From Sphaerisporangium perillae (GTDB taxonomy: Bacteria > Actinomycetota > Actinomycetes > Streptosporangiales > Streptosporangiaceae), in contig NZ_JALLPO010000001.1 in NCBI RefSeq assembly GCF_023276435.1, forward strand, positions 1 to 64,000: a stretch of DNA of 64,000 nucleotides, in the 5' to 3' direction. This document shows positions 1 to 64,000 of this stretch, piece after piece. Position numbers and translations under genes: made by a program. Position 1 is the stretch's first letter. Each line of letters starts with the position of its first letter. The notes under the pieces are model-generated. The model was not told the DNA's origin. It saw only the letters and a list, made by a program, of their open reading frames with translations, and made no database searches.

Positions 1-169
1 TCCAGAAGTCGGTGATCTTGTTGGCCTCGGAGGAGGAGGCCAGCGACACGGTCTTCTTGACCGGGGCGGTCGCGGCGTTGGCCGAGGTGACCAGGGTGGC
101 ACCGATCATGCTGGTGGCGGCGATGGCCCCACCGAGCGGGAGAACGAGACGCTTGACTCGGGTGTTCAA
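1..169 (-). CDS. Secreted S1-type peptidase paralogue, N-terminal part only (runs off window start)
   Basis: Only the first 56 codons are in the window. They read as a signal peptide (basic NTRVKR, then a hydrophobic LVLPLGGAIAATSMIGATL core and an A-N-A cleavage site) followed by a short pro-region ending in ITDFW. This matches the start of the gene at 2135-3631 almost residue for residue (NTRAKRLILPLGGALIATGMIGATL) and the 'W-T-P' pro-region of the gene at 744-1940, so it is inferred to be a third tandem copy. The start is TTG at 169; an AAGGAG Shine-Dalgarno at 175-180 sits 5 bases before it, which decides the start. The catalytic part is outside the window, so activity cannot be judged. 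Confidence 0.75.
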   Translation of the reverse strand, partial: MNTRVKRLVLPLGGAIAATSMIGATLVTSANAATAPVKKTVSLASSSEANKITDFW

Positions 170-445
170 GGAAACTCCTTGGGCTGGCGTGGAACGCATC
201 TTGCGCCCCATGCGTCAGTAAAGGGAATGCCATGAACATACAGAGGAGATCTTGTTCGCGGTAACCAAGAACGCGGGCATTTTTGGGGATCCGTCCCCGC
301 GTGATCATTCTGTGACCGCCCTGTCGGCGCACATCTGCCGTCAAGATGGCGCAAATCGCCATCATCTGCGCAGCTCACGGCACAGGTGAGGCCAGTGGTA
401 CAGGTGTGACGAGCGTCAACCGATCGGCGACTCGAGGGCAGCCTG

Positions 446-461
446 TGTGACGCAGATCACA
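446..461. promoter_or_regulatory. CRP/FNR-type palindrome TGTGA-N6-TCACA
   Basis: TGTGACGCAGATCACA is an exact TGTGA-N6-TCACA match, the classic CRP consensus, lying about 275 bases upstream of the TTG start of the partial peptidase gene. No other gene reads away from it. It sits in a 574-base stretch (170-743) that holds no gene: the near end is the leader of the partial peptidase gene and the far end the terminator of the next gene. Binding by a Crp homologue is inference; a 10-bp match can occur by chance. Confidence 0.4.
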
Positions 462-687
462 CTGATTGCAGGGAGCCAAACGGGCGCATGGCTACGTCTA
501 ACGGCCTCGCAGCTACCGTTAATCCGGCAAATCGGACACGCGGACGAGGGGGCGAAGCCTGGAACGGGGCAACTTCGGGAAGCCTTCCGGCGGGAACGGG
601 CCAAATCGCGAAGGTTGTCGCCAGACCGTGTCCGCGTACTTACGAGGGGCCCCGGTGTCGCAGCGCCAGGAGGTTCGGTGCAATGCC

Positions 688-718
688 AGAGGGGCCCGGC
701 ATCGCGCCGGGCCCCTCT
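688..718 (-). terminator. GC-rich hairpin terminator downstream of the 744-1940 peptidase gene
   Basis: A 12-bp perfect stem (AGAGGGGCCCGG with CCGGGCCCCTCT) with a 7-base loop starts 26 bases after the stop codon of the peptidase gene. There is no T-run, as is common for actinomycete terminators. Confidence 0.7.
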
Positions 719-743
719 CGGACATACAGGTTCTAGCGCCGGC

Positions 744-1940
744 TCAACCGGTCTTCTGCCGGGCCGCGTAGGAGTACACGAGATAGGTCGCCGTGTTGAA
801 ATACGGAGACGACACACCGTCGTAGCGGCCGTCGCCGTCCAGGTCCCAGGTAATGCTGTTCACGCCGTTGAGGTAACCGATGCGGCGCGACTGGCTGTAC
901 TTGATCACCCAAGGACCGCCGCTGGCTCCGGCCGTGAACGCGCATCCCCTGAAGAGCACGCCGCCGTCCAGCTCCCACTTCGGCGTGGAGATCTTCTTGG
1001 TGGCGCGGTTCAGGCACGACTCCATCGTCCGGCCGGTGTACGGACGGGTGCCGTCGGGGTGCGGGCCGGCCGGGTAGCCGAAGGCGTACGCGGCGACGGT
1101 GTAGCCCCTGTTCCAGGCGAAGCCCTGGCCGCCGACCTGGCTCTCCAGCCGCCCGGTGTCGACGGTCTTGTAGACCGGCTCGCCCTTGGCGTCCTTCTTG
1201 GGGGTGCCGTTCGCGTCCTTGTCGGCTTCCCAGCGGTAGCCCCGATGGACGGTGACGAAGGCGTAGTCGTAGTCGAAGTCGCCGGTCGCGGCGTAGGTCT
1301 CGTGGAGGTTCAGCGTGTCCCCGACGTAGATGCCGTACGGTGTCGCGCCGTCGCTGGCATAGGAAGGGATGAAGATCCAGTACTGGACGGGCTTGCCGTT
1401 CCTGACGTCGTACGCGCAGTGCCCGGCGGTGGCGACGACGTTGCCGTACTTCGAGTGCACGGACGAGGCGGAGCACCAGTACTCGGACTCGCCGTTGCGG
1501 AAGAACACCTTGCCCACCGTCAACGGCAGGTTCACGTTCTTGGAATTCACCGTCTTCGGGGCCGTCTTCGGCGGGATCACACCCGTGAGGGCGGTCGTCT
1601 TGCTGTTCGGGCTCTTGGTCGTGCTGCCGGCCTTGGTCGCGGCGGGTGCTACGGCGGCGGCGGTGCTGCTGGAGCTGGCGCTGGAAGTCCCGTCGGCGCC
1701 CGCGGCGGCGGTCTGCGGCGCGTAGCTGCTGGCGTGCTTCAGCCGCTCGGGCGTCCACCAGTCGACGACCTTCTGCATGTCCACGTCGCTCTGCGCCAGG
1801 GGAACGGACGTGATGCCCGCAGGCGCGGTGCGGGTTTCCGCATGCGCTCCGACGGACCCCGGGCCCGCGGAGAGGACCACACTCGCGGTCGCTAGGGCGC
1901 CGCAGAATGTGAGCGCGAACCGCTTCGCTCGGGGTGGCAT
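744..1940 (-). CDS. Secreted trypsin-like (S1/V8-type) serine peptidase
   Basis: 398 residues. The N-terminus is a signal peptide (about 1-33), followed by a low-complexity Ala/Ser/Thr pro-region (about 35-130) and a chymotrypsin-fold domain. The triad is visible: His174 in TAGHC, Asp225 in DYDYAF and Ser340 in GASGGP; Cys156/Cys175 and Cys309/Cys333 are placed to form disulfides. A DLDGDGRYDG segment near residue 367 resembles a Ca-binding loop and is conserved in the neighbouring paralogue. It is expected to be a secreted endopeptidase made as a zymogen; substrate specificity cannot be read. The start is the ATG at 1940, preceded by GGAAGG. It is the middle of three tandem same-strand paralogues, each apparently with its own terminator, so they are probably separate transcription units. 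They lie beside a divergent protease-inhibitor gene. Confidence 0.85.
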   Translation of the reverse strand: MPPRAKRFALTFCGALATASVVLSAGPGSVGAHAETRTAPAGITSVPLAQSDVDMQKVVDWWTPERLKHASSYAPQTAAAGADGTSSASSSSTAAAVAPAATKAGSTTKSPNSKTTALTGVIPPKTAPKTVNSKNVNLPLTVGKVFFRNGESEYWCSASSVHSKYGNVVATAGHCAYDVRNGKPVQYWIFIPSYASDGATPYGIYVGDTLNLHETYAATGDFDYDYAFVTVHRGYRWEADKDANGTPKKDAKGEPVYKTVDTGRLESQVGGQGFAWNRGYTVAAYAFGYPAGPHPDGTRPYTGRTMESCLNRATKKISTPKWELDGGVLFRGCAFTAGASGGPWVIKYSQSRRIGYLNGVNSITWDLDGDGRYDGVSSPYFNTATYLVYSYAARQKTG

Positions 1941-2084
1941 TTCGTACCTTCCAGTGATGAGAAGTGAACGGACAACAGTGAAGGGCGATTTTTCCAGATC
2001 AACAGGCTGACGGCACTGTACTTGGCTGACCTGGAGTCACTTCGTTATGGGGGTGGTCGGTCGGGGGAGTGGACAGAGTGCGCC

Positions 2085-2119
2085 CGTAGGGGGCCGGATA
2101 TACGGCCCGGCCCCCTACG
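2085..2119 (-). terminator. Hairpin terminator downstream of the 2135-3631 gene
   Basis: A 12-bp perfect stem, CGTAGGGGGCCG pairing with CGGCCCCCTACG, with an 11-base loop. It begins 16 bases past the stop codon on the minus strand and separates this gene from the 744-1940 paralogue. Confidence 0.75.
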
Positions 2120-2134
2120 TTGCCCTGCCGGCCG

Positions 2135-3631
2135 TCAGCTGGTCGTAAGCTTCCCGGTCCACAGGTTGGCGGCGTACTTGTAGATGCCGTAGGTGTCGCT
2201 GTTGAAGTACGGCGTCGTGATGTGGTCGTAGCGGCCGTTGCCGTCGGTGTCGAGGGTGAGGCTCACGACACCGTTGAGGTAACCGGTGCGCTTCGCGCTC
2301 TTGTACTCGATCAGGAACGGACCGCCGGTCGCGCCCGGGGTGAAGGCGCACTTGATGGCGAGCTGCTCCTCGGCCTTGTACTTGGCCACGACGGGGGCGG
2401 CGGCCGTCTGGCCGTAGCACCACTTCATGGTCTCGCCGGTGTAGGCCTTGTTGCCGTCGAGGTGCGAGGCGGTGGGGTAGCCGAAGCTGAACTGCTTCGC
2501 CTTCGTGCTCCGGTTCCAGGTGAAGCCCTGGCCACCGACGTTATCGCCAAGACGGCCAAGGCTGGTGAAGGTCTTCACGTAGAACTTCGTGATGTAGTAC
2601 TCGGCGTCGCTGCCCGGCTTGACCCACTGCTTCACGAAGAAGCGTGTGATGAGGAAGTTCCCTGCGGAGTCCCTGTAGGAAGTTCCCTTGCCGACGTACT
2701 TGGGATCGTTCGCCTGCGACTCTGTGACGTTCTCGGTGGTGGTGTACGCCTTGGCGCCAGACTTTTTGACGTCCTGGCCTTCGGCCTGGTCGTACTCGTC
2801 CTTGGTGACTTCCTTAGGAGCGAAGACGGCTCCCTTGTAGTCAGGACCGACGATCTCTTGAGCCACCGCCTCCTTGGTGTAACCGACACCGCCGTGGCCT
2901 AGCCAGTCGAGGTAGTCCGCTTTGGAGACCTTCGTGTCGACGGCGTACTTCTGTGCCTTGGACGCGTCGAAGGTCTTCTTGTCGACCTCCTTCTCGCCGG
3001 TCTGCTTGACACCGTCATACACGTTGACGAAGGCGTAGTCGTAGTCGTAGTCCTCGTAGACCGTGAAGTCATCGTGGAGGTTGACCTTCGAGCCGACGTA
3101 GACCCCCCACGGTGCTTTGCCCTGGTAATACCCAGGGATGAAGACGAAGTCGTCGACATACTTGTTTTTGTCGGTGTCGTAGACGCAGTGGCCGGCGGTG
3201 GCAACCAGGTTGCGGTACTTCGACTGCACCGAGGTGCCGGAACACCAGTACGGCTTGCCATCGACCTGGAAGAACACCTTGCCCACATTGGTGGGGAGAT
3301 TGACGTTCTTCGACTTGCCGGCGGACTGGCTTCCAGCGCCGGTCGGGGCGATCGAACCGGCCTTCCCGTCGGCTGAGGCCTTGCTGGTGCTCGTCCTCAG
3401 TTTCGCGGAGACCGAGGAGTCCTCGGCGTAGTGCTTCGCCGACTTGAGCTTGCCGGGTGTCCAGGACCCCGCGATGGCCTTCGCGTTGGTCCCGGAGGTC
3501 AGCGTGCCCGACTTCACAGGAGCCGGCTTCGCCTGCGCGCTGGCGGTGGTGGTGAGGGTCGCACCGATCATGCCGGTGGCGATGAGGGCACCACCGAGAG
3601 GGAGGATCAGGCGCTTTGCTCGGGTGTTCAT
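2135..3631 (-). CDS. Secreted S1-type peptidase homologue with Ser-to-Thr at the nucleophile and a ~120-residue insertion
   Basis: 498 residues, with signal peptide (1-34), pro-region (about 35-108) and peptidase-like domain. His148 (TAGHC) and Asp198 (DYDYAF) are kept, but the nucleophile motif reads GATGGP, with Thr435 where Ser is expected (codon ACC). The spacing from the catalytic Asp to the shared VGGQGF element is 167 residues here against 44 in the 744-1940 paralogue, so about 120 residues are inserted (roughly 210-355). The insert is rich in Lys, Asp and Tyr and was not recognised. The rest aligns well, including the C-terminal DTDGNGRYD loop. Strong AAGGAG 4 bases before the ATG fixes the start. 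It may be a pseudo-enzyme (decoy, scaffold or inhibitor sink) or a slow Thr peptidase; the sequence alone cannot say. Confidence 0.8.
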   Translation of the reverse strand: MNTRAKRLILPLGGALIATGMIGATLTTTASAQAKPAPVKSGTLTSGTNAKAIAGSWTPGKLKSAKHYAEDSSVSAKLRTSTSKASADGKAGSIAPTGAGSQSAGKSKNVNLPTNVGKVFFQVDGKPYWCSGTSVQSKYRNLVATAGHCVYDTDKNKYVDDFVFIPGYYQGKAPWGVYVGSKVNLHDDFTVYEDYDYDYAFVNVYDGVKQTGEKEVDKKTFDASKAQKYAVDTKVSKADYLDWLGHGGVGYTKEAVAQEIVGPDYKGAVFAPKEVTKDEYDQAEGQDVKKSGAKAYTTTENVTESQANDPKYVGKGTSYRDSAGNFLITRFFVKQWVKPGSDAEYYITKFYVKTFTSLGRLGDNVGGQGFTWNRSTKAKQFSFGYPTASHLDGNKAYTGETMKWCYGQTAAAPVVAKYKAEEQLAIKCAFTPGATGGPFLIEYKSAKRTGYLNGVVSLTLDTDGNGRYDHITTPYFNSDTYGIYKYAANLWTGKLTTS

Positions 3632-3920
3632 TGAGCTCCTTCTATGTCATGGGATGCCCGGGAAGGACCCATGCGTACGTAAAGAGACAACGGAGACCGT
3701 ACTCCGGCGATCTTGGCCATTGACCCCCAAACGGGACAAAACGACATCTCTGTTACCGGCTTGTTATGAAACCGGTGGAACCGGAGAGATACCTGATGCG
3801 TCGAATCTCGCTCTCGATCATGGGTCCGCCGGGCCCGCGATCCAGAGCCCGGCGCGTGATCGACGACCAAAGAGCGGGAGGACGACGACCGCCCACGCCA
3901 TGCGAAATCGGGGGATTCAC

Positions 3921-4613
3921 ATGCGACGTCTCATCAAGGGCCTGACCTGCGCTGCCCTGCTCCTCGGCACGGCCGCTGCCATGCCACCCACGCCCGCGGC
4001 CAGGGCCGACGCCGACGGAGGTGCGCCCGCCATCCCCCGCCCCCTCCCCGGAGCCCCGGGCGTCCCCTGGTTCCCGATCTTGGGCACAGACCGCTGGCAC
4101 CCGATCAGGGGAACCGGCCCCTGGAACCCGACCAGGGAAACCGGCCCCTGGAACCCGACCAGGGAAGCCGGCCCTTGGGTCTCCACCAAGGAGGGGAACT
4201 CCGGGACCTCCGCGAAGGAGGCCGGCTCCGAGAGCTCTGCCAAGGAGGCCGGCTCCAAGCGCTCCGCCAAGAGTGGTGACTCCTGGACCTCGGTCAAGGG
4301 GGTGAGCCGCGTCCTCCTGCTCACGATCGCGCACGGCGAATCGCCCACGCCCACAGATCGGGTCGCTCTCCTGCAGTGCTCCCCGCCCGGAGGCACGCAT
4401 TCGAAGGCGGCGGATGCCTGCAAGCAACTGGAACGCGTCTCGGCGAACCTCAACGACCTGAACGTGTCCCCCGACGCCAGGTGCACCAAGGAGTACGACC
4501 CGGTAACCGTCTACGGCGCCGGGCTGTGGGACAGCGGCCGCCTGTCCTACGAGCGAACCTTCGGCAACCGCTGCGAACTCCGCGCCACCACCGGAGCCGT
4601 CTTCGGCTTCTAA
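3921..4613 (+). CDS. Secreted SSI-family protease inhibitor with repeat-rich N-terminal extension
   Basis: 230 residues. Signal peptide (about 1-30), Pro/Gly-rich segment, eight 9-residue repeats (55-126), then an SSI domain (about 127-230). SSI hallmarks seen: LLLTIAHGES strand, GGTHSKAADAC, CTKEYDPV, LSYERTF and a C-terminal AVFGF, with four Cys for the two standard disulfides. Aligning with Streptomyces subtilisin inhibitor (CPM-VYDPV) puts Lys at P1 in CTK-EYDPV, which in characterised family members goes with trypsin inhibition. The start is the ATG at 3921 (GGGGGA just upstream); an in-frame ATG at 3900 would spoil the signal peptide. It is divergent from the peptidase genes across a 289-base intergenic region, so it plausibly restrains those enzymes. 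Confidence 0.85.
   Translation: MRRLIKGLTCAALLLGTAAAMPPTPAARADADGGAPAIPRPLPGAPGVPWFPILGTDRWHPIRGTGPWNPTRETGPWNPTREAGPWVSTKEGNSGTSAKEAGSESSAKEAGSKRSAKSGDSWTSVKGVSRVLLLTIAHGESPTPTDRVALLQCSPPGGTHSKAADACKQLERVSANLNDLNVSPDARCTKEYDPVTVYGAGLWDSGRLSYERTFGNRCELRATTGAVFGF
4083..4298 (+). repeat. Eight tandem 27-bp coding repeats in the SSI-family gene
   Basis: Eight in-frame 9-residue units, from GTDRWHPIR through GTGPWNPTR, ETGPWNPTR, EAGPWVSTK, EGNSGTSAK, EAGSESSAK and EAGSKRSAK to SGDSWTSVK. Each unit ends in Arg or Lys. The first four follow a G-P-W-N-P-T pattern and the last four an S-x-x-S-A-K pattern. Basic residues at a fixed period would offer trypsin-like cleavage sites. Confidence 0.8.
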
Positions 4614-4749
4614 CGCCGGTAAGCGTCTTGGACCGGTGGCTGGGGAAGCACTGCATGACCCGAAGCAGCATTCCCGAGGTTCCAGACGTGTGGCCAGGGG
4701 CGTGCCGGAGGTGCTTTTGGGTGATGTCCGGATGCCGGGTCCGATGTCA

Positions 4750-5097
4750 TTAGAGGCCGAAGTGGATGCGGAGGGCGGCGTCTAGTTTGGCGAGGGTAGA
4801 GGGGGAGAGGCTGCCGATGCGGGCGCCGAGTCGGTGTACGGCGACTGCTCGGAGTTGTTCGGCCTGGGCCTTGGAGTCGGTGGGAAGTCCGCATTCGTCG
4901 GCACGGAGCAACACTTGGAATGAGTAAATGCGGTCGACGTTGGAGGTGATGGGGACCACGGTCACCACGCCGCGTCCGTTACGGGTAGCGGCACGGTTGG
5001 CGGCGTCGTTGCTCACCAGAACGGCGGGACGGGTCTTGTTGGCCTCGGAGCCTTTCACCGGGTCGAAATCGACCCAGTAGAGATCACCGCGCCGCAT
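4750..5097 (-). CDS. mazF: MazF/PemK-family toxin (endoribonuclease)
   Basis: 115 residues, the normal family length. It begins RRGDLYWVDFDPVKGSEANKTRPAVLV, the typical MazF strand-loop-strand with the conserved TRPAVLVSND segment, then VVPITSN, and ends in a short helix. MazF proteins are sequence-specific endoribonucleases that arrest growth when free of antitoxin. The gene overlaps the upstream antitoxin by 14 bases, the usual antitoxin-first arrangement that couples translation. It is convergent with the SSI gene; the 136 bases between them hold no gene. Confidence 0.85.
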   Translation of the reverse strand: MRRGDLYWVDFDPVKGSEANKTRPAVLVSNDAANRAATRNGRGVVTVVPITSNVDRIYSFQVLLRADECGLPTDSKAQAEQLRAVAVHRLGARIGSLSPSTLAKLDAALRIHFGL

Positions 5098-5314
5098 CGG
5101 TCAGGCCGTCACCGGAAATCGATTCCCACGACTCGGCGTCTTCGCTTGTCCCCCACTCGGCGAAGGCGGCGGCGTAGGTGTCTTCGAGGCTGACCGTACG
5201 GAGCAGGTTGATCGCGTTGTGCAGGGCCGCGGACCGCGACGGGGCATCGCCGCGCTGGACGGCTTCGTCCAGGAAGACGACGTCCTCTTCAGGCAGGCTC
5301 ACACTCACTTTCAT
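5084..5314 (-). CDS. Antitoxin of the MazEF-type pair, ribbon-helix-helix
   Basis: 76 residues. The N-terminal MKVSVSLPEEDVVFLDEAV is a ribbon-helix-helix DNA-binding segment, followed by an acidic C-terminal tail (residues about 45-76: EDTYAAAFAEW, EDAESWES) of the kind that wraps the toxin. It is expected to neutralise the MazF-type toxin and repress the operon. The operator would lie in the short gap just upstream of 5314. There is little sequence room for a long promoter before the gene remnant on the other strand. Confidence 0.8.
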   Translation of the reverse strand: MKVSVSLPEEDVVFLDEAVQRGDAPSRSAALHNAINLLRTVSLEDTYAAAFAEWGTSEDAESWESISGDGLTDAAR

Positions 5315-5343
5315 ACTTCGATGCTACCAGCGGTACTACCTGA

Positions 5344-5556
5344 TGTCGGGTTGAGAGTGACTACTCGTCGGTTAGTTCCTGCTCGCCGGGGGATGGGCAC
5401 GAGATCGACTTCTTGGTGGAGTCCGCTGACGGACGCGTCGCGGCTGTCGAGATCAAAGCCGCGTCCTCGGTCTCGCGAGCTGATCTCAAGCACATGTTGT
5501 GGCTTCGTGGGCGCCTTGGGGATCTCCGGGCCTATCTGCCTGGTGAGGGCGGGTGA
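5344..5556 (+). pseudogene. Decayed C-terminal piece of a DUF4143-type ATPase gene
   Basis: An open stretch without any start codon encodes GHEIDFLVESADGRVAAVEIK, then SRADLKHMLWLRGRLGD, then a stop. This matches the nuclease-like tail of AAA/DUF4143 proteins (E-x-D-F-L-x-E, x-E-I-K-A, D-L-K-x-L-x-W-L-R-D-R-L-G-D). The N-terminal ATPase part is missing, and the frame ends soon after LGD, where family members continue. It therefore appears to be a remnant left beside the toxin-antitoxin pair, suggesting deletion or replacement at this spot. It accounts for most of the 340 bases between 5315 and 5654. Confidence 0.6.
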
Positions 5557-5654
5557 CGGGTACGACGTGTCATTGCGTCTCGGGGGCGGTGGGTGTCTTT
5601 CGCCTCCGTCGTTCCAGGGCCTGGAGTAGGCGGGAACCGGCGGTCATCTCGAGG

Positions 5655-6065
5655 TCAGGGGTGGAGCGGTAGGCCTTTGAGGGTTTTGTCGATGAGGTTG
5701 CGGGGGCCGTAGACGGCCAGGCCGACCAGGGGGAGGTCGTCGGCGGGGACTGCTGTCACGGCGGCGCGGTTGTCGTCGTCGTTGCCGGTCTTGAACATTT
5801 CTTCTATGTAGACCGCTGTGGGGATGCCCCGGGTGAGGGCGCGGGTGTGGACGCGGGTGAGCCCTTCGGCGTCGGCCGCGTAGATGAGCACTGGCTGGCG
5901 GAACATCGCGAGGTAGGCGTTGCCGGAACCGTCCGCGTACGGCTCGCCGATGACGTCCTCGGCTCCACCGGCGACGGCGCTCGCCAGGAACGCGGTCACG
6001 TTGAGCTTCTGCCAGACGGCCAGGTCCTCCCGGACGACGATGCCGATCTTCGTGTCGAAACGCAT
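5655..6065 (-). CDS. DUF2000 family protein
   Basis: 136 residues, full length for the family. Features seen: KIGIVVREDLAVWQKLNVTAFLASAV near the N-terminus, GEPYADGSGNAYLAMFRQPVLIY in the middle and a conserved VYGPRNLIDKTLKGL end. The family is a small alpha/beta fold related to peptidyl-tRNA hydrolase II; its biochemical role is not established. It is divergent from an AraC-family gene starting 97 bases away, which probably controls it. The AraC cupin domain and DUF2000 may sense or handle the same small molecule (inference). Confidence 0.75.
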   Translation of the reverse strand: MRFDTKIGIVVREDLAVWQKLNVTAFLASAVAGGAEDVIGEPYADGSGNAYLAMFRQPVLIYAADAEGLTRVHTRALTRGIPTAVYIEEMFKTGNDDDNRAAVTAVPADDLPLVGLAVYGPRNLIDKTLKGLPLHP

Positions 6066-6162
6066 GATGGCAGCTTGGCGCGGTACGGGCCGCCGGGTCT
6101 TGTACGGCGGTGCGGGCTCTTGGAACTCTGGGTTCGCGGGCGGGGAGGAGGAGAATGGGGGG

Positions 6163-7122
6163 ATGGCAGGGGACTGGTCGCGTTATTGGCGGGCGGAGGA
6201 CCGGCCGTTGGAGGCGATGTACGCGCACTTCGAGCGGCACGTCTACCACCGGCACAGCCACGAGACGTACTCCTTCGGCGTCACCGAGGAGGGCGCGCAG
6301 AGCTTCACCTGCCGAGGGGAGGCCCATACGAGCGCGGCCGGCATGGTGATGGTCTTCAACCCCGAGGATCCGCATGACGGGCACGCGACCGACGAGTCCG
6401 GCTTCACGTACCGCATGGTGCATATCGGGCCCGCGCTGGTGGCGGAGGTGCTGGGGGAGGCGGCCGGGCGGCGGGCCGGGTTGCCGCTGTTCACCGACCC
6501 CGTTCTGAAGGATCCCGGGCTGGCCGGCGGGGTGCGGCGGTTGCACGGCGCTCTGCTCGGTGGGGCTACGGCGCTGCGCCGGGACGAGCTGCTCGACGGT
6601 GTGGTGGTGGCCATGGCACGGCGCGCGAGCATACGCCTGCCGGAGGGTGAGCCGGTGCCGTGGATGGGCGCGGGCGGCATCCTGGATGTGGGGCGCGAGT
6701 GGGGATCTCCCGGAGCCGGCCGCGGATCTGGCGCCGGTCGCGGATCGGGTCCTGTGGGGACGAACCACCGGCCGGCCGGTGCCGGCCGTGCGGCGGGACA
6801 CGTGAGAACGGCGCAGGTCGTGCGGGAATTGCTGCACGACGCGGACGACGGAAGCATCTCGGCGGGTGAGCTGGCCACCGCCGCCGGACGTAGCCGCTTC
6901 ACCGTGTACCGGTCGTTCCGGGAGGTGTACGGCATGGCGCCCAGCGACTACCAGCGGCAGCTGAGGCTCCGCACCGCGCGCCGGCTCCTCATCGAAGGTC
7001 ACTCATTGGCGGATGTCGCGGCCATGACCGGGTTCACCGATCAAAGCCATCTCACCCGATGGTTCACCCGCTACTTCGGGGTCACCCCAGGCGCGTACCG
7101 CCGAGCCGTGGCGGCGCGCTGA
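6163..7122 (+). CDS. AraC-family transcriptional regulator with N-terminal cupin-like sensor
   Basis: 319 residues. The N-terminal half has the AraC sensor pattern (HVYHRHSHETYSFGV, MVMVFNPEDPHDGH). A Gly/Arg/Pro-rich linker follows, with a short repeat GAGRGSGAGRGSG near residue 190. The C-terminus has two helix-turn-helices: ISAGELATAAGRSRFTVYRSF and SLADVAAMTGFTDQSHLTRWF, then FGVTPGAYR. Start chosen at the ATG at 6163, where homology begins; upstream codons are low complexity. It is divergently transcribed from the DUF2000 gene, its likeliest target. Confidence 0.85.
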   Translation: MAGDWSRYWRAEDRPLEAMYAHFERHVYHRHSHETYSFGVTEEGAQSFTCRGEAHTSAAGMVMVFNPEDPHDGHATDESGFTYRMVHIGPALVAEVLGEAAGRRAGLPLFTDPVLKDPGLAGGVRRLHGALLGGATALRRDELLDGVVVAMARRASIRLPEGEPVPWMGAGGILDVGREWGSPGAGRGSGAGRGSGPVGTNHRPAGAGRAAGHVRTAQVVRELLHDADDGSISAGELATAAGRSRFTVYRSFREVYGMAPSDYQRQLRLRTARRLLIEGHSLADVAAMTGFTDQSHLTRWFTRYFGVTPGAYRRAVAAR

Positions 7123-7134
7123 CATTCGCGCCCG

Positions 7135-7977
7135 TCACTCGCTGATGATGATGAGGGTGCCGAGGGGGAGGTGGGAGACGGCGTCCAGGCCGTCTTTGGG
7201 GAGGCGGACGCAGCCGTGGGAGACGGCCTGGCCGAAGATGCTCTTGTCGGGCCAGCCGTGCAGGCCGATGGTGCCCGGGCCGCCTTCGAAGGTCTGCAGC
7301 TTCTCCGAGTGCGCGCCGAGCGGCAGGATCACCGGGCTGTAGTCGACGCCGGACGGTGAGAGGGAGGCGAGCAGGAAGGTGCGGCCGACCGGGGTGGGCG
7401 TCTCCTTGGTGCCGATGCCCACCGGCCACGATCCCGTCTCCTGCCCGTCCTTGAGCACGGTGAGCCGCCGGGATGAGAGGTCGATGCGCACCTGGTAGGG
7501 GCTGCGGGTCTGCTTGGTCTTGCCGTCGCCGGTGTGGATCCAGCCGGTCGACCCGTTGGGCCTGCTGGGCAGGAGGACCCGCATCCAGTCCGGGCGGGCC
7601 TCGACCACGGGCAGCCAGGTGGGGGCGTCGAGCTGGGTGGCCGGGACCACCGCGATCGGCGCGCCGCCGGGGTCGGCGTACACGACCTTGGCGGCCTGCG
7701 GGTGCACTACGAGCCCGTCGTTGGCGGCAAAGGGCTGGGGATCGCGTTGCGCCTTGCGGATGGTGGTCCACGTCGTCGAGCGGGGGAGGGCGGCGAGCTG
7801 CTTCGCGGTCAGCTGCACCGGGGCGACTGGCTTGGCCGACGGGGCCGGCGGCGTGGCGAGCTCGCGGTCGAACTTCCAGTTGGTGAAGAGGACGAGTGTC
7901 GCCAAGCCGACCAGGACCGTGGCCGCCACCGCGGCGATGATGACAGTGGTACGAGTGGATCGACGGCGAACGTACAT
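7135..7977 (-). CDS. L,D-transpeptidase (YkuD family), membrane anchored
   Basis: 280 residues. A short basic N-terminus and one hydrophobic helix (about 10-30) anchor the protein outside the membrane. The C-terminal YkuD domain shows HGWPDKSIFG, followed by SHGCVRLP with catalytic Cys256. Such enzymes make 3-3 peptidoglycan cross-links or attach proteins to peptidoglycan. The residues between anchor and domain form a linker plus a strand-rich segment. It is convergent with the AraC gene (13 bases apart). The start ATG at 7977 gives a clean anchor. Confidence 0.85.
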   Translation of the reverse strand: MYVRRRSTRTTVIIAAVAATVLVGLATLVLFTNWKFDRELATPPAPSAKPVAPVQLTAKQLAALPRSTTWTTIRKAQRDPQPFAANDGLVVHPQAAKVVYADPGGAPIAVVPATQLDAPTWLPVVEARPDWMRVLLPSRPNGSTGWIHTGDGKTKQTRSPYQVRIDLSSRRLTVLKDGQETGSWPVGIGTKETPTPVGRTFLLASLSPSGVDYSPVILPLGAHSEKLQTFEGGPGTIGLHGWPDKSIFGQAVSHGCVRLPKDGLDAVSHLPLGTLIIISE

Positions 7978-8145
7978 GGGACCCCCTGGAGTACTGGCTA
8001 CTGCTCTTCGTGATCGGTGGAACGAAGGGACCGGGGCGGGGGGTTGGGGCCCGTCGGCCCGGCTGGGAGGTGTGGGGGTAGTGCTCGCGCTAGGTGCCGA
8101 CGGCTCGGCCGTCGGGGTAGGGCAGGACCGGAGGGGTGGAGGCCC

Positions 8146-8229
8146 GAGGGCCCGACCGGATGGACCGGGCGGGCCCTCTGAGTTCCCGGGACGGTGGAGG
8201 GCCCGACCGGATGGACCGGGCGGGCCCTC
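8146..8229 (-). repeat. Duplicated 51-bp unit, each copy carrying the same hairpin (tandem terminators)
   Basis: Two near-identical copies with a period of 51 bases lie just past the stop codon of the next gene. Each contains a stem GAGGGCCCG pairing with CGGGCCCTC around a 15-base loop (8146-8178 and 8197-8229). The copies differ only by a T insertion after the second stem. They probably act as tandem transcription terminators for the gene at 8251-9315. The remaining bases up to 7977 show nothing else. Confidence 0.7.
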
Positions 8230-8250
8230 TTGAGTTCCCGGGACGGTGGA

Positions 8251-9315
8251 TCAACCCGTCACGGCGAAATGCTGGACCGGCCTGTGCACAGGCTTGTGGT
8301 AGTGCTTCTTGACCTGGTGCGGCTTCTCGTAGTGGTGCTCGTGCTCCGGGACCCACCGGTTGCGACGGGCGTCCCAGTGGGAGGAGTTGGAGTGGTGGCC
8401 GCCGCCCGCGTCGTAGAAGCCCTCGACGTGACGGCGGATGCCCCTGTCGATCAGGGTCGTGAAGTCCCTGTTGTGGTGGTGCCACCACTTCTCGCAACGG
8501 CGGCGCAGGTCGTCCCTGTCCTGGCGGTTCATGTTGTCGCCGGACGAGGAGTCCTGGTCGTCCTCGAAGTTGTGCTTGAATCGACGGCAGCGGTGACCGA
8601 GGTCCTCATCGTCACGGTTGTGGTCGGTGAACTTCTCGTCGTCGCCGTCATCGTCATTCTCGTCATCCTGGACATCGTCCTGCTTCTTCACCTCCTTCGC
8701 CTTCTTGGGCTCTGCCTTCTTCTTCTCCTCTTCTTGATGCTTCTTCCAGTCGTCTTCCTTCTTCTTGTGCCACCACTCTTCCTTCTTCTTGTCCTCCTCC
8801 TTCTTCATGTCGTCTCCATCGACCCTTACGGCCGTCGAGGAGGTGCTGGTGGCGAAGGAGGTGTTGCCCACGTAGGTGGCGGTGATGTTGTGCGTGCCCT
8901 CGTCCAGCAGGACGGTGAGGGTGGCCCGGCCGGCCCCTTCGAGCGGGACGGTGCCCAGGTCCCGGGTGCCGTCACGGAAGACGACGTTGCCCGTGGGAAG
9001 GATGTTGGTGCCGGTCCCCGCCACCGTGGCGGTGAGGGTGACCGGGTTGCCCCTGCGGGCCGGATTCTGCGACACGGTCAGTGTCGTGGTCGTCGTGATG
9101 GCTACCCGTGCGGTGACGGCGAACCCGTGCTTCACGGGCGCGGCCGGAAGCAGGGATGCCGCCTTCGTGCCGAGGTCCTGCGGGGCCGCGATCGCGCTCG
9201 CACTGCCAGGTGCCGCGGCGAGTGCGCCCATCGCGAGAGCGCCCGTGAGAGCTGCCGTCAGCCATGAACGACCGACATTACGTTGTAGAGAGCGTGGGTG
9301 ACCGACGTCTATCAT
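8251..9315 (-). CDS. Secreted protein: Ig-like domain plus highly charged, His-rich tail
   Basis: 354 residues from the ATG at 9315, chosen for its AAGGA 9 bases upstream; an in-frame ATG at 9357 would add a hydrophilic stretch before the signal peptide. Signal peptide about 1-42; bacterial Ig-like (Big_3/5-like) domain about 75-165 (TTLTVSQNPARRGNPVTLTA, LPTGNVVFRDG, TATYVG). Residues 167-240 are almost all Lys, Glu and Asp, shifting from a mixed K/E helix-like block to an acidic D-run. Residues 240-300 carry two Cys (243, 274) and Trp/His clusters. The last 50 residues are His-rich (14 His). No function is assigned; the tail suggests ion or metal binding, or cell-wall electrostatic binding. 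Confidence 0.7.
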   Translation of the reverse strand: MIDVGHPRSLQRNVGRSWLTAALTGALAMGALAAAPGSASAIAAPQDLGTKAASLLPAAPVKHGFAVTARVAITTTTTLTVSQNPARRGNPVTLTATVAGTGTNILPTGNVVFRDGTRDLGTVPLEGAGRATLTVLLDEGTHNITATYVGNTSFATSTSSTAVRVDGDDMKKEEDKKKEEWWHKKKEDDWKKHQEEEKKKAEPKKAKEVKKQDDVQDDENDDDGDDEKFTDHNRDDEDLGHRCRRFKHNFEDDQDSSSGDNMNRQDRDDLRRRCEKWWHHHNRDFTTLIDRGIRRHVEGFYDAGGGHHSNSSHWDARRNRWVPEHEHHYEKPHQVKKHYHKPVHRPVQHFAVTG

Positions 9316-9853
9316 AAAGCGGTCCTTTTCTTTTTGCAGTTCAAAGTAAAGGAGCACCTCGATGCTGGCGCGCCTGCATGTCCGACCCTACTCATGGTCG
9401 ACCTCAATACCGTTGTCCGACATGCGGGAGATTCGCGCTAGCAGCGAGGTAATGGTAAAAAATAGAAGGCCACTACTCTGCCATTTTTCCTGATAAATCG
9501 GGCGGCATCTCGCACTCCCCGCACGTCGGAACCCCTACGGCGTCGGGGAAAGCGTCGTTGAGTAAAAATCGGGCGACCTGGTTCAGCGAATCAGCGAGTC
9601 CGCTCGAATTTCTCGTGGTGCCCGCGTGTCCGGCCGGGCGCCGTGCGGCGATTTGGTGGGGATCGCGGTGTTATTCCGATAACCGCCGCAGGCATGGCGA
9701 TCGCGCTGAAGTGAATGCGATGAGGCCGAGGACTGCTATCCGGGAATTCGCGGCGGGTCGCGGCGGTTCCTTCCGCGGGACCGGCCAGGGCGACCGCCCG
9801 CCTAAGGGGCGGCCTCAAGAGAGCGGGCCGCGGCGCGGGGATAGGGTTCGGCC
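9316..9853. other. 538-base gene-free region, relatively AT-rich
   Basis: No coding region recognised. The stretch about 9440-9580 is clearly more A+T-rich than its surroundings and should hold the promoter of the charged secreted protein. An imperfect inverted repeat, CATGTCCGAC near 9379 and GTCCGACATG near 9416, could be an operator. A long leader is possible; I could not match it to a known riboswitch. Confidence 0.4.
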
Positions 9854-10828
9854 ATGTTCGCCGTAACGTGCACACGTACCGACCCCGACAACCCTCTCGC
9901 CGGGCTCACGCTCGGCGAGCACCCCGAGCCGAAGCTGCCCGAGGGGTGGACGACGGTGACCGTCAGGGCCACCGCGCTGAACCACCATGATCTGTGGACC
10001 CTCAAGGGCGTCGGCATCCGCCAGGACCGGCTCCCGATCGTCCTCGGGTGCGACGCCGCCGGCGTGGACGAGGACGGGAACGAGGTCATCGTCCACTCGG
10101 TGATCGGCACTCCGGTCAACGGGGACGAGACCCTGGACCCCAAGCGCTCGTTGCTGTCGGAGGTGCACGACGGCACGTTCGCCGAGCGGGTCGCGGTGCC
10201 GCGCGGGAACCTGGTGCCCAAGCCCGCCGCGCTGTCGTTCGAAGAGGCCGCGTGCCTGCCGACGGCGTGGCTGACCGCCTACCGGATGCTGTTCGACAAG
10301 GCGGGGCTGCAGCCGGGATCCACCGTGCTGGTGCAGGGAGCGGGTGGCGGGGTGGCCACCGCCCTCATCGCCCTCGGCCGCGCCGGCGGCTACCGTGTAT
10401 GGGCGACGAGCCGTTCGGAGGAGAAGCGGGCCAGGGCGCTGGAGCTCGGCGCGGACCAGGTGTTCACGCCCGGAGCCCGCCTTCCCGAGCGGGTGGACGC
10501 CGTGATGGAGACCGTGGGGCAGGCCACCTGGGACCACTCCCTGAAATCGCTGCGCCCGGGCGGACGCGTCGTGGTCTCCGGCGCGACGAGCGGCGCGGTC
10601 CCCCCGGCCGACCTCAACCGGGTGTTCTTCCTCCAGCTCTCGGTGGTCGGCTCCACGATGGGGACGCGCGACCAGCTCGGGCGGCTCGCCACGTTCCTGG
10701 AGCAGACCGGCGTACGCCCGACGGTGGACCGGGTGCTGCCGCTGGGACAGGCCGAGGCGGGGTTCGCCGCACTCGAGCAGGGCGAGGTCTTCGGGAAGAT
10801 CGTCTTCACGCTGCCCGCGGGCGGCTGA
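9854..10828 (+). CDS. Quinone-oxidoreductase-like medium-chain dehydrogenase (zinc-free MDR)
   Basis: 324 residues. The GroES-like N-terminal part (VRATALNHHDLWTLKGVG, GCDAAGVDEDGNEV) lacks the Cys and His pattern of structural and catalytic zinc sites. The Rossmann part has VLVQGAGGGVATALIALGRAGG, and the C-terminus ends with LPLGQAEAGFAALEQGEVFGKIV, typical of NADPH:quinone reductase relatives. It probably reduces a quinone or an enone with NAD(P)H; the substrate is unknown. It stands alone and is convergent with the PadR operon. ATG at 9854 follows a GGGGATAGGG leader. Confidence 0.8.
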   Translation: MFAVTCTRTDPDNPLAGLTLGEHPEPKLPEGWTTVTVRATALNHHDLWTLKGVGIRQDRLPIVLGCDAAGVDEDGNEVIVHSVIGTPVNGDETLDPKRSLLSEVHDGTFAERVAVPRGNLVPKPAALSFEEAACLPTAWLTAYRMLFDKAGLQPGSTVLVQGAGGGVATALIALGRAGGYRVWATSRSEEKRARALELGADQVFTPGARLPERVDAVMETVGQATWDHSLKSLRPGGRVVVSGATSGAVPPADLNRVFFLQLSVVGSTMGTRDQLGRLATFLEQTGVRPTVDRVLPLGQAEAGFAALEQGEVFGKIVFTLPAGG

Positions 10829-10975
10829 CCGGCCTTCGGGCTGGGTCCTCTGAACGGGGGGTGGCGGGGGACGGGGCCTCCGCCACCGGCTGGACGGCTT
10901 CCGGCTCCTCGTCCCATGGTGCGCGCGGCTGCGGACCCAGTCGGAGCAGCGGGGGGCGGAAGCCGTACAGGATCA

Positions 10976-11752
10976 TCATCGGAGTGCGGAGCGGATCCGG
11001 GTGGCGGCTTCGTACAGAGCGTCCTGGGCCGTGGCCAGGGCCTCTTCGCTCACCGATGAGGCCGCCGCCGCGCCGCGGATCTCCTCGACGAACTCCGCCA
11101 GCATCTGCCCGAGCTGGGCGTCGCGGTCCTGGGAACCGTGGCCCTGCCAGGTGCCTCCCCAGACGCCGCGCAGCCAGTCCTGCTTCCAGCGCTGGGACTC
11201 CTCCTTCCACACCCGCTTCTGGCGCTCGAACTCCAGCTTCTGCTCCTTCCAGGTCTGCTTCTGCTCGCGCCAGGCCTGGCGGTAGTCCTCCTTTGCGGCG
11301 CGGATGTCGTCCTTCGCGGCACGGACGTCGTCCCTGGCCTGGTGATGCTCCTCGCGGCCGCCCTGGCGCACCTCGCGGGCCATCTGGGTCAGCTCGTCGC
11401 GCAGGGACCGCACGGTGTCGCGGACGTCCTCCTTGACCTCGCGGGCGATGTCGCGGACCGACTGGGAGATCTCCTGCTCCAGCTCGGCCAGTTCGTCCAT
11501 GCGGGCCGAAAGCTCGGCGCGGCCCTTGTCGGTGATGGTGAAGACCTTCTTGCCGTCCACGACCTCGTGGGTGACCAGGCCCTCCTCCTCCAGGCGGGCC
11601 AGCCGGGGGTAGATCGTGCCGGGAGAGGGCGAGTAGACGCCGAGGAAGCGGTCCTGCAGGAGGCGGATCACCTCGTAACCGTGTCTCGGGCTCTCCTCCA
11701 GCAGCTTGAGCAGGTACAGCCGGAGGCGTCCATGGGCGAAGACGGGGCTCAC
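10976..11752 (-). CDS. PadR-family regulator with long coiled-coil extension
   Basis: 258 residues. Residues 1-85 are a PadR winged helix (LRLYLLKLLEESPRHGYEVIRLL, SPSPGTIYPRLARLEEEGLV, KKVFTITDKGRAEL). From about 90 to 205 there is a long charged coiled coil, with repeats of D-x-R-A-A-K-D and W-R-E-Q-K/W-K-E-Q-K, much longer than the usual PadR dimerisation helix pair. The start codon overlaps the stop of the DUF4097 gene by four bases (ATGA), so it is the second gene of that operon and likely represses it. Confidence 0.85.
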   Translation of the reverse strand: MSPVFAHGRLRLYLLKLLEESPRHGYEVIRLLQDRFLGVYSPSPGTIYPRLARLEEEGLVTHEVVDGKKVFTITDKGRAELSARMDELAELEQEISQSVRDIAREVKEDVRDTVRSLRDELTQMAREVRQGGREEHHQARDDVRAAKDDIRAAKEDYRQAWREQKQTWKEQKLEFERQKRVWKEESQRWKQDWLRGVWGGTWQGHGSQDRDAQLGQMLAEFVEEIRGAAAASSVSEEALATAQDALYEAATRIRSALR

Positions 11753-12543
11753 TGGTCTCTCCTCAGAAGCGTCACATCGGCCGACACAGTGGTGGCCGAC
11801 AGGGAGGCCATCCCCCCGCCGAGCCGGCCGGACACCGATTTCGCGCCCGGGCGGCTGGAGTTGCCGAGGCCGGAGAACGCGGTGTGCAGCCTGCCCGATG
11901 TCGAGCGCAGGGAGACGTCGGTGTCGACCGACTGTGGCAGCCGTATGACGATGGATCCGGAAATGCTGTGCAGGGTGACGTGGCCGGTCGGCGGCAGCTC
12001 CAGGTCGGCCGTGATGCGGCCGGACACCGTGTTGGCGCGCAGGCGGCGCGGTGTCCCGCCGGCGACCGTCAGCTCGCCCGCCACGCTGGTGAACGTCAGG
12101 TCGCCCGCCAGGCCGCGGCTCTCGACCGCGCCGGACACCGTCTCGGCCTCGATCTCGCCGCTGACCCCGTCGAGCACGATCTCACCGGACACGCTCTTGA
12201 CGTTCGTGCGCCGCTCGAAGCCGGCGACCACCGCGGAGGCGGAGATGACGCCCGCCTGGACCGGGCAGTCCTTGGGGACGGTGAGGGTCAGCGTGGTGTC
12301 GCGCCGGCCCGGCCGCAGCCAGCCGAGGATGCCGTCCCAGGTCAGGTCCTTGTACGCCACCGTCAGGCGGCCGTTCTCGTCATGCTCCACCATGAGCGGA
12401 GGTGTCCCGATGTCGCTCACCTCGAGGCTGGGCGGGCCGTCGCTCGCCAGCACGGCCAGGCGGCCGGCGACGATGCGGACGTTCAACTCGCTCACCGCCT
12501 CGAAGATCAGTGTCTCAGGCTTCTCGATGGTCCATTTGGGCAT
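11749..12543 (-). CDS. DUF4097 beta-repeat protein
   Basis: 264 residues from the ATG at 12543, which has AAGGG 8 bases upstream. The body is a series of short beta-strand repeats of the type SVSGEIVLDGVSGEIEAETVS and ADLELPPTGHVTLHSISGSI, the DUF4097 parallel beta-helix-like pattern. No signal peptide or membrane segment, so it is probably cytoplasmic. Family function is unknown; DUF4097 genes often sit with PadR genes and with envelope-stress-like operons. It is first in a two-gene operon with the PadR regulator. Confidence 0.8.
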   Translation of the reverse strand: MPKWTIEKPETLIFEAVSELNVRIVAGRLAVLASDGPPSLEVSDIGTPPLMVEHDENGRLTVAYKDLTWDGILGWLRPGRRDTTLTLTVPKDCPVQAGVISASAVVAGFERRTNVKSVSGEIVLDGVSGEIEAETVSGAVESRGLAGDLTFTSVAGELTVAGGTPRRLRANTVSGRITADLELPPTGHVTLHSISGSIVIRLPQSVDTDVSLRSTSGRLHTAFSGLGNSSRPGAKSVSGRLGGGMASLSATTVSADVTLLRRDQ

Positions 12544-12584
12544 GGTCTCGCCCTTCGACGGCTCTGCACGGTCATCTGTATAAG

Positions 12585-12627
12585 ACACGATATATCGCGT
12601 CGGCCAAAAGTCAAGATGTATCGCGTT
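12585..12627 (-). promoter_or_regulatory. Candidate PadR operator: palindrome CGATATATCG plus a partial direct copy
   Basis: CGATATATCG (12588-12597) is a perfect palindrome, extendable to ACACGATATATCGCGT with one mismatched pair. A second, degenerate copy GATGTATCGCGT lies 26 bases further upstream (from 12615). The pair is 42-84 bases ahead of the DUF4097 start, where a promoter would be. AT-rich dyads of this type suit PadR proteins. Autoregulation by the operon's own PadR is inferred. Confidence 0.5.
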
Positions 12628-12675
12628 GCGCCGTGGGAGGCCCGGGGAGACGCGGACCGGCAGGTGTGCGGGTGG

Positions 12676-12858
12676 TCAGTCGTCCTCGTCCTCGTCGTCG
12701 AGGCGGGCGAGCCAGGTGGCGAGCCGTTCGACGGGGATCTCGAACTCGGGGTTCAGGTCGACGAACTCGCGTAGCCGCTCGGCGAGCCACGTGATGCCGA
12801 CCTCCTCCTCGCCGCGCCGCTCGACCAGCTCTTCGATACCCCTATCGGTGAAATACAT
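12676..12858 (-). CDS. Small conserved acidic protein (DUF6104-like) beside kgd
   Basis: 60 residues: MYFTDRGIEELVERRGEEEV, then ITWLAERLREFVDLNPEFE and a DDEDEDD tail. A GGAG 5 bases upstream of the ATG at 12858 marks the start; the open frame continues upstream but is low quality and would overlap the kgd 3' end. Small proteins of this kind are found next to kgd in streptomycetes and relatives. The role is unknown. It is separated from kgd by a strong hairpin, so it may have its own promoter. Confidence 0.7.
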   Translation of the reverse strand: MYFTDRGIEELVERRGEEEVGITWLAERLREFVDLNPEFEIPVERLATWLARLDDEDEDD

Positions 12859-12888
12859 CACATCTCCATGGCATAAGCGGATATATGG

Positions 12889-12924
12889 GGAAGTCCCCCA
12901 CAGGACGATCTGCGGGGGACTTCC
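12889..12924 (-). terminator. Hairpin downstream of kgd
   Basis: An 11-bp perfect stem GGAAGTCCCCC pairing with GGGGGACTTCC, with a 14-base loop, 27 bases past the kgd stop codon on the minus strand. Confidence 0.75.
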
Positions 12925-12950
12925 ACATGCTGACGGTGACCGGCGTCCCG

Positions 12951-15900
12951 TTAGCCGAGGCTCTGCGTGACGATCTGCTCGAGCTCGGCATCGTGGGAGG
13001 CGTGTGAACCGGTCGCCGGGGAGGAGTTGGCCGGACGCGACACCCGGCGGAGCCGCCGGCCGTCGAGCAGGCCGGGGTCCTCGGTGAACTTCAGGGCGAG
13101 GTACGGCCACGGACCCATGTTGATCGGCTCGTCCTGGGCCCAGACCAGCTCGGTGTCGGCGCCGTAGCGGGAGAGCTCGGTGCGCAGCTCCTCGGCCGGG
13201 AACGGGTAGAGCCGTTCCAGCCGCACGATCGCCACATCCCCGCGCTCCTGCTTGTCACGGGCGCCCGCCAGGTCGTAGTAGACCCTGCCGGAGCAGAGCA
13301 CCACGCGCCGGACGTTCGACGGAGTGACGGTGGAGTCGCCGATCACCGGACGGAACGCGCCGGAGGTGAACTCGGCCGACGCCGAGGCCGCCGCCTTGAG
13401 GCGCAGCAGCGACTTCGGCGTGAAGACGACCAGCGGCCGGTGGCGGTTCGACAGCACCTGCCAGCGGAGCAGGTGGAAGTAGTTCGCCGGGGTGCTCGGC
13501 TGCGCCACCGTCATGTTGTCCTGCGCGCATATCTGCAGGAACCGCTCGATGCGGGCCGAGGAGTGGTCGGGACCCTGGCCCTCGTAGCCGTGCGGCAGCA
13601 GCAGCACGATCGAGGAGCGCTGGCCCCACTTCTGCTCACCCGAGGAGATGAACTCGTCGATGATCGACTGAGCGCCGTTGGCGAAGTCGCCGAACTGCGC
13701 CTCCCAGGCCACCAAGGCGTCCGGGCGCACGACGCTGTAGCCGTACTCGAAGCCCATGGCCGCGAACTCCGACAGCAGGGAGTCGTAGACGTAGAACTTC
13801 GTGGTGCCCTGGTTGAAGGACTTCAGCGGCGTGTGGTCCTCGCCGGTGACCCGGTCGACCAGCACGGCGTGCCGCTGGCCGAAGGTGCCGCGGCGGGAGT
13901 CCTGCCCGACGAGGCGGACGGGACGGCCGTCGATCAGCAGGGAGCCGAAGGCCAGGGTCTCGCCCATGGCCCAGTCGATGGCGTCCTCGCTGACCATCTG
14001 ACCGCGGCGCTGGAGCACCGGGGCCAGACGCGGGTGGACCGTGAAGCCCTCGGGCATCGTGAGCTGCGTCTCGACGACCCGCTTGATCGTCTCCTCGGAG
14101 ATGCCCGTCGAGGTGTCGTCGTGCGACCACGGCACCACCTCGCCGACGGCGGGCTTGACGACCGCGCCCGGCTCCAGGGGCTTCTTGCCGGCCTCGCGGG
14201 TCTCGGTGAAGGCCCGCTCGAGCTGCTCCTGGTAGTCGCGGAGGGCCTGCTCGGCCTCCTCCACCGTGATGTCGCCCCGGCCGATCAGCGCCTCGGTGTA
14301 CAGCTTGCGGATCGACCGCTTGGCGTCGATCAGGTCGTACATCAGGGGCTGGGTGAAGCTCGGGTTGTCGGTCTCGTTGTGGCCGCGGCGGCGGTAGCAG
14401 ACGAGGTCGATGACGACGTCCTTGCGGAACGTCTGGCGGTACTCGTAGGCGAGCCGGCCCACGCGGACGACGGCCTCGGGGTCGTCGCCGTTGACGTGGA
14501 AGATCGGCGCCTGGATCATGCGGGCGACGTCGGTGGCGTACACGCTCGACCGCGACGAGGCGGGAGAGGTGGTGAAGCCGACCTGGTTGTTGACCACGAC
14601 GTGCACCGTGCCGCCGGTGCGGTAGCCCCGCAGCTGCGACAGGTGGAGCGTCTCGGCCACCACGCCCTGCCCGGCGAAGGCCGCGTCACCGTGCACGAGC
14701 ACCGGGAGGACGGTGAAGCCCTCCTCGCCGCGCTCCAGGAGGTCCTGCTTGGCGCGGACGACGCCTTCGAGGACCGGGTCGACGGCCTCGAGGTGGGACG
14801 GGTTGGCCACGACCGACGCGGCGATCTTCTTGCCGGTCGGCGTGGTGAAGTCGCCGGAGGCGCCGAGGTGGTACTTCACGTCACCCGAGCCGTGGGCGCT
14901 GCGCGGGTCCATGTTGCCCTCGAACTCGCCGAACACCTGGGCGTAGGACTTGCCGACGATGTTGGCGAGGACGTTCAGCCGGCCGCGGTGGGCCATGCCG
15001 ATCACGACCTCGTCGAGCGCCTCCTCGGCCGCGGAGCTGATCACCGAGTCGAGCAGCGGGATCAGCGACTCGCCGCCCTCGAGGGAGAAGCGCTTCTGCC
15101 CGACGTACTTGGTCTGCAGGAACGTCTCGAACGCCTCGGAGGTGTTGAGCCGGCGGAGGATGTGCAGCTGCTCCTCGCGGCTCGGCCGGAGGTGGGGCTT
15201 CTCGACCTTGTTCTGGATCCAGGCCCGCTCTTCGGGGTTCTGGATGTGCATGTACTCGATGCCGACCGTGCGGCAGTAGGAGTCGCGCAGCACGCCGAGG
15301 ATGTCGCGCAGCTTCATCAGCGGCTTGCCGCCGAACCCGCCGGTGGCGAACTCGCGCTCGAGATCCCACAGCGTCAGCCCGTGCGACTTGATGTCGAGGT
15401 CGGGGTGCTTGCGCTGGTTGTACTCGAGCGGGTCGGTGTCGGCCATGAGGTGGCCGCGCACGCGGTAGGCGTGGATCAGCTCGATGACGCGGGCCGACTT
15501 GGCCACGTCGTCGTCGTGGGTCGCCGAGATGTCCTGGACCCAGCGGATCGGCTCGTACGGGATGCGCAGCGACTGGAAGATCTCGTCGTAGAACCCGTCC
15601 TGGCCGAGCAGGAGCTGGTGGATGCGGCGCAGGAAGTCGCCCGACTGCGCGCCCTGGATGATGCGGTGGTCATAGGTGCTGGTCAGCGTCATGACCTTGC
15701 TCACCGCGAGGCGGTTGAGCGTCTCGGGGGAGGCGCCCTGGTATTCGGCGGGGTACTCCATCGCGCCGACACCGATGATCGTGCCCTGGCCCTGCATCAG
15801 GCGGGGGACCGAATGGACGGTGCCGATGGTGCCGGGGTTGGTCAGGCTGATCGTGGTGCCCGCGAAGTCGTCGACGCCGAGCTTGCCGGCCCGTGCCTTG

Positions 15901-16649
15901 CGGACGATCTCCTCGTACGCCGTCCAGAACTGGCGGAAGTCCATCGACTCGGCGCCCTTGATCGACGGCACGAGGAGCTGGCGGGTGCCGTCGCTCTTCT
16001 GCACGTCGATGGCGAGACCGAGGCCGACGTGCTCGGGCTTGACCAGGGTCGGCTTGCCGTCGACCTCGGTGTAGGAGTGGTTCATGTCCGGCATCGCGGC
16101 GAGCGCCTTGACGATCGCGTAGCCGATGATGTGGGTGAACGACACCTTGCCGCCGCGACCGCGCGACAGATGGTTGTTGATGACGATGCGGTTGTCGATG
16201 AGCAGCTTCGCCGGGACCACGCGGACGCTCGTGGCGGTGGGGACCGCCAGGCTGAGGTCCATGTTGGCCGCGGTGCGCGCGGCGGCGCCGCGCAACCGAA
16301 CCTGCTCTGCCGCCGACGGGGCCGCCGCGGCGGGCTTGGCCTTGTCGGCCTGCGAGCTCGGAGCCGGAGTCGTCGTGGGGGTCTTGGGAGCGGCCTTCGC
16401 CGGTGCGACCGGCTTCGCCGGCGGTGCGGTGGTGGTCCGGGGAGCGGCGTCGGCCGTCGCGCCGTTGGACCCCGCAGGCGCCGCCGTGCGGCTCGTACCG
16501 GAATCGGGGTTGTAGTCAGCGAAGAAGTTCCACCAGGCACGGTCGACAGACTCCGGGTCCTGGAGGTACTTCTGGTACAGCTCGTCGACAAGCCACTCGT
16601 TTTGGCCAAAGTTGGTCAATGGGTTTGTCCGCGACGACTCAGACGACAC
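12951..16649 (-). CDS. kgd: Multifunctional 2-oxoglutarate decarboxylase/dehydrogenase (E1 with fused E2-type domain)
   Basis: 1232 residues, the size of mycobacterial Kgd. An N-terminal E1 segment ([20 protein letters not shown]) is followed by an Ala/Pro/Lys linker (about 50-115). Next comes an E2-like acyltransferase domain without a lipoyl domain (about 125-360, [21 protein letters not shown]), then the ThDP-dependent E1 (about 375-1232: [44 protein letters not shown]). It catalyses entry of 2-oxoglutarate into the TCA cycle as E1o; in actinobacteria it also makes succinic semialdehyde, and it is controlled by GarA-type FHA proteins (established for mycobacteria). The start is GTG at 16649, where homology begins; the Shine-Dalgarno is weak. 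It is a chromosomal housekeeping gene. Confidence 0.95.
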
Positions 16650-16917
16650 GGCGGAAATCGCCCTCTTCCGCAGATCGGCGTTGTTGATTAGAGAACCTGT
16701 CCAAGGCTACTCGCCCAAATTAGTGGCGTGTGCGCTCTCGGGGTCGGCTCACGGACCCGATCATCCCAGGACCGTTCAAACTGGTCACGCTCGGGTAGCC
16801 AGTCCGGGGGGTGAGGGCATGCTTACCCCAAGGGCCGGTTCCTCTCGCGTCACCGGGTATGAGTGTGCCACCCCGGGACAGGACGAGGTCAGGCGGGGCC
16901 ATGAGTCTCGGCCCGCG

Positions 16918-17016
16918 GCGCACCAGGGCGCGTCAGACGGATCTCACTGCGACTCGACGCGCACCAGGGCGCGTCAGACGGATCTCACTGCGACTCGACG
17001 CGCACCAGGGCGCGTC
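16918..17016. repeat. 2.4 copies of a 41-bp tandem repeat
   Basis: Units begin at 16918, 16959 and 17000 with GCGCACCAGGGCGCGTCAG, followed by ACGGATCTCACTGCGACTC; the first two are identical across 41 bases and the third is truncated, running into the end of the B3/B4 gene. The array lies in the 365-base stretch 16650-17014, which otherwise holds the kgd promoter side and no gene. The truncated third copy spans the B3/B4 stop codon, so the duplication may have been copied outward from the gene's 3' end. Confidence 0.75.
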
Positions 17017-17686
17017 AGGCGGAGCCCACGAGCCGCGACTCGATGCGCACGCCGGGGCTGATCTCGCGAAGCAGCCCCGCGAGCTCGTCTCCCGCCGCCG
17101 ACAGCTCCTCCAGCGACATCGGCGCGAGCCTCTCCAGCAGGAACAGCGCGTCGACGGTGCTCTCGGTGATGCGGGTGCGCACGCACTGGCGCCAGTTCCA
17201 CCTGCGGCAGGTGATGCCACGGTCGTCCCGCCAGACCACCTCGCCGATCTCGGGGTGGTCGATGACCTGCAGGCCCTTCTCGACGGCGTCGAACGGCTCC
17301 TCGCCGCTCGCCCGCACGAGCCGGGCCGTCCCCTCGTAGTGGGACAGGTCCTCGCCGCCGATCGGCAGCACGTGGCGGATGCTGACCGCGTTGTACGCGT
17401 CCACCACCAGGTTGATCTCGGGAGGCGGCATCCGGCGCACGAGGGCGTCGACCGACGGGCGGGTTCGCTGCGGCTTGGCGCCGAACGCGCGGTAGGCGTC
17501 CTGCCAGGCGAGGATGTTCGCGTGGTCGGACGGCGCGGGCTCCGCCGCGGCCTCGGCCAGCCAGGCCCGCGAGCGCTCGTCGGACGGCCCGTTGGCGAGG
17601 CCGTACGCGCCGATGGCCAGCACGCGGAAGTCCGGACGCAGGAGGGTGACCGCCTCGTCGACCCAGATGGCACCGATCATGCGCAT
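17015..17686 (-). CDS. B3/B4 (tRNA-binding-fold) domain protein
   Basis: 223 residues. The core matches the B3/B4 domain found in the phenylalanyl-tRNA synthetase beta chain and in stand-alone proteins: PPPEINLVVDAYNAVSIRHVLPIGGEDL, DHPEIGEVVWRDDRGITCRRWNWRQC, and an LLERLAPMSLEELSAAGDEL tail. Stand-alone members are thought to bind or edit amino-acid or nucleotide ligands, but function is not settled. Start ATG at 17686 (a second ATG at 17680 is possible). Its stop codon lies within the third copy of a 41-bp repeat. It is not linked to its neighbours by operon structure. Confidence 0.75.
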   Translation of the reverse strand: MRMIGAIWVDEAVTLLRPDFRVLAIGAYGLANGPSDERSRAWLAEAAAEPAPSDHANILAWQDAYRAFGAKPQRTRPSVDALVRRMPPPEINLVVDAYNAVSIRHVLPIGGEDLSHYEGTARLVRASGEEPFDAVEKGLQVIDHPEIGEVVWRDDRGITCRRWNWRQCVRTRITESTVDALFLLERLAPMSLEELSAAGDELAGLLREISPGVRIESRLVGSA

Positions 17687-17842
17687 ACCTTAGCCCGCGG
17701 CCCAGGCGCGCATGGCCGGCCCCGCGACGGCCTCAGGTCGGCGCGACCGGTGGCGTCCAGGGCCTGGTAGCGCCGGGCGTCGATGCCGGCGGGCCGCCAC
17801 CGTGGGAGGCGGCGGCCCGCCGGCCGTCGTGGTGAGTGGAGA

Positions 17843-20521
17843 TCAGGCGCAGGCGGCGCCGTTGAGGGTGAACAGCTCGGGGGCCGGATTGGCGCCCGGG
17901 GCGCTCTTGCCGGTGAAGCCGAACGTGATCGACTGCCCCGGCTTGATCTTGGCGTTGTAGCCCAGGTTCTTCGCGGTGACCGTCGCGCCGCTCTGGGTGA
18001 GGGCGGCGTTCCAGGCCTGGCCGGCCTTCTGGCCGCCGAGGAACGCCCACTTCAGGGACCAGCCGTCGATCGTCGTGGCGCCCGTGTTCTTCACGGTGAC
18101 CTGGGTGGTGAACCCGTCGGGCCACTGCGCGTGCGTCGCGTACGTGACGTGGCACTTCCCGGGCGCCTTGACGGTGCCGTCGCCCTGGTCGGCCACGAAC
18201 GCCGAGACCCACGCCAGCGGCGAGTTCCAGTTGATCGTCAGCTCGTTGGTGGCCCAGGAGTTGATGTCGTCGATGTAGCAGAACTGCGGCTTGCAGCCCT
18301 GCAGCTTCTCCTGCGCGACCGGGTCCTGGACGCCGGAGTTCGGGCCGCCCGCCAGGGTGCCCTTGGGCGGGTTCGGCAGGGAGGTGTCGAGCTGGTGGGA
18401 GTACCAGCGGCTGTGCTGGTTGTGGGAGGCGACCTCGCCGTAGCCGGTGACGTACGACTGGTTCAGCGCGTTGCGGCCGAAGATGTAGTCGAGGCCCTGC
18501 AGCACGCCGTCCCGGTACTTGCGGATGCCGGTGAGGTCGTAGGCGGCGGCCATGACCACCATGTTGTTCAGCACCAGGTTGTTGGAGCCCCAGTCGTAGG
18601 CCGGCGGGTTGTACGGCACCCCGTACGGGTGCGCGGCGAGCGTGGCGAGGTACTTCTCGGCCCCCTCGACGACGGACCGCCGCACCTGGTCACGGCCGGG
18701 CAGGGCGTTCGGCACGGTCGCGAGGTCCAGGCGGCCGAGCTGGGCCACGTGGCCCCAGTCGAAGCCGCGCGGCCCCCAGATGTCGGCGGTGTGCTGCGGC
18801 GAGGCCAGCACGAAGTCCTTGAACTCCTTCTCACCGGTGGTGATGTAGAGCTCGGCGGCGGCCCAGTAGAACTCGTCGCTGACGTCGGCGTCGTCGTAGG
18901 TCCCGCCGCCGGTGCCGTCGGAGGGGGAGGCGAGCCTGTTCGGGTCGGCCTTGGCCGCGGCCCACGCCTTGCGGGCGGCGGTCAGGTTCTTCGCCGCGAA
19001 CGCCGGGTCGTACGGGGCGAACAGCCGGGCGGCCTGGGCGGCGGTGGCGGCCAGGTTGAGCGTCGCGGCCGTGGTCACCGGGTGCAGCATGCGCTTCTGC
19101 GCGTCCAGGTGCGGGAGCAGCGGAAGGCCGGTCCAGTTCTCGTCGTGGATCTTGTGGTGGGCCATCCCCGCGTACGGCTTGCCGTCGGGCACCTGCATCT
19201 TCAGCAGGAACTCCTGCTCCCAGCGCGCCTCGTCCAGGATGTCGGGGACGCCGTTTCCGCTCTCGGGCAGCGCGAGCGCGCCGTCGCCCATCGGCCTGGC
19301 CGTCGCGGCGTTCTTGGTGCGCTCGAACTCGCTCATGAGCTGGGCGACCGAGATGCCGCCGTTGACGACGTACTTGCCGTGGTCGCCCGCGTCGTACCAG
19401 CCGCCGGAGACGTCCAGGGAGTACTCGCAGACCCCCGGCTGGCAGGGCACGTTCGTGTCGCCCTGGTTCGGCGCGACCCCGACGTGGCCGGCGGGCCGGG
19501 CGTAGCCGGGACGCAGCGTGTCGAGGATCTCGATGCCGCTGCGCTGCGGGTAGTAGAACTTCAGCGCGTCCGAGCGGAGCGTCTCGTAGGCGGCGGCGCC
19601 GATGTCGAACGGGCGGCTGGTCTCGCCGTCCGCCGACAGCGTGTAGCCGGCGCCCGCCTTGCTATAGGAGCCGAAGTCGATGGAGTGGACGTTCTGTCCC
19701 GAGCTGTCGTCCACGCCGCGCGGCGTGGTCCGGCCGGAGGCGACGACCTTGCCGGCGGCGTCCTTCAGCTCCCAGGGCAGCGCGTCGGTCGCCTCGGTCA
19801 CCACGGTGGCGTTCTTCGGGCCCTTGGGCAGATAGGCGACCTGGTTGACGCGGACGCGCGGTCCGGTGTCGGGCTTGTACACGTCGGGCTCGGCGCCGCC
19901 CTTGAGGCTGACGTCGTCCACGCAGAGCCGCCACGGGGTGGCGCTGCCGCCGAGCTGGAACACCACCTGCCCGTTGGTCAGGTCGACGGGCGAGGTGAAG
20001 GCGTAGGAGTAGGTGGCGCCGTCCGGGGTGAGCTCGGGGTTGGCGGTCAGGTACGCCGTGTACGGGTCGACGGGCAGCTGGACCAGCACCCGGCCGACCT
20101 TGGCCGGGTCGGCGGAGCCGTAGAGGCTGAACGCGTAGGTCTCGCCCTTGACCAGGGGGATGTCGTTCTGGCCGATGATGGCGTCCCACGGGTTCACAGT
20201 GCCGCCGGGGATGTCGGCGCAGAGCCGCCCGCCGCTGGTGCCGAAGGTGATGCCGTCGGTGTGCCACCAGGGGTCGCTGCCGCTGTCGAAGGTCCCGTTG
20301 ACGATCTGCTCGGGGCCCTCCGGGTCGGCGGCCGAGGTGGCGGCCCGGGCGGTGGCGGGTGCGGTATTCGTGCCGGAGGCGGATGTCGTATTCGCGCCGG
20401 AGGCGGGTGTCGTATTGGTGCCGGACGCGCGCGCGGCCGGAGCGGACAGGGCGGACGCGGCCAGCGTGGCCGCCGCGGTGAGGGCCAGTGAGGCCGCCCA
20501 TTGTCGGGATGGTCTGATCAC
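17843..20521 (-). CDS. Modular secreted GH9 cellulase (CBM4_9-like, Ig-like, GH9, CBM2)
   Basis: 892 residues from the GTG at 20521. Order: signal peptide (about 1-33); Thr/Ser/Ala linker with an 11-residue repeat (ASGTNTTP type, 33-60); CBM4_9-like module (71-207); Ig-like CelD_N module (222-308, [12 protein letters not shown]); GH9 catalytic domain (about 314-765); CBM2 (790-892). Catalytic motifs: WYDAGDH (Asp377, Asp380), [12 protein letters not shown] and [13 protein letters not shown] (Glu760). It cleaves beta-1,4-glucan; the CBM4_9/Ig/GH9 architecture is often processive or exo-acting, but this cannot be settled here. The GTG start is preferred to an in-frame ATG at 20608 because it gives a clean signal peptide, has GGGGAAA upstream, and leaves the operator outside the gene. 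Confidence 0.9.
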
Positions 20522-20568
20522 GCGGTTTCCCCAGGTGTCAAAGATCGGAGCGCCTGCGGGAGCAGATG

Positions 20569-20582
20569 TGGGAGCGCTCCCA
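20569..20582 (-). promoter_or_regulatory. CebR/CelR box, perfect 14-bp palindrome
   Basis: TGGGAGCGCTCCCA is identical to the operator bound by the LacI-family cellulose regulators CelR (Thermobifida) and CebR (Streptomyces), which release on cellobiose or cello-oligosaccharides. It lies 47 bases ahead of the GH9 GTG start. The gene-free stretch 20522-20937 holds this box on one side and the ArsR-like promoter on the other. Confidence 0.85.
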
Positions 20583-20889
20583 GAGCGACGGTTCACGCAT
20601 GGTTCCAACGCATGTGAGGGCCGTCAATGGACCGGTGCCTCGCACCGCGACGGTCGCGAGCCCTCGCGGTGCCCCGCGCCCGTCGCCTAGGTGTGCCGAT
20701 TACCCGCGGCGCTCGCCTCACGCCTCGTCCCTGGCGGTCCCGGGTTCCCTCTCCGCCATGAAACTTTCATCGTTCGGGGCTCGCGGCGGGGGTGCGGCCG
20801 GGGGTGCGTGCGTCGGGGGCGTCGAGGGCGTGCCGGGGCGCGGCGGGCTTGGTGACGGGCTCGGTGATCGGGCGGGAGGTGTGGGAATC

Positions 20890-20937
20890 TGCAAACAGGA
20901 CTTTGCAAATGAGACTTTGCAAAGTTATGTTTGCATT
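20890..20937 (+). promoter_or_regulatory. Leaderless promoter with overlapping TTTGCA-type operator cluster
   Basis: A -35 TTGCAA (20903-20908), a 17-base spacer and a -10 TATGTT (20926-20931) place transcription start at the ATG at 20938, so the mRNA would be leaderless; no Shine-Dalgarno is present. Two TTTGCAAA palindromes (20902-20909 and 20916-20923, 14 bases apart) are flanked by TGCAAAC (20890) and GTTTGCA (20929), forming a nested dyad across the promoter. It is a strong candidate for autorepression by the regulator it drives. Confidence 0.65.
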
Positions 20938-21516
20938 ATGAGCGAACCGTCTGGCGTCTACCACGTAAGCGACTCCCGGGTGCTGAAGGCCGTGGCCCAC
21001 CCGCTCCGAGTGCGGCTGCTCGGCGCGCTCCGTCTCGACGGGCCCGCCACGGCCACCGAACTGGCCGCGAAGTTCGGCGAGAGTTCCGGCTCGACCAGCT
21101 ACCACCTGCGGCAGCTCGCGCGATACGGCTTCGTCGAGGAGGACCCCGAGCAGCGCGACGCGCGGGAGCGGCGGTGGCGGTCGGTCCACCGCTACACCTC
21201 CTGGAACGAGCTGGAGATCGGCGACACCCCTGAAGGCCGGGAGGCGGCAGGGTTCATGCGGAACCGGCAGATCGAGGTCCTGCTCTCCGACCGCGAGGCG
21301 TTCGAGCGCGACCGCGAGTCCTGGGGCCCGGAATGGATCGAGGCCGCCGGAATGTCCGACGACATCGCCCGCCTCACGCCCGCGTCCGTCACGCTCCTGT
21401 ACGAACGCATCTCGGCCATGATCCACGAGATGGAGGCCGCCGACGCGGCGAGCCCGCAGGCCGAGCGGGTGTCGATCCACCTCGCGGCCTTCCCGACCAA
21501 GGGATACGGCCGGTGA
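20938..21516 (+). CDS. ArsR-like winged-helix regulator
   Basis: 192 residues. The N-terminal winged helix reads RVLKAVAHPLRVRLLGALRL, then ATATELAAKFGESSGSTSYHLRQLARYGFVEE, typical of ArsR/HTH_20-type repressors; there is no Cys metal site. The C-terminal half (about 95-192) is a helical domain likely to bind a ligand. The GTG of the MFS gene overlaps its stop (GTGA), so the two are co-translated and it probably controls that exporter in response to the exported compound. Confidence 0.85.
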   Translation: MSEPSGVYHVSDSRVLKAVAHPLRVRLLGALRLDGPATATELAAKFGESSGSTSYHLRQLARYGFVEEDPEQRDARERRWRSVHRYTSWNELEIGDTPEGREAAGFMRNRQIEVLLSDREAFERDRESWGPEWIEAAGMSDDIARLTPASVTLLYERISAMIHEMEAADAASPQAERVSIHLAAFPTKGYGR

Positions 21517-22814
21517 GCGCCGCCCGCCCGTCCGGGCCGTCCAACCGCGTCGATGCCTCCCCGGGTGGTTTCCCGGGGCTCTCTCCTCGCGCGGCGCTGC
21601 GGCGCTACGCGCTGGTCAGTTTCCTGACCTGGTTCCCGCCCGGCCTCATGATGGCGTCGATGGTCTTGCTGATGACCTCTCGTGGCCTCGATCTCGCCGA
21701 GGTGGGCGTCGTGACGGCCGTCTACGCGGTCGTCGTCGTGATCCTGGAGCTTCCCACCGGTGGCCTCGCCGACGTCGCCGGCCGGCGCACGGTGCTCGCC
21801 GCCTCGGCACTGGTCAGCGTCGTGGCGCTGAGCCTGCTGGCCGTGGCCGGCTCATTCTGGGTGTTCGTCCTGGTCTCGGTGCTCAAAGGCATCGCCCGGG
21901 CGCTGTCCAGCGGGCCCGCGCAGGCGTGGTACGTCGACACGCTGCACGCCGTCGAGGGTCCCGAGGCCGACCTCAAGCCCGGCCTGGCAAGAGGAGAGGC
22001 CATGGGCTCGGGGGCCCTCTGCCTGGCCACGCTCGCCGGCGGATTCATGCCGCTGGTCGTTCCCGGCGGCCTTGCCGCTCCGATGATCGCCGCCGCGGTG
22101 GCCGCGGCCGTGCTCTTCGCCGTCGTGCTCGTCGCGATGCCCGAGCCGCCCCGGCCGCGCCCCTCGATCAGGTCGGTCCTGCGGGACGTGCCGGTGACCG
22201 TCGGCTCGGGGCTGCAGCTGGGCCTCCGGCACCTCGGGCTCCGCCGCCTGCTGTTCGTCGCCTTCACCATCGGGATGGGGCTCAGCGCCATCGAGATGCT
22301 GACGCCGGGCCGGCTCGCCTCGCTGACCGGCACGGCCGAGTCCGGCAGCTCGGTGTACGCCGTCGTCGCGGCGGCCGGGTTCGGGGCGAGCGGCCTAGGG
22401 TCCTGGATGGCTCCCCGGGTAGCCCGGCTGCTGCGCGGGCCGATCGCGGCGGCGGTCGCCGGCACGATGGTCGGTGCCGTCGCGTTCGCGTCCCTCGCGG
22501 CCTCGGTGGTGCTTTTCGGGCCACTGGGTGTCGTGGCGGCCTGCGCCGCCTACGTGGTGATGTTCGCGGCCGTCTCCGTGGCCGAGATCATGCGCGTGGA
22601 GATGATGCACCGGCGGGTCGGTTCTTCGCGGCGCGCCACGCTGATGTCGGTGGATTCGCTGCAGCTCCAGCTGGGCGGCGTGGCCAGTGCGCTCGGCCTC
22701 GGGCTGCTGGCGTCCCGAGCCGGTACGGCCGCCGCCTGGTGGGTGGCGGCCGGCGTGCTGCTGCTCTCGGCCGTGCTGTACGTGCGGCTCCCGCCGGCCA
22801 GGATCGAGCCGTAG
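21513..22814 (+). CDS. MFS transporter coupled to the ArsR-like regulator
   Basis: 433 residues with about 12 hydrophobic segments. After the first two helices the loop reads VVILELPTGGLADVAGRRTV, the MFS motif-A variant (normally G-x-x-x-D-R-x-G-R-R). The PTGGLADVAGRR form is common in drug-efflux-like MFS proteins that follow an ArsR-type gene. The start is the GTG at 21513, overlapping the regulator's stop. A multidrug or metabolite exporter is inferred; the substrate is unknown. Confidence 0.85.
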   Translation: MSAARPSGPSNRVDASPGGFPGLSPRAALRRYALVSFLTWFPPGLMMASMVLLMTSRGLDLAEVGVVTAVYAVVVVILELPTGGLADVAGRRTVLAASALVSVVALSLLAVAGSFWVFVLVSVLKGIARALSSGPAQAWYVDTLHAVEGPEADLKPGLARGEAMGSGALCLATLAGGFMPLVVPGGLAAPMIAAAVAAAVLFAVVLVAMPEPPRPRPSIRSVLRDVPVTVGSGLQLGLRHLGLRRLLFVAFTIGMGLSAIEMLTPGRLASLTGTAESGSSVYAVVAAAGFGASGLGSWMAPRVARLLRGPIAAAVAGTMVGAVAFASLAASVVLFGPLGVVAACAAYVVMFAAVSVAEIMRVEMMHRRVGSSRRATLMSVDSLQLQLGGVASALGLGLLASRAGTAAAWWVAAGVLLLSAVLYVRLPPARIEP

Positions 22815-22949
22815 CGGAAGCGGGAGCGAAGGCGCTGACCACCCGCCTGTACAAGCCGCGACGCACCCCCGCGTAGAACAAGGTTCGGTAGTCGGGGCAG
22901 AATCGTGGCGTCGAAGGCCGTGGCGTCGAAGGCCGAAGGGAGCGCGGGG

Positions 22950-24131
22950 ATGAGCGAGCAGGGGGCAGGACCGGCCGTAGAGGGCACGGGGTCGGCCGTC
23001 CAGGCGGCTGGGTCGGCCGTCCAGGGACCACGAGATGCGGCGGCCGAGCCGGGGAGGCGGGTCACTCCCGCCAACGAGGAGCAGCGAGAAGCCTGGATGG
23101 GCGGCGCGGTGCCGCCGGTGGAGCAGGTACGTCCTGGGCTGTGGTCGATCCCGGTGCCGATCCCGATCAACCCGCTCAGGTATGTCCTGGTGTACGCCCT
23201 CGAGCTGTCCGACGGGGTCGCGATCATCGACGCGGGCTGGAACACCGAGGAGGCGTACGCCGCCCTCGACGGCGGGCTGGCCGTGGCCGGGTTCGCGATG
23301 ACCGACGTACGCGCGGTGCTGGTGACCCACATCCACCCCGACCACTACGGCCTCGCGGGACGGGTGCGCGAGGCGTCGGGCGCGTGGATCGGCCTGCACC
23401 CGGCCGATGCCGGGCTGCTGCACGAACGCTACGACGAGTCGAGGATCAACGCGCTGGTCGAGCGCGAGCGGGCCATGCTGGCGAGCAGTGGCGTGCCACC
23501 GCTCAGCTTGGACGAGCTGGCCGGGGCCTCGATGATGATCCGGCACCACGTGACGATGGCCGGGCCGGACCGGCTGATCGAGGACGGCACCACGCTCGAC
23601 CTGCCCGGATGGGAGGACGTGCGGGCCATCTGGACCCCCGGCCACTCTCCGGGACACCTGTGCTTCGTCTCGCCATCGAGGCGCGTGCTGTTCACCGGAG
23701 ACCACGTGCTCCCCAGGATCACGCCGACCGTGGCCGTCCATCCGCAGTCGGGTCCGGACCCGCTCGCCGACTTCCTCGACGCCCTGGCCAAGGTCAGGGA
23801 TCTGGACGTGGACGAGGTGCTGCCCGCGCACGAGTTCCGCTTCCTGGAGCTCGCGGAGCGGGTGGACTACATGACGGCCCACCACCACCAGAGGCTCGCG
23901 GAGATCGAGGCGGCCGTGGCGAGCGGCGAGGGAGCCGCCTGCTGGGACATCACCACGCACCTCACGTGGTCACGGCCGTGGGACACCATCCTGCCGTTCA
24001 TGCGCAGGGCGGCCACGAACGAGACCCTCGCCCACCTGGTGTACCTCGAGGCGCGGGGCCGCGCCCGCCGAGTCCCGGGCGAGCCCGGCGAGCCGGACCT
24101 CTGGTACCCGAAGGGCGACCAAGCACACTGA
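22950..24131 (+). CDS. Metallo-beta-lactamase-fold hydrolase
   Basis: 393 residues from the ATG at 22950 (upstream in-frame ATG at 22905 lies in low-complexity repeats). An Ala/Gly/Glu-rich N-terminus of about 45 residues carries the short repeat GSAVQAAGSAVQG. The MBL core shows DGVAIIDAGWN, THIHPDHYG (HxHxDH), GHSPGHLCF and FTGDHVL, with a later AHEFRF providing the last His. A C-terminal helical cap (from about 300) follows the same plan as the SCO-type MBL hydrolases with the BLACT-WH-like end. Expected to bind two metal ions and hydrolyse a thioester, lactone or phosphodiester. A near-palindrome TAGAACAAGGTTC lies about 60 bases upstream. Confidence 0.85.
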   Translation: MSEQGAGPAVEGTGSAVQAAGSAVQGPRDAAAEPGRRVTPANEEQREAWMGGAVPPVEQVRPGLWSIPVPIPINPLRYVLVYALELSDGVAIIDAGWNTEEAYAALDGGLAVAGFAMTDVRAVLVTHIHPDHYGLAGRVREASGAWIGLHPADAGLLHERYDESRINALVERERAMLASSGVPPLSLDELAGASMMIRHHVTMAGPDRLIEDGTTLDLPGWEDVRAIWTPGHSPGHLCFVSPSRRVLFTGDHVLPRITPTVAVHPQSGPDPLADFLDALAKVRDLDVDEVLPAHEFRFLELAERVDYMTAHHHQRLAEIEAAVASGEGAACWDITTHLTWSRPWDTILPFMRRAATNETLAHLVYLEARGRARRVPGEPGEPDLWYPKGDQAH

Positions 24132-24309
24132 CCCTGCCCCATACCCCTGGCCGCCGGCGATGACCGGGCTCTGCCTGACCGGCTAGCCGGTGGTAATCAA
24201 GGTGAACGCCACCGGCCAGACGTTCGTATCTCGGTACGAACGGGGCGCGGGCCCGCCGTGCCCGTGCCGAGCCGGCGTGGACGTCGTGTCAGGGCAAGGT
24301 GGAGTGCCG

Positions 24310-24888
24310 ATGGGCAGATCGTTGAACATTCCGGCGGCCGCCCTCGTCGCGGCGCTGGCGCTGGCGCTGGTGGGGCTCACCGGTTGCGCCTCGGCGCCGG
24401 ATCGCGCCGTCTCGGTCGCGGCCACCTACGACCTCCCGTACAACCTGACCGACGTGCTGTTCTCGCGGGAGATGATCCTGCACTACCGGCAGTCGATCAC
24501 GATGGCGCGGCTCGTCCCGGAACGGAGCAAGGACGCGTTCGTGAAGAGCCTGGCCGAGAAGATCATCACCGAGGAGACCGCCCAGATCGACGTGATGGCG
24601 GGCTCGCTGAAGGCATGGGAGTTCGCGGTGCCGGACGCGGACAATCCGCCTGTGCACCAGATGGCCGGGATGCTGTCCCCGGCCCAGCTCCTGCTGCTCA
24701 AGGGCAGGTCCGGCCCTGAGTTCGACCGCCTCTGGCTCACCACGCTCGCCCGGCACACCGACTACGGCGTACGCCTCGCCGAGAAGGCCCGCGACGAGGG
24801 CAAGGACCGCGCGACCGTCGAACTCGCCCGGAAGATCGCCGCAGAGCAAAAGTCCCAACTCGCGGAACTCATCAAGCACCTGTCGTGA
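24310..24888 (+). CDS. DUF305-domain lipoprotein
   Basis: 192 residues. Signal peptide with lipobox VGLTGC (Cys at about 26). The rest is a DUF305-type four-helix, ferritin-like fold: NLTDVLFSREMILHYRQSITMARL and a C-terminal ARHTDYGVRLAEKARDEGKD, the two helices that in the family carry His or Met metal ligands. The usual H-H pair of the first helix is reduced here to H-Y (ILHYRQS), so metal binding may differ. It is expected on the outer face of the membrane; some members take part in copper handling. The start ATG at 24310 follows GGTGGAG; longer frames upstream spoil the signal peptide. Confidence 0.75.
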   Translation: MGRSLNIPAAALVAALALALVGLTGCASAPDRAVSVAATYDLPYNLTDVLFSREMILHYRQSITMARLVPERSKDAFVKSLAEKIITEETAQIDVMAGSLKAWEFAVPDADNPPVHQMAGMLSPAQLLLLKGRSGPEFDRLWLTTLARHTDYGVRLAEKARDEGKDRATVELARKIAAEQKSQLAELIKHLS

Positions 24889-25005
24889 CCTGAATCGTCA
24901 AGGGTGACCGGGTAGGGCTTTGGGATCTGGCGGCGGGCAGAATCCGACGAGCCGTGTTAGCGGTGTCGAGCTGTGCCGCGGGGTTCAGGGGAACACAGGG
25001 GCTGG

Positions 25006-26064
25006 TCAGGCGAGGCGGGTGGTGCCTCGGCCGGTGGTCAGGGGGAGGTCCAGGAGGGTGCGGATGCCCGGGGGGGCCGCGCAGACCGAGGCGATGGCGT
25101 TGACCGCGTGCGCGGCGGCGCCCGCCAGCCCGTGGGACACCTCGTCGACCTTCAGCATGAGCTGGGGGCGGCCCTCGATGTGGATGGCGAAGCCCGGCTC
25201 GGGCCACCGGCGGACCTTGGCGGCGTCGGCCTTGTACACGCATTCCACCGTCATGAACGGCCGCCCCCGGATGAGCCCGGAGAAGATCCACCGTGAGGCG
25301 CAGACGGTGCCCGGCCGGACGACCCCCGCCATGATCTCGAACTCCTCGGTGGCCAGTTCGTACTCGTCGGTCTCCTCCACCTCGTCCAGCTTGACGCCGA
25401 GCGCGCAGGCGACGAGTTGGACGCTCTCGGAGAAGAGCGCTCGCTGCACGGACCGGAAGGGGCGCACGGCCATGCCGTAGTCCTTGGGGGCGCGGCCGAA
25501 CCCGATCAGGTCCATGACTATCTGCCGCGAGGGGTGCCCGAGGTAGTCGGAGGACTCGCGCACGTAGATGTGGTCGAGCCGTGTCGACAGCCCGGTCAGG
25601 GCCAGTGGCAGCAGGTCGCTCATGAACCCCGGGTTGATGCCGGTGCCGTACACCGAGGTGCCTCCCGCCCGGCAGGCCTCCTCCAGGGGCTCGACGACGC
25701 CCGCCCCGTACACCTGCGGGTAGACGAAGCCGGTGGTGGTGATGACGTTCTTGCCAGAGGCGAGGAGCGCGCACACCGTCTGCAGGTCGGCGCTGTAGTC
25801 TCCGCCGAAGTAGGCGGCGGGCAGCGGCATGTGCAGGACGCAGTCGGCTTCGGTGGCCAGGACGCGGTCGACGTCGTCGGCGCAGAGCACGCCGGTCTCG
25901 GGCAGCCCGACCAGGGGCCCGGCGTCCAGCCCGACCTTGTCCGGGTCGTACACGAGCACGCCGGCCAGTTCGAACTCGGGCCGGGTGATGATGCTGCGAA
26001 GCGCATAGCTGCCAACGGCACCCGTGGCCCACTGGATCACGCGGATGGGCGGCTGTGCGGGCAT
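25006..26064 (-). CDS. DapB-fold NAD(P)-dependent reductase/amine dehydrogenase-like
   Basis: 352 residues from the ATG at 26064, which has GGAGG 8 bases upstream. The N-terminal Rossmann segment reads IRVIQWATGAVGSYALRSII, and the dihydrodipicolinate-reductase-like core continues with DCVLHMPLPAAYFGGDY, GKNVITTTGFVYP and YGTGINPGFMSDLLPLAL. This subfamily, close to 2,4-diaminopentanoate dehydrogenase, is expanded in mycobacteria and other actinomycetes, often near steroid or lipid catabolic genes; true substrates are mostly unknown. It is divergent from an SDR gene with 220 bases between, and the two may form one pathway. Confidence 0.75.
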   Translation of the reverse strand: MPAQPPIRVIQWATGAVGSYALRSIITRPEFELAGVLVYDPDKVGLDAGPLVGLPETGVLCADDVDRVLATEADCVLHMPLPAAYFGGDYSADLQTVCALLASGKNVITTTGFVYPQVYGAGVVEPLEEACRAGGTSVYGTGINPGFMSDLLPLALTGLSTRLDHIYVRESSDYLGHPSRQIVMDLIGFGRAPKDYGMAVRPFRSVQRALFSESVQLVACALGVKLDEVEETDEYELATEEFEIMAGVVRPGTVCASRWIFSGLIRGRPFMTVECVYKADAAKVRRWPEPGFAIHIEGRPQLMLKVDEVSHGLAGAAAHAVNAIASVCAAPPGIRTLLDLPLTTGRGTTRLA

Positions 26065-26284
26065 GCGCGGCCTCCAGCCCGGGGGGTCTCGGACGGGGCC
26101 GTGCGGAGATAGGGGTCGACGCTGACCCTCGCCCATGCAGGGCAGAAACTATAGCAGAATCTGCCTCATCTGATCACTATCCGCTACTTGCTCCGGCGTG
26201 TTGCCGGGCGGGTCTGGGGCGTGAGCGCGTCGCGCGATATTCTCGGCTCACTAGAATCTTGTTCTCCTGGAAGGGTTGGGCGAC

Positions 26285-27181
26285 ATGTCCGAACTCAGGT
26301 TCGACGGGAAGGTCGCGGTCGTCACCGGCGCCGGACACGGCCTCGGCCGGTCGCACGCGCTCCTGTTCGCCGAACGCGGTGCGAGGGTCGTCGTCAACGA
26401 CCTCGGCGGCGCGCTCGACGGCACCGGAGCGTCCACGGGGCCCGCGGCCGAGGTCGTCGAGCTGATCGTCAAGAACGGCGGCGAGGCGATCTCCAACGCC
26501 GGCAACGTGGCGACCCCCGAGGGCGCCGAGGCGATCGTCCAGGCCGCCCGGGACGCGTTCGGCCGGGTGGACATCGTCGTCAACAACGCCGGCATCCTGC
26601 GCGACAAGTCGTTCGGCAAGATGACGGTGGAGGAGTTCGACGCCGTGCTGGCCGTGCACGTCCGCGGGTCGTTCCTGGTCAGCCGGGCGGCGTTCCCGCA
26701 CATGAAGGAACAGGGGTACGGCCGTATCGTCAACACCTCCTCGCCCGCCGGCCTGTTCGGCAACTTCGGCCAGGCGAACTACTCCACGGCGAAGATGGGG
26801 CTGGTCGGCCTGACCAAGACCCTCGCCATCGAGGGGGCGCGCGCCGGGATCAAGGCCAACGCGATCGCGCCGATCGCCTGGACGCGGATGACCGAGGCGC
26901 TGCTTCCCGCCGAGTTCGAGCAGAAGTTCACCCCCGACCGGGTGAGCCCGGTGGTGGCGTTCCTCGCGCACGAGAGCTGCGAGACCACGGGTGAGGTGTT
27001 CAGCGTGGGCGCCGGCCGCGTGGCCCGCGTCTTCGTGGCCGAGGGCCCGGGGTGGCGGACGGACGATCTGACGATCGAGGCGATCCGCGACAACTGGGAG
27101 GCCATCCTCGCCGAGGAGCCCTACCTCCGGCCGACGACGCTGGGCGAGCAGGCCGGCGCTTCCATGAAGGCCATGTTCTAG
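26285..27181 (+). CDS. SDR-family 3-hydroxyacyl-CoA dehydrogenase-like enzyme
   Basis: 298 residues. Rossmann motif TGAGHGLGRSHALLFAERGA, NNAGIL, and YSTAK with an upstream Ser in NTSSPAG: the complete SDR active site. The NDLGGALDGTG segment after the second strand and the long C-terminus (after residue 245, with EVFSVGAGRVARVF) are typical of the dehydrogenase half of peroxisomal multifunctional enzyme 2 and its bacterial relatives in fatty-acid or sterol side-chain oxidation. The start is ATG at 26285, preceded by GGAAGGG. An AGAA-N5-TTCT dyad (26253 region) lies close to the start. Confidence 0.8.
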   Translation: MSELRFDGKVAVVTGAGHGLGRSHALLFAERGARVVVNDLGGALDGTGASTGPAAEVVELIVKNGGEAISNAGNVATPEGAEAIVQAARDAFGRVDIVVNNAGILRDKSFGKMTVEEFDAVLAVHVRGSFLVSRAAFPHMKEQGYGRIVNTSSPAGLFGNFGQANYSTAKMGLVGLTKTLAIEGARAGIKANAIAPIAWTRMTEALLPAEFEQKFTPDRVSPVVAFLAHESCETTGEVFSVGAGRVARVFVAEGPGWRTDDLTIEAIRDNWEAILAEEPYLRPTTLGEQAGASMKAMF

Positions 27182-27236
27182 AGGCCCGCCCTCTCATCGC
27201 GCCCGTCTCGTTCAGAGACGCGCGCCTCTTGCCGCG

Positions 27237-27280
27237 GCCGCGCCGTCACGGGCGAACCTCCTGTGACGGCGCGGCTTTCT
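27237..27280 (+). terminator. Rho-independent-like terminator after the SDR gene
   Basis: A 13-bp perfect stem GCCGCGCCGTCAC pairing with GTGACGGCGCGGC, followed directly by TTTCT. It separates the SDR gene from the ROK operon. Confidence 0.8.
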
Positions 27281-27304
27281 CGTGGCGGTGACCTGGGTCA
27301 CTCG

Positions 27305-27326
27305 CTTTCGTTGATAACGGCGAAAG
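27305..27326 (+). promoter_or_regulatory. Inverted repeat upstream of the ROK gene
   Basis: CTTTCG (27305-27310) and CGAAAG (27321-27326) face each other across 10 bases in an AT-rich stretch about 85 bases before the ROK start. A role as operator for the ROK regulator is possible, but the dyad is short. Confidence 0.35.
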
Positions 27327-27410
27327 TTATGAATTGTCATCAAAAAGGCCTTCCCGGCGCGGCGGAAGTGAACTAGCTTCGGCGTCACACCACTCCGCAC
27401 CGGAGGCGCT

Positions 27411-28592
27411 GTGAAACGCATGCCCGTACGGCCCGACAACGTTCATCAGGCGACCCTGCTGCGCCTGCTGCGCGACGGCGGCCGGTCGCGCGCGGAGCTC
27501 GGGGACGTCGTCGAGCTCTCCCGCTCCAAGCTCAACCTCGAGCTGGACCGTCTCATCGAGATGGGCATGGTCGAGCCGGCCGGGCTGGCGGCCTCGCGCG
27601 GCGGCAGGCGGTCGGGCATGGTCCGGCTGTCGCCCCACATGAGGTTCGCCGCCATCGACATAGGCGCCACCTCGGTGGACGTCGCGGTCACCGACGGCGA
27701 GCTGGAGATCCTGGGCCACCTCAGCGAGCCGTGCGACGTCCGCGAGGGCCCGGTCGCGGTGCTGGGCCGGGCGATGGAGCTCCTCGGCAAGCTGCGCGAG
27801 GAGGGACTGTTCACCCAGCTCCACGGCGCGGGCATCGGCGTGCCCGGCCCGGTGAGCTTCCGCGAGGGCGTGCCGGTCGCGCCGCCGATCATGCCCGGCT
27901 GGGACCGCTACCCGGTCAAGGAGGCCGTCAGCCAGGAGCTCGGCTGCCCCGCCATGGTCGACAACGACGTGAACCTCATGGCTCTGGGGGAGCTGCACGC
28001 CGGCCTGGCGAGGCAGGTCGACGACTTCCTGCTCATCAAGATCGGCACGGGCATCGGCTGCGGCATCGTCGTCGACGGCAAGATCTACCGGGGCGTGTCG
28101 GGAAGCGCCGGGGACATCGGGCACATGCGGGTCGACGATCAGGGGCCGACCTGCACGTGCGGCAACACCGGCTGCCTGGAGGCGTACTTCGGCGGCGCGG
28201 CGCTCGCCAGGGAGGCGGTCAGGATCGCTCCGCGGTCGCCGTACCTGGCGGAGCGGCTGGCCTCGGGCGGGAAGCTGTCCGCCGAGGACGTGGCCGCCGC
28301 CGCGATCCTCGGGGACCCGGCCGCGATCCAGCTCATCCGGGACGGCGGGCGCCAGGCGGGACAGGTGCTCGCCGGCCTCGTCAGCTTCTTCAACCCCGGC
28401 CTGGTGATCATCGCGGGAGGGGTGGCCCGCCTGGGGCACGTACTGCTCGCCGAGATCAGGAGCGTCGTCTACCGCAGGTCTCTGCCGCTGGCCACCGGGA
28501 ACCTGCCCATCGTGCTCTCGGAGCTCGGCGACACCGCCGGGGTCATCGGGGGCACCCGGCTCATCAGCGACCACGTCTTCACCGCTTCCTAG
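27411..28592 (+). CDS. ROK-family transcriptional repressor
   Basis: 393 residues. N-terminal winged helix (VHQATLLRLLRDGGRSRAEL, SRSKLNLELDRLIEMGMVE), then a ROK/ASKHA fold: AAIDIGATSVDVAVTDG, GIGVPGPVSF, DNDVNLMALGE, IGTGIGCGIVVDGKIYRG, GHMRVDD and the zinc motif CTCGNTGCLEAYF. Such proteins repress sugar operons and release on sugar or sugar-phosphate. The start is GTG at 27411 with GGAGG 4 bases before. It heads the CUT2 transporter operon on the same strand (118 bases ahead). Confidence 0.9.
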   Translation: MKRMPVRPDNVHQATLLRLLRDGGRSRAELGDVVELSRSKLNLELDRLIEMGMVEPAGLAASRGGRRSGMVRLSPHMRFAAIDIGATSVDVAVTDGELEILGHLSEPCDVREGPVAVLGRAMELLGKLREEGLFTQLHGAGIGVPGPVSFREGVPVAPPIMPGWDRYPVKEAVSQELGCPAMVDNDVNLMALGELHAGLARQVDDFLLIKIGTGIGCGIVVDGKIYRGVSGSAGDIGHMRVDDQGPTCTCGNTGCLEAYFGGAALAREAVRIAPRSPYLAERLASGGKLSAEDVAAAAILGDPAAIQLIRDGGRQAGQVLAGLVSFFNPGLVIIAGGVARLGHVLLAEIRSVVYRRSLPLATGNLPIVLSELGDTAGVIGGTRLISDHVFTAS

Positions 28593-28709
28593 TCCCCCGT
28601 CCGCCTAACCTCCCCGTCCGCGTCCCCTGGCCGCACGTCCGTGATCCGCCGTCCGGCGGCCCCCCGCCGGCCGTTCCCCCGTACCGCACCCGCACTCCCC
28701 GGAGGCCCC

Positions 28710-30218
28710 GTGAGCGACCTGCTCGTCATGCGAGGGATCGTGAAGCAGTTCCCCGGCGTCCGCGCCTTGGACGGCGTCGATCTGGACGTCCGCGCAGGTG
28801 AGGTGCACTGCCTGCTCGGGCAGAACGGCGCGGGCAAGTCCACACTGATCAAGATCCTGGCCGGGGCCCACCAGCCGGACGAGGGCACCGTGACGTTCGG
28901 CGGCGAGCCGGTCCGGTTCGCCGGGCCCATCGCGGCCATCAGGGCCGGCATCTCGACCATCTACCAGGAGCTCGACCTGGTCGACGGGCTCTCGGTCGCC
29001 GAGAACATCTTCCTCGGCCACGAGCACGCGGCCCTCGGCTTCACCCGCAGGGGGCAGATGAACAGGGCCGCCGCCGAGTTGCTCGGCCGCCTCGGGCACG
29101 GCGAGATGCGTCCGACGATCGAGGTCGGACGGCTTCCCGCGGCCGGAAAGCAGATCGTCAGCATGGCGCGGGCCCTGTCCCACGACGCGCGGCTGATCGT
29201 CATGGACGAGCCGTCGGCGGCCCTCGCGCACGACGAGGTGGGCAACCTGTTCCGGATCATCCGGGAGCTGACCGCGCAGGGAGTGGCCGTCGTCTACATC
29301 TCCCACCGGCTGGAGGAGATCCGTGAGATCGGCGACCGGGTCACGGTCCTCAAGGACGGCAGGACCGCCGCCGTCGGGCTCGCGGCCCGTGAGACGCCCA
29401 CCTCCACGGTCGTGTCGCTGATGACCGGCAGGGACGTGGAGTACGTCTTCCCGCCGCGCCCGGAGCCCGGATCGCACGACAACCGTCCTGAGGTGCTGAG
29501 GGTCGAGGGCCTGACGCTGCCCGGACGCTTCGCGGACGTCTCGCTCACCGTCAGGGAGGGCGAGATCGTCGGCCTCGCCGGGCTGGTCGGCTCAGGCCGG
29601 TCGGAGATCGTCGAGACCGTCTACGGCGCCCGCAAGCCGGCCTCGGGCCGGGTGGTGCTCGCCGGCGAACCGGTGCGCCCCGGCAGCACCTCCAGCGCCG
29701 TACGGCGGGGCATGGGGCTGGCGCCCGAGGAGCGCAAGTCGCAGGCCCTGCTGATGGACGAGAGCGTCGCGCGCAACATCACGATCGCCGGCCTCGGCAG
29801 GTACGCCCGGTTCGGCTGGATGGACCGCAAGGGCGAGAACGCCGCGGCCACGCGCCTGGTCGAGACGCTCGACATCCGCCCCGCGGACCCGCGCCGCCCG
29901 GTCAGGACCCTCTCGGGGGGCAACCAGCAGAAGGCCGTGTTCGCCCGGTGGCTCGTCGAGGACCGCAAGCTGCTGCTCCTCGACGAGCCGACCCGGGGCG
30001 TCGACGTGGGCGCGAGGGCCGAGCTGTACGCCGTGATCCGGCGGCTCGCGGACCAGGGCGTGGGCGTGCTGCTGGTGTCCAGCGAGGTCCCCGAGGTGCT
30101 CGGCCTGGCCGACCGGGTCCTCGTCCTTCGCGAGGGCAAGGTCATCCACGAGTCGGACGCGCGCGATCTCGACGAACCACGAGTCCTAGACATGATCATG
30201 GAAGGGAGCGCGTTGTGA
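28710..30218 (+). CDS. CUT2-type sugar ABC transporter, duplicated ATPase (RbsA/XylG-like)
   Basis: 502 residues with two nucleotide-binding domains. NBD1: Walker A GQNGAGKST (about 37-45), Walker B LIVMDEPSAAL; its signature is unusual (LPAAGKQ, not LSGGQ), as is common in this family. NBD2: degenerate Walker A (VGSGRSEIV), signature LSGGNQQKAVFARWL, Walker B LLLLDEPTRGVDVGA. It energises uptake of a monosaccharide or polyol. The start is GTG at 28710 with GGAGG 4 bases upstream; the stop overlaps the permease GTG. Confidence 0.9.
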   Translation: MSDLLVMRGIVKQFPGVRALDGVDLDVRAGEVHCLLGQNGAGKSTLIKILAGAHQPDEGTVTFGGEPVRFAGPIAAIRAGISTIYQELDLVDGLSVAENIFLGHEHAALGFTRRGQMNRAAAELLGRLGHGEMRPTIEVGRLPAAGKQIVSMARALSHDARLIVMDEPSAALAHDEVGNLFRIIRELTAQGVAVVYISHRLEEIREIGDRVTVLKDGRTAAVGLAARETPTSTVVSLMTGRDVEYVFPPRPEPGSHDNRPEVLRVEGLTLPGRFADVSLTVREGEIVGLAGLVGSGRSEIVETVYGARKPASGRVVLAGEPVRPGSTSSAVRRGMGLAPEERKSQALLMDESVARNITIAGLGRYARFGWMDRKGENAAATRLVETLDIRPADPRRPVRTLSGGNQQKAVFARWLVEDRKLLLLDEPTRGVDVGARAELYAVIRRLADQGVGVLLVSSEVPEVLGLADRVLVLREGKVIHESDARDLDEPRVLDMIMEGSAL

Positions 30219-31339
30219 CGGACGCACGCGCCTCGGACGGCGGCACCCCGGCGGACGCACGCGCTGCGGGCGGCGACACCCCGATGGACGTCCCCGCCCC
30301 GGGCGGTACTCCGCAGGGCGGAACACCGCCGGCCGACGAGCGGGCCCGCGTCGAGCGGCAGGCGCGAGCGGCCCGCCCGGCGGGTCCCAGTGTGCTGAGC
30401 AGGGTGGGGCAGGCGCGCCACCTCGGCCTGGTCGTGGCGCTGGCCCTGCTGGCGGTGGTGGGCCTGGTGACCACCCCGGAGAGCTTCGCCACCTCCTCCA
30501 ACTTCGTGAGCATCCTCGCGCTGGCCTCGACGATCGGGGTCATCACGGTCGGCATGACCTTCGTCATCATCGGCGGTGGCATCGACCTGTCGGTCGGCGC
30601 GATCATGGCCCTCGCCTCGGTCTGGGCGACGACGCTCGCCACCCAGTCGTACGGGCCGGTCGTGATGGCCGTCTGCGCGATCCTGGTCGGCACGGGCGCC
30701 GGGCTGGTCAACGGCTTCCTGATCTCCTACGGGCGGATGGTGCCGTTCATCGCGACCCTCGCCATGCTGGTGGCGGCGCGCGGCCTCGCGCAGCGCATGT
30801 CCGACCGCAAGACCCAGCTCGTCCAAGCCGACAACAGCGCCATCGTGGACCTGTCGACCACCCGGGTGCTCGGGCTGCCGCTGCTGATCTACATCTTCGC
30901 GCTGGTGGTCGCCGTCGGATGGCTCGTGCTCAACCGCACGACCTTCGGGCGGCGCACCTACGCGGTGGGCGGCAACCCGGAGGCCGCCAGGCTCGCCGGA
31001 ATCAACGTGCGGCGTCACACGATGATGCTGTACGCGCTCTCCGGCCTGTGCTGCGGCATCGCCGCGGTAATCATCATGGCCCGTACGACCACGGGCTCCA
31101 GCACCCACGGCGATCTGTACGAGCTCGACGCGATCGCCGCGGTGATCATCGGGGGAACCCTTCTCACCGGTGGCCGGGGAACCATCATCGGCTCGATCCT
31201 CGGGCTGCTGATCTTCACGGTCATCACCAACCTGTTCATCCTCAACGGCCTCAACACCAGCGATCAGCTCATCGCCAAGGGCCTGATCATCGTGATCGCG
31301 GTGCTCCTGCAGCGGCGAAGCCTGGAAACCCGCACCTAG
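30215..31339 (+). CDS. CUT2-type sugar ABC permease (RbsC-like)
   Basis: 374 residues. GTG at 30215 overlaps the ATPase stop (GTGA), with GGAAGGGAG upstream. An unusual 60-residue hydrophilic N-terminal tail (Asp/Pro/Gly rich, GGTPADARAAGGDTP-like) precedes the first helix. About 8-10 membrane segments follow, with the family motifs GMTFVIIGGGIDLSVGAIMAL and RRTYAVGGNPEAARLAGINV. Confidence 0.9.
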   Translation: MTDARASDGGTPADARAAGGDTPMDVPAPGGTPQGGTPPADERARVERQARAARPAGPSVLSRVGQARHLGLVVALALLAVVGLVTTPESFATSSNFVSILALASTIGVITVGMTFVIIGGGIDLSVGAIMALASVWATTLATQSYGPVVMAVCAILVGTGAGLVNGFLISYGRMVPFIATLAMLVAARGLAQRMSDRKTQLVQADNSAIVDLSTTRVLGLPLLIYIFALVVAVGWLVLNRTTFGRRTYAVGGNPEAARLAGINVRRHTMMLYALSGLCCGIAAVIIMARTTTGSSTHGDLYELDAIAAVIIGGTLLTGGRGTIIGSILGLLIFTVITNLFILNGLNTSDQLIAKGLIIVIAVLLQRRSLETRT

Positions 31340-31387
31340 GGCTCGCCGGCCGGACCGCAACCCCCCGAACAGAAGGAGATACTCACC

Positions 31388-32446
31388 ATGGACAAGCGCG
31401 TCGCCCGACGAGGGTTCCTCGTCAGCGGAGCCGTCGTCGGAGCCGGGGCCCTCGTCAGCGCCTGTACCGGCAACGAGCCCGCGGCGTCCCCCAGCTCCGC
31501 CGCCCCGCAGGCGGCCACGGCCGGCACCGACAACGACAAGCCGGGCACGAAGGTCGTCATCGGCTTCTCCGCCCCCGCCGCCGACCACGGCTGGATCGCG
31601 GCCATCGCCAAGAACGCCGAAGCCCAGGCCAAGCAGTACTCCGATGTCGAGTTCAAGCCGGTCGAGCCGACCAACGACATCAACCAGCAGATCTCGGCCG
31701 TCGAGTCGCTGATCGCGGCCAAGGTCAACGCCCTGGTGATCCTGCCCAACGACGGCGAGCAGCTCAACCAGGTCGCCCGCAAGGCGATGGACGCCGGCAT
31801 CCCGGTCATCAACCTCGACCGGGTCTTCCCCGACAAGCTGTCGTACCGGACGTGGGTCGGCGGGGACAACTACGGCATGGGCGTGGCCGCCGGCTCCTAC
31901 ATCGGCAAGACCCTGAAGGACAAGGGCGTCTCCAACCCGGTGATCCTGGAGATCCAGGGCATCGCGACGCTGCCGCTGACCCAGGACCGCAGCAAGGGCT
32001 TCGCCGACGCCCTGAAGACCTACGGCTTCACCGTCACCGCCAAGCAGGACGCCAAGTTCACCGTCGAGTCGGGCACGCAGGTGGCCAGCAACCTGCTCCA
32101 GGCGCACAAGAAGATCGACGCCATCTGGAACCACGACGACGACCAGGGCATCGGCGTGCTCGCCGCCGTCAAGGAGGCCGGCCGCAGTGAGTTCTTCATG
32201 GTCGGCGGCGCCGGGTCGGCCAACGCCATGCGCGACATCGCGGCCGACAGCGGCGTGCTGAAGGCCACCGTGACCTACAGCCCGACCATGGCCTCCTCCG
32301 CGATCAAGCTCGCCCGCCTGATCGCCCAGGGCAAGGGGCTCAGCGACCTGGTCGAGCAGCAGGTGCCGCAGTCGATCACGCTGGCGTCCGAGACCATCAC
32401 CAAGGAGAACGCGCAGAAGTATCTGCCGCTCGGCTTCGAATCCTAG
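31388..32446 (+). CDS. Sugar ABC substrate-binding lipoprotein (periplasmic-binding-protein type 1)
   Basis: 352 residues. The N-terminus RRGFLVSGAVVGAGALVSAC combines a twin-arginine-like start with a lipobox at Cys26, so it is membrane-tethered outside. The mature part is the RbsB-like fold: KVVIGFSAPAADHGWIAAIAKNAEAQA, INQQISAVESLIAAKVNALVILPNDG, IPVINLDRVF. AGAAGGAGATA-type ribosome site upstream of the ATG at 31388. It should define the transporter's specificity, which cannot be read here. Confidence 0.9.
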   Translation: MDKRVARRGFLVSGAVVGAGALVSACTGNEPAASPSSAAPQAATAGTDNDKPGTKVVIGFSAPAADHGWIAAIAKNAEAQAKQYSDVEFKPVEPTNDINQQISAVESLIAAKVNALVILPNDGEQLNQVARKAMDAGIPVINLDRVFPDKLSYRTWVGGDNYGMGVAAGSYIGKTLKDKGVSNPVILEIQGIATLPLTQDRSKGFADALKTYGFTVTAKQDAKFTVESGTQVASNLLQAHKKIDAIWNHDDDQGIGVLAAVKEAGRSEFFMVGGAGSANAMRDIAADSGVLKATVTYSPTMASSAIKLARLIAQGKGLSDLVEQQVPQSITLASETITKENAQKYLPLGFES

Positions 32447-32462
32447 AATCGGGGGTTGTTTC

Positions 32463-33647
32463 GTGAGTGACACCAGGGCCGCACTCGGGGTCGGCATGGT
32501 CGGGTACGCGTTCATGGGGCGCGTGCACTCCCAGGCGTGGCGCAGCGTCGGCGCGTTCTTCGACCTGCCGGTCACGCCGGTCATGGCGGCGCTGTCCGGC
32601 CGGAGCAGGGACCGTACGGCCGCCGCGGCCGCGGCCCTCGGCTGGGCCGCGGTCGAGAACGACTGGAAGGACCTCATCGAGCGGGACGACGTCGCCATCG
32701 TCGACATCTGCACGCCCGGTGACTCGCACGCCGAGATCGCCATCGCCGCGCTGGAGGCGGGCAAGCACGTGCTGTGCGAGAAGCCGCTGGCCAACACCGT
32801 CGCCGAGGCGGAGGCCATGGTCGCGGCGGCGGAGCGGGCCTCGGCGCGCGGCGTGCGGAGCATGGTGGCGTTCAACTACCGGCGGGTCCCGGCGGTCGCG
32901 CTCGCGCGGCGGTTCGTCGCCGAGGGACGCCTGGGGGAGCTGCGGCACGTCCGCGCCCAGTACCTCCAGGACTGGATCGTGGATCCCGAGTTCCCCCTGG
33001 TGTGGCGGTTGCAGAAGGACAAGGCGGGGTCGGGCGCGCTCGGCGACATCGGCTCGCACATCGTGGACACCGCCCAGTTCGTCACCGGGCAGACGCTGAC
33101 CGGCGTGTCGGCCATCACCGAGACGTTCGTCAAGCGGCGTCCGCAGGCCGAGGAGTCGGCGGGGCTCGCCGCGGGCGCCGCCGGTGACGCCGGTCCCACG
33201 GGGACCGTCACCGTCGACGACGCCGCCCTGTTCATCGGCCGGCTCTCCGGCGGGGCCCTGGCCTCCTTCGAGGCGACCCGCTTCGCCGCCGGACGCAAGA
33301 ACGCCATGCGCATCGAGATCAACGGTTCGCTCGGGAGCCTGGCCTTCGACTTCGAGTCGATGAACGAGCTGTGGTTCCACGACCACACCCTTCCGGCCGA
33401 GGAGGCCGGGTTCCGGCGCATCCTCGTCACCGAGCCGGGCCACCCGTACGCCGGGGCCTGGTGGCCGCCCGGGCACGGGCTCGGGTACGAGCACACGTTC
33501 ACCCACGAGGTGAAGGACTTCCTCGAGGCGATCGGCACGGGCACCGACCCGGCCCCGTCGTTCGCCGACGGGCTGCGGGTCCAGCGGGTGCTCGCCGCCG
33601 TCGAGGAGAGCGCCGCCGGTGACAGCCGGTGGACCCCCATCCCCTAG
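32463..33647 (+). CDS. Gfo/Idh/MocA-family sugar dehydrogenase
   Basis: 394 residues. Rossmann motif GVGMVGYAFMGRVHSQAW, DICTPGDSHAEI, the family signature EKPLANT, and the catalytic GDIGSHIVDTAQF (with H and D of the GxHxxD motif). Expected to oxidise a cyclitol or a sugar ring hydroxyl with NAD(P). GTG start 16 bases after the binding-protein gene, within the same operon, ahead of a TIM-barrel isomerase. That pairing is known for inositol and 3-keto-glycoside catabolism; which one applies is inference. Confidence 0.85.
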   Translation: MSDTRAALGVGMVGYAFMGRVHSQAWRSVGAFFDLPVTPVMAALSGRSRDRTAAAAAALGWAAVENDWKDLIERDDVAIVDICTPGDSHAEIAIAALEAGKHVLCEKPLANTVAEAEAMVAAAERASARGVRSMVAFNYRRVPAVALARRFVAEGRLGELRHVRAQYLQDWIVDPEFPLVWRLQKDKAGSGALGDIGSHIVDTAQFVTGQTLTGVSAITETFVKRRPQAEESAGLAAGAAGDAGPTGTVTVDDAALFIGRLSGGALASFEATRFAAGRKNAMRIEINGSLGSLAFDFESMNELWFHDHTLPAEEAGFRRILVTEPGHPYAGAWWPPGHGLGYEHTFTHEVKDFLEAIGTGTDPAPSFADGLRVQRVLAAVEESAAGDSRWTPIP

Positions 33648-33760
33648 CCCGATGCCCCCCGCGGGCGGATCCTGGTCGGGGGCCCCGCCGGCCGCCCTGG
33701 CGAGCGGACCCGCGAGCGCCCGCACGCACAGAACTCCTGCACGCATAGAAGGAGAACGGA

Positions 33761-34768
33761 ATGACGCGACCGATCACCTTGTTCACCGGCCAGTGGGCGG
33801 ACCTGCCCTTCGAGGAGGTGTGCCGCCTGGCCGGCGAGTGGGGGTACGACGGCCTGGAGATCGCCTGCTGGGGTGATCACTTCGAGGTCGACAAGGCGCT
33901 GTCGGACGAGTCCTACATCCCCCGCAAGCTGGAAGTGCTCGACAAGCACGGCCTGAAGGTGTGGACCATCTCCAACCACCTCGTCGGGCAGGCCGTCTGC
34001 GACAGCCCGATCGACGAGCGCCACAGGGGGATCCTTCCCGCCCGCATCTGGGGCTCGGGAGACCCCGAGGAGGTGCGCCGGCGGGCGGCGGAGGAGATGA
34101 AGGACACCGCCCGCGCGGCCGCCAAGCTCGGCGTCGGCACGGTGGTCGGGTTCACCGGCTCGTCCATCTGGCACACCGTCGCGATGTTCCCGCCCGTCCC
34201 GCCGTCCATGATCGACGCGGGCTACCAGGACTTCGCCGACCGGTGGAACCCGATCTTGGACGTCTTCGACGAGGTGGGCGTGCGCTTCGCCCACGAGGTG
34301 CACCCGAGCGAGATCGCCTACGACTACCACACCACCGTGCGCACCCTGGAGGCCATCGGGCACCGCCCGGCCTTCGGCCTCAACTGGGATCCCTCGCACA
34401 TGGTGTGGCAGCAGGTCGACCCGGTGAACTTCATCCTCGACTTCGCCGACCGCGTTTACCACGTGGACTGCAAGGACGCGAAGGTCCGCGCCGCCGACGG
34501 ACGGCGGGGACGGCTGTCCTCCCACCTGCCCTGGGCCGACCTGCGCCGGGGCTGGGACTTCGTCTCCACCGGCAGGGGGGACGTGCCCTGGGAGGACTGC
34601 TTCCGCGCGCTCAACTCCATCGGCTACGACGGCCCCATCTCGATCGAGTGGGAGGACGCCGGCATGGACCGCCTCGCCGGCGCCCCCGAGGCCCTGACCT
34701 TCGTCAAGGCCCTCAACGCCATCACCCCTCCGAAGGCCTCCTTCGACGCCGCCTTCTCCTCCGAATGA
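33761..34768 (+). CDS. Sugar-phosphate isomerase/epimerase-like TIM-barrel protein
   Basis: 335 residues of the xylose-isomerase-like (AP_endonuc_2) fold. Metal-ligand-like motifs are spread along the barrel: [39 protein letters not shown] and [10 protein letters not shown]. Expected to isomerise, epimerise or dehydrate a keto-sugar made by the preceding dehydrogenase. AGAAGGAG 6 bases before the ATG marks the start. It is the last gene of the operon before a bidirectional hairpin. Confidence 0.85.
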
Positions 34769-34783
34769 CGCGAGCCTCCCGCG

Positions 34784-34824
34784 GACCCCTTCCTGCGAAG
34801 ACGCCGTCTCCGTAGGAAGGGGTC
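34784..34824. terminator. Bidirectional hairpin between convergent genes
   Basis: An 11-bp perfect stem GACCCCTTCCT pairing with AGGAAGGGGTC, lying between the converging ends at 34768 and 34846; it can serve both strands. Confidence 0.75.
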
Positions 34825-34845
34825 GCCGATCTCGGGGCCTTCGGG

Positions 34846-35931
34846 TCAGTCGAAGACGACGATCTGGCGCAGGACCTCGCCGGACCGCAGGGCCGCGACG
34901 GCGTCGTTGAGGTCGGCGAGCTTGATCCGGGAGCTGATCATGCTCTCCAGGTCGAGCTTGCCGGCCTTCCAGAGGTTGGCGAAGAACGGGAAGTCCCGGC
35001 GCACGTCACTGCCCCCGTACAGCGAGCTGAGCAGGTTCTTGCCCTCGAACAGCAGGCTGAAGGCCGACAGCGGGACGATGTCGTCCATGGCGCCCGCGCC
35101 GACCACGATGACGTCGCCGCCCCGGCGGGTGGCCCGCCAGGCGGACATGATGGACGCCGACTTGCCGACCACCTCGAAGCCGTAGTCGAACCCCTGGCCG
35201 CCCGTCAGCGAGCCGATGACCTCCATCAGCTGGTCGGGGGTGCAGGCGTCGGTCGCGCCGACCTTCTTGGCCAGGGCGTGTTTGGACTCCAGCGGGTCGA
35301 CCGCCAGGATGGTCGTCGCGCCGGACACCCGGGCCCCCTGGATGACCGACAGGCCCACGCCGCCGCACCCGATCACGGCCACGGTCGAGCCGGGCCTGAC
35401 CTTCGCCGTGTTGATCGCCGCGCCGACGCCGGTGGTGATGCCACAGCCGATCAGCGCCGCGACCTCGTACGGCACCTCGGGGTCGACCTTGATCGCGCCC
35501 TGCCAGGGGACCACGATCTCCTCGGCCCACGTGCCGCAGCCCGCCATGCCGAACGCCGGCGTCTCGCCGCCGTAGCGGAACCGCGCCAGCGTGAAGCTCT
35601 CCATGACGTAGGTCATGCAGAGGAACGGCTGGCCGACGATGCAGTTCGGGCAGGTGCCGCAGGCCGGCGTCCAGTTGAGGATGACGTGGTCGCCGGGCTT
35701 GACGGTGGTGACGTGGTCGCCGACCTCCACGACCTCGCCCGCGCCCTCGTGCCCGGGGATCACCGGCAGGGGCATGGGGAGCACGCCCGACAGCACCGAA
35801 AGGTCCGAGTGGCAGACACCGGTCGCCTTGATCTTCACGCGGACGTCCGTCGGCCCCACGGGGGTGAGGGTGAAGTCGTCGCGGATGTCGAGCTTGTCAT
35901 CGCCGACGGCGTGCAGCAGGGCGGCGCGCAT
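34846..35931 (-). CDS. Zinc-dependent alcohol dehydrogenase (MDR, class-III-like)
   Basis: 361 residues from the ATG at 35931, where AAGGAGG lies 9 bases upstream. Catalytic-zinc residues in GVCHSDL and PGHEGAGEV; structural-zinc cysteines in CGTCPNCIVGQPFLC; cofactor site IGCGGVGLSVIQGA. Oxidises an alcohol or reduces an aldehyde with NAD(P). It is followed on the same strand by nothing and preceded by a ferredoxin gene 25 bases away, so the two are probably one transcript. A P450-linked or lipid-alcohol role is inferred. Confidence 0.9.
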   Translation of the reverse strand: MRAALLHAVGDDKLDIRDDFTLTPVGPTDVRVKIKATGVCHSDLSVLSGVLPMPLPVIPGHEGAGEVVEVGDHVTTVKPGDHVILNWTPACGTCPNCIVGQPFLCMTYVMESFTLARFRYGGETPAFGMAGCGTWAEEIVVPWQGAIKVDPEVPYEVAALIGCGITTGVGAAINTAKVRPGSTVAVIGCGGVGLSVIQGARVSGATTILAVDPLESKHALAKKVGATDACTPDQLMEVIGSLTGGQGFDYGFEVVGKSASIMSAWRATRRGGDVIVVGAGAMDDIVPLSAFSLLFEGKNLLSSLYGGSDVRRDFPFFANLWKAGKLDLESMISSRIKLADLNDAVAALRSGEVLRQIVVFD

Positions 35932-35956
35932 AGGGGGGGACCTCCTTGAACGGCGC

Positions 35957-36154
35957 CTACTCCTCTTCGAGGGAGAGGGCGGCTTTGGGGCAGGATCGGA
36001 CCGCGTGGCGCACGCGGTCGAGCATCTCCGGCGGGGGCTCGGGCAGCAGGACATGCAGGTTGTCGTCGTCGTCCACGTCGAAGACCTCGGGCGCCAGGCC
36101 CATGCAGACCGCGTTGGCCTCGCAGACGTCGTAGTCGACCTTTATCTTCATCAT
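35957..36154 (-). CDS. [3Fe-4S] ferredoxin of the P450-partner type
   Basis: 65 residues, with three Cys only: Cys11 and Cys17 (C-x5-C, CEANAVC), and Cys55 in SCPKAAL, giving a [3Fe-4S] cluster rather than [4Fe-4S]. MGLAPEVFDVDDD and the acidic end are typical of small ferredoxins that feed cytochromes P450. No P450 is adjacent; the nearest is at 48103-49305. Double ATG at 36154/36151; AGGGAGAAGGG just upstream fits either. Confidence 0.9.
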   Translation of the reverse strand: MMKIKVDYDVCEANAVCMGLAPEVFDVDDDDNLHVLLPEPPPEMLDRVRHAVRSCPKAALSLEEE

Positions 36155-36191
36155 CGAAGCCCTTCTCCCTGATGTACGGCCTGTTCCGAGC

Positions 36192-36668
36192 CTAGGCCGA
36201 AGCGGGGGTCGAGAGCTTGCGGTGGTCCCACGAAACCACCCGTGTCGGCTCGACGATGTAGGCGACGCGCTTGCGGCCCGTGTGCTCGACGTACCCGCGC
36301 ACTTCCGGCGTCACGTCCGCGTCGGCGAGGCCCGTCATCCGCTTGGTGATCTCCAGGCCGATGTCGAGGACGGCCTTCGGCTCGTCGATCAGGCGCGCGG
36401 TGCCGTACAGCAGGATGCCCCGCAGCTCGGAGTAGTCGTCGCCGGCCTCGATGAGGCACGTCACCCTGGGGTCCCGGTCGATGTTCCGCGTCTTCTGGGC
36501 CTTGCCGTACGTCCAGAAGGCCAGGCGGCCCTCGACGAGCCCGTAGAACATCGTCACCATGTGCGGTGTCCCGTCGGGGTTGATCGTGCCCAGCTGGAGC
36601 TTGCGGGACTCCCGCAGGAACGCGGCCACCTCGTCGTCGGACATCACTATGCGAGCACGCTGGTTCAC
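36192..36668 (-). CDS. PPOX-class (pyridoxamine-phosphate-oxidase-fold) flavin or F420 protein
   Basis: 158 residues from a GTG at 36668; an ATG at 36644 is an alternative. Split-barrel motifs: LQLGTINPDGTPHMVTMFYGLVEGRLAFWTYGKAQKTRNIDRDPRVTCLIEA in pieces of the usual order, then ELRGILLYGTARLI. It likely uses F420 or FMN to reduce a small molecule. It is 37 bases upstream of the ferredoxin gene on the same strand, so the three genes down to the alcohol dehydrogenase may be one operon. A KstR-type palindrome sits 9 bases before the GTG. Confidence 0.8.
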   Translation of the reverse strand: MNQRARIVMSDDEVAAFLRESRKLQLGTINPDGTPHMVTMFYGLVEGRLAFWTYGKAQKTRNIDRDPRVTCLIEAGDDYSELRGILLYGTARLIDEPKAVLDIGLEITKRMTGLADADVTPEVRGYVEHTGRKRVAYIVEPTRVVSWDHRKLSTPASA

Positions 36669-36676
36669 CCGCAAAG

Positions 36677-36690
36677 TAGAACACGTTCCA
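36677..36690 (-). promoter_or_regulatory. TnnAACnnGTTnnA palindrome upstream of the PPOX/ferredoxin/ADH genes
   Basis: TAGAACACGTTCCA fits the TnnAACnnGTTnnA consensus of the TetR-family sterol regulator KstR. It overlaps where a promoter -10 would be. Two more matches occur in the window (42963 and 49352). KstR binding is inference. Confidence 0.6.
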
Positions 36691-36818
36691 CCAGGTGGGG
36701 CAAGGGCCGTACGGAATATTGTTCGGGCCGCATGGATCACGGAACCGGGGCACGGTTCACAGGTGAGCGGCGTTGATAGATAGGGTGCACCAGCATTGCC
36801 GTACACAAGGGAAAAATC

Positions 36819-37460
36819 ATGAATCACGTGTCCTTGCCGGCGGACCTGCGTCACGCGGCTGAGCGCGCGAAGGGGTTCATGCCGTCGGACGAAGGCAAAG
36901 CCCTGTTCGACACCGCGTGCGTGTACGGACCTCTCGGCCCCATCTGCGAGATAGGTACCTACTGTGGCAAGTCGGCGATCTACCTCGGCGCCGCGGCCCG
37001 GGAGGTCGATTCCGTCGTCTTCACCGTTGACCACCACCGCGGCTCGGAGGAGATCCAGCCCGGCTGGGCCCACCACGACCCCACCCTGATGGACCCGCGC
37101 TTCGGCAAGATGGACTCCCTGCCGTTCTTCCGCGCCGCCATCGCCTCCGCGGGACTGGAGGACCACGTCATCGCGATCGTAGGACGGTCCGAGACGGTGG
37201 CGCGTTACTGGCACACGCCCCTGGCGATGCTCTTCATCGACGGGGGCCACTCCGAGGGGCCCGTCACCAAGGACTACGAGGGATGGGCGCCGCACGTCAT
37301 GGTGGGCGGGGCCCTGGTCTTCCACGACATCTATCCCGACCCCGCCAAGGGAGGACAGGCCCCGTTCAACGTCTTCCGGCGCGCCCTGGCCTCGGGGGAC
37401 TTCAAGGAGGTCGCGACCGAGGGTTCCCTGCGGGTCCTGGAGCGCGTCGCCGCCCTCTAG
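36819..37460 (+). CDS. Class I SAM-dependent methyltransferase (Methyltransf_24-like)
   Basis: 213 residues. The SAM-binding start GPICEIGTYCGKSAIYLG and the later LFIDGGHSEGPVTKDYEGWAPHVMVGGALVFHDI match the CmcI/MTf24-like family, which methylates small O- or N-acceptors. The double FID-GGH and H-D-I elements usually hold a metal. AAGGGAAAAATC leads the ATG at 36819. It is divergent from the PPOX gene across about 150 bases; its acceptor is unknown. Confidence 0.8.
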   Translation: MNHVSLPADLRHAAERAKGFMPSDEGKALFDTACVYGPLGPICEIGTYCGKSAIYLGAAAREVDSVVFTVDHHRGSEEIQPGWAHHDPTLMDPRFGKMDSLPFFRAAIASAGLEDHVIAIVGRSETVARYWHTPLAMLFIDGGHSEGPVTKDYEGWAPHVMVGGALVFHDIYPDPAKGGQAPFNVFRRALASGDFKEVATEGSLRVLERVAAL

Positions 37461-37580
37461 CGCGGCGGTGAGACGCCGGGGGAACGATGAGTTCTCCGGC
37501 GCGGTGCGTCTTATGAGTGAGCCTCGTGACGTGCCGGCGACACGAGGCGCCGCACCGCGAACGGAAGAACGGGAAACCTC

Positions 37581-38369
37581 ATGTCGCTCGAGAACAAGAA
37601 CGCCATCATTTACGGAGCCGGTGGGTCGATCGGCGGCGCGGTCGCGAGGACCTTCGCCCGCAGGGGCGCGCGGGTCTTCCTGACCGGCCGGACCCCCGAG
37701 AGCCTGGAGAAGGTCGCCGGCGAGATCACCGCCGCGGGCGGGCGGGCCGAGGTGGCCGTGGTCGACGCCCTGGACGAGAAGGCCGTCGAAGCCCACGCCC
37801 AGGCCGTGGCCGACCAGGCCGGCAGCCTGGACGTCTCCATCAACCTGGTCACGCGGGGCGACGTGCAGGGCACGCCGCTCACCGACATGACCACCGCGGA
37901 CTTCCTGCGCCCGGTCGTCACCGGGCTCACCACGAACTTCGTCACCGCCCGGACCGCGGCCCGGCACATGGCAGCGCAGGGGTCGGGCGTCATCTTGACG
38001 CTGAACAGCGGCTCGGCGCAGGCGAGCCCGATGATGGGCGGCACCGGGCCGGCCGACGCCACCATGGACACCCTCGTGCGCAACCTGGCCATCGAGATGG
38101 GGCCGCGCGGCGTCCGCGTCGTGGGCATCTGGACGGCGGGCCTCCCCGAGACCTTGTCCCGCGAGAAGCTCGCCGCGGTCAACCCCGGTCTCGCCCTCGA
38201 CGAAGCGGCTTTCCAGGGCCTGCTGGCTCAGCTGGACCAGATGCGCATGCTGCGCCGCTCGCCGACGCTCTCCCAGATCGCCGGCACCGCCGCGTTCCTC
38301 GCCTCCGAAGACGCCGGCGCCATTACCGGGACCTTCGTCAACGCCACCGGCGGCATCTTCCCGGGCTGA
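37581..38369 (+). CDS. SDR-family protein with an altered active site
   Basis: 262 residues. The cofactor site GAGGSIGGAVARTFARRGA is normal for SDR, as are the central NLVTRG strand and the C-terminal ITGTFVNATGGIFPG. The catalytic Y-x-x-x-K is missing: the aligned stretch GTGPADATMDTLVRNLA has Thr and Asp at the Tyr and Lys positions. The upstream Ser is present (LNSGSAQ). It may bind NAD(P) without standard SDR catalysis, or use different chemistry. 120 bases separate it from the methyltransferase gene, same strand. Confidence 0.8.
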   Translation: MSLENKNAIIYGAGGSIGGAVARTFARRGARVFLTGRTPESLEKVAGEITAAGGRAEVAVVDALDEKAVEAHAQAVADQAGSLDVSINLVTRGDVQGTPLTDMTTADFLRPVVTGLTTNFVTARTAARHMAAQGSGVILTLNSGSAQASPMMGGTGPADATMDTLVRNLAIEMGPRGVRVVGIWTAGLPETLSREKLAAVNPGLALDEAAFQGLLAQLDQMRMLRRSPTLSQIAGTAAFLASEDAGAITGTFVNATGGIFPG

Positions 38370-38441
38370 CCCGCCGGCGGCAGGCGGTGGGGCGTGGGAG
38401 GCCCCGTCCGCCGGCCCGCCGGTGGCACGCGGTGGAGGGGG

Positions 38442-39092
38442 TCAGGACTCGTCCGGCTCGGCGGGAGGAGCGGCGGTATAGGCGGCGATGGTGCGCTCCG
38501 CCGCGGCGCGCGCCACGGCCTCGTCCGTGCCGGCCGCCGCGTCCGCGTCGCCCCACCGCTCGCCGCTCAGCGTCATGAACAGCCTGCCCTCGTCGGAGGC
38601 GGCCCAGGCGGCGCCCGCCTCGAGGTCGACGGCCTGACCGCTCGACAGGTGGAGGGCGAGGCCCATGAGCCCCATCTCCCAGCCGATGCCCACCGCGCCG
38701 GGGCCGAACTCCCCCCAGTGGGCGCCAACGATGGCCGTGTGCTCCAGTTCGAACCGCGCCCGGCCGTCCGGCTCGGGGGACAGCCGGACCTCGATCCAGC
38801 TGGTGTCCCCGCCGAACTCCCAGGTGGCGGCGAAGCTCTTCGGCGGGTCGCAGCGCTCGACGACGCCGCCGGCGTTGCCCTCGAACTGGTAGCGGCCGTG
38901 CAGGCGCAGGTCGCCGGAGATGGGCAGGAACCACCGGGCGATGCGCTCGGCGTCGGTGCAGGCGTCCCACAGGTCCTCGACGGTGGTGTCGTAGGTCTGG
39001 CTGATGGTCACGCTGCGCGCCTCGCCCGCTTCGAGCGTGCGCGAGCCGACCTGCCGCCGTACGGCGTTGATCTGCTGAGTAACGTCGATCAT
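38442..39092 (-). CDS. SRPBCC/AHSA1-domain protein in an ArsR operon
   Basis: 216 residues. After 25 residues, the START/AHSA1 fold begins: SVTISQTYDTTVEDLWDACTDAERIARWFLP, then GGVVERCDPPKSFAATWEF and GWEMGLMGLALHL. It binds hydrophobic ligands. The start ATG at 39092 overlaps the regulator's stop (ATGA). The ArsR-then-AHSA1 order is a recurrent pair in actinomycetes in which the regulator controls the ligand-binding partner. Confidence 0.85.
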   Translation of the reverse strand: MIDVTQQINAVRRQVGSRTLEAGEARSVTISQTYDTTVEDLWDACTDAERIARWFLPISGDLRLHGRYQFEGNAGGVVERCDPPKSFAATWEFGGDTSWIEVRLSPEPDGRARFELEHTAIVGAHWGEFGPGAVGIGWEMGLMGLALHLSSGQAVDLEAGAAWAASDEGRLFMTLSGERWGDADAAAGTDEAVARAAAERTIAAYTAAPPAEPDES

Positions 39093-39457
39093 GGAGTTTC
39101 CCTCTGGTTGGGTTCTTCGCCTGGGTCGCGGAGCCGGCGTTCGCGCTTGCCGCGGGCCAGCTCTGTCGCCAGCGCGTCCAGATGCGGAGTCCAGAAGCGC
39201 CGGAAGCGGTCGAGCCATGCGTCGATGTCGCGCAGCGGGTCCAGGTTCACCGCGTAGAGACGCCGGGTGCCCTCGGGGCGCACCGTCGCGAAACCGCCGT
39301 CGCGCAGCACCCGCAGATGCTGCGACACGGCGGGCTGGGAGATGCCGAACTCCTCCTGGATGATCGCGGACACCGCGCCGGAGGTCTTCTCCCCGTCCGC
39401 GAGCAGTTCCAGGATCCTCCGGCGGACCGGATCGCCTAGTACATCGAACGCGTGCAC
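39089..39457 (-). CDS. ArsR-family regulator, leaderless
   Basis: 122 residues. HTH: AFDVLGDPVRRRILELLADGEKTSGAVSAIIQEEFGISQPAVSQHLRVLRDGGF in pieces, followed by GTRRLYAVNLDPL. No metal-binding Cys pair, so it is not the classic arsenic sensor type. The GTG at 39457 has no Shine-Dalgarno and lies exactly where transcription should begin from a good promoter, so it is probably translated leaderlessly. First gene of the ArsR-AHSA1 operon. Confidence 0.9.
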   Translation of the reverse strand: MHAFDVLGDPVRRRILELLADGEKTSGAVSAIIQEEFGISQPAVSQHLRVLRDGGFATVRPEGTRRLYAVNLDPLRDIDAWLDRFRRFWTPHLDALATELARGKRERRLRDPGEEPNQRETP

Positions 39458-39493
39458 GAGAAATTTGTATCAATGCCAGCTTATATAAGTCAA
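39458..39493 (-). promoter_or_regulatory. Leaderless promoter of the ArsR-AHSA1 operon, with operator dyad
   Basis: On the minus strand: -35 TTGACT (39488-39493), 18-base spacer, -10 TACAAA (39464-39469), then 6 bases to the GTG. A perfect 10-bp palindrome CTTATATAAG (39480-39489) overlaps the -35, in position for autorepression. Confidence 0.7.
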
Positions 39494-39552
39494 CCCTTTA
39501 GAAGGTTCTCGCGGTTGTCGGCGGACCGGATGCCGGTGCCGCGCGGCCGCGG

Positions 39553-40704
39553 CTACGTACGGCTGGAGGCGGGGGAGCAGCCGCAGGCGTCGGGGTCGAT
39601 CACCGGGACGGTGGAGCGGCCTGCGTCGCGGAAGAGGGCGGACGCCGGGGTGGCGCCCGAGAGGGCGTCGGCGGCGAGGATGACGGCGGCGGCGGTGTAC
39701 GCCGACTGCTCGTTCGGGAACCACGCCTGGTTGGCGAACTGCCATCCGGTCCAGTAGGAGCCGTCCGCGTGGCGCAGGTGCTGCATGTCGCGGTAGACCG
39801 TCAGGGCGCGCTCGCGGTCCCCGATCGCGTCGAGGGCGAGCGCCAGCTCGCAGGACTCCGCGCCGGTCACCCACGGCTGGTCCGACACGCAGCGGATGCC
39901 GAGCCCGGGGACGACGAAGGTGTCCCACTCCTCCTCCAGCCGCAGGCGCGCGTCCGGCCCGCGCACCGCGCCGCCGAGGACGGGGTAGTACCAGTCCATC
40001 GAGAAGCGGCTCTTGTCGGCGAAGGCCTCAGGGTGCGCGGCCAGCACGTGACCGAGCCGGTCGGCGGCCAGCTCCCAGTCCGGTTGCGGCTCGCCCAGGT
40101 GCTCGCCGAGCAGGACCCCGCAGCGGAGCCCCTGGTAGACCGACGAGCAGCCGGTCAGCAGGGCGTACTCGGCGGGCTCGCCGGCCGCCGAGCGCTCCCA
40201 GACGATCTCGCCGCGCGCGGTCTGCAGGTCGACAACGAAGTCCAGCGCCTTCCTGACGACCGGCCACATGGCGCGGGTGAAGTCCTCGTCACCGGTCATC
40301 AGCAGCTCGTGCCGCACTCCCACGGCGACGTACGCGGCGTGGTTGCTCTCCCCGTTGGCCTCGGCGGCCGCGCCGCGCACCATCTTCATCGGCCAGGAGC
40401 CGTCGTCCCGCTGGAGCCGCGCGAGCCAGTCGTAGCCCTTCCTGGCCTCAGCGCCGAGCCCGGCGGCCGACATGGCCATCAGGCACTCGACGTGGTTCCA
40501 CGCGTCGACGTGTCCCTCCGGCCACGGCACGCCCCCGTCGGGCTCCTGGACGGCCGCGATGCTGTGCGCGGTCGCGAGGATCTGCTCCGCCGTGATGATT
40601 CCCGGCACGGCCGGGACGCGGCCTCGACGCATGGGGGTCCGGTGAGTGGAGGAGGAGCGGTCAGGGGACTTCCCGTTCGCCTCCGTCGCGACCGGTTCGG
40701 TCAT
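39553..40704 (-). CDS. Alpha/alpha-toroid protein (prenyltransferase/terpene-cyclase-like fold)
   Basis: 383 residues from the ATG at 40704, which overlaps the stop of the methyltransferase gene (ATGA). The body is a series of helical hairpins with QW-like repeats: WPEGHVDAWNHVECLMAM, YDWLARLQRDDGSWPMKM, HADGSYWTGWQFANQAWFP. This six-hairpin barrel is shared by prenyltransferases, squalene cyclases and some glycosidases; no DDxTA or DxDD catalytic motif is seen, so an enzyme of terpene metabolism is not supported. The genome context (methyltransferase, GT4, Gmd) suggests surface-glycan work. Function is not established. Confidence 0.65.
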   Translation of the reverse strand: MTEPVATEANGKSPDRSSSTHRTPMRRGRVPAVPGIITAEQILATAHSIAAVQEPDGGVPWPEGHVDAWNHVECLMAMSAAGLGAEARKGYDWLARLQRDDGSWPMKMVRGAAAEANGESNHAAYVAVGVRHELLMTGDEDFTRAMWPVVRKALDFVVDLQTARGEIVWERSAAGEPAEYALLTGCSSVYQGLRCGVLLGEHLGEPQPDWELAADRLGHVLAAHPEAFADKSRFSMDWYYPVLGGAVRGPDARLRLEEEWDTFVVPGLGIRCVSDQPWVTGAESCELALALDAIGDRERALTVYRDMQHLRHADGSYWTGWQFANQAWFPNEQSAYTAAAVILAADALSGATPASALFRDAGRSTVPVIDPDACGCSPASSRT

Positions 40705-41414
40705 GCGGGTTTCCGGACGTAGACCACCACGCTCTTCCCGATCAGAGGGTTGAGCAGGGCTTCCGCGATGCGGGTGGCCGGGGGGCGCTTCATGATGTCC
40801 CACACGAGCAGCTCGTGGTAGGCCTTGGCCAGCGGGTGGTCGTCGTCGTTCACGCCGACCGCGCACTTGATCCACCAGTACGGCGAGTGCAGGCCGTGGG
40901 CGTGATGGTGGGGGCCGACCGAAAGGCCGGTCGCCTTCAGCTTGGCGGTCAGCTCCGCCAGCGTGTAGATGCGCACGTGCCCGCCGGGCGCCGTGTGGTA
41001 GGCCTCGGACAGCGCCCAGCAGATGCGCTCGGGCAGGAAGCTCGGCACGGTGATCGCCGCCTGGCCGCCCGGCTTGAGCACCCGGTGGATCTCGCGCATC
41101 GCCGCCATGTCGTCGGGGATGTGCTCCAGCACCTCCGCCGCGATCACCCGGTCGAAGGACGCGTCGGGGAAGGGCATGGCGAGCGCGTCGCCGGTCACGG
41201 TCTCGGCGGTGGCCTCCGGCGGCACCTCACCCGCCTTGTCCATGGCGGCGAACATGTTGGCCACGCTCTCGAGCTCCGCCGCGTCCTGGTCGAACGCCAC
41301 CACGTCGGCGCCGCGCCGCAGCACCTCGAACGCGTGGCGGCCGCCGCCGCAGCCCAGGTCCAGCACGCGGACCCCAGGCCCGACCGGAAGCTTCCCGAAG
41401 TCGACGGTCAGCAC
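40701..41414 (-). CDS. Class I SAM-dependent methyltransferase
   Basis: 237 residues. VLDLGCGGGRHAFEVLRRGADVVAFDQD is SAM motif I and the acidic ribose-binding residue; DASFDRVIAAEVLEHIPDDMAAM is the motif II/III region. The family includes ubiquinone/menaquinone-type methyltransferases as well as sugar methylases. Sits between the alpha/alpha-toroid gene (4-base overlap) and the GT4 gene (78 bases), all on one strand, so it likely modifies the same glycan or lipid. Confidence 0.85.
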   Translation of the reverse strand: MLTVDFGKLPVGPGVRVLDLGCGGGRHAFEVLRRGADVVAFDQDAAELESVANMFAAMDKAGEVPPEATAETVTGDALAMPFPDASFDRVIAAEVLEHIPDDMAAMREIHRVLKPGGQAAITVPSFLPERICWALSEAYHTAPGGHVRIYTLAELTAKLKATGLSVGPHHHAHGLHSPYWWIKCAVGVNDDDHPLAKAYHELLVWDIMKRPPATRIAEALLNPLIGKSVVVYVRKPA

Positions 41415-41492
41415 TTGCCGCTCCCCTTTCGCCAGCCGCGGGCACTCATCGCTCCGCCTTCGTCCGTGCCCGGCACACGCCTTCGCCGGGGC

Positions 41493-42785
41493 TCATCGGG
41501 CCGCCTTCGCCCTGGCGCGGGCCTCGATGGCCTCGCGGTACGCCTCGGCGGTCCGCTTGGCGACGACGTGCCAGGTGTACCGCTCCATTACGCGGTCGTA
41601 TCCGGCCCGGCCCACCCGCTCCCGCTCCTCCGGCGAGTCGTGCAGCCGGCGCAGGACGGAGGCCAGCTCCTCGGGGTCGCCGGGGGCGACCTGGACGGCG
41701 GCGTCGCCGACGACCTCGGGGAGCGCTCCGGTACGGCTGGCGACGAGCGGCGTGCCGCAGGCCATGTGCTCGACGGCGGGCAGCGAGAAGCCCTCGTACA
41801 GCGACGGGACCACCGAGATCTCGGAGGTCGCGATCAGCTCGCCCAGCTCGTCGTCGGAGATGCCGTGCACGAACTTCACCCGGTCACCGAGGGCCAGCTC
41901 CTGGACGAGCTTCTCGGTCGGGCCACCGGCCGTGGGCTTGCTGACCACGGTGAGGTTGACGTCGCGCTCGGTGGCGAGCTTGGCGACCGCGCGCAGCAGG
42001 GTGGCGACGCCCTTCATGGGGGAGTCGGCGCTCGCGACGGCGACGATCGACCCCTTGCGCTTGGGCAGGTGCGGGCGCGGGTGGAAGTAGCGGGTGTCGA
42101 CGCCGAGCGGGATGAGCCGCATGCTGCTCTGCGGCACGTTGAAGTCGCGGTGGATGTCGGCGAGGCTGGACTCGCTGACCGTGAGGATCGGCTTCAGGCG
42201 GGGCGCGACGATGCTCTGCATGCGCACGAATCCGTACCAGCGGCGCATCGACAGCTGCTTGCGGAGTGGCGCGGCCTTCAGCTCGATGCGCCGGTCCACG
42301 CTGATCGGGTGGTGGATGGTGCCGACGACCGGGAAGAGCTTCTGGATGCCGAGCACTCCGTAGCCGAGCGTCTGGTTGTCCTGCACGACGTCGAAGTCGC
42401 CCTGCCGCTTCTTCAGCTCGCGCAGCGCGCGCAGGCTGAAGGTCAGCGGCTCGGGGAAGCCCGCCGTCCACATCGTCGCGACTTCGAGCACGTCGATCCA
42501 GTCGCGGTACTCGCTGAGCCCGGGGGTGCGGAAGGGGTCCTCGTCGCGGTAGAGGTCCAGGCTCGGCACCTCGGTGAGCACGACCCCCTCGTCCAGCTCG
42601 GGGTAGGGCGGTCCGGAGAAGACCTCGACGTAGTGCCCGAGTGCGACCAGCTCGCGGCTGAGGTGGCGCAGGTAGACGCCCTGGCCGCCGCAGGTGGGCT
42701 TGCTCCGGTACGACAGGAGGGCCACCCGCAGCCTGCCCTCGGGGGATTCCCCTGCCTGGCCTCGCTCGTCGTCTGGAACCTCCAC
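41493..42785 (-). CDS. Glycosyltransferase family 4
   Basis: 430 residues from a GTG at 42785 (AAGG just upstream; another GTG two codons earlier is possible). GT-B fold: LLSYRSKPTCGGQGVYLRHLSREL for the N-terminal domain with its Gly-rich loop, ISDDELGELIATSEISVVPSLYEGFSLPAVEHMACGTPLVAS for the C-terminal E-x7-E donor site in pieces. A nucleotide-sugar-dependent retaining transferase, likely mannosyl or fucosyl given the gmd gene next door (inference). First gene of the three-gene minus-strand operon. Confidence 0.9.
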   Translation of the reverse strand: MEVPDDERGQAGESPEGRLRVALLSYRSKPTCGGQGVYLRHLSRELVALGHYVEVFSGPPYPELDEGVVLTEVPSLDLYRDEDPFRTPGLSEYRDWIDVLEVATMWTAGFPEPLTFSLRALRELKKRQGDFDVVQDNQTLGYGVLGIQKLFPVVGTIHHPISVDRRIELKAAPLRKQLSMRRWYGFVRMQSIVAPRLKPILTVSESSLADIHRDFNVPQSSMRLIPLGVDTRYFHPRPHLPKRKGSIVAVASADSPMKGVATLLRAVAKLATERDVNLTVVSKPTAGGPTEKLVQELALGDRVKFVHGISDDELGELIATSEISVVPSLYEGFSLPAVEHMACGTPLVASRTGALPEVVGDAAVQVAPGDPEELASVLRRLHDSPEERERVGRAGYDRVMERYTWHVVAKRTAEAYREAIEARARAKAAR

Positions 42786-42960
42786 GGACACCCCTTTCGA
42801 GAGCGGTGCTCGGCAGTCGCCCACACCGGCATATACCGCGAAGCCGATCTTAGCCGCGAAGCCTACCATCTGGGTGTAGGCCCGTATCCAATCTGGAATT
42901 GTGCCTCACATCACCCTCACACCGTGCGAGCTGCGACGTTAGCTCGACCGAGCGTCACTC

Positions 42961-42978
42961 GGTAGAACGCGTTCTACC
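42961..42978. promoter_or_regulatory. Perfect 18-bp palindrome GGTAGAACGCGTTCTACC between GT4 and gmd
   Basis: It contains TAGAACGCGTTCTA, an exact TnnAACnnGTTnnA match, 176 bases from the GT4 start and 131 from gmd. The 323-base divergent gap 42786-43108 otherwise shows only promoter-like sequence, including a TTGACG box (43015-43020). Confidence 0.65.
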
Positions 42979-43108
42979 CGGATGGCGGGCAAGATCCTCA
43001 GCGCCCCATAGCGCTTGACGGGTCCCATGGCGGTACATTCGCGTCTTACAGCTCAAAGTTCGGGCTAAGCCGTACAAGCTGCCGAGCCCGAAGAACAAGG
43101 AGGACCCG

Positions 43109-44134
43109 TTGGCCAGGCGTGCGCTGATCACTGGCATCACCGGGCAGGACGGCTCCTACCTCGCCGAGCACCTGCTCGACCAGGGATATGACGTCTGGGG
43201 CCTGGTACGCGGCCAGGCCAACCCCCGGGTCGCACGCGTCCGCCGGCTCCTCCAGGACGTCCAGCTCGTACGAGGCGACCTCCTCGACCAGGGTTCGCTG
43301 ATCAGCGCGGTGGAACGCGTCCAGCCCGACGAGGTCTACAACCTGGGCGCCATCTCCTTCGTGCCGATGTCCTGGGAGCAGGCCGAGCTCACGGCCGAGG
43401 TGACCGGCATGGGCGTGCTGCGCATGCTCGAGGCGATCAGGGTCTGCTCCGGGATCACCTCCTCGCGGGCGGCCGGCTCGGGCCAGATCCGGTTCTACCA
43501 GGCCTCGTCGTCGGAGATGTTCGGCCAGGTGCGCGAGACGCCGCAGAACGAGCGGACCCCGTTCCACCCCCGCTCGCCGTACGGCGTGGCCAAGGCCTAC
43601 GGGCACTTCCTCACCCAGAACTACCGCGAGTCCTACGGGATGTTCGCCGTCTCCGGCATCCTGTTCAACCACGAGTCGCCCCGGCGCGGCGCCGAGTTCG
43701 TCACCCGCAAGGTGACGCTGGGGGTCGCGAGGATCAAGCTCGGCCTCGCCTCCGAGCTGCGGCTCGGCAACCTCGAGGCCCGTCGCGACTGGGGGTACGC
43801 GGGCGACTACGTCCAGGCCATGCGGCTGATGCTCCAGGCCGGGACACCCGAGGACTATGTCATCGGCACCGGGCACACGCAGTCGGTCCGCGAGCTGGTG
43901 ATCGCGGCGTTCGAGGCGGCGCAGCTCGACTGGGAGAGCTACGTGGTCGGCGACCAGGCCCTGCACCGGCCCGCCGAGGTGGACCTGCTCTGCGCCGACC
44001 CGAAGAAGGCCCGCGTCCAGCTCGGCTGGGAGCCCACCGTGGCCTTCGAGGAGCTCGTCGCCATGATGGTCGAGTCCGACCTCAAGCTCCTGTCCGAAGG
44101 CGCCGACCCCGAGCAGGACTCCTCCTGGCCGTAG
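43109..44134 (+). CDS. gmd: GDP-mannose 4,6-dehydratase
   Basis: 341 residues. Extended-SDR motifs: ALITGITGQDGSYLAEHLLDQGY (NADP site), the active-site YxxxK in SPYGVAKAYGHF (Tyr158, Lys162), plus SSSEMFG and FNHESPRRG. Converts GDP-mannose to GDP-4-keto-6-deoxymannose, precursor of GDP-L-fucose or GDP-D-rhamnose. TTG start with a perfect AAGGAGG 5 bases upstream. It is slightly divergent from the typical Gmd (FVPMSWEQ where HVAVSFE is usual), but the overall signature is clear. Divergent from the GT4 operon. Confidence 0.85.
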   Translation: MARRALITGITGQDGSYLAEHLLDQGYDVWGLVRGQANPRVARVRRLLQDVQLVRGDLLDQGSLISAVERVQPDEVYNLGAISFVPMSWEQAELTAEVTGMGVLRMLEAIRVCSGITSSRAAGSGQIRFYQASSSEMFGQVRETPQNERTPFHPRSPYGVAKAYGHFLTQNYRESYGMFAVSGILFNHESPRRGAEFVTRKVTLGVARIKLGLASELRLGNLEARRDWGYAGDYVQAMRLMLQAGTPEDYVIGTGHTQSVRELVIAAFEAAQLDWESYVVGDQALHRPAEVDLLCADPKKARVQLGWEPTVAFEELVAMMVESDLKLLSEGADPEQDSSWP

Positions 44135-44180
44135 GCCCTGACCGCGGGGACGGCCGGTCGCGGTTCGCGTAGGCGCCGGC

Positions 44181-45458
44181 TCAGCCGATCCACGCGCCTG
44201 TGGTGAAGTTGCCGACGTTGATGGCCATGACGGGGACCATGACCGCCATGCTCACGTACCACACCCAGGGTCGCCGGACGCCGGCCACGCCGAGTGCCAC
44301 CCACAGCGGGAACCAGGTCAAGGACGCGCGGCCGATGGACAGGTAGAACGACGACAGGGTGAGGAACGACAGCACCTGAGGGGCGATGTAGGCCAGCTCG
44401 GGCCAGCGGCGGCGTACCGCCAGGCAGATCGCCAGGACCAGCAGCACCGCGGCGGCGATCATCTCCTCGTAGTAGGACATGGTGAGCGTCGGGACGTCGT
44501 CGGACATGTTCCAGGTGTTGAGGAAGGCCTCCCACGGCCAGACGGCGTGCCGGCCCCAGAACCGGTCCTGGACGGTGTTGTAGGCCAGCCAGTCCCCGGT
44601 GCGGGTCCACTGGAAGACGGTGTACAGCACTATCGGCACGCCGGGCAGGGCCAGCCAGGGGAGGGCGCGCCAGCCGCCTGGCGCTTTGCGGCCGTTGGCG
44701 GCCACCAGGAACATGATCAGCAGGCCGAGGGCCAGGAACAGGCCGGAGATGCGCACCACGGTCGCCGCCGTGGCGCACAGCGCGGCGTCGTCCCACCGGC
44801 CGTTGCGGGCCAGCAGCCAGGCGCAGATCGCGAGCGCCAGGAACAGCGATTCGGAGTATCCGGTGTAGAGGAAGGCCGCGAAGGGGCTGAGGAACAGCGC
44901 CGCCACGGCGAACCGGCCGCTGCCCTTGGCGTAGGACTCGGCCAGCCGCGACAGCGCCACCGCGACGACCGCGCAGGCCACCAGGGAGATGATCACGGTG
45001 GCCAGGCGGCCGTCATGCACGACCGGCTTCATGAGCTTGATCAGCATCGCCATGCCGGGGAAGAACGCGGGCAGCTTGGCGCTGTCCTGCATGCCGGGCG
45101 GGCCGTCGTAACCGAACTCGGCGATGGCGATGAAGTTCTCGGCGTCCCAGCGCGTGAGCCGGTTCAGGAACGGGTCGGTGGTACGCCCCGGAGCGGCCAG
45201 GTAGGTGTAGATCAGGAAACCGACGTGGGAGCAGAACCAGATGAGCAGCGCCTGCCGGTCGCCGGCGTCGCTCAGGAACCGGGGCGTCCAGCGGCGCCTC
45301 CCGATGATCCCGCTCGGCTCGTCCGGGGATGGAGCCGGTGCGCCGGCGCCGGGGTCGGCCGTGGCGGTGGCCGTGGAGTCGCCTGGCCCGTCGGGCTCCT
45401 GGCCGGGGGTGGCGGTCTCGGCTCGCTCGTGAGGGGAGGTGTGTTCCAGCACGAACAC
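44181..45458 (-). CDS. PIG-V-like membrane mannosyltransferase
   Basis: 425 residues with a 70-residue hydrophilic N-terminus rich in Pro, Thr and Gly, then about 10 membrane helices. LTRWDAENFIAIAEFGYDG after the first helix and FFPGMAMLIKL match the PIG-V/GPI-mannosyltransferase-II family, in which a loop Asp and aromatic residues position a polyprenyl-phosphate mannose donor. Expected to transfer mannose outside the membrane. Convergent with gmd, 46 bases apart. GTG start at 45458. Confidence 0.8.
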   Translation of the reverse strand: MFVLEHTSPHERAETATPGQEPDGPGDSTATATADPGAGAPAPSPDEPSGIIGRRRWTPRFLSDAGDRQALLIWFCSHVGFLIYTYLAAPGRTTDPFLNRLTRWDAENFIAIAEFGYDGPPGMQDSAKLPAFFPGMAMLIKLMKPVVHDGRLATVIISLVACAVVAVALSRLAESYAKGSGRFAVAALFLSPFAAFLYTGYSESLFLALAICAWLLARNGRWDDAALCATAATVVRISGLFLALGLLIMFLVAANGRKAPGGWRALPWLALPGVPIVLYTVFQWTRTGDWLAYNTVQDRFWGRHAVWPWEAFLNTWNMSDDVPTLTMSYYEEMIAAAVLLVLAICLAVRRRWPELAYIAPQVLSFLTLSSFYLSIGRASLTWFPLWVALGVAGVRRPWVWYVSMAVMVPVMAINVGNFTTGAWIG

Positions 45459-45669
45459 ACCCTCATATAGCGGTCAAAGTACTGGCAAGCGACCGCGCCT
45501 CATGCGATCGGGCCGTCCCGCAGGCCTCGGACGGCCACTCGTGCGACCTGGTGCGTGTCACCTGCGCGATGACCGGCCGGCTCCGGCCATCGAGTGGGCG
45601 GCGAAACTTTCCCTGCCGAAATATCGTCATCGATCCCCAAAATGGTGATGATCCGGGAGGATGTCTCCG

Positions 45670-47103
45670 ATGGACGGGCAGCCTTCACTACACGAACCCA
45701 CCGTGACCCACCGGCGGACGATCGGGCCCTATGTTCCCGTTCGCCGCCTCGGCGAGGGCGGCATGGGCATCGTGTACCTCGCCCACGACGCCTCGGGGCG
45801 CAAGGTCGCGGTGAAGGTCATGCGCCCGGAGCTGGCGTCCGATGAGGAGTTCCGCGGCAGGTTCCGCAAGGAGGCCGAGGCCGCGAAGCGGGTCGCCCCG
45901 TTCTGTACCGCTCCCGTCCTCGACGTGGGGCAGGACGGTGAGCAGCACTACCTGGTGACCGAGTACGTCGAGGGTCCCGACCTGTCGTCGGTGGTCGACG
46001 CGCAGGGGCCGCTGACCGGGTCGAACCTGGAAGCCCTCGCGGTCGGCGTCGCCACGGCCCTCGGCGCCATCCACCGGGTGGGGGTGATCCACCGTGACCT
46101 CAAGCCCTCCAACATCGTGCTCGCGCCCGTCGGCCCCCGGGTCATCGACTTCGGCATCGCACAGCTGGCGGACACGGTCGCCGAGCACGTGGGGCTGGTG
46201 ATCGGCACGCCGAGCTACATGTCCCCCGAGCAGGCACGCGGGGAGCCGGTCACCGCCGCCGCCGACGTGTTCGCGTGGGGATGCGTGATCGCCTACGCCG
46301 GTACCGGCCGTCCGCCCTTCGGGCGCGGGCCGGCGTCGGAGGTCCTCTACCGGGTCGCCCACCACGTGCCCCGGCTGGACGAGCTGGACGAGCGCCTGAG
46401 ACCGCTGGTCGAGCAGGCCCTCGACAAGGACCCGGCCAGGAGGCCGACCGCGCAGCAGCTCCTCGACCGGCTCGTGGGCCGGGAGGAGGTGGCCGTCGAG
46501 GCCGCCACCCGGATCGTCAGCGAGATCTGGACCACGCCGGCCGCCGCCGAGTTCGCGGGGACGGGCTCCGCGGGGACGGGCTCCGGGGGGACGCGCTCCG
46601 CGATGAAGCGCGGCTGGCGCCGGTTCGGGCCGCCGGTCGCCGCCGCCGGGGTCGCCGTCGCCGTCACCGCGGCGGTCCTGATCGTGGTGCTCGACCGAGA
46701 GCGGACGACGGCCGCCACCGGTCCGGTCGCCGTCCGCGACGGCCAGGTCGACGGCGACCCGATCCGGGTGACGATCGACGGGGTACAGCGACGGGGGACC
46801 TCCGTCAGCGTGCGATGGACGATCAAGCTGACCGGCACCGGAGGGAACTGGTACCCGAGGGACCTGTTCGGGAACGACGTCTCCGGGGCGAGCCTGCTGG
46901 ACCCGCCCAGCGGGTCGAAGTTCTCCCCGGCGCGCAAGAACGACGCGTGCCTGTGCAGCGCGGTCCCGAACCAGTGGTACAGGCCCGGTGACATCCTGTC
47001 CCTGTACGCCTCCTACACGGGAGTGCCGGACGGCATCGAGACGGTCAGTGTCGACATCCCGGGGCTCGGCCTGTTCCCGGACCTCCCCGTCTCCACGGCG
47101 TGA
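45670..47103 (+). CDS. Membrane Ser/Thr protein kinase (PknB-type) with an extracellular domain
   Basis: 477 residues from the ATG at 45670, preceded by GGGAGG at a proper 9 bases; the ATG at 45661 would touch the Shine-Dalgarno. Kinase domain about 15-280: Gly loop RRLGEGGMGIVYLA, VAVKVM, VIHRDLKPSN, DFGIAQL, GTPSYMSPEQARGE. A Gly/Ser/Thr juxtamembrane linker (about 285-310), one membrane helix (about 318-340), then an extracytoplasmic domain of about 135 residues with strand-rich sequence and two Cys (in DACLCSAVP). No PASTA repeats. It is divergent from the PIG-V-like gene. Confidence 0.9.
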   Translation: MDGQPSLHEPTVTHRRTIGPYVPVRRLGEGGMGIVYLAHDASGRKVAVKVMRPELASDEEFRGRFRKEAEAAKRVAPFCTAPVLDVGQDGEQHYLVTEYVEGPDLSSVVDAQGPLTGSNLEALAVGVATALGAIHRVGVIHRDLKPSNIVLAPVGPRVIDFGIAQLADTVAEHVGLVIGTPSYMSPEQARGEPVTAAADVFAWGCVIAYAGTGRPPFGRGPASEVLYRVAHHVPRLDELDERLRPLVEQALDKDPARRPTAQQLLDRLVGREEVAVEAATRIVSEIWTTPAAAEFAGTGSAGTGSGGTRSAMKRGWRRFGPPVAAAGVAVAVTAAVLIVVLDRERTTAATGPVAVRDGQVDGDPIRVTIDGVQRRGTSVSVRWTIKLTGTGGNWYPRDLFGNDVSGASLLDPPSGSKFSPARKNDACLCSAVPNQWYRPGDILSLYASYTGVPDGIETVSVDIPGLGLFPDLPVSTA

Positions 47104-47130
47104 GCGGACGGGACGCCCGCCGGGGAGGGG

Positions 47131-47934
47131 TCAGCGCTTGCGGCCGACGCCGGCGAGCACCCACATCTTCTCGGGGTCGACGGTCCGGGCGATCGGCGGA
47201 CGCCATTCGGGCGCGATGACCAGGCCGGGCTCCACGAGGTCGAATCCCTCGAAGAACCGCGTCACCTCGGCGTGGGAGCGGGCGACGAAGGGCGCTCCGG
47301 CGCTGGTCGACACCTTGACCAGCTCGGCCGTCTCGTCGGGGTGGGGGTCAGGGGTCACGCTGGAGACGGCCAGGTAGCTCCCCGGGGCCATGACCTCGCG
47401 CAGGCGGGCCACGACCTCGTAGGGCCCTTCGGCGTCGGGGATGAAGTGCACAACGGCCACCAGCAGCACGGCCACCGGCCGGTCGAAGTCGATCAGCCGC
47501 CGCACGTCGGGGTGGTCCAGCACCTCGTCGATCCGCCGCACGTCGCCGCGGACGAAGGCCACGTCGCCGCTGGTGGCGACCAGGGCGTCGCCGTGCGCGA
47601 CGACGATCGGGTCGTAGTCGACGTAGACGACCTTGGACTCCGGTGCGATCTCCGTGGCGACCTGGTGGACGTTCTGCTGGGTCGGCAGGCCGGAGCCGAG
47701 GTCAAGGAACTGGCGGATGCCGGCCTCGGCGGCGAGGTAGCGCACCGCGCGGCCGAGGAACGCCCGGTTCTGGCGGGCCATGATCCGCATCTCGGGGGCG
47801 AGGGAGAAGACCGTCTCGGCGGCGGCGCGGTCGGCGGCGTAGTTGTCCTTGCCGCCCAGCGCGTAGTCGTAGATGCGCGCGGCGCTCGGAACGTTGGGGT
47901 CGACGCCCTGCGGTGCCGGACGGTGGTCTGACAT
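47131..47934 (-). CDS. SAM-dependent methyltransferase (DUF574/Methyltransf_19 type)
   Basis: 267 residues from the ATG at 47934 with AGGAG upstream. The hallmark GVDPNVPSAARIYDYALGGKDNYAADR N-terminus, DLGSGLPTQQNVHQVA and YVDYDPIVVAH are those of a large actinomycete family of putative methyltransferases whose targets are unknown. It converges on the kinase gene (28 bases apart). Confidence 0.85.
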   Translation of the reverse strand: MSDHRPAPQGVDPNVPSAARIYDYALGGKDNYAADRAAAETVFSLAPEMRIMARQNRAFLGRAVRYLAAEAGIRQFLDLGSGLPTQQNVHQVATEIAPESKVVYVDYDPIVVAHGDALVATSGDVAFVRGDVRRIDEVLDHPDVRRLIDFDRPVAVLLVAVVHFIPDAEGPYEVVARLREVMAPGSYLAVSSVTPDPHPDETAELVKVSTSAGAPFVARSHAEVTRFFEGFDLVEPGLVIAPEWRPPIARTVDPEKMWVLAGVGRKR

Positions 47935-48040
47935 CGTTTCTCCTCTACCGCCGCCCCCATCCGACATGAGCCTGACATATGGGTTGATCGGCGCCCTGGT
48001 GGGGCGATCATAGCGGCGGCGCACGCCGCCGGGCGCGGCG

Positions 48041-48058
48041 CCGGCACGATCGTGCCGG
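48041..48058 (-). terminator. Perfect 18-bp palindrome downstream of the P450 gene
   Basis: CCGGCACGATCGTGCCGG lies 45 bases past the P450 stop on the minus strand, in a GC-rich stretch with further inverted repeats. It can form a hairpin with a tight centre, so terminator is the likely role. Confidence 0.5.
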
Positions 48059-48102
48059 GCCGGGGCCGGACGCCCCGGCGTGCGCCGTGCCCGGTGCCGG
48101 GG

Positions 48103-49305
48103 TCAGACCCCCACGGGAAGGTTCTTGATGCCGTTGATGAAGTACGACCTCAGCCGCTTGGCCTCGCCCGCCTGGCGGAGGTCGGGCATGCGCTGCGCGA
48201 TCACCTCGAAGAGCACCCGAAGCTCGAGCTTCGCCAGGTGGTTGCCCAGGCAGAAGTGGGCCCCGCCGCCGCCGAAGCCGATGTGGGGGTTCGGGTCGCG
48301 GGCGATGTCGAAGCTCGACGGCGCCGCGAACACGCCCTCGTCCCGGTTGGCCGAGGAGTAGAACACCACGACCTTGTCGCCTTCCTTGATGTCCTTGCCG
48401 CCCAAGGTGGTGTCGCGGGTCGCCGTGCGGCGGAAGAGGTTGACCGGCGACACCCACCGGACGATCTCGTCCGAGGCGGTGCGCGCGAGGGAGGGGTCGC
48501 GGACGAGGCCCTCCCACTGCTCGGGGTGCTCGAACAGGGTCAGCATGCCGCCGGAGGCGGCGTTGCGCGTCGTCTCGTTCCCGGCGACGACCAGGAGCAG
48601 GATGAAGAGGTCGAACTCGTCCTCGCTGAGCACCTCGCCGTTGTCCCCAGGCTGGAGCAGCTTGGTGACGATGTCGTCGCGCGGCTCCTCACGGCGGCGC
48701 GCGGCGAGCTGGTTGGCGTAGGAGTAGACCTCCGCCGCCGCGGCCTGCCCCTCCTCGGGGGTGGTGGCGTAGTCGGGGTCCTCGCTGCCGATCATCCGGT
48801 TGGACCACTGGAAGATCTTGTCGCGGTCCTCCACGGGCGCGCCGAGCAGCTCGCAGATCACGTACAGGGGGAGGGGCGCCGCGATGTCGGTGACGAAGTC
48901 GACGCTCCCCTTGGCCATGGCCTGGTCGACCAGGCCGTGGCAGATGTCGCGGATGTGGTCCTCCAGCACGCCGATCTGGCGCGGAGTGAACCCGCGGTTG
49001 ACCAGGGAGCGCCTGCGAGTGTGCTCGGGGGGATCCTGGTTGAGCATCATCATCCGCTGGAGCTCGCGCTGCTCCTCGGGCATCTCGTTGAACAGCGCCA
49101 GCTTCTTGCTGGAGGAGAACAGATCCGAGTGGCGCGAGATGTGCACGACGTCCTCGTGCTTGGTGACCGCCCAGAAGCCCGGCCAGTCGCGTTCCTGGTC
49201 GCCCTCGTGCCAGAAGACCGGATCGTTGGCCCGCAACCACCGGAGCTGCTCGTGCGGAACGCCATCCCGCGCGTAGTGATCCTGGTCGACGAGATTGATT
49301 TCCAT
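48103..49305 (-). CDS. Cytochrome P450 (CYP124/125-like region)
   Basis: 400 residues. I-helix AGNETT (241-246), ExxR in DEIVRW, and heme loop FGGGGAHFCLG with Cys352. MLNQDPPEHTRRRSLVNRGFTPRQ resembles the P450s that oxidise sterol or branched-chain lipid side chains in actinomycetes (CYP124/125/142 group), but subfamily assignment needs a tree. It needs a ferredoxin and a reductase: the [3Fe-4S] ferredoxin at 35957-36154 is the nearest candidate. The same palindrome precedes both loci. ATG at 49305, weak Shine-Dalgarno. Confidence 0.9.
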   Translation of the reverse strand: MEINLVDQDHYARDGVPHEQLRWLRANDPVFWHEGDQERDWPGFWAVTKHEDVVHISRHSDLFSSSKKLALFNEMPEEQRELQRMMMLNQDPPEHTRRRSLVNRGFTPRQIGVLEDHIRDICHGLVDQAMAKGSVDFVTDIAAPLPLYVICELLGAPVEDRDKIFQWSNRMIGSEDPDYATTPEEGQAAAAEVYSYANQLAARRREEPRDDIVTKLLQPGDNGEVLSEDEFDLFILLLVVAGNETTRNAASGGMLTLFEHPEQWEGLVRDPSLARTASDEIVRWVSPVNLFRRTATRDTTLGGKDIKEGDKVVVFYSSANRDEGVFAAPSSFDIARDPNPHIGFGGGGAHFCLGNHLAKLELRVLFEVIAQRMPDLRQAGEAKRLRSYFINGIKNLPVGV

Positions 49306-49351
49306 ATGACCACCCGGGGGAGTTGATCAAGCGCTTGGTTGGAGACGTTTC

Positions 49352-49365
49352 TGAAACGTGTTCTA
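49352..49365 (-). promoter_or_regulatory. TnnAACnnGTTnnA palindrome upstream of the P450
   Basis: TGAAACGTGTTCTA (reverse TAGAACACGTTTCA) fits the KstR-type consensus and lies 46 bases before the P450 ATG. It differs by one base from the site at 36677. Confidence 0.6.
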
Positions 49366-49485
49366 TTACGGGCGCAGGGGCACGTCAAGACGCGCTCAGG
49401 GTGTCATACCCCTCCCTCCCGTCGCCGCCCGCGCGCGGGCGTCACATTACGAGATGGCGATCGACTTGTCGTCTTGCAATCCAGG

Positions 49486-49572
49486 CATCCGATGAATGAA
49501 GACATATACCACGCAGAGGCTTGACGTCGGCCCATCCCCGCGTAGTCTTCTCTCTCAACACATCCGATGAAT
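49486..49572 (+). promoter_or_regulatory. Two copies of CATCCGATGAAT upstream of the fucose operon
   Basis: CATCCGATGAAT occurs at 49486-49497 and again at 49561-49572, 75 bases apart, the second just ahead of the ribosome site. Each centres on the odd palindrome CATC-C-GATG. Two spaced identical sites straddling the promoter suggest repression, possibly by looping, by a GntR- or LacI-type regulator not present in the window. The first copy lies between this operon and the divergent P450. Confidence 0.6.
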
Positions 49573-49585
49573 ATGAGGAAGACGC

Positions 49586-50461
49586 GTGAAGCTGCTGCGA
49601 GTCGGACCCCCCGGAGAGGAACGTCCCGCCGTCCTGGACGGGGACGGACGCCCGCGCGACCTGCGAAGCCTGCTCGGGCAGGGCGCGGACCTCGACGGAG
49701 TCTTCTTCGCCACGGGACAGATCGAACGTGTGGCAGGCGCGATCCAGGCGGGCGAGCTGCCCCTCCTCGACGGCACGGCCGACGGCGGCGTCACCGGGCG
49801 CGTCGGGGCGCCGATCGCCCGCCCCGGGAAGGTCGTCTGCATCGGCCTCAACTACCGCGACCACGCGGCGGAGACCGGAGCGGCCCTCCCCGCGGAGCCC
49901 ATCATCTTCATGAAGGCCCCAAACACCGTGGTCGGGCCGAACGACGAGGTCCTCATCCCGCGTGGCAGCGTGAAGACCGACTGGGAGGTCGAGCTGGCGG
50001 TCGTCATCGGCAGGACCGCCCGCTACCTCGACTCCCACGAGGAAGCGCTCGCCTGCGTCGCCGGGTACGCCATCTCCAACGACGTCTCCGAGCGGGAGTT
50101 CCAGCTCGAGCGCGGCGGCCAGTGGGACAAGGGCAAGTCGTGCGAGACCTTCAACCCGCTCGGCCCGTGGCTCGTCACCGCCGATGAGGTGCCGGACCCG
50201 CAGAGCCTGGGCCTGCGGCTCTGGGTCAACGGCCAGGCCCGGCAGGACGGCGGCACCGCGAACATGATCTTCACGGTCGCCGAGATCGTGCGCTACCTGA
50301 GCCACTTCATGGTGCTGGAGCCCGGTGACCTCGTGAACACCGGCACGCCCGCGGGCGTCGCGCTCGGCATGCCGGACCAGCCCTACCTGCGGAAGGGCGA
50401 CGTCCTCGAGCTGGAGATCGACGGTCTGGGCCGCCAGCGCCAGATGGTGGGACAGGCATGA
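49586..50461 (+). CDS. FAH-family hydrolase, probably 2,4-diketo-3-deoxy-L-fuconate hydrolase
   Basis: 291 residues. The fumarylacetoacetase-fold domain (about 70-285) shows [29 protein letters not shown] (metal Glu pair), [23 protein letters not shown] and [12 protein letters not shown]. The [21 protein letters not shown] segment is typical of the diketo-deoxy-sugar-acid hydrolases that finish non-phosphorylative L-fucose and L-rhamnose pathways, giving pyruvate and L-lactate. The start is GTG at 49586 (GAGGAA 5 bases upstream). It overlaps fucD by 4 bases (ATGA), and fucD overlaps the next gene, so it belongs to that operon. Confidence 0.85.
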
Positions 50462-51771
50462 ACGGCCTGCCGCTGATCACCGCGCTGGAGACCCACGACA
50501 TCCGGTTCCCGACCTCACGGGAGCTGGACGGCTCCGACGCGATGAACCCCGACCCTGACTACTCGGCCGCGTACGTGGTGCTCAGGACCGACGGCGGCAT
50601 CGACGGGCACGGGTTCGCCTTCACGATCGGCCGGGGCAACGACGTGCAGACCGCGGCGATCAAGGCTCTCGCGCCGTTCGTCGTGGGCAGGCGGCCGGAC
50701 GATCTCGGCGCCCTGTACAAGGAGATGGTCCACGACTCCCAGCTGCGCTGGCTCGGCCCGGAGAAGGGCGTCATGCACATGGCGATCTCCGCGGTCGTCA
50801 ACGCGCTGTGGGACCTCAAGGCCAAGATCGAGGGCAAGCCGCTCTGGCTTCTGCTGGGCGAGATGGCCCCCGAGGAGATCGTCTCGCTGGTCGACTTCCG
50901 CTACATCAGCGACGCGCTCACCCCCGGCGAGGCGCTCGAGCTCCTGCGCCAAGCCGAGCCCGGCAGGAAGGAGCGGATCGCCCACCTGAACGCCCACGGC
51001 TACGCCGCCTACACCACCTCCCCGGGCTGGCTCGGGTACGACGACGACAAGCTCCGCCGCCTCTGCGAGGAGGCGATCGACCTGGGCTTCACCCAGATCA
51101 AGCTGAAGGTCGGAGCCGACCTGCAGGACGACCGGCGTCGGATGCGCATCGCCCGCGAGGTCTGCGGCCCCGGCTACCGCATCGCCATCGACGCCAACCA
51201 GCGCTGGGACGTGGGCGCGGCGATCAGCTGGGTCAACGCGCTCAAGGAGTACGACCCGTACTGGATCGAGGAGCCGACCAGCCCCGACGACGTGCTCGGC
51301 CACGCCACCGTCGCCCGCGCCCTCGCGCCCATCAAGGTCGCCACCGGGGAGCACGTCCAGAACCGGGTGATCTTCAAGCAGATGCTGCAGGCCGGCTCGC
51401 TGTCGGTCGTGCAGCTCGACTCCGCCCGCGTGGGCGGCGTCAACGAGAACATCGCGATCCTGCTCCTCGCCGCCAAGTTCGGCGTGCCCGTCTGCCCGCA
51501 CGCCGGCGGCGTCGGGCTGTGCGAGCTGGTGCAGCACCTGGCGATGTTCGACTACGTGGCGGTAAGCGGCAGCCTGCAGGACCGGGTGATCGAGTACGTC
51601 GACCACCTGCACGAGCACTTCGTGGACCCCGTGGTCGTCAGGAACGGCCGCTACCAGGCGCCGCAGGCCCCCGGGTTCAGTGCGGCCATGCGCCCGGAGT
51701 CCATCGAGGCGTACGCCTTCCCCGGCGGTCCCGTCTGGAGCGAAACCGGCATTCGAGGAGGTGCCCGATGA
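50458..51771 (+). CDS. fucD: L-fuconate dehydratase (enolase superfamily)
   Basis: 437 residues. The signature [20 protein letters not shown] starts the capping domain. In the barrel, catalytic residues line up with those of characterised FucD, shifted by three: Lys217 (KLKVG), Asp245, Glu271 and Glu298 (metal), His348 (HAGGVGLCE). Dehydrates L-fuconate to 2-keto-3-deoxy-L-fuconate. The very high motif match makes this the anchor for reading the operon as L-fucose catabolism. Confidence 0.93.
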
Positions 51772-52514
51772 GCGAGTTCGAGGGTCTTGCCGCGCTGGTC
51801 ACCGGCGGCGGCTCCGGGATAGGCCTCGCGACGGCCCGGCTGCTCGCCGAGCGCGGCGCCCGCGTCGCCTGCCTCGACGTCAACCCGCCCGGCGAGCCCT
51901 TCGCCGGCGTCAAGGCCGACGTCACCGACGACGCCGCGGTCCGCGCGGCCGTCGCCGAGGCCGCCGAGCGCCTCGGCGGCCTCGACATCCTGGTCAACAA
52001 CGCCGGCATCGGCGCGGCCGGCACCGTCGAGCGCAACGGCGACGAGGAATGGCGCCATGTCCTCGACGTCAACGTCCTCGGCATCGTGCGGGTGACCCGG
52101 GCCGCGCTCCCGCACCTGCGCGCGTCCGGCCACGCGGCCATCGTCAACACCTGCTCGATCGCCGCGACGGCCGGCCTGCCCGACCGCGCGCTCTACAGCG
52201 CGTCCAAGGGCGCGATCCTCTCGCTCACGCTGGCCATGGCGGCCGACCACATCGGCGAGGGCATCCGCGTCAACTGCGTCAACCCGGGCACCGCCGACAC
52301 CCCCTGGGTGCAGCGGCTGCTCGAAGCGGCGCCCAACCCGGACGCCGAACGCCGCGCGCTGGAGCGGCGCCAGCCCATGGGCCGGCTCGTGAGCGCCGAG
52401 GAGGTCGCCGCCGCGATCGCCTACCTGGCCAGTCCTCTCGCCGCGAGCACCACGGGCACCGTGCTGGCCGTCGACGGCGGCATGCACGGCCTCCGCCTCC
52501 GTCCCACCCCGTAG
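51768..52514 (+). CDS. SDR dehydrogenase, probably 2-keto-3-deoxy-L-fuconate dehydrogenase
   Basis: 248 residues, classical [46 protein letters not shown]-like [11 protein letters not shown]. In the L-fucose pathway this step oxidises C4 of 2-keto-3-deoxy-L-fuconate before hydrolysis. The assignment rests on operon position; sequence alone gives only SDR. ATGA overlap with fucD. Confidence 0.85.
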
Positions 52515-52628
52515 CCCCCCGCCCGGCTTCCGTCCCTCCGAGCCGGCCACCCGCCCCCATCCCCAGGCGCCGCACCGTTCTCCCTGAGGCGCCACACCCC
52601 CCGCATTTCCCGTGAATCGAGGCGACAA

Positions 52629-53690
52629 GTGAGAATGCGATCGTCGGCCACCATCGGCGTGGCACTGTCCGCGTTAACCCTGACGCTCGCCGCGTGCGGG
52701 TCGTCGACACCGTCGAGCCCTTCGGCCTCGGCCCAAGGCGGCTCCGCGGCGGCGGGGGGCAAGATCGGCATCGACTTCCCCCGCACGGACAGCGACTTCT
52801 GGAACTCCTACAACAAGTACGTCCCCAAGCTGGCGGGTGAGCTCGGCGTCGACCTGATGCCGCCCACCAACTCCCAGAACGACGTGGCCAAGCTGGTGTC
52901 CAACACGCAGGCGCTGGTCAGCCAGGGCGCGAAGGCCATCGTGATGGCCCCGCAGGACACCGGCGCGATCGCGACCACCCTCGACCAGCTCGCCGGCAAG
53001 AACATCCCCGTCGTCACCGTGGACACCCGGCCCGACAAGGGCAAGACGTTCATGGTCGTCCGCGCCGACAACCGCGCCTACGGCGAGAAGGCCTGCGAGT
53101 TCCTCGGCGAGCAGCTGAAGGGCAAGGGCAAGGTCGTGGAGTTCCAGGGATCGCTGTCGTCGGTCAACGGCCGCGACCGCTCCGAGGCGTTCGCCGAGTG
53201 CATGAAGGCGAACTATCCCGGCATCACGGTCTTCGCCGAGCCGACCGAATGGGAGGGCACCAAGGCGTCGGCCGCGCTGCAGACCCGGCTCACCCAGCAC
53301 CCCGACATCAACGGCATCTACATGCAGGCCGGCGGCGTGTTCCTCGCCCCCACCCTCCAGCTGCTGAAGTCCAAGAACCTGCTGGTGCCGCCGACCGACC
53401 CCAAGCACATCTTCATCATCTCCAACGACGGCATCCCGCAGGAGTTCCAGGCCATCCGGGACGGCCAGATCGACGCCACGGTGTCCCAGCCCGCCGACCT
53501 GTACGCCAAGTGGGCGCTGTCGTACGCCAAGGCGGCCCTTGAAGGCAAGACCTTCGCCCCCGGCAAGACCGACCACGACAGCACCATCGTCGACGTCGGC
53601 GGCGGCCGCCTCGAGGACCAGCTCCCCGCCCCGCTGGTCACCAAGGAGAACGTGGACGACCCCAACCTCTGGGGCAACCAGGTCGGATGA
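52629..53690 (+). CDS. Sugar ABC substrate-binding lipoprotein (fucose-type candidate)
   Basis: 353 residues. Signal peptide with lipobox LTLAACGSS. Type-1 periplasmic fold: GKIGIDFPRTDSDFWNSYNKYV, NDVAKLVSNTQALVSQGAKAIVMAPQD, NIPVVTVDTRPDKG. Probably binds L-fucose or a related 6-deoxysugar, by context. GTG at 52629 (GAGGCGA upstream); stop overlaps the ATPase ATG. Confidence 0.88.
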   Translation: MRMRSSATIGVALSALTLTLAACGSSTPSSPSASAQGGSAAAGGKIGIDFPRTDSDFWNSYNKYVPKLAGELGVDLMPPTNSQNDVAKLVSNTQALVSQGAKAIVMAPQDTGAIATTLDQLAGKNIPVVTVDTRPDKGKTFMVVRADNRAYGEKACEFLGEQLKGKGKVVEFQGSLSSVNGRDRSEAFAECMKANYPGITVFAEPTEWEGTKASAALQTRLTQHPDINGIYMQAGGVFLAPTLQLLKSKNLLVPPTDPKHIFIISNDGIPQEFQAIRDGQIDATVSQPADLYAKWALSYAKAALEGKTFAPGKTDHDSTIVDVGGGRLEDQLPAPLVTKENVDDPNLWGNQVG

Positions 53691-55189
53691 TGTCACCACC
53701 CGCCACCCCGGCCGTCGAGGCGCGGGGCATCACCAAGCGCTTCGGGCCGACGACCGCGCTCGACGGCGCGGGGATCGTCATCGGCGAAGGCGAGACCCAC
53801 GCCCTCGTCGGCCGCAACGGGGCGGGCAAGTCGACGCTCGTGTCCATCCTCACCGGACTCCAGCGTCCCGACGAGGGCCAGGTGCTCTTCGCCGGCCGTC
53901 CCGCCCCGGCGCTCGCCGACCGCGACGGCTGGCGGCGGCGCGTCGCCTGCGTCTACCAGAAGTCCACGATCATCCCCACGCTCACCGTCGCGGAGAACCT
54001 GTTCCTCAACCGCCAGGCGGGCCGGGGGCCGATCAACTGGCGGTCGCTGCGGGCGCGGGCGCGCGACCTGCTCGACGAGTACGGCGTCGACGTCGACGGC
54101 GGGCGCCTCGCGGGAGACCTCGGCGTCGAGCAGCGCCAGCTCCTGGAGATCGCCCGGGCGCTGTCGTTCGGCGCGCGGTTCATCATCCTGGACGAGCCGA
54201 CCGCGCAGCTCGACGGCCCGGCCATCGAGCGGCTCTTCGAGCGGATGCGGGCGCTGCGGGCGCAGGGCGTGACCATGATGTTCATCTCGCACCACCTGGA
54301 AGAGGTGTACCAGGTCTGCCAGTCGGTCACGGTGTTCCGCGACGCCCGCCACGTCCTCACGAGCGAGGTCGCCGACCTGCCGCACGACGAGCTGGTCGCC
54401 GCCATGACAGGGGAGGCCGCCGCCGGCTACCAGGCCCGGTCGCGCGCCTCCAGGAGCTCCGCGCCGATCGTCCTGAGCGCCGAGAAGCTGTCGCTGGCCG
54501 GCCGGTACCAGGACGTGGACCTCGCCGTGCGCGCCGGAGAGATCGTCGGGCTCGCCGGGTCCGGCAGCAGCGGCAAGGTGAGCCTCGCCGAGACGCTGGT
54601 CGGCCTGCACGCCGCCGACAGCGGCACGGTCACCGTCAACGGCGCCCGGCCCCGTCCCGGGGACGTCACCTCGGCGCTGCGCGCGGGGCTCGGCTTCGTC
54701 CCCCAGGACCGGCACAAGGAGGGCTTCGTGCCGCTGCTCTCGATCGCCGAGAACGCGACCCTGCCGATCGCCCACAAGCTCGGCCGGTTCGGCGCGGTGT
54801 CCCCGGCCAGGCGCCGAGCGCGGGCCGAGCGGATGATCGAGGAGCTGGACATCAAGACCACCGGACCGTCCCAGCCCGTCGGGGACCTCTCCGGGGGCAA
54901 CGCGCAGAAGGTCGTCATGGCGCGGGCGCTCGCCGACGACCCCGGGGCGCTGGTCGTGATCGACCCCACCTCGGGGGTCGACGTGCGCGCCAAGCAGGCG
55001 CTGCTCGGCGCCGTCGAGGACGCCGCCGAACGCGGTGCCGGAGCGGTGCTCGTCTCCGACGAGCTGGACGATCTTCGCATCTGCGACCGGGTCGTCGTGA
55101 TGTTCCATGGACGGGTCGTCAAGGAAGTGCCACGGGGCTGGGCGGACGCCGAGCTCGTGGCGGTCATGGAAGGTGTCGACGCACGATGA
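53687..55189 (+). CDS. CUT2-type sugar ABC ATPase, with second Walker B altered
   Basis: 500 residues, two ATPase halves. NBD1: GRNGAGKST, LGVEQRQLLEIARAL, FIILDEPTAQLD. NBD2: Walker A-like GSGSSGKVS, signature LSGGNAQKVVMARAL, but the Walker B reads VVIDPTSGVDV where D-E-P-T is expected; the catalytic Glu is missing, so only one site is likely to hydrolyse ATP. ATGA overlaps on both sides. Confidence 0.9.
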   Translation: MMSPPATPAVEARGITKRFGPTTALDGAGIVIGEGETHALVGRNGAGKSTLVSILTGLQRPDEGQVLFAGRPAPALADRDGWRRRVACVYQKSTIIPTLTVAENLFLNRQAGRGPINWRSLRARARDLLDEYGVDVDGGRLAGDLGVEQRQLLEIARALSFGARFIILDEPTAQLDGPAIERLFERMRALRAQGVTMMFISHHLEEVYQVCQSVTVFRDARHVLTSEVADLPHDELVAAMTGEAAAGYQARSRASRSSAPIVLSAEKLSLAGRYQDVDLAVRAGEIVGLAGSGSSGKVSLAETLVGLHAADSGTVTVNGARPRPGDVTSALRAGLGFVPQDRHKEGFVPLLSIAENATLPIAHKLGRFGAVSPARRRARAERMIEELDIKTTGPSQPVGDLSGGNAQKVVMARALADDPGALVVIDPTSGVDVRAKQALLGAVEDAAERGAGAVLVSDELDDLRICDRVVVMFHGRVVKEVPRGWADAELVAVMEGVDAR

Positions 55190-56229
55190 CGGAAACGACC
55201 GTGACCTCTCCCGGCACCCCCGGCGGGCCTCCCGGCACGGCGGGCGGGACCGGGCGGGGACCGTCCGGGCTCCGGCTCGCGCGGTTCCGCGACCTCGCCC
55301 TGGTTCCGGCCATCCTGCTGCTGGTCGTCGTCGGCGCGCTGATCGAGCCGGCCTTCCTCAGCGGCGACAACCTGACCAACGTGCTGCAACAGCAGACCGA
55401 GCTGTCGCTCCTCGTGCTCGCCGAGGCGGTGATCCTCATCGCCGGGAAGTTCGACCTCTCGCTGGAGTCCACCGTGGGCCTCGCGCCCGCGTTGGGTGTC
55501 GCGCTGGTCATCCCGGCCGCCTCCAACGGCCTCGGCACCGACTGGCCGGCGGCCCTGGGCATCCCCATCTGCCTGCTGATCGGCGTGCTCGTCGGCGCGT
55601 TCAACGGGCTGCTGATCCTGCGGTTCAAGCTGTCGGCGTTCATCGTGACGCTGGGCATGCTGATCGTGCTGCGCGGCCTGCAGATCGGCTTCACCGGCGG
55701 TCAGAACCTGTTCGCGCTGCCCGATTCCTTCCTCTACCTCGGCAACGCCCGGTGGGTGGGGCTCCCGGCGTCGGTCTGGATCTGCGGGCTCGCGTACGCG
55801 ATCGGCATCGTGGCCCTGGGGTACTTCCGGCACGGGCGCTCGGTGTACGCGATCGGCGGCAACGTCGACGCGGCACGCGCCGCCGGAGTGCGCACCGACC
55901 GGGTGCTCTGGACGGTCTTCATGATCGGCGGACTGCTGGCCGCCCTGGCGGGCCTGCTGATGACGGGCCGGCTCGGCTCGGTCGCGGCGTCCCAGGGCAA
56001 CGGCATGATCTTCACGGTCTTCGCGGCCGCGGTCATCGGCGGGGTCAGCCTCGACGGCGGCAAGGGAACGCTGTTCGGCGCGCTGTGCGGCGTGCTCGTC
56101 CTCGGGCTGATCAACAACATCCTGACGCTGGCCGGCGTCTCGGCGCAGTGGATCCAGGCCATCTACGGTGGCATCATCCTCATCGCGCTCATGCTCGCCC
56201 GCGTCACCAGTGGGAAGGCGCAGGATTAG
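55186..56229 (+). CDS. CUT2-type sugar ABC permease
   Basis: 347 residues. A Pro/Gly-rich tail of 25 residues then 8-10 membrane helices. Family motifs: LAEAVILIAGKFDLSLESTVGL and HGRSVYAIGGNVDAARAAGV. One permease for the CUT2 transporter as usual (homodimer). The AKR gene follows closely. Confidence 0.9.
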   Translation: MTETTVTSPGTPGGPPGTAGGTGRGPSGLRLARFRDLALVPAILLLVVVGALIEPAFLSGDNLTNVLQQQTELSLLVLAEAVILIAGKFDLSLESTVGLAPALGVALVIPAASNGLGTDWPAALGIPICLLIGVLVGAFNGLLILRFKLSAFIVTLGMLIVLRGLQIGFTGGQNLFALPDSFLYLGNARWVGLPASVWICGLAYAIGIVALGYFRHGRSVYAIGGNVDAARAAGVRTDRVLWTVFMIGGLLAALAGLLMTGRLGSVAASQGNGMIFTVFAAAVIGGVSLDGGKGTLFGALCGVLVLGLINNILTLAGVSAQWIQAIYGGIILIALMLARVTSGKAQD

Positions 56230-56256
56230 CGCATGACGACGGACGAAGGAGAAGCC

Positions 56257-57216
56257 ATGCCGAGCCGGACCGTGGGGCGGGGCGCGCGGGTGACCAGGCT
56301 TGGATTCGGCGCGGCGCCGATCGGCAACCTGTTCTCGGCGATCAGCGACGAGCAGGCCAGGGAGACGGTCGACGCGGCCTGGGCGGCCGGCATCCGCTAC
56401 TTCGACACCGCCCCGCACTACGGGCTCGGGCTGTCCGAGCGCCGCCTCGGCGCCGCCCTCCTGGACCGGCCCCGCGACTCCTACACCCTCTCCACCAAGA
56501 TCGGCCGCCTGCTCGGCCCCGCCACGCGGCCGGGACGCGACGACCAGGGGTTCGACGTGCCCGCGACCCATCGCCGGGTCTGGGACTTCTCCCGGGACGG
56601 CGTGCGCCGGTCGATCGAGGAGAGCCTCGAACGCCTCGGCCACGACACGATCGACATCGTGCTGATCCACGACGCCGACGACCACTGGGCGCCGGCCGTC
56701 GGCGAGGCCTACCCGGCGCTCGCCGAGCTGCGCGACCAGGGCGTGGTCAAGGCGATCGGCGCCGGCATGAACCAGTGGGAGATGCTCGCCGGCTTCGTCA
56801 AGGAGACCGACGTCGACCTGGTCATGCTCGCCGGGCGCTACACCCTGCTGGACCAGTCGGGCGCGGCCGGACTTCTGCCGCTCTGCCAGGAGCGCGGCGT
56901 CTCGGTCCTGGTGGCCGGGGTCTTCAACAGCGGCCTGCTCGCCACGCACGAGGCGACCGGCACCTACGAGTACGCACCCGCGCCCGGCGCGCTGGTCCAG
57001 CGCGCACGGCGCATCGCGGCGGTGTGCGAGCGGTACGGCGTCACGCTCCCGCAGGCGGCCCTGGCATTCCCCCTGCGGCACCCGGCGGTGACGGCCGTGG
57101 TCGCCGGCGCCCGCTCGGCGCAGGAGGTCGAGCGCAACGCAGCCCTGGCCGCCACCCCCGTCCCCGACGCCCTGTGGACCGCCCTCGCCGAGGAGTCGTT
57201 GATCGCCCCTGCTTAG
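56257..57216 (+). CDS. Aldo/keto reductase, probably L-fucose dehydrogenase
   Basis: 319 residues from the ATG at 56257 with AAGGAG upstream (an ATG at 56233 has no ribosome site). Active site Asp50, Tyr55, Lys81, His138 (DTAPHYGLG, STKIGR, LIHDAD). The LGFGAAPIGNLFSAISDEQA start is typical of the AKRs annotated as L-fucose or D-threo-aldose 1-dehydrogenases. It oxidises L-fucose to L-fuconolactone, first step of the pathway whose dehydratase, dehydrogenase and hydrolase are upstream. Confidence 0.85.
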   Translation: MPSRTVGRGARVTRLGFGAAPIGNLFSAISDEQARETVDAAWAAGIRYFDTAPHYGLGLSERRLGAALLDRPRDSYTLSTKIGRLLGPATRPGRDDQGFDVPATHRRVWDFSRDGVRRSIEESLERLGHDTIDIVLIHDADDHWAPAVGEAYPALAELRDQGVVKAIGAGMNQWEMLAGFVKETDVDLVMLAGRYTLLDQSGAAGLLPLCQERGVSVLVAGVFNSGLLATHEATGTYEYAPAPGALVQRARRIAAVCERYGVTLPQAALAFPLRHPAVTAVVAGARSAQEVERNAALAATPVPDALWTALAEESLIAPA

Positions 57217-57231
57217 CCGGATCGTCCGGCT
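57215..57231 (+). terminator. Hairpin terminator ending the fucose operon
   Basis: AGCCGGA-TCG-TCCGGCT stem overlapping the AKR stop codon, followed by TTTCATCGCTTTTGTT. Confidence 0.75.
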
Positions 57232-57525
57232 TTCATCGCTTTTGTTGGCTTTCTGTGCCGTCGAAACAACGCACCCTATGGGAAGCCATTTCTCGCCATT
57301 GGTCGTCGACGGATCCGCCTTTGCGGCAAGGATTCCCGCACTATGCTGAATCGCGGGCGGCGCAGGGGTTTTGGCCACTTGGATGGCGGGTCGACCTGGG
57401 GTTATTTGTGGTTAGTAGAGGTAATTGCCCACTCTTAGCGGGATATTGGACCGCTTTACTCTGAAGTCGGGTATATCGGCGAATGCGGCGGAAAGGCCGT
57501 CCGAACAGGGTGAGGGAGAAGTCCA
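57232..57525. other. 294-base AT-richer leader region of the SOD-like gene
   Basis: No gene seen. A+T content is well above the window average, especially 57395-57480, as expected for a promoter region. No operator could be picked with confidence. Confidence 0.4.
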
Positions 57526-58113
57526 ATGATGGCGGTGCGCGCGGGAGTGGTCGCGATGGTGATGCCGTTGACGTTGCTGAGCGCGGGGGCCGTGTCCGCG
57601 GAGCGGCAGTCGCGACCGATGAGCCGTGACACGGACGCGGTCCTCGCGCTCGGCCGGTTCGGCGTCTACGGCCCCGGGCAGGCGGCCATCACCTACGATC
57701 CGAAGCTCGTCCCCACGGATGCCGCGGCCGCCGTCGCCTACGTGCCGGCCGCCGGCGGGGGCGGGAGCGTGCAGCTCCGCGCGCAAGGCCTGCTGCCCAA
57801 CCGCGCGTACGGCGCGCACGTGCACACCAAGTCCTGCGGCGCGAAGGGCGACGACGCCGGCCCGCACTACCAGCACGTCCAGGACCCCGTGACCCCCTCC
57901 ACCAACCCCAAGTACGCCAACCCGCGCAACGAGGTCTGGCTCGACTTCACGACCGACGCCCGCGGCAACGGCTTCTCGCGCTCCGCGCTGGAGCACGGGT
58001 TCGGCGACCGGCACCCGCGCTCGGTCATCATCCACACCGAGCACACCCACACCGACCAGGGTCACGCCGGCCAGGCGGGCGCGCGGCTGGCCTGCATCAA
58101 CGTCGACTTCTGA
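57526..58113 (+). CDS. Secreted Cu/Zn superoxide-dismutase-like protein
   Basis: 195 residues. Signal peptide (about 1-25). Cu/Zn-SOD pattern: His98 and His100 (HVHTKSC), His114 and His117 (PHYQH), Asp140, His170 (SVIIHTEHTH) and the terminal GQAGARLACI with the active-site Arg; Cys104 and Cys190 fit the SOD disulfide. The loop is shorter and less regular than in standard SODC, so metal geometry may differ. Expected to remove superoxide outside the cell. ATGATG start with GGGAGAAG upstream. Confidence 0.8.
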   Translation: MMAVRAGVVAMVMPLTLLSAGAVSAERQSRPMSRDTDAVLALGRFGVYGPGQAAITYDPKLVPTDAAAAVAYVPAAGGGGSVQLRAQGLLPNRAYGAHVHTKSCGAKGDDAGPHYQHVQDPVTPSTNPKYANPRNEVWLDFTTDARGNGFSRSALEHGFGDRHPRSVIIHTEHTHTDQGHAGQAGARLACINVDF

Positions 58114-58144
58114 CCGCGGGTTCCGTTCGCGAGGGCCGGCCGGA

Positions 58145-59644
58145 TCAGGTGATCCGGGCGGCCGTTCCCGCGTACCGTGGTGCGGCGTCCCCGGTCCCGG
58201 TGACGCGGAAAGCCAGCCGGTCGGTGCCCTGCGGAGAGAGCAGGACCGTTCCCGGATGGCACTGGTCGCCGCGCACCTGGTCGAGCCGGTAGGCCGTTGC
58301 CGCGCCCTTGGGGGCGAAGAGGGTCAGCCGGCCCGTGCAGTGCAGGTCGGCGCCCCACTTCATGGTCCCCGCCGTCGTGGTCTCCGCGAAGCGGATCTCC
58401 ACGGGGAACACCCGCCCGGCCGTCGGATGCTCGGCGCTGCCGGTCCACCTGCCCGCGTACGAGAACGGCGTGGCGGGTTCCCCGGCGCCGGACCCCGGCC
58501 ACCACCACGCGGCCGCGGTGACCGCTCCGGCCACCAGGAGGGCCAGCCCCGCCAGTCCGGCCATCCTCGCTCGCCGTCGCCGCGCCGGCCGATGGGAGGG
58601 GTCCGCCATCTCGTCACCGGCGTCCTCGTCCCGGCCCGAAGCGACGGTGACCGGAACGCCACCGCCGGCCGGGGCACCATCGGTGACCGGCGCGAAGGTG
58701 AGGGTGGCCGGGGCGTCGTCGTGGCCGGGGTAGCGGTCGAACGGGAGCGTCGCCGGGGCTTCCGGCTCACGGGTGAGCGGCCGGGCGGCCAGGATGGCCC
58801 CGGTCTCCAGCACGGCGCCGGACGCGGGGACGGCCGCGGGCCCTCTGCCGATGAGGTGCCGCAGCGCCTCCTCGGCGCTCGGACGGCCGGCGGGGTCGGG
58901 GTCCAGGCAGGCGACCACGATCTCGCGCAGCGGCCCCGTGAGCGGGTCCAGGTCGGCCTGCCCGAACAGGATGCGGCCGAGGATCGCCTCGAAGGAGTCC
59001 GCGGCGTAGGCGTGCCGCCCGCTGGCCGTGAAGGCGACCGTGAGCCCCCACCCGAACATGTCCGCCGACGGCCCGGCGCGCTCGCCCTTGAGCTGCTCGG
59101 GCGAGATGTACGCCGGAGTCCCGACGGGAACCCTGCCCGTCGTGGTCGCGGTGTCCATCAGCCGGGAGATGCCGAAGTCGATGACGCGGGGCCCGTCCAG
59201 GCCGAGCAGGACGTTCCCCGGCTTGAAGTCGCGGTGGACGACACCCGCCTCGTGGATGGCCGCCAGCGCGGTCGCGGTGCCCACGGCGATGCGGTCGAGC
59301 GAGCCTCCGGTGCGCGGCCCCTGGGTCGTGACGTGTTCCTGCAGCGAGACGCCGTCGACGTACTCGCTGACGATGTAGGGGCGGTCGCCGTCGAGGTCGG
59401 CGTCCAGCACCTGGACGGTGCAGAAGGGCGCCACCCGCCGCACCGCCTCGACCTCGTCGGTGAACCGGCGGCGGGCCTTCTCCTCGTCGAGCCGCGAGTG
59501 CATCAGCTTCACCGCCACGCGGGCGCCGCCGGGCGACTCCCCGAGGTACACGATTCCCTGGCCGCCCCGGCCGAGGCGGCCGACCAGACGGTAGCCGCCG
59601 AGCTGCCGGGGGTCTTCCGCGCGAAGGGGGACGGGGGTGGACAT
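58145..59644 (-). CDS. Membrane Ser/Thr protein kinase with a distinct extracellular domain
   Basis: 499 residues. Kinase domain about 12-265: GRLGRGGQGIVYLGES, VAVKLM, VVHRDFKPGN (HRDF for the usual HRDL), DFGISRL, GTPAYISPEQLKGE. A long Pro/Ala/Thr linker, a membrane helix (about 360-382), then about 115 extracytoplasmic residues (WTGSAEHPTAGRVFPVEIRF) with two Cys. Not alike in its outer domain to the kinase at 45670, so the two probably sense different signals. It converges on the SOD-like gene. Confidence 0.88.
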   Translation of the reverse strand: MSTPVPLRAEDPRQLGGYRLVGRLGRGGQGIVYLGESPGGARVAVKLMHSRLDEEKARRRFTDEVEAVRRVAPFCTVQVLDADLDGDRPYIVSEYVDGVSLQEHVTTQGPRTGGSLDRIAVGTATALAAIHEAGVVHRDFKPGNVLLGLDGPRVIDFGISRLMDTATTTGRVPVGTPAYISPEQLKGERAGPSADMFGWGLTVAFTASGRHAYAADSFEAILGRILFGQADLDPLTGPLREIVVACLDPDPAGRPSAEEALRHLIGRGPAAVPASGAVLETGAILAARPLTREPEAPATLPFDRYPGHDDAPATLTFAPVTDGAPAGGGVPVTVASGRDEDAGDEMADPSHRPARRRRARMAGLAGLALLVAGAVTAAAWWWPGSGAGEPATPFSYAGRWTGSAEHPTAGRVFPVEIRFAETTTAGTMKWGADLHCTGRLTLFAPKGAATAYRLDQVRGDQCHPGTVLLSPQGTDRLAFRVTGTGDAAPRYAGTAARIT

Positions 59645-59737
59645 GTGCCCATGCCTACCACGGCCGCGCCCGTCCCGTGGGACGTTGATCGGCGGGACGG
59701 GGACGCGCCGCCGTCTCGCCCGGTGGCGGCCGCGAGG

Positions 59738-60703
59738 TCAGGGCCGGGCGCGGTCGGTCAAGGGCCGGAGCGGGCCGGCCGGCGCCGGGCGGGGGCCGGT
59801 CAGGGGCGAGCGCGGTTCGGCGAGGGGCGGGGGCGGGTCCGCGGGCTTCTGCCGCGTCCGTACGGCCAGCGTCGCGAGACCGGCCAGGACGACCGCGCCG
59901 CCGAGCAGTTCCCCGGTGCTCAGCTGCTCGCCCAGCCACACGCGCGCCGTGGCCATGCCGACAATGGGCACGAGCAGGGTGAACGGCGCCACGGTGGCGG
60001 TGGGGTAGCGGCGCAGCAGCCCGTTCCAGGCGCCGAAGCCCACGAACGTGGAGAGCACGACGACGTACGCCAGCGCGGCGAGGGAGCCGAGGTGGAAGGT
60101 GGTGAACGCGGTACGGATCCGGTCCGGGCCCTCGATCAGGCCGGAGAGCGCGAGCAGCGGCAGTGGCGGCACCAGGCTCGACCAGACGAGCAGCCCCGGG
60201 CCGGCCGGCGCCTTCGCCCGCCGGATGCACACATTGGCCACACCCCAGCAGGCGGCGGCGCCGAGGGCGAGCAGCAGGGGCGGTAGCGGCACGTGGGCGC
60301 CCCTGCCGAAGGCGATGACCACGATCCCGGCCGAGGCCACCGCGATGCCGAGGAGCTGCCGGCGGCCCGGCCGCTCGCCGAGGGCCATCGCGGCGAAGCA
60401 CACCGTGAAGATCACCTGAGCCTGGAGCACCAGGGAGCTGAGCCCGGCAGGCAAGCCGAGGTGCATGGCGGTGAAGAGCAGGCCGAACTGCCCCGCGCCG
60501 AGGAACAGTCCCACGGCGACGATCCAGCGGGCGGGGATCGCCGGACGCGGGACCAGGAACACCGCCGGGAGGGCCACCAGGGTGAACCGCAGCGCGGCGA
60601 AGAGCAGCGGCGGGAAGTGTTCGAGGCCGATCTCGATGACGACGAAGTTGACGCCCCAGATCACGGCGACGGCAACGGCGAGGAACGCATGGAGGGGACG
60701 CAC
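59738..60703 (-). CDS. EamA/DMT-family transporter
   Basis: 321 residues, ten hydrophobic segments in two repeats (VAVIWGVNFVVIEIGLEHFPPLLFAALR marks the first; AACWGVANVCIRRA the second), then a Pro-rich tail of about 35 residues. Exports amino acids or metabolites. Divergent from a LysR gene 73 bases away, which probably controls it. ATG at 60703. Confidence 0.9.
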   Translation of the reverse strand: MRPLHAFLAVAVAVIWGVNFVVIEIGLEHFPPLLFAALRFTLVALPAVFLVPRPAIPARWIVAVGLFLGAGQFGLLFTAMHLGLPAGLSSLVLQAQVIFTVCFAAMALGERPGRRQLLGIAVASAGIVVIAFGRGAHVPLPPLLLALGAAACWGVANVCIRRAKAPAGPGLLVWSSLVPPLPLLALSGLIEGPDRIRTAFTTFHLGSLAALAYVVVLSTFVGFGAWNGLLRRYPTATVAPFTLLVPIVGMATARVWLGEQLSTGELLGGAVVLAGLATLAVRTRQKPADPPPPLAEPRSPLTGPRPAPAGPLRPLTDRARP

Positions 60704-60757
60704 GCGACGAGTCTCGACGGAGGCCGATCGTGCAGTCCAGCTATTTCTTCTACCCCA

Positions 60758-60770
60758 CTACCGGTAGATT
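60758..60770 (+). promoter_or_regulatory. Operator dyad and leaderless -10 of the LysR gene
   Basis: CTACCGGTAG (60758-60767) is a perfect 10-bp palindrome in the 73-base divergent gap. TAGATT (60765-60770) sits 6 bases before the ATG at 60777, in position for a leaderless -10, and no Shine-Dalgarno is present. Confidence 0.5.
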
Positions 60771-60776
60771 CTCTAC

Positions 60777-61838
60777 ATGATCGAGGTACGACGGCTGCGC
60801 ATCCTCCAGGAGCTCGACGCCCAGGGCACGGTCGCGGGGGCGGCCCGCGCCCTGCACCTGACGCCGTCGGCGGTCTCGCAGCAGCTCGCCGTCCTCGCCA
60901 AGGAGGCGGGCGCGGAGCTGCTCGAACGGGACGGGCGGCGCGTGCGGCTGACCGGGGCGGGACACGTGCTGCTGGCCCACGCCCACGCGGTGATCGCGCA
61001 GCTCGAGGCGGCGCGGTCCGATCTCGCCGCGCACGCCGAGGGCCGCATAGGTCTCGAACGGGCCGGCGGCTTCCCCTCGGCGATCCGCCACCTCCTCGCC
61101 CCGGCCGCGGCCGCGCTGCGCGAGACCCACCCCGGGTGGCGCACCGAGATCTCCGAGGTGGAGACGGAGGTCGCCCTGCCCCTCCTGGCCCAGGGCGACC
61201 TGGACCTGATCGTCGTGATGTCCTCCTCGCGCCTGCCCCGCCACGAGGACCCCCGCGTCCGCCTCGTGGAGCTGCTCACCGACCCCTTCGACGCGGCCCT
61301 CCCCTCCTGCCACCCTCTGGCCCGCGGCCACGCCGGACCTCCAGGCGTGCCGCCGTCTCCCGCCGCCCCGGCCCCCGACGCGATGACGCGGGACGAGCTC
61401 GATCTGGCCGCGCTGGCGGAGGACGACTGGGTGGTGTCCGGACCGGGGACCGCCTGCCGCGAGGTGCTGGAGGCGGCATGCCGGGGATCGGGCTTCCAGC
61501 CCCGAATCGCGCACTGCGCCACCGACTTCAACGCCGTCCTGGCTCTGGTCGGCTGCGGCCTCGGCGTGACCCTCGTACCGCGCATGATCGGCGCCGGGGA
61601 CGCCCCAGGGGTGTGCGTGCGCCCGCTGCGAGGCCCGTCCGTCCCGTCCCGCCGCCTGTACGCCGCCCTGCGCCGCGGCACCGGCAGCACCCCGCTGCTG
61701 GCCGCGCTCCAGCGGCAGGCCGCCCGCCTGGGACGATCACCGGGGTCCCCTGCCGGACCTGAGACGGGTGCGGCGGTCAGTCCCCGAGCCGCGCGAGGCG
61801 TTCGGCGAGGAAGTCGCGTTCGAGGGCGTTCTCGGTGA
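60777..61838 (+). CDS. LysR-family regulator
   Basis: 353 residues. N-terminal winged helix EVRRLRILQELDAQGTVAGAARALHLTPSAVSQQLAVL, then an inducer-binding domain (about 90-300). The C-terminus beyond residue 310 is low-complexity Pro/Arg/Gly and its last 62 bases overlap the end of the convergent sigma-factor gene. Probably controls the divergent EamA transporter. Confidence 0.85.
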   Translation: MIEVRRLRILQELDAQGTVAGAARALHLTPSAVSQQLAVLAKEAGAELLERDGRRVRLTGAGHVLLAHAHAVIAQLEAARSDLAAHAEGRIGLERAGGFPSAIRHLLAPAAAALRETHPGWRTEISEVETEVALPLLAQGDLDLIVVMSSSRLPRHEDPRVRLVELLTDPFDAALPSCHPLARGHAGPPGVPPSPAAPAPDAMTRDELDLAALAEDDWVVSGPGTACREVLEAACRGSGFQPRIAHCATDFNAVLALVGCGLGVTLVPRMIGAGDAPGVCVRPLRGPSVPSRRLYAALRRGTGSTPLLAALQRQAARLGRSPGSPAGPETGAAVSPRAARGVRRGSRVRGRSR

Positions 61839-63024
61839 GCAGCAGGGCCTCCTCGTAGGCCGTGCGGGCCTCGGCCGTGCGCCCGAGACGGCGCAGGAAG
61901 TCGGCGCGGGAGGCGGCGAGGTAGCCGTAACCGGCGAGCTGTGGTTCGGCGGCGAGCGCGTCGAGTTCCGCGAGCCCCCGGACGGGACCGGCGGCGAATC
62001 CCACGGCGACGGCCCGGTTGAGCGCCACCACCGGCGACGGCCAGATCCGTACGAGCAGGTCGTAGAGCGCCACCACCTCGCTCCAGTCGGTGGCGTCCCA
62101 CGTCGGCGCCTCCGAGTGGACGGCCGCGATGGCGGCCATCAGCACGAAGCGGCCCGGCGGGCGCCGCCGTAGCGCCTCCTGGACGAGCGGGACCCCCTCG
62201 CCGATCGCGGTCCGGTCCCAGCTCGAACGGTCCTGCTCGGCGAGCGGCAGCAGGCGGCCGTCCCGTGCCACCCGGGTGGCGCTCCTGGCGTCGGTCAGCA
62301 GGATCAGCGCTAGGAGACCGGCGACGTCCGCGTCGTCCGGCAGCAGCGTCCGCAGCATGCGCGCGAGGTCGAGCGAGAGCTCCACGAGGTCGCGGCGGAC
62401 CAGGGAGTCGCCCGCCGGGGCGGTGTGCCCGGTCGTGAACAGCAGGTGCACGACGGTGAGCACCGCGTCGATGCGCGCGGGCAGCGCCTCGGCCGGTGGC
62501 AAGCGATACGGGATGCGGGCGGCGGCGATCTTCTTCTTGGCCCTGGTGATGCGGGCCGCCATAGTGGGCTCGCTGACCAGGAAGGCGCGCGCGACCTCGG
62601 CCGTGGTCAGCCCGCACAGCAGGCGCAGTGTCAGGGCGACCCGCGCCTGCGGCGCTATCGCGGGGTGGCAGCAGGTGAAGATCAGCCGCAGCCGGTCGTC
62701 CGCCACCTCGTGCCCGCCCGTCTCGTCCGTCTCGTCCGAGGCTGTCTCGATCCGGTCGTCCAGCAGGAGGGGCAGGGACCTGCGCATCGTCGCGTCCCGG
62801 CGCAGCAGGTCGAGGGCACGGTTCTTCGCCACCGTCGTCAGCCAGGCCCCCGGGCTGGCCGGGACGCCGCGCGTCCCCCAGGTCGTCAGCGCCTTCGCGT
62901 ACGCGTCCTGGACGCACTCTTCGGCCAGGTCGAGGTCGCGCGTGACGCGCACCGTCGCGGCGAGCACGAAGGCCCACTCACGACGGTGCGCGTCCGCGAC
63001 CGCGGCGGCCACGGCCGGCGTCAT
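61777..63024 (-). CDS. ECF sigma factor of the ECF42 type, with C-terminal extension
   Basis: 415 residues from the ATG at 63024. Regions 2 and 4 are visible (DLDLAEECVQDAYAKALTTW; LCGLTTAEVARAFLVSEPTMAARITRAKKKI). About 230 further residues of helical repeats follow, ending in TPR-like YLAASRADFLRRLGRTAEARTAYEEALLL. Length and extension match the ECF42 group, whose extension is known to be needed for activity and which is paired with DGPF-domain proteins rather than anti-sigma factors. The partner gene ends 1 base upstream of the ATG. Confidence 0.88.
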   Translation of the reverse strand: MTPAVAAAVADAHRREWAFVLAATVRVTRDLDLAEECVQDAYAKALTTWGTRGVPASPGAWLTTVAKNRALDLLRRDATMRRSLPLLLDDRIETASDETDETGGHEVADDRLRLIFTCCHPAIAPQARVALTLRLLCGLTTAEVARAFLVSEPTMAARITRAKKKIAAARIPYRLPPAEALPARIDAVLTVVHLLFTTGHTAPAGDSLVRRDLVELSLDLARMLRTLLPDDADVAGLLALILLTDARSATRVARDGRLLPLAEQDRSSWDRTAIGEGVPLVQEALRRRPPGRFVLMAAIAAVHSEAPTWDATDWSEVVALYDLLVRIWPSPVVALNRAVAVGFAAGPVRGLAELDALAAEPQLAGYGYLAASRADFLRRLGRTAEARTAYEEALLLTENALERDFLAERLARLGD

Positions 63025-63025
63025 G

Positions 63026-63373
63026 TCACTCGAAGATCTGCACCGGACGGACCTCGACGCCCCCGTACGGCGCCGGGACCTGCTTGCCCACGGCGATCGC
63101 CTCGTCGAGGTCGGCCGCCTCGATGAGGTAGTAGTCGCAGATGACCTCCTTGGTCTCGACGAACGGCCCGTCGGTGACCAGGAAGTCGCCGGAGGAGTCC
63201 TTGCGGATGGAGGTGGCGGTGGAGGTCGGGTGCAGCGCGTCACCACCGAGCAGCGCGGCCGCGTTGTTCTCGCCGAACGCGGTGTGCTCCTTGTAGGTCC
63301 GGTCGAAGTCCTCCGGGCCGGCCCCGGTCCAGGAGGCTTCGTCCTCGTAGATGAGAACCAGGTACTTCGCCAT
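63026..63373 (-). CDS. DGPF/YCII-domain partner of the ECF42 sigma factor
   Basis: 115 residues from the ATG at 63373 (the ATG at 63376 is equally possible; AAGGA upstream). It carries the eponymous DGPF motif (VTDGPFVETKEV) within a YCII-like ferredoxin-fold domain: KYLVLIYEDEASW at the start, LIEAADLDEAIAVGKQVP towards the end. One base separates it from the sigma gene. Its exact role in the signalling is unknown. Confidence 0.9.
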   Translation of the reverse strand: MAKYLVLIYEDEASWTGAGPEDFDRTYKEHTAFGENNAAALLGGDALHPTSTATSIRKDSSGDFLVTDGPFVETKEVICDYYLIEAADLDEAIAVGKQVPAPYGGVEVRPVQIFE

Positions 63374-63473
63374 CATGCGGTCCTTTCGTCCTGTGCCCGG
63401 CCTGCGTCCGGGCTTGGTACTCCTACCGACGCGCGCCACCCGCCCAGATCGACAGAGCACGCGAAGATTTTCG

Positions 63474-64000
63474 CTACATGCTCCCCAGGGCCTTCACGAG
63501 CGCCGTCGCGGCCGGGGCGATATGGCGGCCGTGGAGGAGTTCGGTCCGGTGGACCAGGCGCGGCAGGGCCACCGGCACGGCCACGACCGAACCGGCGACG
63601 ACGCAGTGGCCCGTGCCGGGGCCGGCCAGAAGGGCCGTTTCGGGGACGACCGCCAGGCCGTGGCCGGAGGCGACCAGCGCGAAGAGGGATGCCGTGTCGG
63701 TTCCCGCGTAGTCCAGGGAGACACGCAGGCCGTCGGAGCCCACCGCCGCGCGCAGGTAGGCGAGCGGCGCGGCCACGTCGGGCGCGTCGATCCAGCGGGC
63801 GTCCACCAGATCGTGCAGCCGCAGGGCACTCCGTGTGGCCAGGGGATGCCCGGCGGGCAGCAGCACCATGACGGGTCCCTCGGCGATCCCCATGGTGGTC
63901 AGCGCGCCGAGGTCGGACAGGTGGAGCGGGTCGCTGGGCGCGGTCACCCCGTCGACGAGCGCGAGATGCAGTTCTCCGGCCATGACGGCGGCGACGATGG
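63474..64000 (-). CDS. LysR-type regulator, C-terminal part (runs off window end)
   Basis: The last 175 codons: ELHLALVDGVTAPSDPLHLSDL, VMVLLPAGHPLATRSALRLHDL, LVASGHGLAVVPETALLAGP match the LysR substrate-binding domain; the DNA-binding domain lies beyond the window. It is on the same strand as the sigma/DGPF pair, 100 bases from the start of the DGPF gene. Confidence 0.8.
   Translation of the reverse strand, partial: IVAAVMAGELHLALVDGVTAPSDPLHLSDLGALTTMGIAEGPVMVLLPAGHPLATRSALRLHDLVDARWIDAPDVAAPLAYLRAAVGSDGLRVSLDYAGTDTASLFALVASGHGLAVVPETALLAGPGTGHCVVAGSVVAVPVALPRLVHRTELLHGRHIAPAATALVKALGSM

Follow-up and report, generated by a model that had tools for sequence, protein, structure and literature searches.

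The window, a stretch of 64,000 nucleotides taken from the very start of contig C1 of a Sphaerisporangium genome, opens on the head of a tandem array that holds up to seven secreted paralogues of S1 type (AL20/Anisep-like) and faces a divergent gene for an SSI-family inhibitor. Some array members keep the catalytic triad and others lack its serine, and the most likely reading is an SSI-gated secreted protease set whose non-cleaving paralogues would be cofactors or binders of inhibitor or substrate. Because the window opens at the first base of the contig, the gene at 1–169 is truncated; further array genes at the end of contig C79 of the same genome extend the array beyond three genes. The features of the locus, by position in the window, are as follows.

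1–169, minus strand: first 56 codons (region of the signal peptide) of an array paralogue with a long insert; TTG start at 169, leader model match at 162–273 directly upstream
162–273, minus strand: conserved 5′ leader RNA with a covarying hairpin, strong form (model R1, 109.4 bits, E 8.9e-30 in the window; sequence in training set A4)
688–718, minus strand: terminator-like hairpin after 744–1940 (fold z −5.4; no T-run)
744–1940, minus strand: second gene of the array, predicted to encode a secreted S1 (AL20/Anisep-like) peptidase; intact triad H174-D225-S340, with Ala189/Phe190 placed by position count
921–923, minus strand: codon of Ser340 (AGC), predicted nucleophile, from sequence and alignment
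1987–2000, minus strand: GATCTGGAAAAATC, an element recurring upstream of other array members (its 8-mers in 54–56 of 294 upstream regions)
2085–2119, minus strand: terminator-like hairpin after 2135–3631 (fold z −3.2; no T-run)
2135–3631, minus strand: array head gene, predicted secreted S1-fold protein; H148, D198, Thr435 replacing Ser, long insert between Asp and Thr
2327–2329, minus strand: codon of Thr435 (ACC), nucleophile position, from sequence and alignment
3623–3734, minus strand: head-gene form of the leader, within the intergenic region between SSI and head genes (R1 36.5 bits, E 9e-9, outside the training set; CATGGG...CCCATG arms; 10-genome alignment)
3632–3920, no strand: divergent intergenic region between head gene and SSI gene; head-gene side nearly invariant in 10 genomes, SSI side much less so
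3921–4613, plus strand: predicted secreted SSI-family (PF00720) inhibitor with four Cys retained; its N-terminal extension, about 100 residues, is repetitive and varies between lineages
4488–4490, plus strand: codon of the reactive-site P1 Lys (C-T-K-E-Y), from alignment to SSI chains

Kinship and active sites of the array proteins

The two complete frames, 744–1940 (minus, 398 residues) and 2135–3631 (minus, 498 residues), lie where the original prediction placed them, and the partial frame on the same strand at 1–169, with its TTG start at 169, is cut by the contig start. In four genomes (G004, G006, G008 and G010) a long-insert gene occupies the same array position as this partial frame. 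Pfam Trypsin matches the two complete proteins just under its cut-off (E 6e-4 and 1e-3), and NCBIfam gives no match for either. Their relatives of solved structure, 3wy8 and 3cp7, are found by phmmer at E 1e-19 to 4e-13 and by profiles at E 3e-22 to 2e-35. The 744–1940 product matches 3wy8 over 242 profile positions at E 2.1e-35 and has the His-Asp-Ser order with G-x-S-G-G (H174, D225, S340). The 2135–3631 product, also related to 3wy8 (E 1.1e-19 by phmmer, profile E 1.4e-25), fails the triad test, with Thr435 at the nucleophile position, as in 10 of 10 Sphaerisporangium orthologues. Judged by this residue, it is probably not functional as a serine peptidase. The original prediction of three tandem secreted peptidase paralogues thus stands for the peptidase kinship, which is of S1 type, and falls short on the 498-residue member, which has no catalytic serine, and on the number of genes, which exceeds three.

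Terminators had been proposed after both complete genes, and folding places G+C-rich hairpins there, one with a 13-pair stem at about 688–718 and one with a 14-pair stem at about 2085–2119; none of 200 shuffles is as stable as the former and 1 of 200 is as stable as the latter. A terminator consensus scan lists neither hairpin, because both lack a T-run. No comparable hairpin was found by folding 3′ of the SSI gene (z −0.02). The upstream regions in which the 1987–2000 element recurs were scored for 294 of 333 family members, after a simple rule had been used to guess the start codons.

Family searches returned 354 matches, of which 21 under 300 residues were removed to leave 333, with a readable nucleophile position in 328; twelve loci were left out of the family, adjacency and array counts as duplicates of stretches already taken. 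The members counted per locus range from 2 to 7. The serine is missing in 151 of the 328 readable members, mostly with Asp in its place. Both His and Asp are retained in 149 of these 151 Ser-less members (Asp group, His 112/112 and Asp 111/112; Ala group, 10/10; Leu group, 11/11), and the two glycines flanking the nucleophile position are present in all 151. Ser and Ser-less members are mixed in 49 of the 50 arrays with at least four full-length members. On a FastTree tree of 328 tips, 9 changes between Ser and not-Ser suffice, and the replacement residue is uniform within clades (Thr 10/10, Ala 7/7, Leu 11/11 and large Asp clades). The ratio dN/dS is 0.17–0.40 for the Thr head gene (four pairs); for the Ala tail gene it is 0.21 and 0.26, and for two Asp pairs 0.26 and 0.51. 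The Ser-less pairs measured are under purifying selection, and a value of 1.58 for the second gene (G006 against G008) was excluded because its coordinates were out of frame. P-domains have no Pfam match in the two window proteins or in 36 members of A2; weak matches in A2 to DUF1439 (2/36) and VPg (1/36) were taken as chance.

A conserved leader RNA precedes many array genes

We found 51 copies of the leader in 60 genomes, conserved over 8 genus groups, and 50 of them precede genes of the array family; the 51st lies at a contig edge, where its gene context is uncheckable. A script with a 400-base limit paired 49 of the 51 copies with genes, and the copy at G001:C102, which lies in the open frame L070:2497–3300 of a family gene, was added as the 50th. 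No copy away from the gene family was found in the 60 genomes, and none at an SSI gene. The strict leader pattern occurs before long-insert genes of several kinds (Ser 16/36, Thr 9/11, Asp 38/64) and seldom before short genes (Ser 3/118, Ala 0/7), with the second gene of the window among those that lack it.

The stem adopted for the leader has 98.0% of cells paired and two covarying pairs; an alternative stem, GACGCAT/ATGCGTT, reached only 83.5%, showed no change on both sides and was rejected. The alignment was gathered by a short search pattern in which TTTAC and ACGCATGG were constant, so that invariance within those letters is no evidence, and most of the stem together with the CACG, CAG and AAGGAG blocks lies outside the fixed pattern. 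Folded alone, the head-gene leader has no unusual stability (z +0.69), and Rfam gives no match to positions 1–5000 of the window up to E 1.

The inhibitor gene is a conserved neighbour of the array

That the gene adjoining the peptidase genes on the opposite strand (3921–4613, plus, 230 residues) is of SSI type is confirmed by PF00720, which matches residues 131–216 over profile positions 4–92 of 92 (E 3.5e-23, 81.8 bits against a cut-off of 23.9). Alignment with solved SSI chains, together with an alignment of 16 sequences, shows the four cysteines around the reactive loop and the P1–P1′ bond at C-x-P1-P1′-Y-x-P, with Lys at the P1 position. It is the only SSI match in the window's genome.

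The adjacency is kept in relatives, a point on which the original prediction had staked itself. In every Sphaerisporangium genome with a head gene (10 of 10), the SSI gene lies next to it in divergent orientation. In an eleventh genome of the genus (G003), which has no head gene at E 1e-155, the SSI gene stands opposite the second gene, and no head-gene remnant was seen in the 1.5 kb gap. SSI genes across loci were searched for by means of a profile based on 16 of these SSI sequences, with which a Pfam search agreed for the covered genomes where the two were compared. In genera other than Sphaerisporangium, 24 of 29 loci outside Nonomuraea and 6 of 25 Nonomuraea loci have an SSI gene as the divergent neighbour of an array gene. 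The remaining 19 Nonomuraea arrays (among them L129, whose contig is cut where the SSI gene would lie) and 5 others have no SSI gene beside them, so the array can manage without SSI in cis; three genomes (G013, G025 and G035) carry SSI genes elsewhere. In 5 of 11 Sphaerisporangium genomes the SSI gene beside the array is the sole SSI match of the genome. On its far side at least three different gene sets occur within Sphaerisporangium, and the adjacency to the array is therefore not blanket synteny.

It had also been suggested that the inhibitor is possibly matched to the neighbouring enzymes, a match for which we found no support. By residue count from Ser195, the second gene has Ala189/Phe190 in place of the Asp189 of trypsin, a pocket that the P1 Lys of the inhibitor would misfit by the trypsin rule. 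Among 40 second-gene loci with a scored P1, the 5 with Asp189 all have P1 Arg, and in 6 of 6 loci with Gly189 the P1 residue is neither Lys nor Arg. This apparent association is carried by few clades, and L120, which combines Asp189 with P1 Met and fell outside the covariation test because the search pattern missed its reactive site, contradicts it. Column 189 is not among the best-covarying columns, ranking 31st and 49th of 310, and the independent-pairs test had only 4 usable pairs, too few for significance; we therefore set the association aside as evidence for a matched pocket.

Proposed explanation and its alternatives

The original reading as a protease-inhibitor module is thus partly supported. 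We tentatively favour, as a reading that may well hold but that we would stop short of calling probable, a family-specific extracellular proteolysis module consisting of the divergent SSI inhibitor and the tandem secreted S1 paralogues, some intact and some Ser-less (Thr, Ala, Asp) and acting as cofactors or sinks. It draws on the conserved adjacency, the mixture of active sites in 49 of 50 arrays, the His and Asp retained in Ser-less members, the purifying selection on the pairs measured and a leader common to Ser and Ser-less genes; the misfit of the P1 Lys to the pocket, the arrays that lack SSI in cis, the lack of a leader copy at SSI and of the leader pattern at most short genes, and the P-domain scans without a match speak against it. 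From established knowledge, all array proteins and the SSI are predicted to be exported by Sec, and the Ser members would cleave proteins. By analogy with Sti in the Streptomyces coelicolor cascade, the SSI would keep the Ser members blocked extracellularly, and they would be freed once it is removed or outnumbered. More conjecturally, the Ser-less paralogues may keep the binding cleft and not cut; they might steer or activate the Ser paralogues as cofactors, as MamO does for MamE, and/or bind SSI as non-consuming sinks and thus set a threshold for release. An extension that we consider improbable is an undescribed three-part switch, made up of an SSI-type inhibitor, catalytic S1 peptidases and conserved non-catalytic paralogues that would bind inhibitor or substrate, in which dead copies would hold SSI until saturated, giving proteolysis a sharp threshold, and the leader RNA would set the ratio of dead to active copies post-transcriptionally.

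The SSI might instead be aimed at secreted proteases from outside the array, whether subtilisins, metalloproteases or enzymes of competitors or hosts, with the genes being co-expressed nutritional or developmental neighbours and no pairing inside the locus, an alternative that deserves serious weight although we doubt it. The misfit of P1 Lys to Ala189/Phe190, a P1–pocket covariation that with 4 independent pairs does not go beyond kinship, the 19 of 25 Nonomuraea arrays without SSI, and the inhibition of subtilisins and metalloproteases by SSI relatives, as given in the names of solved chains, all point that way. Mere co-expression, however, needs no fixed neighbour, and the adjacency survives changed far-side genes; in 5 of 11 genomes, moreover, the SSI gene concerned is the genome's sole SSI match. 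That the array is a nutritional exoprotease family grown by tandem duplication, with sub-functional or decaying copies whose mixed active sites have no regulatory meaning, seems unlikely. The variable copy number (2 to 7 members counted per locus) agrees with it, as do the contig ends that fall within the arrays of four genomes (the window's own, G001, G005 and G007), as expected from tandem copies; against it stand Ser-less clades whose residue is the same in many species and which evolve under purifying selection, the retention of both kinds in 49 of 50 arrays and a leader conserved across 8 genus groups.

It is very unlikely, in our estimate, that the Ser-less members are alive in another reaction, with Thr or Asp and the retained His and Asp forming a slow Thr peptidase or using an Asp nucleophile on a non-peptide substrate. 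A switch from Ser to Asp as nucleophile is known in alpha/beta hydrolases, and the near-complete His and Asp of the Asp group, the uniformity of its Asp residue in large clades and the flanking glycines in 151 of 151 Ser-less members are in keeping with such chemistry. The Ala and Leu groups, however, offer no nucleophile and yet hold His and Asp equally (10/10 and 11/11), so their retention requires no catalysis; and MamO, in the available part of its description, is inactive, yet changes to its His and Asp disturb crystal maturation (PMC4794232).

The module that we tentatively favour would matter in several ways. Ser-less and intact paralogues adjoin across Streptosporangiaceae, soil bacteria, in many genera together with an inhibitor and with a common leader at many of the genes. 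An SSI gene and a mixed array kept over many genera make a candidate single control system, and a compact one for asking about secreted pseudoprotease function and inhibitor tuning. The array also supplies candidate targets of SSI-type inhibitors outside Streptomyces, and the locus offers a leader RNA that has no Rfam match. Among the matches listed for the open literature, as opposed to subscription papers, we found none that treats this locus or that describes, for Streptosporangiaceae, an SSI gene next to an S1 array.

Comparison with known systems

AL20 (3cp7) and Anisep (3wy8) are placed, in the part of the source available, in an S1 peptidase group that clusters structurally with subfamily S1E (PMC6524800). 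They are the only PDB relatives of the array that sequence searches found and have the same catalytic core and spacing. Both are single compact chains of 218–219 residues, whereas the array proteins add N-terminal extensions and many of them, unlike AL20 and Anisep, have more than 100 extra residues between the Asp and the nucleophile position.

Insect clip-domain serine protease homologues are Ser-less and regulatory, with serpins as a dedicated inhibitor. Clostridioides difficile CspC is likewise described, in an excerpt, as a Ser-less protease relative with a regulatory role (PMC6636752). Both differ from the array in their unrelated inhibitor type, in protease family or organism, and in their biology. 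The accessible portion of a survey of 91 prokaryotic genomes counts 42 of 966 serine protease homologues, in five families, without catalytic residues (PMC2605481); Ser-less homologues are a minority there, whereas here they make up 151 of 328 members of one family and occur in 49 of 50 arrays.

MamO, according to the extract at hand, has a trypsin fold, His and Asp, and Thr where the nucleophile belongs; this pseudoprotease promotes proteolysis by MamE, an active relative encoded in the same genomic island (PMC4794232). The array resembles this pair in having a Thr-bearing putative pseudoprotease encoded near a relative predicted to be active. MamE and MamO are of the HtrA family, belong to the magnetosome and bind metal, with no inhibitor gene mentioned in that extract; the array proteins, in contrast, are secreted and AL20/Anisep-like and also occur in Asp, Ala and Leu forms.

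A review describes how Sti, an SSI-family inhibitor, keeps the secreted proteases of an extracellular cascade in Streptomyces coelicolor in check; Streptosporangineae are named there among the groups with sti-like genes, and such inhibitors are said to diverge fast (PMC4255298). The present locus shares with the Sti system an SSI-family secreted inhibitor, a mycelial actinomycete and secreted proteases. The special targets of Sti bear P-domains, which Sti recognises, whereas none was found in the array proteins scanned. In the section considered, that review describes no target gene beside sti (PMC4255298); here, in contrast, the inhibitor gene is arranged head to head with an array of paralogues, Ser-less ones among them.

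Organization of the locus

The window covers the opening 64 kb of contig C1 in a genome totalling 9.3 Mb, and it starts with part of a tandem row of secreted S1 paralogues, hereafter the array, and an inhibitor gene of the SSI family facing it:

1-169, minus strand: array gene fragment, cut off by the contig end
744-1940, minus strand: array second gene, 398 aa, complete frame
2135-3631, minus strand: array head gene, 498 aa, complete frame
3921-4613, plus strand: SSI-family gene, by frame and family match

Hairpins lie 3′ of 744-1940(-) and 2135-3631(-), with z of -5.4 and -3.2, respectively, in folds against shuffles, neither followed by a T-run. The array continues at the end of contig C79 (stretch L062) of the same genome. 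Where congeners carry the row on a single contig (G002, G004, G006, G008, G009 and G010), the order is SSI, head gene, second gene, 1-3 long-insert genes, which have an extra stretch between the Asp and the nucleophile position, and 1-2 short genes; their array genes share one strand. The original prediction of three plain peptidases falls short: the array is larger, with up to seven members counted at a single locus, and Thr occupies the nucleophile position of its head gene.

Judged by sequence, the array proteins belong with the AL20/Anisep-like S1 proteins. Sequence and profile searches found only 3wy8 and 3cp7 as solved relatives, a pair that clusters with subfamily S1E according to PMC6524800. 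In the window's head protein, the insert (approximately residues 220-350) is strongly unlike that of nine congeners, at an overall identity of 70-77%, and looks as if it had been swapped via recombination between paralogues. Two more distant Ser-type family members stand in tandem elsewhere in the genome (L066:4610-7045, on contig C2), with no SSI beside them in the 12 kb stretch examined. Just past the window's SSI gene, 4750-5097(-) encodes a PemK/MazF-family toxin (PF02452, E 1.4e-27), and the protein of 7135-7977(-) has an SHGCVR stretch, which we take to be as in L,D-transpeptidases.

A conserved inhibitor neighbour

SSI proteins are secreted canonical inhibitors, and the gene at 3921-4613(+) is the sole SSI match in its genome. 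Its product has an N-terminal extension of approximately 100 residues with imperfect repeats ahead of the inhibitor domain, and alignment to solved SSI chains places the reactive bond at Lys-Glu. Aligned SSI proteins vary most in the linker. Other Sphaerisporangium SSI genes (L063:3250-4137 and L045:10881-12323) have long Gly-rich repeats ahead of the domain, those of L063 in collagen-like Gly-X-Y form. Sti, an SSI-family protein of S. coelicolor, keeps an extracellular protease cascade inactive (PMC4255298).

SSI matches occur in each of the 11 Sphaerisporangium genomes (29 in total, one below the family cut-off), and in 5 of the 11 the SSI at the array is the only one. The predicted adjacency of inhibitor and peptidase paralogues holds and is conserved: the head gene is present in 10 of 11 genomes, and its divergent neighbour is an SSI gene in all 10. 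G003 has no head gene, and there SSI faces the second gene across a gap of about 1.5 kb. For loci of other genera that hold two or more array members, duplicates taken out, an array gene has SSI as its divergent neighbour in 24 of 29 when Nonomuraea is excluded, and in 6 of 25 from Nonomuraea, a count that includes genus group g4 and a locus (L129) cut where SSI would be expected. On the far side of SSI, one gene set is common to the window's genome, G002, G003 and G005, another to G001, G004, G007 and G010, and a third to G006 and G008; G009 has nothing in common with the others, and no single far-side gene is common to all congeners. With at least three far-side sets in the genus, the SSI-array pair stayed together while the flank changed.

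Paralogues without the catalytic serine

The nucleophile position of the head gene is Thr in 10/10 Sphaerisporangium orthologues; in its relatives from other genera Ser prevails there. The nucleophile position could be read in 328 full-length family members, of which 177 carry Ser and 151 lack it (Asp 112, Thr 11, Leu 11, Ala 10, Asn 6, Gly 1). These Ser-less members keep both His and Asp in 149 of 151 cases and the two glycines flanking the nucleophile in every case. Nine Ser/not-Ser changes suffice on a FastTree tree built without the nucleophile column, with whole clades uniform for one residue after a change, and rough pairwise dN/dS values are 0.17-0.51 (8 pairs of Ser-less genes). Where an array has four or more full-length members, both kinds occur together in 49 of 50 cases, the exception being L061. 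The Ser-less members look like old, maintained proteins rather than decaying copies. We infer that they are unable to cut peptides, given the missing nucleophile and, for Thr, the analogous precedent of MamO (PMC4794232). A separate clade of 11 homologues, each a single gene in its stretch (L137-L145, L068 and L069), has Leu at this position throughout (GSLGSS or GALGSS), with His and Asp kept in all.

A leader private to the array family

Many long-insert and head genes are immediately preceded by a conserved leader of approximately 110 bases, which spans the ribosome-binding site and reaches the start codon. By a strict pattern it precedes 71 of 294 scored members: among long genes, 16/36 with Ser, 9/11 with Thr and 38/64 with Asp; among short genes, 3/118 with Ser and 0/7 with Ala. 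Its stem of 8 pairs has 98.0% of cells paired over 38 sequences, with two pairs changed on both sides and many G-U pairs. The stem stands above shuffled and slid controls (both-side changes matched by 14/500 shuffles, other measures by 0 to 4), controls that are weakened by the kinship of the sequences.

A leader model has 4 matches in the window's genome, each upstream of an array gene. Across 60 genomes it has 51 matches, spread over 18 genomes of 8 genus groups. Of these, 50 are directly before an array-family gene (49 by script, one by hand); the other, G003:C58:1-104, is at a contig edge, its downstream gene beyond reach. As 38 sequences from these loci built the model, matches on those are expected, and the informative part is the absence of matches elsewhere than at array-family genes, in a 60-genome search; with more than 40 genomes, stricter filters apply and weak matches are lost. 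The SSI gene itself has no copy by this model, and the leader has no Rfam match in window positions 1-5000. Upstream of the second gene, GATCTGGAAAAATC at 1987-2000(-), whose 8-mers occur in 54-56 of 294 family upstream regions, is a possible second regulatory site.

A possible inhibitor-gated protease set

We tentatively read the locus, at slightly less than an even chance, as an SSI-gated secreted protease set with Ser-less paralogues as cofactors or sinks. Secreted SSI would restrain the Ser-bearing enzymes outside the cell; the Ser-less paralogues, because their active-site surroundings are kept, could bind SSI or substrate with no cleavage, acting as cofactors or as sinks setting a threshold. 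Against this reading, by the trypsin rule the second-gene pocket, Ala189/Phe190, is unsuited to Lys at P1, a covariation test did not link P1 to the pocket, L120 is a counterexample to such a link, and 19 of 25 Nonomuraea arrays are without SSI. Rival readings overlap in part with the SSI-gated one, so their probabilities do not add to one. The core of the original prediction was a good one; three plain peptidases with an inhibitor to match is too simple a picture.

Asp189 is frequent among the second-gene proteins of Nonomuraea arrays without SSI (for example, L113-L115, L119 and L124, in the range L101-L136) and, among the six with SSI, occurs only in L120; the proteins that have it are probably one clade.

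An array that mixes intact with Ser-less members, combined with a conserved neighbouring inhibitor and a private leader, was not found in the open-access literature, among the matches listed. Every part has a known relative, in the SSI family, the S1 fold and the pseudoproteases.
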